A DNA stretch of 12,116 nucleotides from Candidatus Elarobacter sp. (GTDB lineage: Bacteria; Vulcanimicrobiota; Vulcanimicrobiia; Vulcanimicrobiales; Vulcanimicrobiaceae), in NCBI GenBank assembly GCA_030150085.1, contig JASLGJ010000303.1:1-12116 (forward strand), given 5' to 3'. Below the pieces are notes generated by a model. It saw only the letters and a list, made by a program, of their open reading frames with translations. It did no database searches and was not told the DNA's origin. This document shows positions 1-12,116 of this stretch, in pieces. A program made the translations under genes and the position numbers. Numbering within the stretch: position 1 is the first letter of the stretch; the number at the start of each line of letters is the position of its first letter.

Positions 1-763
<763 letters not shown>

Positions 764-792
<29 letters not shown>

Positions 793-1405
793 CGCCCGGC
801 TCGCGCACGCGGTGCTGGCGGAAGGTCAGGTTGATCCGCTCGCCCGTGACGCGCGGGTCGCGCGGCACGCGGTGCTCCCAGTAGCCCTGCGTGTCGCCCG
901 CCATCACGATCAGGTCGCCGTGCCCGAGGTCGAGCGAGAGCGTCCCGTGGCGCAGCCCGCTCTCCTTCTTGGGCCGGATCTGGAAGGCGCGCGCGGCGCC
1001 CAGCGAGAGCGAGGCGATCACCAGGCGCAGGTCGCGCTTGCCCTCGTAGTCGCCGTGCCAGGCCACCGCGTCCCGCCCGTCGCGGTAGCGGTTGACGAAC
1101 ACGTAGTCGAACGCCGTGCCGGTGTGGGCTTCCACCAGCGCGCGCACGCGGGCCAGGGTGGGCGTCCAGGGCTGGCGCATGCCGTCGCCGCGCGCGGCCG
1201 TCTCGCGCGGCACCAGCACCCGCTTGCCGTACATCATGCGCGAGTCGGCCCGAAAGCGCGTGCCCTCGCTCAGCTCGCGCATGAGCGCGATCCCGGTCGC
1301 CGCGTCGAGGAACTCCGGCACGTAGGTGACGTCGCCGCGGTCGCCGACGATTCGGGTCGGCAGCGCGGCGCTGGCGAACAGGGGGATCTGGCGGGCGGCG
1401 ATCAT
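764..1405 (-). CDS. alkB: AlkB-like 2-oxoglutarate/Fe(II)-dependent dioxygenase
   Basis: The 213-aa protein has the layout of AlkB-family enzymes, which oxidatively remove alkyl groups (1-methyladenine, 3-methylcytosine) from DNA or RNA using Fe(II), O2 and 2-oxoglutarate. The iron ligands are visible as HGD (H117, D119) within the [13 protein letters not shown] segment, plus H178 in WEHRVPR. The 2-oxoglutarate-binding motif RINLTFR (R190 to R196) follows. The [11 protein letters not shown] segment near 58-68 and the short N-terminal run IPLF are also typical, and resemble the ALKBH2/3-like bacterial subgroup. The ATG at 1405 fits the family N-terminus but has no clear Shine-Dalgarno; instead a 36-bp palindrome ends 3 nt before it. 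The gene lies 76 bp after the aminopeptidase and overlaps the end of aceA tail to tail. The family call is strong; the exact substrate is unknown. Confidence 0.93.
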
Positions 1406-1408
1406 TGC

Positions 1409-1444
1409 TCAGAGGGCCTCGAACGTACGTTCGTGGCCCTCTGA
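1409..1444. promoter_or_regulatory. 36-bp palindrome with LexA-like core before alkB
   Basis: Outer arms TCAGAGGGCC (1409-1418) and GGCCCTCTGA (1435-1444) are perfectly complementary. The core CGAACGTACGTTCG (1420-1433) is itself a perfect 14-bp palindrome. The only mismatch in the 36 bp is T1419 against T1434. The core contains GAAC-N4-GTTC and matches the Bacillus/Mycobacterium-type LexA box (CGAACRNRYGTTYC) at 13 of 14 positions. It lies 3 nt before the ATG of a DNA-alkylation repair gene, so SOS control is a sensible inference. A loose -10-like TAGGGT (1450-1455, - strand) lies just upstream. An alternative reading is an mRNA hairpin or terminator of the upstream aminopeptidase gene, but there is no T-run. 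Confidence 0.6.
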
Positions 1445-1481
1445 CACGCACCCTATCGCGGCGGCGCCGCGCCGGGGCGGG

Positions 1482-4157
1482 CTACTTCGGGGCCGCGCCG
1501 CCGGTGGTGAACGTGGGCCGCTGCTCGCTCACGTAGCCGTCGGCCGCCGGCACGAGCTGCCGTTTCTCGGCGGCCTGCGAGCGCGCGCGCTCCAGGCCGC
1601 GGGTCGCGAACTGCGCCGCGCCGGCCGGGGTGTGGCCCTTGACCCAGCTCTCGAGCTGGTCGAGCGGAGTCGCGTCCCAGAAGATTTGCGGAACGTACTG
1701 AGCGCTCACGATCATCCGCCCGACGTCGGTCTGGGCGCGCAGCACCGCGTCGCTGTGCGCGGTGAAGAAGGTCCATGCCAACTGCGGGTTCTCATCGGCC
1801 GCCGTCCTGACCAGGTCGAAGCGCGAGCCCTCTGCCTGGGGCGGGATCTCCGGCGAGAGCGCGATGCCGAGCGCCTGCTGGGCCAGGGCCGGATCGCGCA
1901 CCAGCATCAGCGCGGTGTAGTAGCGGCGCGTCTCGGCCTCGTCGCGCGCGCTCTTGGCGACCGCGTGCAGGGCGTCGAACGTCGTCCGGTCGGCGTGCTG
2001 CGCCACGATGCCGAGCACCACCCGCTGGTCGTCGGGCGAGAGCGCGGCGCGGTCGGCCGCGAAGGCCGCGAAGCGCTTGCGCGCTTCCGCGATCGTGGCG
2101 GGATCGTCCCACGCGCCCAGATCCTGGTTCACCGTGCGGCGCAGGTTCTGCCGGCCCGGCGTCTCGCCGGGCTTGGCGTCCCAGCCCAGCGCGCGCTGCA
2201 GCGGGGCGAGCAGCGAGCGCGCGTAGACCAGGTACGCGGCATGCCCGGCGCTCCCGCGCTCGTCGCGCTCCAGCGCCGCGAGCGCGTCGGTGATCTGCTC
2301 CCAGGCGCGCGCGTCGTAGTCGTCCTGCATCGCCCCGGCCAGGGCCAGGTACGAGCCCAGCGGCGCCTGGCCGGCGCGCGCGAGCGCCCACTGGTCGTCG
2401 AGCAGCGCGATCTTGTCGGCCTCGGGCAGGCTGCCGAACGCGCGCTGGTTGGCGGCCTGCGTCGCGCCGTCGTAGGCGACCCGGTAGTAGCCGACGTCGC
2501 CCGCGTTCGCGCGCAGCGGCTCGTCGCAGCGCCCCGCCGCCAGCGTCTGCCCGTCGCGCGTGAAGAGCACGCTCTGCGCCGCGCCGCGCGCGCCCGAGGC
2601 GACGTGCATCGGCACGTTCCAGCGCGGGTCGGCGGGATCGCTCCCGCTGAGCAGAAAGCGCTTCTGGCTCAGCGCGATCGTGCGGTTGCCGCTCGCGTCG
2701 CAGCTGGCGCGCACGCTCACCAGCGGGAAGCCGGGCTGGGTGGTCCAGCTCCCGGCGATCGCGCCGACGTCCTTGCCGCTGGCCGCGCTCAGCGCGTTCC
2801 ACAGGTCGGCCGCGGTGGCGTTGGAGAACTTGCGCGCCGCCACGTAGCGCCGGATGCCGGCGCGGAAGGTGTCGTCGCCCAAGTACGCCTCGGTCATGCG
2901 CAGGAAGGCCTGGCCCTTGGCGTAGGTGATCTCGGGGTCGAAGGCGGCGTCGGCCTCGAGCTCGTTGAGGATCGGCGGCGCGAGCTTGTGCGCGGTCGTG
3001 CGCGCGTCGGCGTTCATCGCCTTTTCCTTTTCGGAGTCCTGGCCTTCCCACCAGTTCCAGCTCGGGTTGGCGCGGTCGGTCTGCTTGGCCGCCATCCACG
3101 AGGCGAAGCTCTCGTTGAGCCAGAGGTCGTCCCACCACGCCATCGTGACCAGGTCGCCGAACCACTGGTGCGCCATCTCGTGCGCCTGCACGGCGTAGAT
3201 CTCTTGTTTCTGCTGCAGCGTCGCGGTCGGCGGGAGCAGCAGGATCTGGTCGTTGTAGGTGATCCCGCCCCAGTTCTCCATCGCGCCCTCGAAGCCGCCG
3301 GGCACCGCGATGGACGAGAGCTTCGCGAGCGGGTAGCGCACCCCGAAGTAGTCGTCGTAGGCGGTCAGGATCTGCTGCGAGTTGGCCAGCGCGTAGGCCC
3401 CGTTGCGCTCTTGCCCGCGCACCGCGACGATCTCGTGGCGCACCCCGTCGGCCGAGCTGGCCGAGATCGTGCCGAGGTCGCCCGCGCTGAGCACGACCAG
3501 ATACGACGCCATGCGCGGGGTGCGCGCGAAGGTCGTCGTCGCGCTGGCGCCGTGCACGGTGCGCGCCGCGACCGGCGTGTTCGAGACCGCGCTCCAGCTC
3601 GCCGGCAGGGTGACGCTGAGCTGGTAGGTCGCGCGGAACGCGGGCTCGTCCCAGCTCGGGAACATCCGCCGCGCGTCGGTCGACTCGAACTGGGTCGAGA
3701 GCATCACGCCCCGGCGCCCGCCCGGCGTGACGTAGGGCTGCGCGAACAGCCCCTGGGCCGAGCTCTCGATCTTGCCGGTGTACTCCAAGGCCAGGGTGTG
3801 CCGCCCCACCGCCAGCGGCCGCCCGAGCGACACGGTGGTGAGCTGCGCGTCGTTGCGCGTCCGCACGCGGCCCGCCGGCACGCCGTCCAGCCGCGCGCCG
3901 CGCACGGTCAGGTTGAGGGTGTTGAAGACGATCCGCGCGGTCGGGCGGCGCACGTCGAGCACGATCGTCTCGCTCCCGCGCAGCGTCCGCGCGGCCAGGT
4001 CGGGCGTGACGGCGATGCGGTAGCCGAGCGGCACGACCGTTTTGGGCAGGCGCCCGGGCGTGGCGTCGAACGCGAACGGCCCGGCCGCGCGCGCGGGAGC
4101 CGCCAGAGCGAGCGCGCACGCCGCCGCGAACGCCGTCCGAAGGAGCGAGAACTGCAT
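1482..4157 (-). CDS. Exported M1-family (gluzincin) aminopeptidase
   Basis: This 891-aa zinc metallopeptidase removes N-terminal amino acids from peptides. It begins with a typical signal peptide: Arg7, a hydrophobic stretch 8-20, then PARAAG as the likely cleavage region near 24-25. It is therefore probably periplasmic or secreted. The M1 hallmarks are all present: exopeptidase motif GAMENWG at 291-297, zinc motif HEMAHQW with H326, H330 and catalytic E327, third ligand E349 in LWLNES exactly 18 residues later, and the transition-state Tyr412 in ITYAKG. Residues from about 500 to 860 form the helical ERAP1/PepN-type C-terminal domain. A weak ribosome binding site (GGAAG) precedes the ATG. 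It starts 42 bp after the TauE-like gene, so the two are probably co-transcribed, possibly with alkB. Family call is very strong; the specific substrate is unknown. Confidence 0.95.
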   Translation of the reverse strand: MQFSLLRTAFAAACALALAAPARAAGPFAFDATPGRLPKTVVPLGYRIAVTPDLAARTLRGSETIVLDVRRPTARIVFNTLNLTVRGARLDGVPAGRVRTRNDAQLTTVSLGRPLAVGRHTLALEYTGKIESSAQGLFAQPYVTPGGRRGVMLSTQFESTDARRMFPSWDEPAFRATYQLSVTLPASWSAVSNTPVAARTVHGASATTTFARTPRMASYLVVLSAGDLGTISASSADGVRHEIVAVRGQERNGAYALANSQQILTAYDDYFGVRYPLAKLSSIAVPGGFEGAMENWGGITYNDQILLLPPTATLQQKQEIYAVQAHEMAHQWFGDLVTMAWWDDLWLNESFASWMAAKQTDRANPSWNWWEGQDSEKEKAMNADARTTAHKLAPPILNELEADAAFDPEITYAKGQAFLRMTEAYLGDDTFRAGIRRYVAARKFSNATAADLWNALSAASGKDVGAIAGSWTTQPGFPLVSVRASCDASGNRTIALSQKRFLLSGSDPADPRWNVPMHVASGARGAAQSVLFTRDGQTLAAGRCDEPLRANAGDVGYYRVAYDGATQAANQRAFGSLPEADKIALLDDQWALARAGQAPLGSYLALAGAMQDDYDARAWEQITDALAALERDERGSAGHAAYLVYARSLLAPLQRALGWDAKPGETPGRQNLRRTVNQDLGAWDDPATIAEARKRFAAFAADRAALSPDDQRVVLGIVAQHADRTTFDALHAVAKSARDEAETRRYYTALMLVRDPALAQQALGIALSPEIPPQAEGSRFDLVRTAADENPQLAWTFFTAHSDAVLRAQTDVGRMIVSAQYVPQIFWDATPLDQLESWVKGHTPAGAAQFATRGLERARSQAAEKRQLVPAADGYVSEQRPTFTTGGAAPK

Positions 4158-4199
4158 GGGGTCCGCTTCCGGAAGAATACGGAGGAGACCTATCCGGCC

Positions 4200-4952
4200 T
4201 CAGACGCGGCGGAAGAACACGACCGTCATCAGCGCGCCCAGCGCGACGATCGTCCAGCGCAGCGGCGCGGGCGGGATGCGGCGCACCAGCTTCGCGCCAT
4301 AGTAGCCGCCCGCCAGCGCACCGACGCACATCGCGGCCGCGGCGTCCCACGTGATCGCGCGCGCGAGCACGAACGGGATCAAGGGCACGCCGTTGTTGAC
4401 GAACGAGAGCACGATCTTGAGCGCGTTGGCACGCTGCAGATCGGTGAAGCCGAGCAGCACGAACAGGGCCAGCAGCAAGAAGCCCTGCCCGCCCCCGAAG
4501 AACCCGCCGTACACGCTCACGAAGAACAGCGGCAGCAGGCCGCCGTAGGGAATCTCGCGCACCGCCCGGGCCCGCCCGCCCAGCCGCAGCAGCAGCGGGC
4601 CCAACGCGAAGAGCAGGGTCGAGAACAGCAGCAGCCAGGGGATCGCGGCCGAGAAGGTCTTGGCCGGGGTGCGCAGCAGCAGCAGCCCGCCCGTCACCCC
4701 GCCCAGCAGGCAGGTCAGCAGCGCGGCCCGGGTCTGGGCCGAGGGGTGCTCGAGCAGGTCGCGGTAGCCCCCGATGCTGCCCGCCCCGCCGACCCACATC
4801 GCCACGGAGTTGGTCGCGTTGGCCCCGATCGGCGGCACGCCCAGGAAGACCAGGGTCGGAAACGAGACGAACGAGCCCCCGCCGGCCGCGGAGTTGATCG
4901 CGGCCGCGACCGCCGCCGCGCCGGCCGCCAGGACGAGCGCTCCCCCATTCAC
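4200..4952 (-). CDS. TauE/SafE (TSUP) family membrane permease
   Basis: A 250-aa hydrophobic integral membrane protein of the TSUP family, whose members move sulfite, sulfonates or other organosulfur and organic anions across the cytoplasmic membrane. It shows the family's two related halves. The N-terminal half has AGGGSFVSFPTLVFLGVPP (about 22-40) followed by ANATNSVA. The second half has YGGFFGGGQGFLLLALF and then LQRANALKIVLSFVNN. About seven to eight hydrophobic segments are visible. The frame is open much further upstream, but that extension (to 5297) is hydrophilic, runs opposite to two plus-strand genes and lacks family character. The start chosen is therefore GTG at 4952. No Shine-Dalgarno is evident there. 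The start faces the acidic-protein gene 15 bp away. The substrate cannot be told from sequence. Confidence 0.88.
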   Translation of the reverse strand: MNGGALVLAAGAAAVAAAINSAAGGGSFVSFPTLVFLGVPPIGANATNSVAMWVGGAGSIGGYRDLLEHPSAQTRAALLTCLLGGVTGGLLLLRTPAKTFSAAIPWLLLFSTLLFALGPLLLRLGGRARAVREIPYGGLLPLFFVSVYGGFFGGGQGFLLLALFVLLGFTDLQRANALKIVLSFVNNGVPLIPFVLARAITWDAAAAMCVGALAGGYYGAKLVRRIPPAPLRWTIVALGALMTVVFFRRV

Positions 4953-4967
4953 GGGTAGAGGACGCCC

Positions 4968-5153
4968 ATGGAAACAGAACCGCGCACGCCCACCGACGAC
5001 GAGATCGAGACCGTCGACGGCACCGTCCCCGCCGACGACGACCGCCTCGACGAGGGCATCCTGGCCGCCGACGACACCGGCATGCTCGCCGGTGAGCGAA
5101 TGATCACCCTGGTCGAGCTCGAAGAAGGCGACTCCGGCGCAGGTGACGTGTAA
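4968..5153 (+). CDS. Small, highly acidic hypothetical protein (61 aa)
   Basis: I do not recognise this protein. It has about 20 Asp/Glu against 3 Arg and no Lys, with clusters TDDEIE near 9-14 and ADDD near 22-25. It has no Cys and no membrane segment, so it is probably a soluble and partly disordered cytoplasmic protein. Support for it being real: an AGAGGA ribosome binding site 5 nt before the ATG, position directly ahead of the 208-aa coiled-coil gene on the same strand (24-bp gap), and a sensible non-repetitive composition unlike the Arg/Ala-rich noise of false frames in this GC-rich DNA. It could be a small partner or regulator of its neighbour; this is inference. Confidence 0.6.
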   Translation: METEPRTPTDDEIETVDGTVPADDDRLDEGILAADDTGMLAGERMITLVELEEGDSGAGDV

Positions 5154-5177
5154 CCCGTAACGTAACCGGGTGACGTT

Positions 5178-5804
5178 GTGAACGGCACCCGCAGCGCGCG
5201 CGCGAGCCTGTGGGAGAAGGCCTTGAGTCTTCCCCTGGCTCGCGACGAGGACTTCTTCGGTAGCAACGAGCGTCCGGCCGGGGTCGACCCCGAGCACGTC
5301 CGGGTCATCAACGACACGGCACTCCGCTCGCGGCTGATCATGGCCGGTATCGCCGAGGGGTTACAGTCACCCAAGGGACCGCAGCGCATCAAGTCCATCA
5401 TCCGCTTGTATCCAGGTTTCGACGCGCCACGCCCGGGGGGCAGCAAGCCGCGCCCGGTCCGGGCGGCCGCCGCCCCCGCCCCGCCGCCCGGCCGGACCGC
5501 CTTCGGCCTGCCCACCGTGGAGGAGCTCAACGCGCTGCTGGCCCGCATCGGGCAGGCCGAGCGCGAGGTCAGCCAGGAGCTGCAGGGCCGCGTCACCTCC
5601 GACATCGAGCGGCTCAAGAAGCAGATCGGCACGCTCGACGGGGACGCCTTCGAGCGGGCCTTCCGCGAGCTGGAGAACGCCATGCGCCAGCGGCGCGAGC
5701 TGGCCGGCCAGATCCGCGAGGAGGCCTTCCGGCGGGTCGAGGCCGACGCGGCCTTCGAGCCGCGCCGCTACCTGCGGCTGCTCTCGCGCGAGACGTCTCG
5801 CTGA
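5178..5804 (+). CDS. Hypothetical coiled-coil protein, possible phasin/PhaE-like
   Basis: This 208-aa protein has three parts. Residues 1-75 form a mixed helical region with a conserved look (LWEKALSLP, PEHVRVINDTALRSRL). Residues 75-110 are a Pro/Ala/Arg-rich linker. Residues 112-195 are strongly helical and charged, with heptad character (VEELNALLARIGQAEREV, IERLKKQIG, FRELENAMRQRREL). The stretch GLPTVEELNALLARIGQAE loosely recalls the segment after the linker in PHA-synthase subunit PhaE and phasins, but there is no diagnostic motif, so no function is assigned. The GTG at 5178 has only a weak upstream GGTGAC. A GTAAC motif repeated three times precedes it (about 5149-5166). It ends 10 bp from the convergent metallothionein gene. 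Confidence 0.8.
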   Translation: MNGTRSARASLWEKALSLPLARDEDFFGSNERPAGVDPEHVRVINDTALRSRLIMAGIAEGLQSPKGPQRIKSIIRLYPGFDAPRPGGSKPRPVRAAAAPAPPPGRTAFGLPTVEELNALLARIGQAEREVSQELQGRVTSDIERLKKQIGTLDGDAFERAFRELENAMRQRRELAGQIREEAFRRVEADAAFEPRRYLRLLSRETSR

Positions 5805-5814
5805 GGACCGGCGT

Positions 5815-6036
5815 TCACTGCATCGGAGGGACGTCGACGGAGGTCTGCGGCGTGCACTCCGGGTGGCCGCACTCGCAGCCGTCGGCGTGAATGCCCTCGC
5901 TCGCCATCTCCTCGCAGCGCCGGCTGCAGTAGGCGGCGTCGGGGTCGAGCGGCGAGGTGGAGGCGGCCCGCGTCCGCTCCGAATACGGTTTGGTACAGCG
6001 GCACGTCTCGTGGGCGCAGGTCTCCGGCGTCGTCAT
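5815..6036 (-). CDS. Prokaryotic metallothionein (SmtA/BmtA-like)
   Basis: A 73-aa Cys-rich metal-binding protein matching the cyanobacterial and pseudomonad SmtA/BmtA pattern. There are eight Cys: C7, C12 and C14 (CAHETCRC), C37 and C41 (YCSRRC), C54, C56 and C61 (CECGHPEC). His at 9, 50 and 58 could also bind metal. The order of N-terminal Cys cluster, YCS..C knuckle, and CGH..C tail is the family's order. Where SmtA has a second Cys in the first cluster, this protein has His9. Such proteins chelate Zn, Cd or Cu in clusters and buffer or detoxify metals in the cytoplasm. It is divergent from the LuxR-type regulator, with 92 bp between them. No clear Shine-Dalgarno precedes the ATG, and no classical SmtB operator was seen. 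Confidence 0.85.
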   Translation of the reverse strand: MTTPETCAHETCRCTKPYSERTRAASTSPLDPDAAYCSRRCEEMASEGIHADGCECGHPECTPQTSVDVPPMQ

Positions 6037-6128
6037 GGGCGGGCTGTACCCGTTTTGGATACTTTTTGCTGGCAGGTCGGCGGAATGACGAGGGGTGTCC
6101 TCCGCCGGGGGAGTAGGCTCGTACGAGC
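6037..6128. promoter_or_regulatory. Divergent promoter region between metallothionein and LuxR-type regulator
   Basis: This 92-bp gap must carry the promoters of both divergent genes. It holds a local AT-rich island (about 6051-6069, TTTTGGATACTTTTT) that stands out from the surrounding GC-rich DNA and is the natural place for -10 elements; GATACT on + and TATCCA on - are candidates. Next to the right-hand start is a perfect 12-bp palindrome (6117-6128). I cannot fix transcription starts. Confidence 0.45.
6117..6128. promoter_or_regulatory. 12-bp perfect palindrome abutting the regulator's start codon
   Basis: GCTCGTACGAGC ends immediately before the GTG at 6129. The purine-rich GGGGGAG (6107-6113) lies 15 nt before the GTG, too far for a normal ribosome binding site. 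If the palindrome folds as a 4-bp hairpin, the effective distance becomes about 3 nt. It could equally be an operator for autoregulation by the LuxR-type protein. Both readings are inference. Confidence 0.4.
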
Positions 6129-8732
6129 GTGATCCGGAGCATCGCGGCCGATGGGCGTCCCGATCTCGGCGGAGTGTTCCGGCCGATCGATCGCCCGCGC
6201 GTTCTGGAGCGCCTCGCCACGGCGGCCCAGTACCGCATCGCGACGATCATCGCCCCGGCCGGCTTCGGCAAGTCGGTCGCGATCCGGCAGTTCCTCGAGA
6301 GCGTCCCGGCCTCGGTCGTCTACGACGTCCCCTCCGACGCGACCACCCTGCTCCCGTTCGTGCGCGGCTTCGCCGACGCGCTGGCCGCGGTCGTCCCGGC
6401 CCTGCGCCGGTCGCTGGCCACCGCCCTGGACGGGGCGCGCGATTCCGACTGCCCCAGCCGCGACCTGGCCGCCTGGGCGGCGACCCACGTGCGCGCGCTC
6501 GACATGCTGATCGCGATCGACGACCTGCACGTGGGCGAGGGCGACCCCGAGATCTCGCGCTTCATCACCGCCCTGGTCGACCGCACCCGGGACGGGCCGC
6601 GCTGGCTCTTCTCCTCGCGCAGCCCGCTCCAGCTCCCGGTCGCCTCGTGGCTGGCCTACGGCGAGTCGGACCTGGTGATCGACGCCGTCGACCTGCGCTT
6701 CGACCTGGACGAGGCCAAGCAGAGCGCGCGGGCCACCCGCATCGCGGTGCGCGACGACGAGCTGGCCGCGATCCTCGAGCTGATCGACGGCTGGCCGGCC
6801 GCGCTGACCTTCGCCCTGCGCACCTCGACCCGGGCCAGCGACCTGCGCGCGGTCTCGGCCGGCACGCGCGAGATGGTCTACCGCTACCTGGCCGAGCAAG
6901 TCTGGAACTCGCTCGACGACCGGGTCCGCACGTTCCTGCGCACCGCCGCCTTCCTGCCCCGGCTCGAGACCCGCCTGGCGGTCGCGGCCGGCTTCGACGA
7001 CGCGGCGGCGATCATCGAGTCGCTGCGCGAACGGGTGGCCTTCATCACCGTGGTCGAGACCGGGATCTACAAGCTGCACAGCCTGTTCCGCGACTTCGTG
7101 CAGCGCCAGGTCCAGCTCGAGGGCGACGACGCGCTGCGCGCCGCGCGCATGCTCGCCGCGCGCGTGCTGGAGCAGGCCGGAATGCCCGGCCCGGCGCTGG
7201 AGCGCTACATCGAGACCCGCGCCGTGGACGACATCGAGCGCATCCTGGCGACCCTGAACTTCGCCCTGCTCGAGGGCGGGCACTACGACGTGGTCGAGCG
7301 GGCCCTGCGCCTGGTCCCGCCGGGGCGCTCCGCCCGCAGCGGCGTGCTGGCCCTGCGGGCCGCGATCGAGGACTCGCACGGCCGGGTCGAGCAGGCCGAG
7401 AAGTGGTACACCACCGTGCTGGAGCGGGACGGCGACGACGTCTCGTTCCGCGTCTCGGTGGCCTGGCGCTTCGCCCTGCTGCTCTACCAGCAGGGCCGCT
7501 GCGAGGGCATCCCGCGCCTGGAGGAGCTGGAGCGCGAGGACTTGAGCCCGGTCGACCGGGCTCAGGTCAGCGGCACCCTGGGAATGGTCTACGCGCTGGC
7601 CGGACGGCGCGAGGACGCCGACCGGGCGATCGGGGAGGCCATGGAGCTGGCCCAGTTCGCCGAGGACGAGCTGCGCGCGCGCACCTACGGCCGCGCCGCC
7701 ACGGTGGCCTTCTACGCCGCCGACGAGGACGCGGTCGAGCACTACACCCGCGAAGCGACCCGGCTGGCGGCCGACTGCGGAGCCTTCTCCATCGCGGCCC
7801 GGCTCTACAGCACCCTCTACTCCCTGCACGCGCTGGCCGGCCGGACGGCGGCCGCCGCCTGGTACGCGGCCCAGATCGCGACCAACGCCGAGAAGGCCGG
7901 CGACCCCCAGATGCGCGCCATGGGCCTGCGCGCCGGGCTGGAGCTGGAGGCCGAGCGCGGGAACGCCGAACGGGTGGCCGATATCGAGCGCGAGCTGGCG
8001 GCGCTGGCTTACCGCGGGCACGTCGGACTGCTCGGGCTGCTCAGCGGGCGGGCGATCGCGCTGGCCTGGAACAACGCCTTCCACGACGCCCAGGTGCTGC
8101 TGCAGAGCGCCGCCGACCGGGACCTGCGGCCCTACCAGCACCGCATCCGCTGGGCCCTGCTGGCGGTCGTCGCCGCGGCGGCCCAGAACCGCCGCGAAGC
8201 GGCCTCCGCGCTGTCCGCCTACGAGCAGGCGGTGGCCCGGGACGACGACACGCGGCCCGTGTTCGACCGCGCCCGCGCGCTGGCCGAGCGCTACGCCGTG
8301 CTGGCCAACCTGCTGGTCGGCCGCAACGCGATGGCCCAGCGCATGCTGCGCGCGCTGCGCTACCCGCGCGAGGACTTCGAGCACTTCGACGCCGCCCTCA
8401 AGGGCCTGGCCACCCGCACCCCCGAGCGGGTCGAGGCGGCGCTGCGCGGGATGCGCTTGGCCGGGCTGGCCGGGATCGCGCGCTTCGTCGAGGCGGTGAC
8501 CGCCCACCAGCACGACGAGGAACCGCAGCCGGCCGGCGAGCTGGCCTTGACCGCGGTCGAGCTGCAGGTGCTGCGGGCGATGGCCCAGGGGCTCTCCAAC
8601 CAGGCGATCGCGGACGACCAGCAGCGGACGATCAACACCGTCCGCACCCACGTCTCGTCGATCCTCAAGAAGCTCGGCGCGGCCAGCCGGGGCGAGGCCG
8701 TGGCGATGGCCCGCCGGCGCGAGCTCGTCTAA
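6129..8732 (+). CDS. LAL/MalT-type LuxR-family transcriptional regulator with STAND ATPase
   Basis: This 867-aa cytoplasmic regulator has the large ATP-binding LuxR architecture. An N-terminal STAND NTPase follows, with Walker A APAGFGKS at 42-49 and Walker B LIAIDDLH near 127-134, then FSSRSP near 160-165, the usual position after Walker B in this family. A long helical-repeat (TPR-like) sensor region spans about 250-800. A C-terminal LuxR-type HTH runs from about 804 to 867 (LTAVELQVLRAMAQGLSNQAIA, then TVRTHVSSILKKLGA). Such proteins switch DNA binding on when ATP and an inducer bind. An in-frame stop at 6114-6116 makes the GTG at 6129 the first possible start, and the N-terminus then has the usual short lead-in to the P-loop. 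It is divergent from the metallothionein gene and followed by a hairpin, a short peptide gene and an HD-GYP gene. The inducer is unknown. Confidence 0.93.
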   Translation: MIRSIAADGRPDLGGVFRPIDRPRVLERLATAAQYRIATIIAPAGFGKSVAIRQFLESVPASVVYDVPSDATTLLPFVRGFADALAAVVPALRRSLATALDGARDSDCPSRDLAAWAATHVRALDMLIAIDDLHVGEGDPEISRFITALVDRTRDGPRWLFSSRSPLQLPVASWLAYGESDLVIDAVDLRFDLDEAKQSARATRIAVRDDELAAILELIDGWPAALTFALRTSTRASDLRAVSAGTREMVYRYLAEQVWNSLDDRVRTFLRTAAFLPRLETRLAVAAGFDDAAAIIESLRERVAFITVVETGIYKLHSLFRDFVQRQVQLEGDDALRAARMLAARVLEQAGMPGPALERYIETRAVDDIERILATLNFALLEGGHYDVVERALRLVPPGRSARSGVLALRAAIEDSHGRVEQAEKWYTTVLERDGDDVSFRVSVAWRFALLLYQQGRCEGIPRLEELEREDLSPVDRAQVSGTLGMVYALAGRREDADRAIGEAMELAQFAEDELRARTYGRAATVAFYAADEDAVEHYTREATRLAADCGAFSIAARLYSTLYSLHALAGRTAAAAWYAAQIATNAEKAGDPQMRAMGLRAGLELEAERGNAERVADIERELAALAYRGHVGLLGLLSGRAIALAWNNAFHDAQVLLQSAADRDLRPYQHRIRWALLAVVAAAAQNRREAASALSAYEQAVARDDDTRPVFDRARALAERYAVLANLLVGRNAMAQRMLRALRYPREDFEHFDAALKGLATRTPERVEAALRGMRLAGLAGIARFVEAVTAHQHDEEPQPAGELALTAVELQVLRAMAQGLSNQAIADDQQRTINTVRTHVSSILKKLGAASRGEAVAMARRRELV

Positions 8733-8742
8733 GCGAAACAGC

Positions 8743-8760
8743 CTCGTCCTTTCGGACGAG
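8743..8760 (+). terminator. Hairpin after the LuxR-type regulator, possible terminator
   Basis: CTCGTCC and GGACGAG form a perfect 7-bp stem with loop TTTC, beginning 10 nt after the regulator's stop codon. The following TGTCGCCTTTA has only a short T-run, so termination may be weak or factor-dependent. It separates the regulator from the peptide/HD-GYP unit. The rest of 8733-8831 shows only a loose -10-like TAGTGT (8783-8788) as a possible promoter for that unit. Confidence 0.5.
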
Positions 8761-8818
8761 TGTCGCCTTTACCGCTCCTTGTTAGTGTGGAGGTGTCCCC
8801 GCCGCGCCTGTCTCGCAC

Positions 8819-8826
8819 AAGGAGGT
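8819..8826 (+). promoter_or_regulatory. Near-perfect ribosome binding site of peptide A
   Basis: AAGGAGGT matches the full anti-Shine-Dalgarno complement. Its GG core ends 6 nt before a GTG at 8832. It is the strongest ribosome binding site I see in the window, and no larger gene starts at it. This is the main reason to believe the short reading frame that follows. Confidence 0.8.
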
Positions 8827-8831
8827 CCCCC

Positions 8832-8909
8832 GTGGTTCACGTCTTCTTCACCAGCTTGGTGATCGCGGTGACCGTCGCCGTCACCACCATGCCCCCCACG
8901 GGCCTCTAA
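8832..8909 (+). CDS. Short hydrophobic peptide A (25 aa), unrecognised
   Basis: A 25-codon frame beginning GTG GTT CAC GTC and ending TAA. The peptide opens MVHVFFTS, continues with a run of Val, Ile, Ala, Leu and Thr (about residues 9-18) and ends MPPTGL. It has a single His and no other charged side chain. It could span or sit in a membrane, act as a signal peptide-like leader, or be a short hydrophobic signalling peptide. Evidence that it is translated is the near-perfect ribosome binding site 6 nt upstream. It lies 26 nt ahead of the HD-GYP start, so the two are probably one transcript. A related peptide gene occurs at 11510-11590 in the matching position of the facing cassette, sharing M-V-H-[V/I]-[F/W] and Ser8. 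Function is unknown; a mere attenuation leader is the main alternative. Confidence 0.65.
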   Translation: MVHVFFTSLVIAVTVAVTTMPPTGL

Positions 8910-8935
8910 GAAACCTCGCGAGCAGGAAAGCAGAC

Positions 8936-9904
8936 ATGGAAGGTTGGGCCGCGCTGGCGCGGCGACTCCTCGAATCCCGAACGGCCGTCGCGGACACCGT
9001 TCTCGAGCGCTTCGGGCCGCGCTCCTCGGGCCAGGCCCCGCGCCTGATCGTCCGCTCGCTGGTGGCCGCGCTGGGCCAGGCGATCGAGACCGCGGACCCC
9101 GAGCCGGTCGTGTCGTGGGCCCGCATGGCGCACGCCGCCTACGCGCTCCCGGTCATCCAAGACCTGGTCTGGCTGACGACCGAGGTCGCGGCCGAGGCCG
9201 GCGAACCGCTCGAGCTGGACTTCTCCGCCCTGCTGGTCTTCCTCGAGATCGTCAAGGCGAACGTCAGCGAAGCGTTCCCGCTCGCGCCCGGCCCGCGCAT
9301 TGAAGACCCCCAGCGGGGCACGAACGGCGTGATCGAGGCCGTCCTGACCATGCTCAAGGCGCGCGACGAGGCGACCTGCGCCCACTCCCACGCGACCGGG
9401 GCCTGGTGCCGCCGCCTGGCCGAGGCGCTCGGCCTCTCGGCCGCGACGACGGACCTCATCGTCAAAGCCGGCGTGCTGCACGACATCGGCAAGATCGCGA
9501 CGCCGGACGCGATCCTGTTCAAGGCCGGTCCGCTGGACGCGGCCGAGTGGGCCGTCATGCGCAAGCACGCCGAGTTCGGGGCCGACATCCTGAGCGAGCT
9601 GCCGGCGCTGGCGGTGTACGCGCCGATCGTGCGCGCCCACCACGAGCGCTGGGACGGCCACGGCTACCCCAGCGGGCTGGCCGGCGAGGAGATTCCCTTC
9701 GAAGCCCGGGTCGTGGCGGTGGCTGACGCGTTCCACGCCATGATCTCGAACCGGCCCTACCGCCCCGCCATCGCGCAGCGCGAGGCGATGGAGATCCTGC
9801 GCGCGGGGCGCGGGACGCAGTGGGACCCCGAAGTCGTGGACGCGATGATGACAGTGTTGGAAGCGCCTCGGATCGCCGGTCGGCGGGAAGCGGCGCGCGG
9901 CTAG
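8936..9904 (+). CDS. HD-GYP domain phosphodiesterase, copy 1
   Basis: A 322-aa cytoplasmic protein whose C-terminal part (about 130-310) is an HD-GYP domain, the metal-dependent hydrolase that breaks down cyclic di-GMP (some members cyclic GMP-AMP). Visible residues are H150 in the CAHSHATG helix, HDIGK at 182-186, H211, HHERWDGHGYP at 235-245 with the GYP signature intact, and the VADAFHAM segment with D264. It looks catalytically competent. Residues 1-125 are a helical domain without a motif I recognise and without membrane segments. It includes ETADPEPVVSWARM (51-64) and SALLVFLEIV (97-106), both shared with the second HD-GYP protein, so it is probably a conserved input domain. An AGGA motif lies about 8 nt before the ATG. 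It follows peptide A closely and ends at a good terminator. Confidence 0.93.
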   Translation: MEGWAALARRLLESRTAVADTVLERFGPRSSGQAPRLIVRSLVAALGQAIETADPEPVVSWARMAHAAYALPVIQDLVWLTTEVAAEAGEPLELDFSALLVFLEIVKANVSEAFPLAPGPRIEDPQRGTNGVIEAVLTMLKARDEATCAHSHATGAWCRRLAEALGLSAATTDLIVKAGVLHDIGKIATPDAILFKAGPLDAAEWAVMRKHAEFGADILSELPALAVYAPIVRAHHERWDGHGYPSGLAGEEIPFEARVVAVADAFHAMISNRPYRPAIAQREAMEILRAGRGTQWDPEVVDAMMTVLEAPRIAGRREAARG

Positions 9905-9926
9905 CCCTACCTGGGTGTGGGCCCGA

Positions 9927-9959
9927 AAGAGGATCGTGCGCGGGGTGCACGGTCCTCTT
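9927..9959 (+). terminator. Intrinsic-type terminator of HD-GYP copy 1
   Basis: A 13-bp stem (9927-9939 with 9947-9959, one G-T wobble) with a 7-nt GC-rich loop starts 23 nt after the stop codon and is followed by CCGTTTTC. On the opposite strand the stem is followed only by TTTCGGG, so it serves + best. Confidence 0.75.
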
Positions 9960-9977
9960 CCGTTTTCAGGGCCAAGC

Positions 9978-10015
9978 CGAAGGGCCGCCGGTGCGTTCGC
10001 ACCGACGGCCCTTCG
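9978..10015. terminator. Second strong hairpin between the convergent HD-GYP genes
   Basis: Arms of 16 paired bases with a single C/A mismatch (9988/10005) and loop GTTC form a very stable hairpin, 31 bp from the stop of the minus-strand HD-GYP gene. There is no T-run on either side. It may stop or insulate transcription from the minus strand, or stabilise the 3' end of its mRNA. Confidence 0.5.
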
Positions 10016-10046
10016 TCGCCCTACACCCGGGGATTTACGTCTGCGT

Positions 10047-11096
10047 TCAGCCGGCCAGCGTCTGGCTCGACGGCGGGGCCGGCGCGATCGGCCCGTACTC
10101 GTTCATCGGGGCCAGGTCGGCGTCGGCGGAGCGGGTGCGGGCCGAGGCGGCCACGCTCACCATCGCGTCGACGACCTCGGCGTCCCACTGCGTGCCGCGC
10201 CCCTGGCCGAGGACCGTGATCGCGGCGCCGTACGAGAGCGCGCGCCGGTACGGCCGGTCGCTGACCATGGCGTGGAACGCGTCGGCGACCGCCACGACCC
10301 GCGCCTCGAAGGGGATCACCTCGCCGGCGAACCCGTCCGGGTACCCGTTGCCGTCGACGCGCTCGTGGTGCGCGCGCACGATCGGGGCGTACTGGGCCAA
10401 GCTCGGGATCTGGGCCAGGATCTCGCCGCCGAACGGGGCGTGCTGCTTCATGACCGCCCACTCGTCGGCGTCCAGCGGGCCGGCCTTGAGCAGGATCGCG
10501 TCGGGGGTGGCGATCTTGCCGATGTCGTGCAGCACGCCGGCCTTGACCACCCGGTCGGTGACGGCATTGGTCAGGCCCAGCCCGTTGGCCAGGCGGCGGC
10601 ACCACACGCCGGTCGCGCGGGAGTGGGTGCAGGTCGCTTCGTCGCGGGCGCGCAGCATGGCCAGCACGCTCTCGATGACCGGGCGGTGCATCTCGTCGGG
10701 CGAGAGCACCGGCTCGCTGATCAGCAGCGCCTCGCGGGCGTGCTCCTGCACGACTTCGAGGAACACCAGCACGGTGGAGAGATCGTCGCACAGGCGCTCG
10801 GCATACTCGGCGGCGACGTCGCACGCGATCGAGATCATCTCGAGCACCACGTGCGGGGAATGCGCGCCGCGCGCCATGCGGCCCCAGTGCAGGACCACGT
10901 CGGGATCGGTGGTCTCGATCGACTTCGCGACCGTCACGATCAGGGTGCGCAGGAGCAGGGCCGTCACGCGATCGTTGCCGACGCGAGCGACGATGTCTTC
11001 GGCGATGGCGATGCGGTCATCGCCAAGTCGACGTGCGAGGCTCACCCGGTCGGGCACGTACAGGGACGGCGGCGTGCTTTCGCGCTGGTGGTGCAT
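10047..11096 (-). CDS. HD-GYP domain phosphodiesterase, copy 2
   Basis: A 349-aa paralogue of the HD-GYP protein at 8936-9904, transcribed toward it. The HD-GYP domain (about 140-315) has the helix THSRATG with H158, HDIGK at 190-194, H219, HHERVDGNGYP at 243-253, and ADAFHAM with D272. The GYP signature and metal ligands look intact. The N-terminal helical domain (about 18-130) shares ETTDPDVVLHWGRM and STVLVFLEVV with copy 1. It differs by an N-terminal extension of about 16 residues and a C-terminal Ala/Pro-rich tail after about 318. It probably hydrolyses cyclic di-GMP. It starts 18 bp after the 127-aa gene, so it belongs to that operon. No clear Shine-Dalgarno precedes the ATG at 11096, so translation may depend on coupling, or start at the GTG of V14 or V18. 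Confidence 0.92.
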   Translation of the reverse strand: MHHQRESTPPSLYVPDRVSLARRLGDDRIAIAEDIVARVGNDRVTALLLRTLIVTVAKSIETTDPDVVLHWGRMARGAHSPHVVLEMISIACDVAAEYAERLCDDLSTVLVFLEVVQEHAREALLISEPVLSPDEMHRPVIESVLAMLRARDEATCTHSRATGVWCRRLANGLGLTNAVTDRVVKAGVLHDIGKIATPDAILLKAGPLDADEWAVMKQHAPFGGEILAQIPSLAQYAPIVRAHHERVDGNGYPDGFAGEVIPFEARVVAVADAFHAMVSDRPYRRALSYGAAITVLGQGRGTQWDAEVVDAMVSVAASARTRSADADLAPMNEYGPIAPAPPSSQTLAG

Positions 11097-11114
11097 GGCG
11101 GTGTTCGGACGGCG

Positions 11115-11498
11115 CTATCCCGCGAACGCGCGGCTGCCGAAACCCTCTGTCGAAGAGCTGCCGAAGTCGTCGAGCGGAAACACGTCGCGCTGCAGATTGG
11201 CGATCCGGCGCATCCACTTCTCGAGCAGCGAGAGCGGGATGTCGCCCAGGCTGTCGATCACGAGCTGGCCGGCGGCGGCCAGGACGTCGGCCAGCGCGTG
11301 CCCGAGGCCCAGCGAACTGCCGACGAAGGCGTTGAGCGGACCGAGGTCGTCGCTCTCGAGCGCCAGGCGCATGTACGAGGCGGCCGCGTGAACCAGCGAG
11401 ACGTTGGCCTCGGTCGCGGCCGTCGCGGAGCACGACTCCAGGAACACCGCGGCGCTGTCGGAACGCCGGCTCGCGCGGTCAGCGGCGAGTTGATACAT
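11115..11498 (-). CDS. 127-aa helical protein in the HD-GYP operon
   Basis: I do not recognise a named family. It is almost entirely predicted helix, with segments AAVFLESCSATAAT, VSLVHAAASYMRLALESDD, ALADVLAAAGQLVIDSLG and LSLLEKWMRRIANLQRDVF, then a Ser/Gly-rich tail. The order of helices and the positions of ALESDDLGPLNAF and LLEKW resemble, weakly, the N-terminal input domain of the two HD-GYP proteins (SIETTDPDVVLHW, FLEVV), so it may be a stand-alone relative of that domain. The frame is open further upstream, but the start at 11498 is favoured by AAGGCGG (11505-11511) 6 nt before the ATG. That site overlaps the stop codon of peptide B, which implies translational coupling. It is followed 18 bp later by HD-GYP copy 2, its likely functional partner. 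Confidence 0.75.
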   Translation of the reverse strand: MYQLAADRASRRSDSAAVFLESCSATAATEANVSLVHAAASYMRLALESDDLGPLNAFVGSSLGLGHALADVLAAAGQLVIDSLGDIPLSLLEKWMRRIANLQRDVFPLDDFGSSSTEGFGSRAFAG

Positions 11499-11509
11499 CG
11501 GCGTCCGCC

Positions 11510-11590
11510 TTAGGAAACGCCGGGGAAAATGGTGCAGACCACGCCATGAAGCAGGTGCGAGATCGTGCTGATGACCCAGATGTGAACCAC
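11510..11590 (-). CDS. Short hydrophobic peptide B (26 aa), related to peptide A
   Basis: A 26-codon frame that opens GTG GTT CAC ATC and ends TAA. The peptide begins MVHIWVIS, continues with STISHLLHGVVCT and ends IFPGVS. It is hydrophobic with three His and one Cys, and has no acidic or Lys/Arg residue. A GAGGGG ribosome binding site (11597-11602) lies 6 nt upstream, the same spacing as in peptide A. Its TAA overlaps the ribosome binding site of the 127-aa gene, 11 nt from that start, so translation is probably coupled. Similarity to peptide A covers the nine-base opening, [V/I] at 4, [F/W] at 5, Ser8 and a Pro near the end. Being found twice in the same position argues that it is real. Its role is unknown: leader, small membrane protein or signalling peptide. 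Confidence 0.6.
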   Translation of the reverse strand: MVHIWVISTISHLLHGVVCTIFPGVS

Positions 11591-11745
11591 GTAATTCCCC
11601 TCGGCTAGCGAATCGAAGCGGCTGATAAACGCGCCGCCGCTTTTGATCCCAGCTTAGCGCAAGCACCGTGCGAGGGCATGGGGGAAACACCCTATGGTCG
11701 AGGAAAAGGCCTGTCTTACCTGGGTTTTTCGCTATCAGGACTTTC
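11591..11745 (-). promoter_or_regulatory. Leader/promoter region of the peptide B-HD-GYP operon
   Basis: This stretch after the LuxR-type gene has lower GC than its surroundings and no convincing gene other than the start region of peptide B. On the - strand, just after the regulator's stop, an imperfect long-range stem (GGAAAGTCCTG with CAGGCCTTTTCC, loop of about 22 nt) could end transcription. A second small stem (11677-11696, 7 bp with one wobble, loop of 6) follows. A -10-like TAAGCT followed by GGG lies near 11653-11658; the matching TAGTGT-GG before peptide A is similar. None of these is strong. I looked for a cyclic-di-GMP riboswitch and saw none. Confidence 0.35.
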
Positions 11746-12116
11746 CTAGGCCCGGATTCCCAACTCGCGCGCTCGGCGAATCGCTTGGGCACGGTTCGAG
11801 ACGTGCAGTTTCTCGTAAATGCTCTCCACCTGCCGCTCGACCGTCTTCTTCGACTTGCCGAAACCCGCCGCGATCTCGGCCAGCGTCACGCCGTCGGGCA
11901 GTGCTCGCAGCACTTCCATCTCAGCCGGCGTCAAGCCGGCCGCCGGACGTATCGCGAGGGCCGCCGCGGCGGATGCGTTGATGAAGCGCGCGTACCCACG
12001 CAGCATGGGCGCGACACGCTGCTCGTCGATTCCCTGGGGGGAAAGCAATCGCGCGAAGGTGTGATCGGCGTCAAACTCGCGCGAGAGCGCGCGCCGGGCG
12101 CGCGTCGTCTCGCCGA
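11746..12116 (-). CDS. LuxR-family regulator, C-terminal part (5' end outside the window)
   Basis: The frame is open to the right edge, giving 122 residues plus the stop. The last 65 or so form a LuxR-type HTH: LTPAEMEVLRALPDGVTLAEIAAGFG, then KKTVERQVESIYEKLHVSNRAQAI. The preceding segment (RVAPMLRGYARFINA) lines up loosely with the region just before the HTH in the 867-aa regulator (RVEAALRGMRLAG..ARFVEAV). This suggests another large LAL/MalT-type protein rather than a small response regulator, but the ATPase part is out of view. A TTG at 12048 could start a short protein; the coding-like frame upstream argues against that. It is followed on the same strand by peptide B, the 127-aa gene and HD-GYP copy 2, mirroring the order on the + strand. 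Confidence 0.85.
   Translation of the reverse strand, partial: GETTRARRALSREFDADHTFARLLSPQGIDEQRVAPMLRGYARFINASAAAALAIRPAAGLTPAEMEVLRALPDGVTLAEIAAGFGKSKKTVERQVESIYEKLHVSNRAQAIRRARELGIRA

Follow-up and report, generated by a model that had tools for sequence, protein, structure and literature searches.

The closest described systems are the RRNPP (or RRNPPA) quorum-sensing pairs of Bacillota and their phages (Rap-Phr, Rgg-SHP, NprR-NprX, PlcR-PapR, PrgX and AimR) and the LAL/MalT-like STAND regulators. In RRNPP systems the gene of a TPR receptor, which in most subfamilies acts as transcription factor, lies beside that of a short propeptide whose putative active part is C-terminal and which in some precursors comes in tandem copies; Opp-type proteins are present and SHP-like precursors have short hydrophobic bodies. 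All these traits have parallels in the loci described here. LAL/MalT-like regulators combine a P-loop, a TPR domain and a C-terminal GerE HTH, as does one regulator studied here. MalT senses maltotriose, and for most other members we know of no ligand.

The window, an Eremiobacterota stretch of 12,116 nucleotides, holds two convergent cassettes made of a TPR/LuxR regulator, a putative palindromic operator, a short peptide and an HD-GYP protein. This gene order had been predicted from the sequence, and its genes were confirmed in place and on the expected strand; they are listed here with their control elements:

6129..8732, + strand: cassette 1 regulator, an 867-aa MalT-like LAL with P-loop ATPase, TPR superhelix and C-terminal LuxR/GerE HTH
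8743..8760, + strand: operator 1, putative LAL HTH site, perfect 7-4-7 dyad CTCGTCC-TTTC-GGACGAG
8780..8788, + strand: putative extended -10 TGTTAGTGT (TGnTAnnnT), in 10/10 loci, 19-20 nt from the operator
8819..8826, + strand: Shine-Dalgarno (SD) AAGGAGGT of peptide A, 8/8 match, 5 nt from the GTG
8832..8909, + strand: peptide A gene, MVHVFFTSLVIAVTVAVTTMPPTGL, tail PPTGL, GTG start; frame at the same place in 9/10 relatives
8936..9904, + strand: HD-GYP protein 1, 322 aa, helical N-domain and HD-GYP domain with HDIGK and HHERWDGHGYP (HD_5 1.1e-38)
10047..11096, - strand: HD-GYP protein 2, 349 aa, 57% identical to HD-GYP protein 1
11115..11498, - strand: 127-aa protein of cassette 2, kept in 11/11 cassette-2 relatives, no Pfam match
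11510..11590, - strand: peptide B gene, MVHIWVISTISHLLHGVVCTIFPGVS, tail FPGVS; a peptide with P at -4 at the same place in 11/11 relatives
11599..11602, - strand: weak, 4-base SD GAGG of peptide B
11651..11656, - strand: putative -10 TAAGCT of cassette 2 (TATGCT in 9 of 11 relatives tested)
11678..11695, - strand: putative operator 2, imperfect dyad ATAGGGTGTTTCCCCCAT with 5/7 outer pairs; perfect ATGAGGCATACGCCTCAT in L017/L019
11746..12116, - strand: C-terminal 122 aa of the cassette 2 TPR-LuxR regulator, the gene being cut by the contig end (GerE 3.9e-11)

By analogy, the cassettes may work like RRNPP quorum sensing and yet they are not RRNPP, because their HTH is of the C-terminal LuxR type. 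Set against the membership rules of PMC10075063, the propeptides are small (10-100 aa being the rule; in our regulator tree 48 of 49 labelled peptides have 10-45 aa and L016 has 9), they start 70-145 nt past the regulator stop (43 cases with SD>=5), and the receptor is a TPR protein, as seen in the AF2 fold of the window LAL and in the homologous region of cassette 2 regulators. Receptor size (867 aa for the window LAL, 491-516 aa for most cassette 2 regulators) departs from the 250-500 aa rule, and the GerE/LuxR HTH is C-terminal rather than N-terminal with the TPR behind it. An N-terminal HTH is likewise what PMC9765709 gives for RRNPPA transcription factors, and in the RRNPP_detector paper clusters with an N-terminal TPR are discarded. 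The rules also call for a propeptide that is exported by Sec (or PptAB) and matured, and for binding of the mature peptide to the TPR domain; export, trimming and TPR binding are proposed below for the cassettes. The cassettes also differ in belonging to another phylum, with a Gram-negative envelope in its cultured member, in lacking a Sec-like basic N-terminus, in the PPxxG tail, in the HD-GYP output and, for cassette 1, in the ATPase of its receptor.

We propose that each cassette is a dedicated switch in which the peptide is the cognate ligand of the regulator beside it, probably a secreted pheromone, and whose output is the peptide together with a c-di-GMP phosphodiesterase (probability about 0.57). 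The regulator, a MalT-like LAL in cassette 1 and a TPR-LuxR protein without ATPase in cassette 2, would recognise an 18-bp dyad that immediately precedes a conserved -10 and switch on the operon of short peptide and HD-GYP phosphodiesterase. If translated, the peptide would be a precursor whose active ligand is its C-terminal 5-8 residues, commonly [V/I]PPxxG; following quorum-sensing logic, it would probably be exported, trimmed and taken up again through Opp-type importers. Its C-terminal residues would then dock in the TPR superhelix of the neighbouring regulator and control how active that regulator is, with a drop in c-di-GMP as the presumed output.

The window LAL has the P-loop ATPase, TPR-like region and C-terminal LuxR HTH that define LAL/MalT-like proteins (Pfam GerE 2.7e-13; AAA matches under their curated cut-offs), its P-loop APAGFGK (residues 42-48) is invariant in 44 sequences, and MalT is its best named solved relative, both by sequence (8bob) and in fold (MalT DT3, 1hz4). 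In the AF2 model (pLDDT 86.8), the TPR part resembles MalT domain III and peptide-bound Rap and NprR; RRNPP chains rank alongside generic TPR proteins in this comparison and the TPR domains of APC/C and LGN also match, with scores of 18-23, so that the TPR fold alone is generic. The original prediction held that both regulators share the HTH and the region before it. Their C-termini are indeed 32% identical across 97 aa (single comparison, E 9e-7), both HTHs are C-terminal and of GerE/LuxR type, and the TPR regions of cassette 1 and cassette 2 regulators align by hhalign (probability 98.8, E 9e-17). The likeness stops there: cassette 2 regulators are shorter (491-516 aa in 8/10 relatives, 561 and 654 aa from mechanical starts in two) and gave no ATPase match in the two full-length relatives scanned, the window copy being cut, so the two window regulators are homologous in TPR and HTH only. 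The cassettes differ from LAL/MalT regulators in the missing ATPase of cassette 2 and in the downstream peptide gene, a partner for which our search of open-licence PMC text gave no LAL example.

The predicted similarity of the HD-GYP copies was borne out (57% identity over 307 aa, HD and HHExxDGxGYP motifs in both), and across 37 sequences the motif residues vary little or not at all. Judged by sequence, these proteins are putative c-di-GMP phosphodiesterases: they share the motifs of the class II enzymes 4r8z (PA4781) and 4mcw, with 31-37% identity in fold matches, and their best PDB sequence match is a 3'3'-cGAMP phosphodiesterase chain (5z7c). They differ from that class in having their own N-domain, with a weak globin/phycobiliprotein-like match. 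Its eight named search matches comprise six from Eremiobacterota/Elarobacter and two labelled otherwise by depositors, and its five genome loci are all from Eremiobacterota. That the 127-aa protein, whose homologues measure 115-126 aa in 11/11 cassette-2 relatives, is a stand-alone copy of this N-domain is at best a tentative idea (hhalign probability 9.6, E 0.003).

Operator 1 is invariant at 18/18 columns in 10 loci, against 3/16 and 3/12 in its flanks. The exact site occurs once each in 9 of 12 genomes searched, namely the nine with cassette 1, and the window has a single one even when 3 mismatches are tolerated; sites with two mismatches (6) show no excess over a reversed-pattern control (5). 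A palindrome finder and inspection by eye, with the comparison against flanks made for operator 1 only, gave plausible 18-bp dyads for cassette 1, cassette 2, L022-L024, L068, L128 and L066/L076, and no clear dyad for L085-L088, L111-L117, L061 and L062; a dyad for every regulator class was thus not borne out.

A conserved peptide frame between regulator and HD-GYP, the proposed check on the prediction, was found in relatives, where position, SD and tail support it. For cassette 1, the frame is kept in 9/10 relatives, the exception (L048) lacking both peptide and HD-GYP; for cassette 2 it is kept in 11/11, L018 having no recognisable SD. The shared opening codons (GTG GTT CAC) put forward as a link did not hold up, relatives starting with MIN, MID, MTD, MDV etc. 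The recurrent feature is the tail, with a proline four residues before the stop and usually PPxxG (most commonly PPMGG among peptide A relatives). An SD-led short frame with P at -4, at most 260 nt downstream, follows 37/85 related regulators vs 1/394 control genes, and 22/62 regulators outside the two discovery cassettes. This survey required SD>=5, and the 394 controls are those left after three of four control hits, L156, L157 and L158, second fetches of regulators L066, L076 and L068, were moved out by hand; with these three included, a looser cut (SD>=4) gave 45/85 regulators vs 15/397 controls. Among the 85 are a few HTH fragments that lack the TPR, loci fetched via HD-GYP and sister-genome near-duplicates, and the SD>=5 rule overlooks eight peptides, which were entered by hand (L003, L016-L020, L073 and window B). 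The regulator tree has 81 rows, three regulators <250 aa and one row being left out and window B not included; it counts 49 labelled peptides because a PP close to the end or a P at -3 was also accepted for labelling. Proline stands at -4 in 44/49, and bodies are hydrophobic (median GRAVY 1.9 once the last five residues are left off). Tails are class-biased, some lacking PP (FPGVS, SPTYS, QPIGC, GPLVG, LPIGN, IPLCG). Regulators without a labelled peptide number 32/81, including one whole clade of 13; on visual inspection, at least four of the 32 have SD-led frames (L021, L026, L090, L134).

Protein-level selection gave a divided answer. Pooled frames have pS 0.37 and pN 0.24, with pN >= pS in 7/31 pairs, which is weak as sole proof of coding. 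Tails and some groups show clear constraint; in cassette 1, compared ungapped from the stop, the tail shows it (pS 0.46, pN 0.27) and the body does not (pS 0.57, pN 0.54). The coding argument is therefore carried by tails, SD and survey. The unconstrained cassette 1 body, these 7/31 pairs and the 32/81 unlabelled regulators count against the pheromone reading.

The conserved order agrees with the idea that regulator, peptide and enzyme work as one unit, a joint function that we infer. The peptide nevertheless tracks the regulator and not the enzyme: it persists in loci whose HD-GYP has lost its N-domain (L046, L068) or appears to have a broken frame (L047), and in loci where an unrelated 64-83 aa protein is encoded next (L085, L088), which argues that it pairs with the regulator. 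These same loci make it very improbable that the peptide serves the downstream HD-GYP as a small partner (a subunit or membrane anchor), even though HD-GYP comes next more often than any other gene. Ribosomes stall at Pro-Pro motifs, there are known stalling leader peptides, and a short frame ahead of the output gene with proline so often fixed at -4 might be a cis-acting leader that slows the ribosome to tune the next gene. We consider this doubtful, as several tails have no PP, the peptide follows the regulator family across different downstream genes, and the spacing between the peptide stop and the HD-GYP or 127-aa start that follows is variable (about 4-128 nt, mechanical starts). Known proline stalling leaders differ from the cassettes also in the class bias of the tails and in the multi-copy precursor described below, whose repetition would be useless for a stall. 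RNA folding in 19 loci gave no structure above shuffles (z -2.0 to 1.6, mean about 0), which rules out an attenuator RNA as a general mechanism.

A ligand acting only inside the producing cell, as an intracellular or membrane micropeptide, is unlikely, though a better candidate than a leader. The linkage evidence fits it equally. In its favour, bodies are hydrophobic, K/R of any kind occurs in only 7/47 peptides longer than 12 aa, unlike Sec signals, and the cultured phylum member has an outer membrane (PMC9758169). No visible export route was found, and this, the few basic residues and the outer membrane weigh against secretion. OppA is ubiquitous (11/14 control genomes), a further point against the pheromone reading. 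What speaks for an exported signal is the L026 precursor (genome G085), with three tandem SVVPVGGA copies, none with PP, that differ by 10 synonymous changes only. Together with the 9-10 residue forms, it points to processing or a self-sufficient C-terminal unit, as is typical of exported signals. A search for this repeat listed 39/149 genomes at E<=1 and was convincing only in its source (9.5e-15); of 11 other matches inspected, ten have a comparable PPYHCA..VTVVPVGAAMS frame that lacks the repeats and may lie antisense to a conserved gene, and L172 has no such frame.

More tentatively, Eremiobacterota may have evolved an independent, phylum-wide peptide quorum sensing, with PPxxG pheromones, cytoplasmic MalT-like TPR-LuxR receptors and control of c-di-GMP breakdown. 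This would amount to a Gram-negative equivalent of RRNPP in which the DNA-binding domain is unrelated and sits at the other terminus of the receptor; genomes would each carry several pheromone-receptor pairs, and one precursor would hold its pheromone in tandem. Such a system would take peptide signalling through intracellular TPR receptors beyond Bacillota, tie it directly to c-di-GMP turnover and show how gene finders can miss such systems, since 37/49 labelled frames are shorter than 30 codons. Among the papers listed in a search of open-licence PMC text, none dealt with LAL/LuxR-TPR regulators paired with short peptides or with such signalling in Eremiobacterota. The peptide gene beside dozens of LAL/MalT-like regulators offers a concrete, synthesizable candidate ligand for each.

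In all seven relatives with both cassettes, these lie on different contigs, many of them short; in G130 both contigs are Mb-sized with the sites far from their ends. The facing arrangement is therefore not general, and the duplication looks old. Cassette 2 is also present in G124, a single-contig genome of 3,508,363 bp, and a cultured phylum member exists, Vulcanimicrobium alpinum (genome 3.50 Mbp; PMC9758169), which makes the idea testable.

The peptide encoded behind the regulator is linked more strongly to the regulator than to the HD-GYP enzyme, and the most economical account of the cassettes is that it is the putative cognate ligand of the regulator's TPR domain. The window, a contig of 12,116 nt from a bacterium of the Eremiobacterota (Vulcanimicrobiota), has the following genes:

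+ strand: MalT-like LAL regulator (867 aa), then a 25-codon frame, then an HD-GYP gene (cassette 1)
minus strand: end of a LuxR-HTH regulator, then a 26-codon frame, a gene for a 127-aa protein and a second HD-GYP gene (cassette 2)
764-1405, - strand: AlkB-like 2OG-Fe(II) oxygenase, an ordinary neighbour
1485-4157, - strand: M1 aminopeptidase, an ordinary neighbour
4203-4868, - strand: TauE/SafE permease, an ordinary neighbour

The two HD-GYP proteins are 57% identical. Searching with the HD-GYP N-domain (8936-9300; a globin/phycobiliprotein-like fold may be present, the match being weak) returned 89 close proteins, eight of them with an organism name: four Candidatus Eremiobacteraeota, two Candidatus Elarobacter, which belongs to the same phylum, and two labelled otherwise by the depositor. 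All five genome loci found lie in Eremiobacterota MAGs. Among 149 genomes of the phylum the N-domain matched in 21: seven have cassette-1 orthologues (E at most 1.7e-59), 10 have cassette 2, at 11 loci in all (E 4e-27 to 2e-18), and nine further matches are weaker. A short frame of 20-26 aa stands directly upstream of HD-GYP in 7/7 of these cassette-1 loci, and one precedes the gene for a 115-126 aa protein in 11/11 cassette-2 loci, with no recognisable Shine-Dalgarno (SD) sequence ahead of it in L018. Two genomes found by their exact operator (G128, G130) have the LAL gene, operator and peptide, and an HD-GYP without its N-domain or frame; in G129 (locus L048) the LAL gene and a degenerate operator are present, and peptide and HD-GYP are both absent beside the LAL gene. 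At L085 and L088, which with their relatives L086 and L087 form one regulator group, the gene after the peptide encodes a 64-83 aa protein (MELDPLLMLLDFLVG..) and HD-GYP is not there.

The motif P-x-x-x-stop, usually with PP, was set before a wider survey of regulators. Searching with a profile built from the TPR region of cassette 2 gave matches in 53/149 genomes, and these matches together with the earlier loci gave 85 distinct regulators with at least 300 nt downstream, some of them HTH fragments only. Within 260 nt downstream, 43/85 regulators have a frame of 8-45 aa led by an SD of at least five bases, with proline four residues before the stop (P at -4) in 37 and PP at -5/-4 in 30; removing 11 cassette-1-type and 12 cassette-2 loci leaves a frame in 28/62 (P at -4 in 22, PP in 17), near-duplicates among the regulators making the independent cases fewer than all these counts show. 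Other genes of the same loci gave 28 frames in 397 genes, four of them with P at -4; three of these four belong to regulators wrongly sorted among the controls, and with those taken out, a frame with P at -4 follows 1/394. The antisense of the regulator regions gave seven frames, and P at -4 in 0/85. In a regulator tree, where 49/81 members have a labelled peptide, the peptides are spread over a number of distinct clades, whereas a clade made up of 13 LALs is without any. Further TPR-LuxR paralogues adjoin cassette-2 regulators at L034 (2007-3485, - strand) and L082 (G127:C19), with no SD-led short frame downstream of either in the frame survey; at L097 (G001:C8) a gene for an OppA-type oligopeptide-binding protein lies directly 3' of a TPR-LuxR paralogue.

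The 49 labelled peptides have P at -4 in 44 cases, PP within the last eight residues in 40 and a final G in 26; their bodies are hydrophobic and mostly free of K/R. Opening residues differ among relatives and tails resemble each other, those of cassette 1 being PPTGL (window), PPMGA, PPQGS, PPIG, PPMAG, LPIGN, PPMSC and, three times, PPMGG. The pooled codon comparison gives pS 0.37 vs pN 0.24, with the strongest signal in a distant LAL group (pS 0.40-0.53 vs pN 0.07-0.12) and pN at least equal to pS in 7/31 pairs. Aligned ungapped from the stop, the cassette-1 tail is constrained (pS 0.46 vs pN 0.27). The clearest single case is the L026 precursor, in which MYASRISSI precedes three copies of SVVPVGGA; between the copies there are at least 10 substitutions, every one a synonymous third-position change; two cassette-2 peptides have just 9 and 10 residues, a start plus the tail. 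Tail constraint, repeats and shortest forms point to the C-terminal unit as the selected part of the peptide.

The active part would then be a processed C-terminal portion, as in the RRNPP systems, whose TPR-domain ligands derive from the processed C-terminal part of a peptide (PMC10075063, PMC9765709, PMC11343458). The likeness lies in a cognate peptide with such a processed part as proposed ligand of the cassette TPR domain; in contrast, the receptor architecture of the cassettes differs, and membership in RRNPP fails on that point. The peptide may leave the cell, with some reserve given the wall of the described isolate of the phylum, which is Gram-negative and includes an outer membrane (PMC9758169). 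Alternatively, the frame might act in cis as a leader peptide that stalls the ribosome. This alternative gains slightly, and the ligand account loses slightly, because the cassette-1 body, in contrast to the tail, is without constraint at the protein level (pS 0.57 vs pN 0.54, ungapped from the stop).

Several regulator classes have their own dyad between regulator and peptide, identified with a palindrome finder and by eye:

cassette 1: CTCGTCCTTTCGGACGAG
cassette 2: ATGAGGCATACGCCTCAT and variants; at L018, at L020 and in the window the dyad is weak
L022-L024: CTAGTGAATTTTAACTAG, also in a one-mismatch form
L068: CTAGTCGGAATTGACTAG
L066: CTCCCCAGATCTTGGGAG

The same procedure found no clear dyad at this position in the remaining classes. 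The cassette-1 operator is invariant in 18/18 columns across 10 loci, and a TGnTAnnnT element lies 19-20 nt downstream of it in 10/10, a spacing that fits a putative activator site overlapping the -35. The exact operator occurs once per genome in 9/12 genomes searched (the seven cassette-1 genomes, G128 and G130), which suggests that the regulator serves mainly its own cassette-1 operon.

Upstream of the LAL gene, a protein of about 207 aa (MNGTRSAR..WEKA..) is encoded in the window (5178-5804, + strand; no Pfam match for this copy) and at L047 (3869-4492, + strand). Divergent from the LAL gene, a small metallothionein-like protein is encoded in the window (5815-6036, - strand) and at L048 (3868-4173, - strand); it ends in ...VDVPPMQ and ...AGIPPM, respectively, resembling the peptide tails, and in a motif search of 22 loci it was confined to these two.
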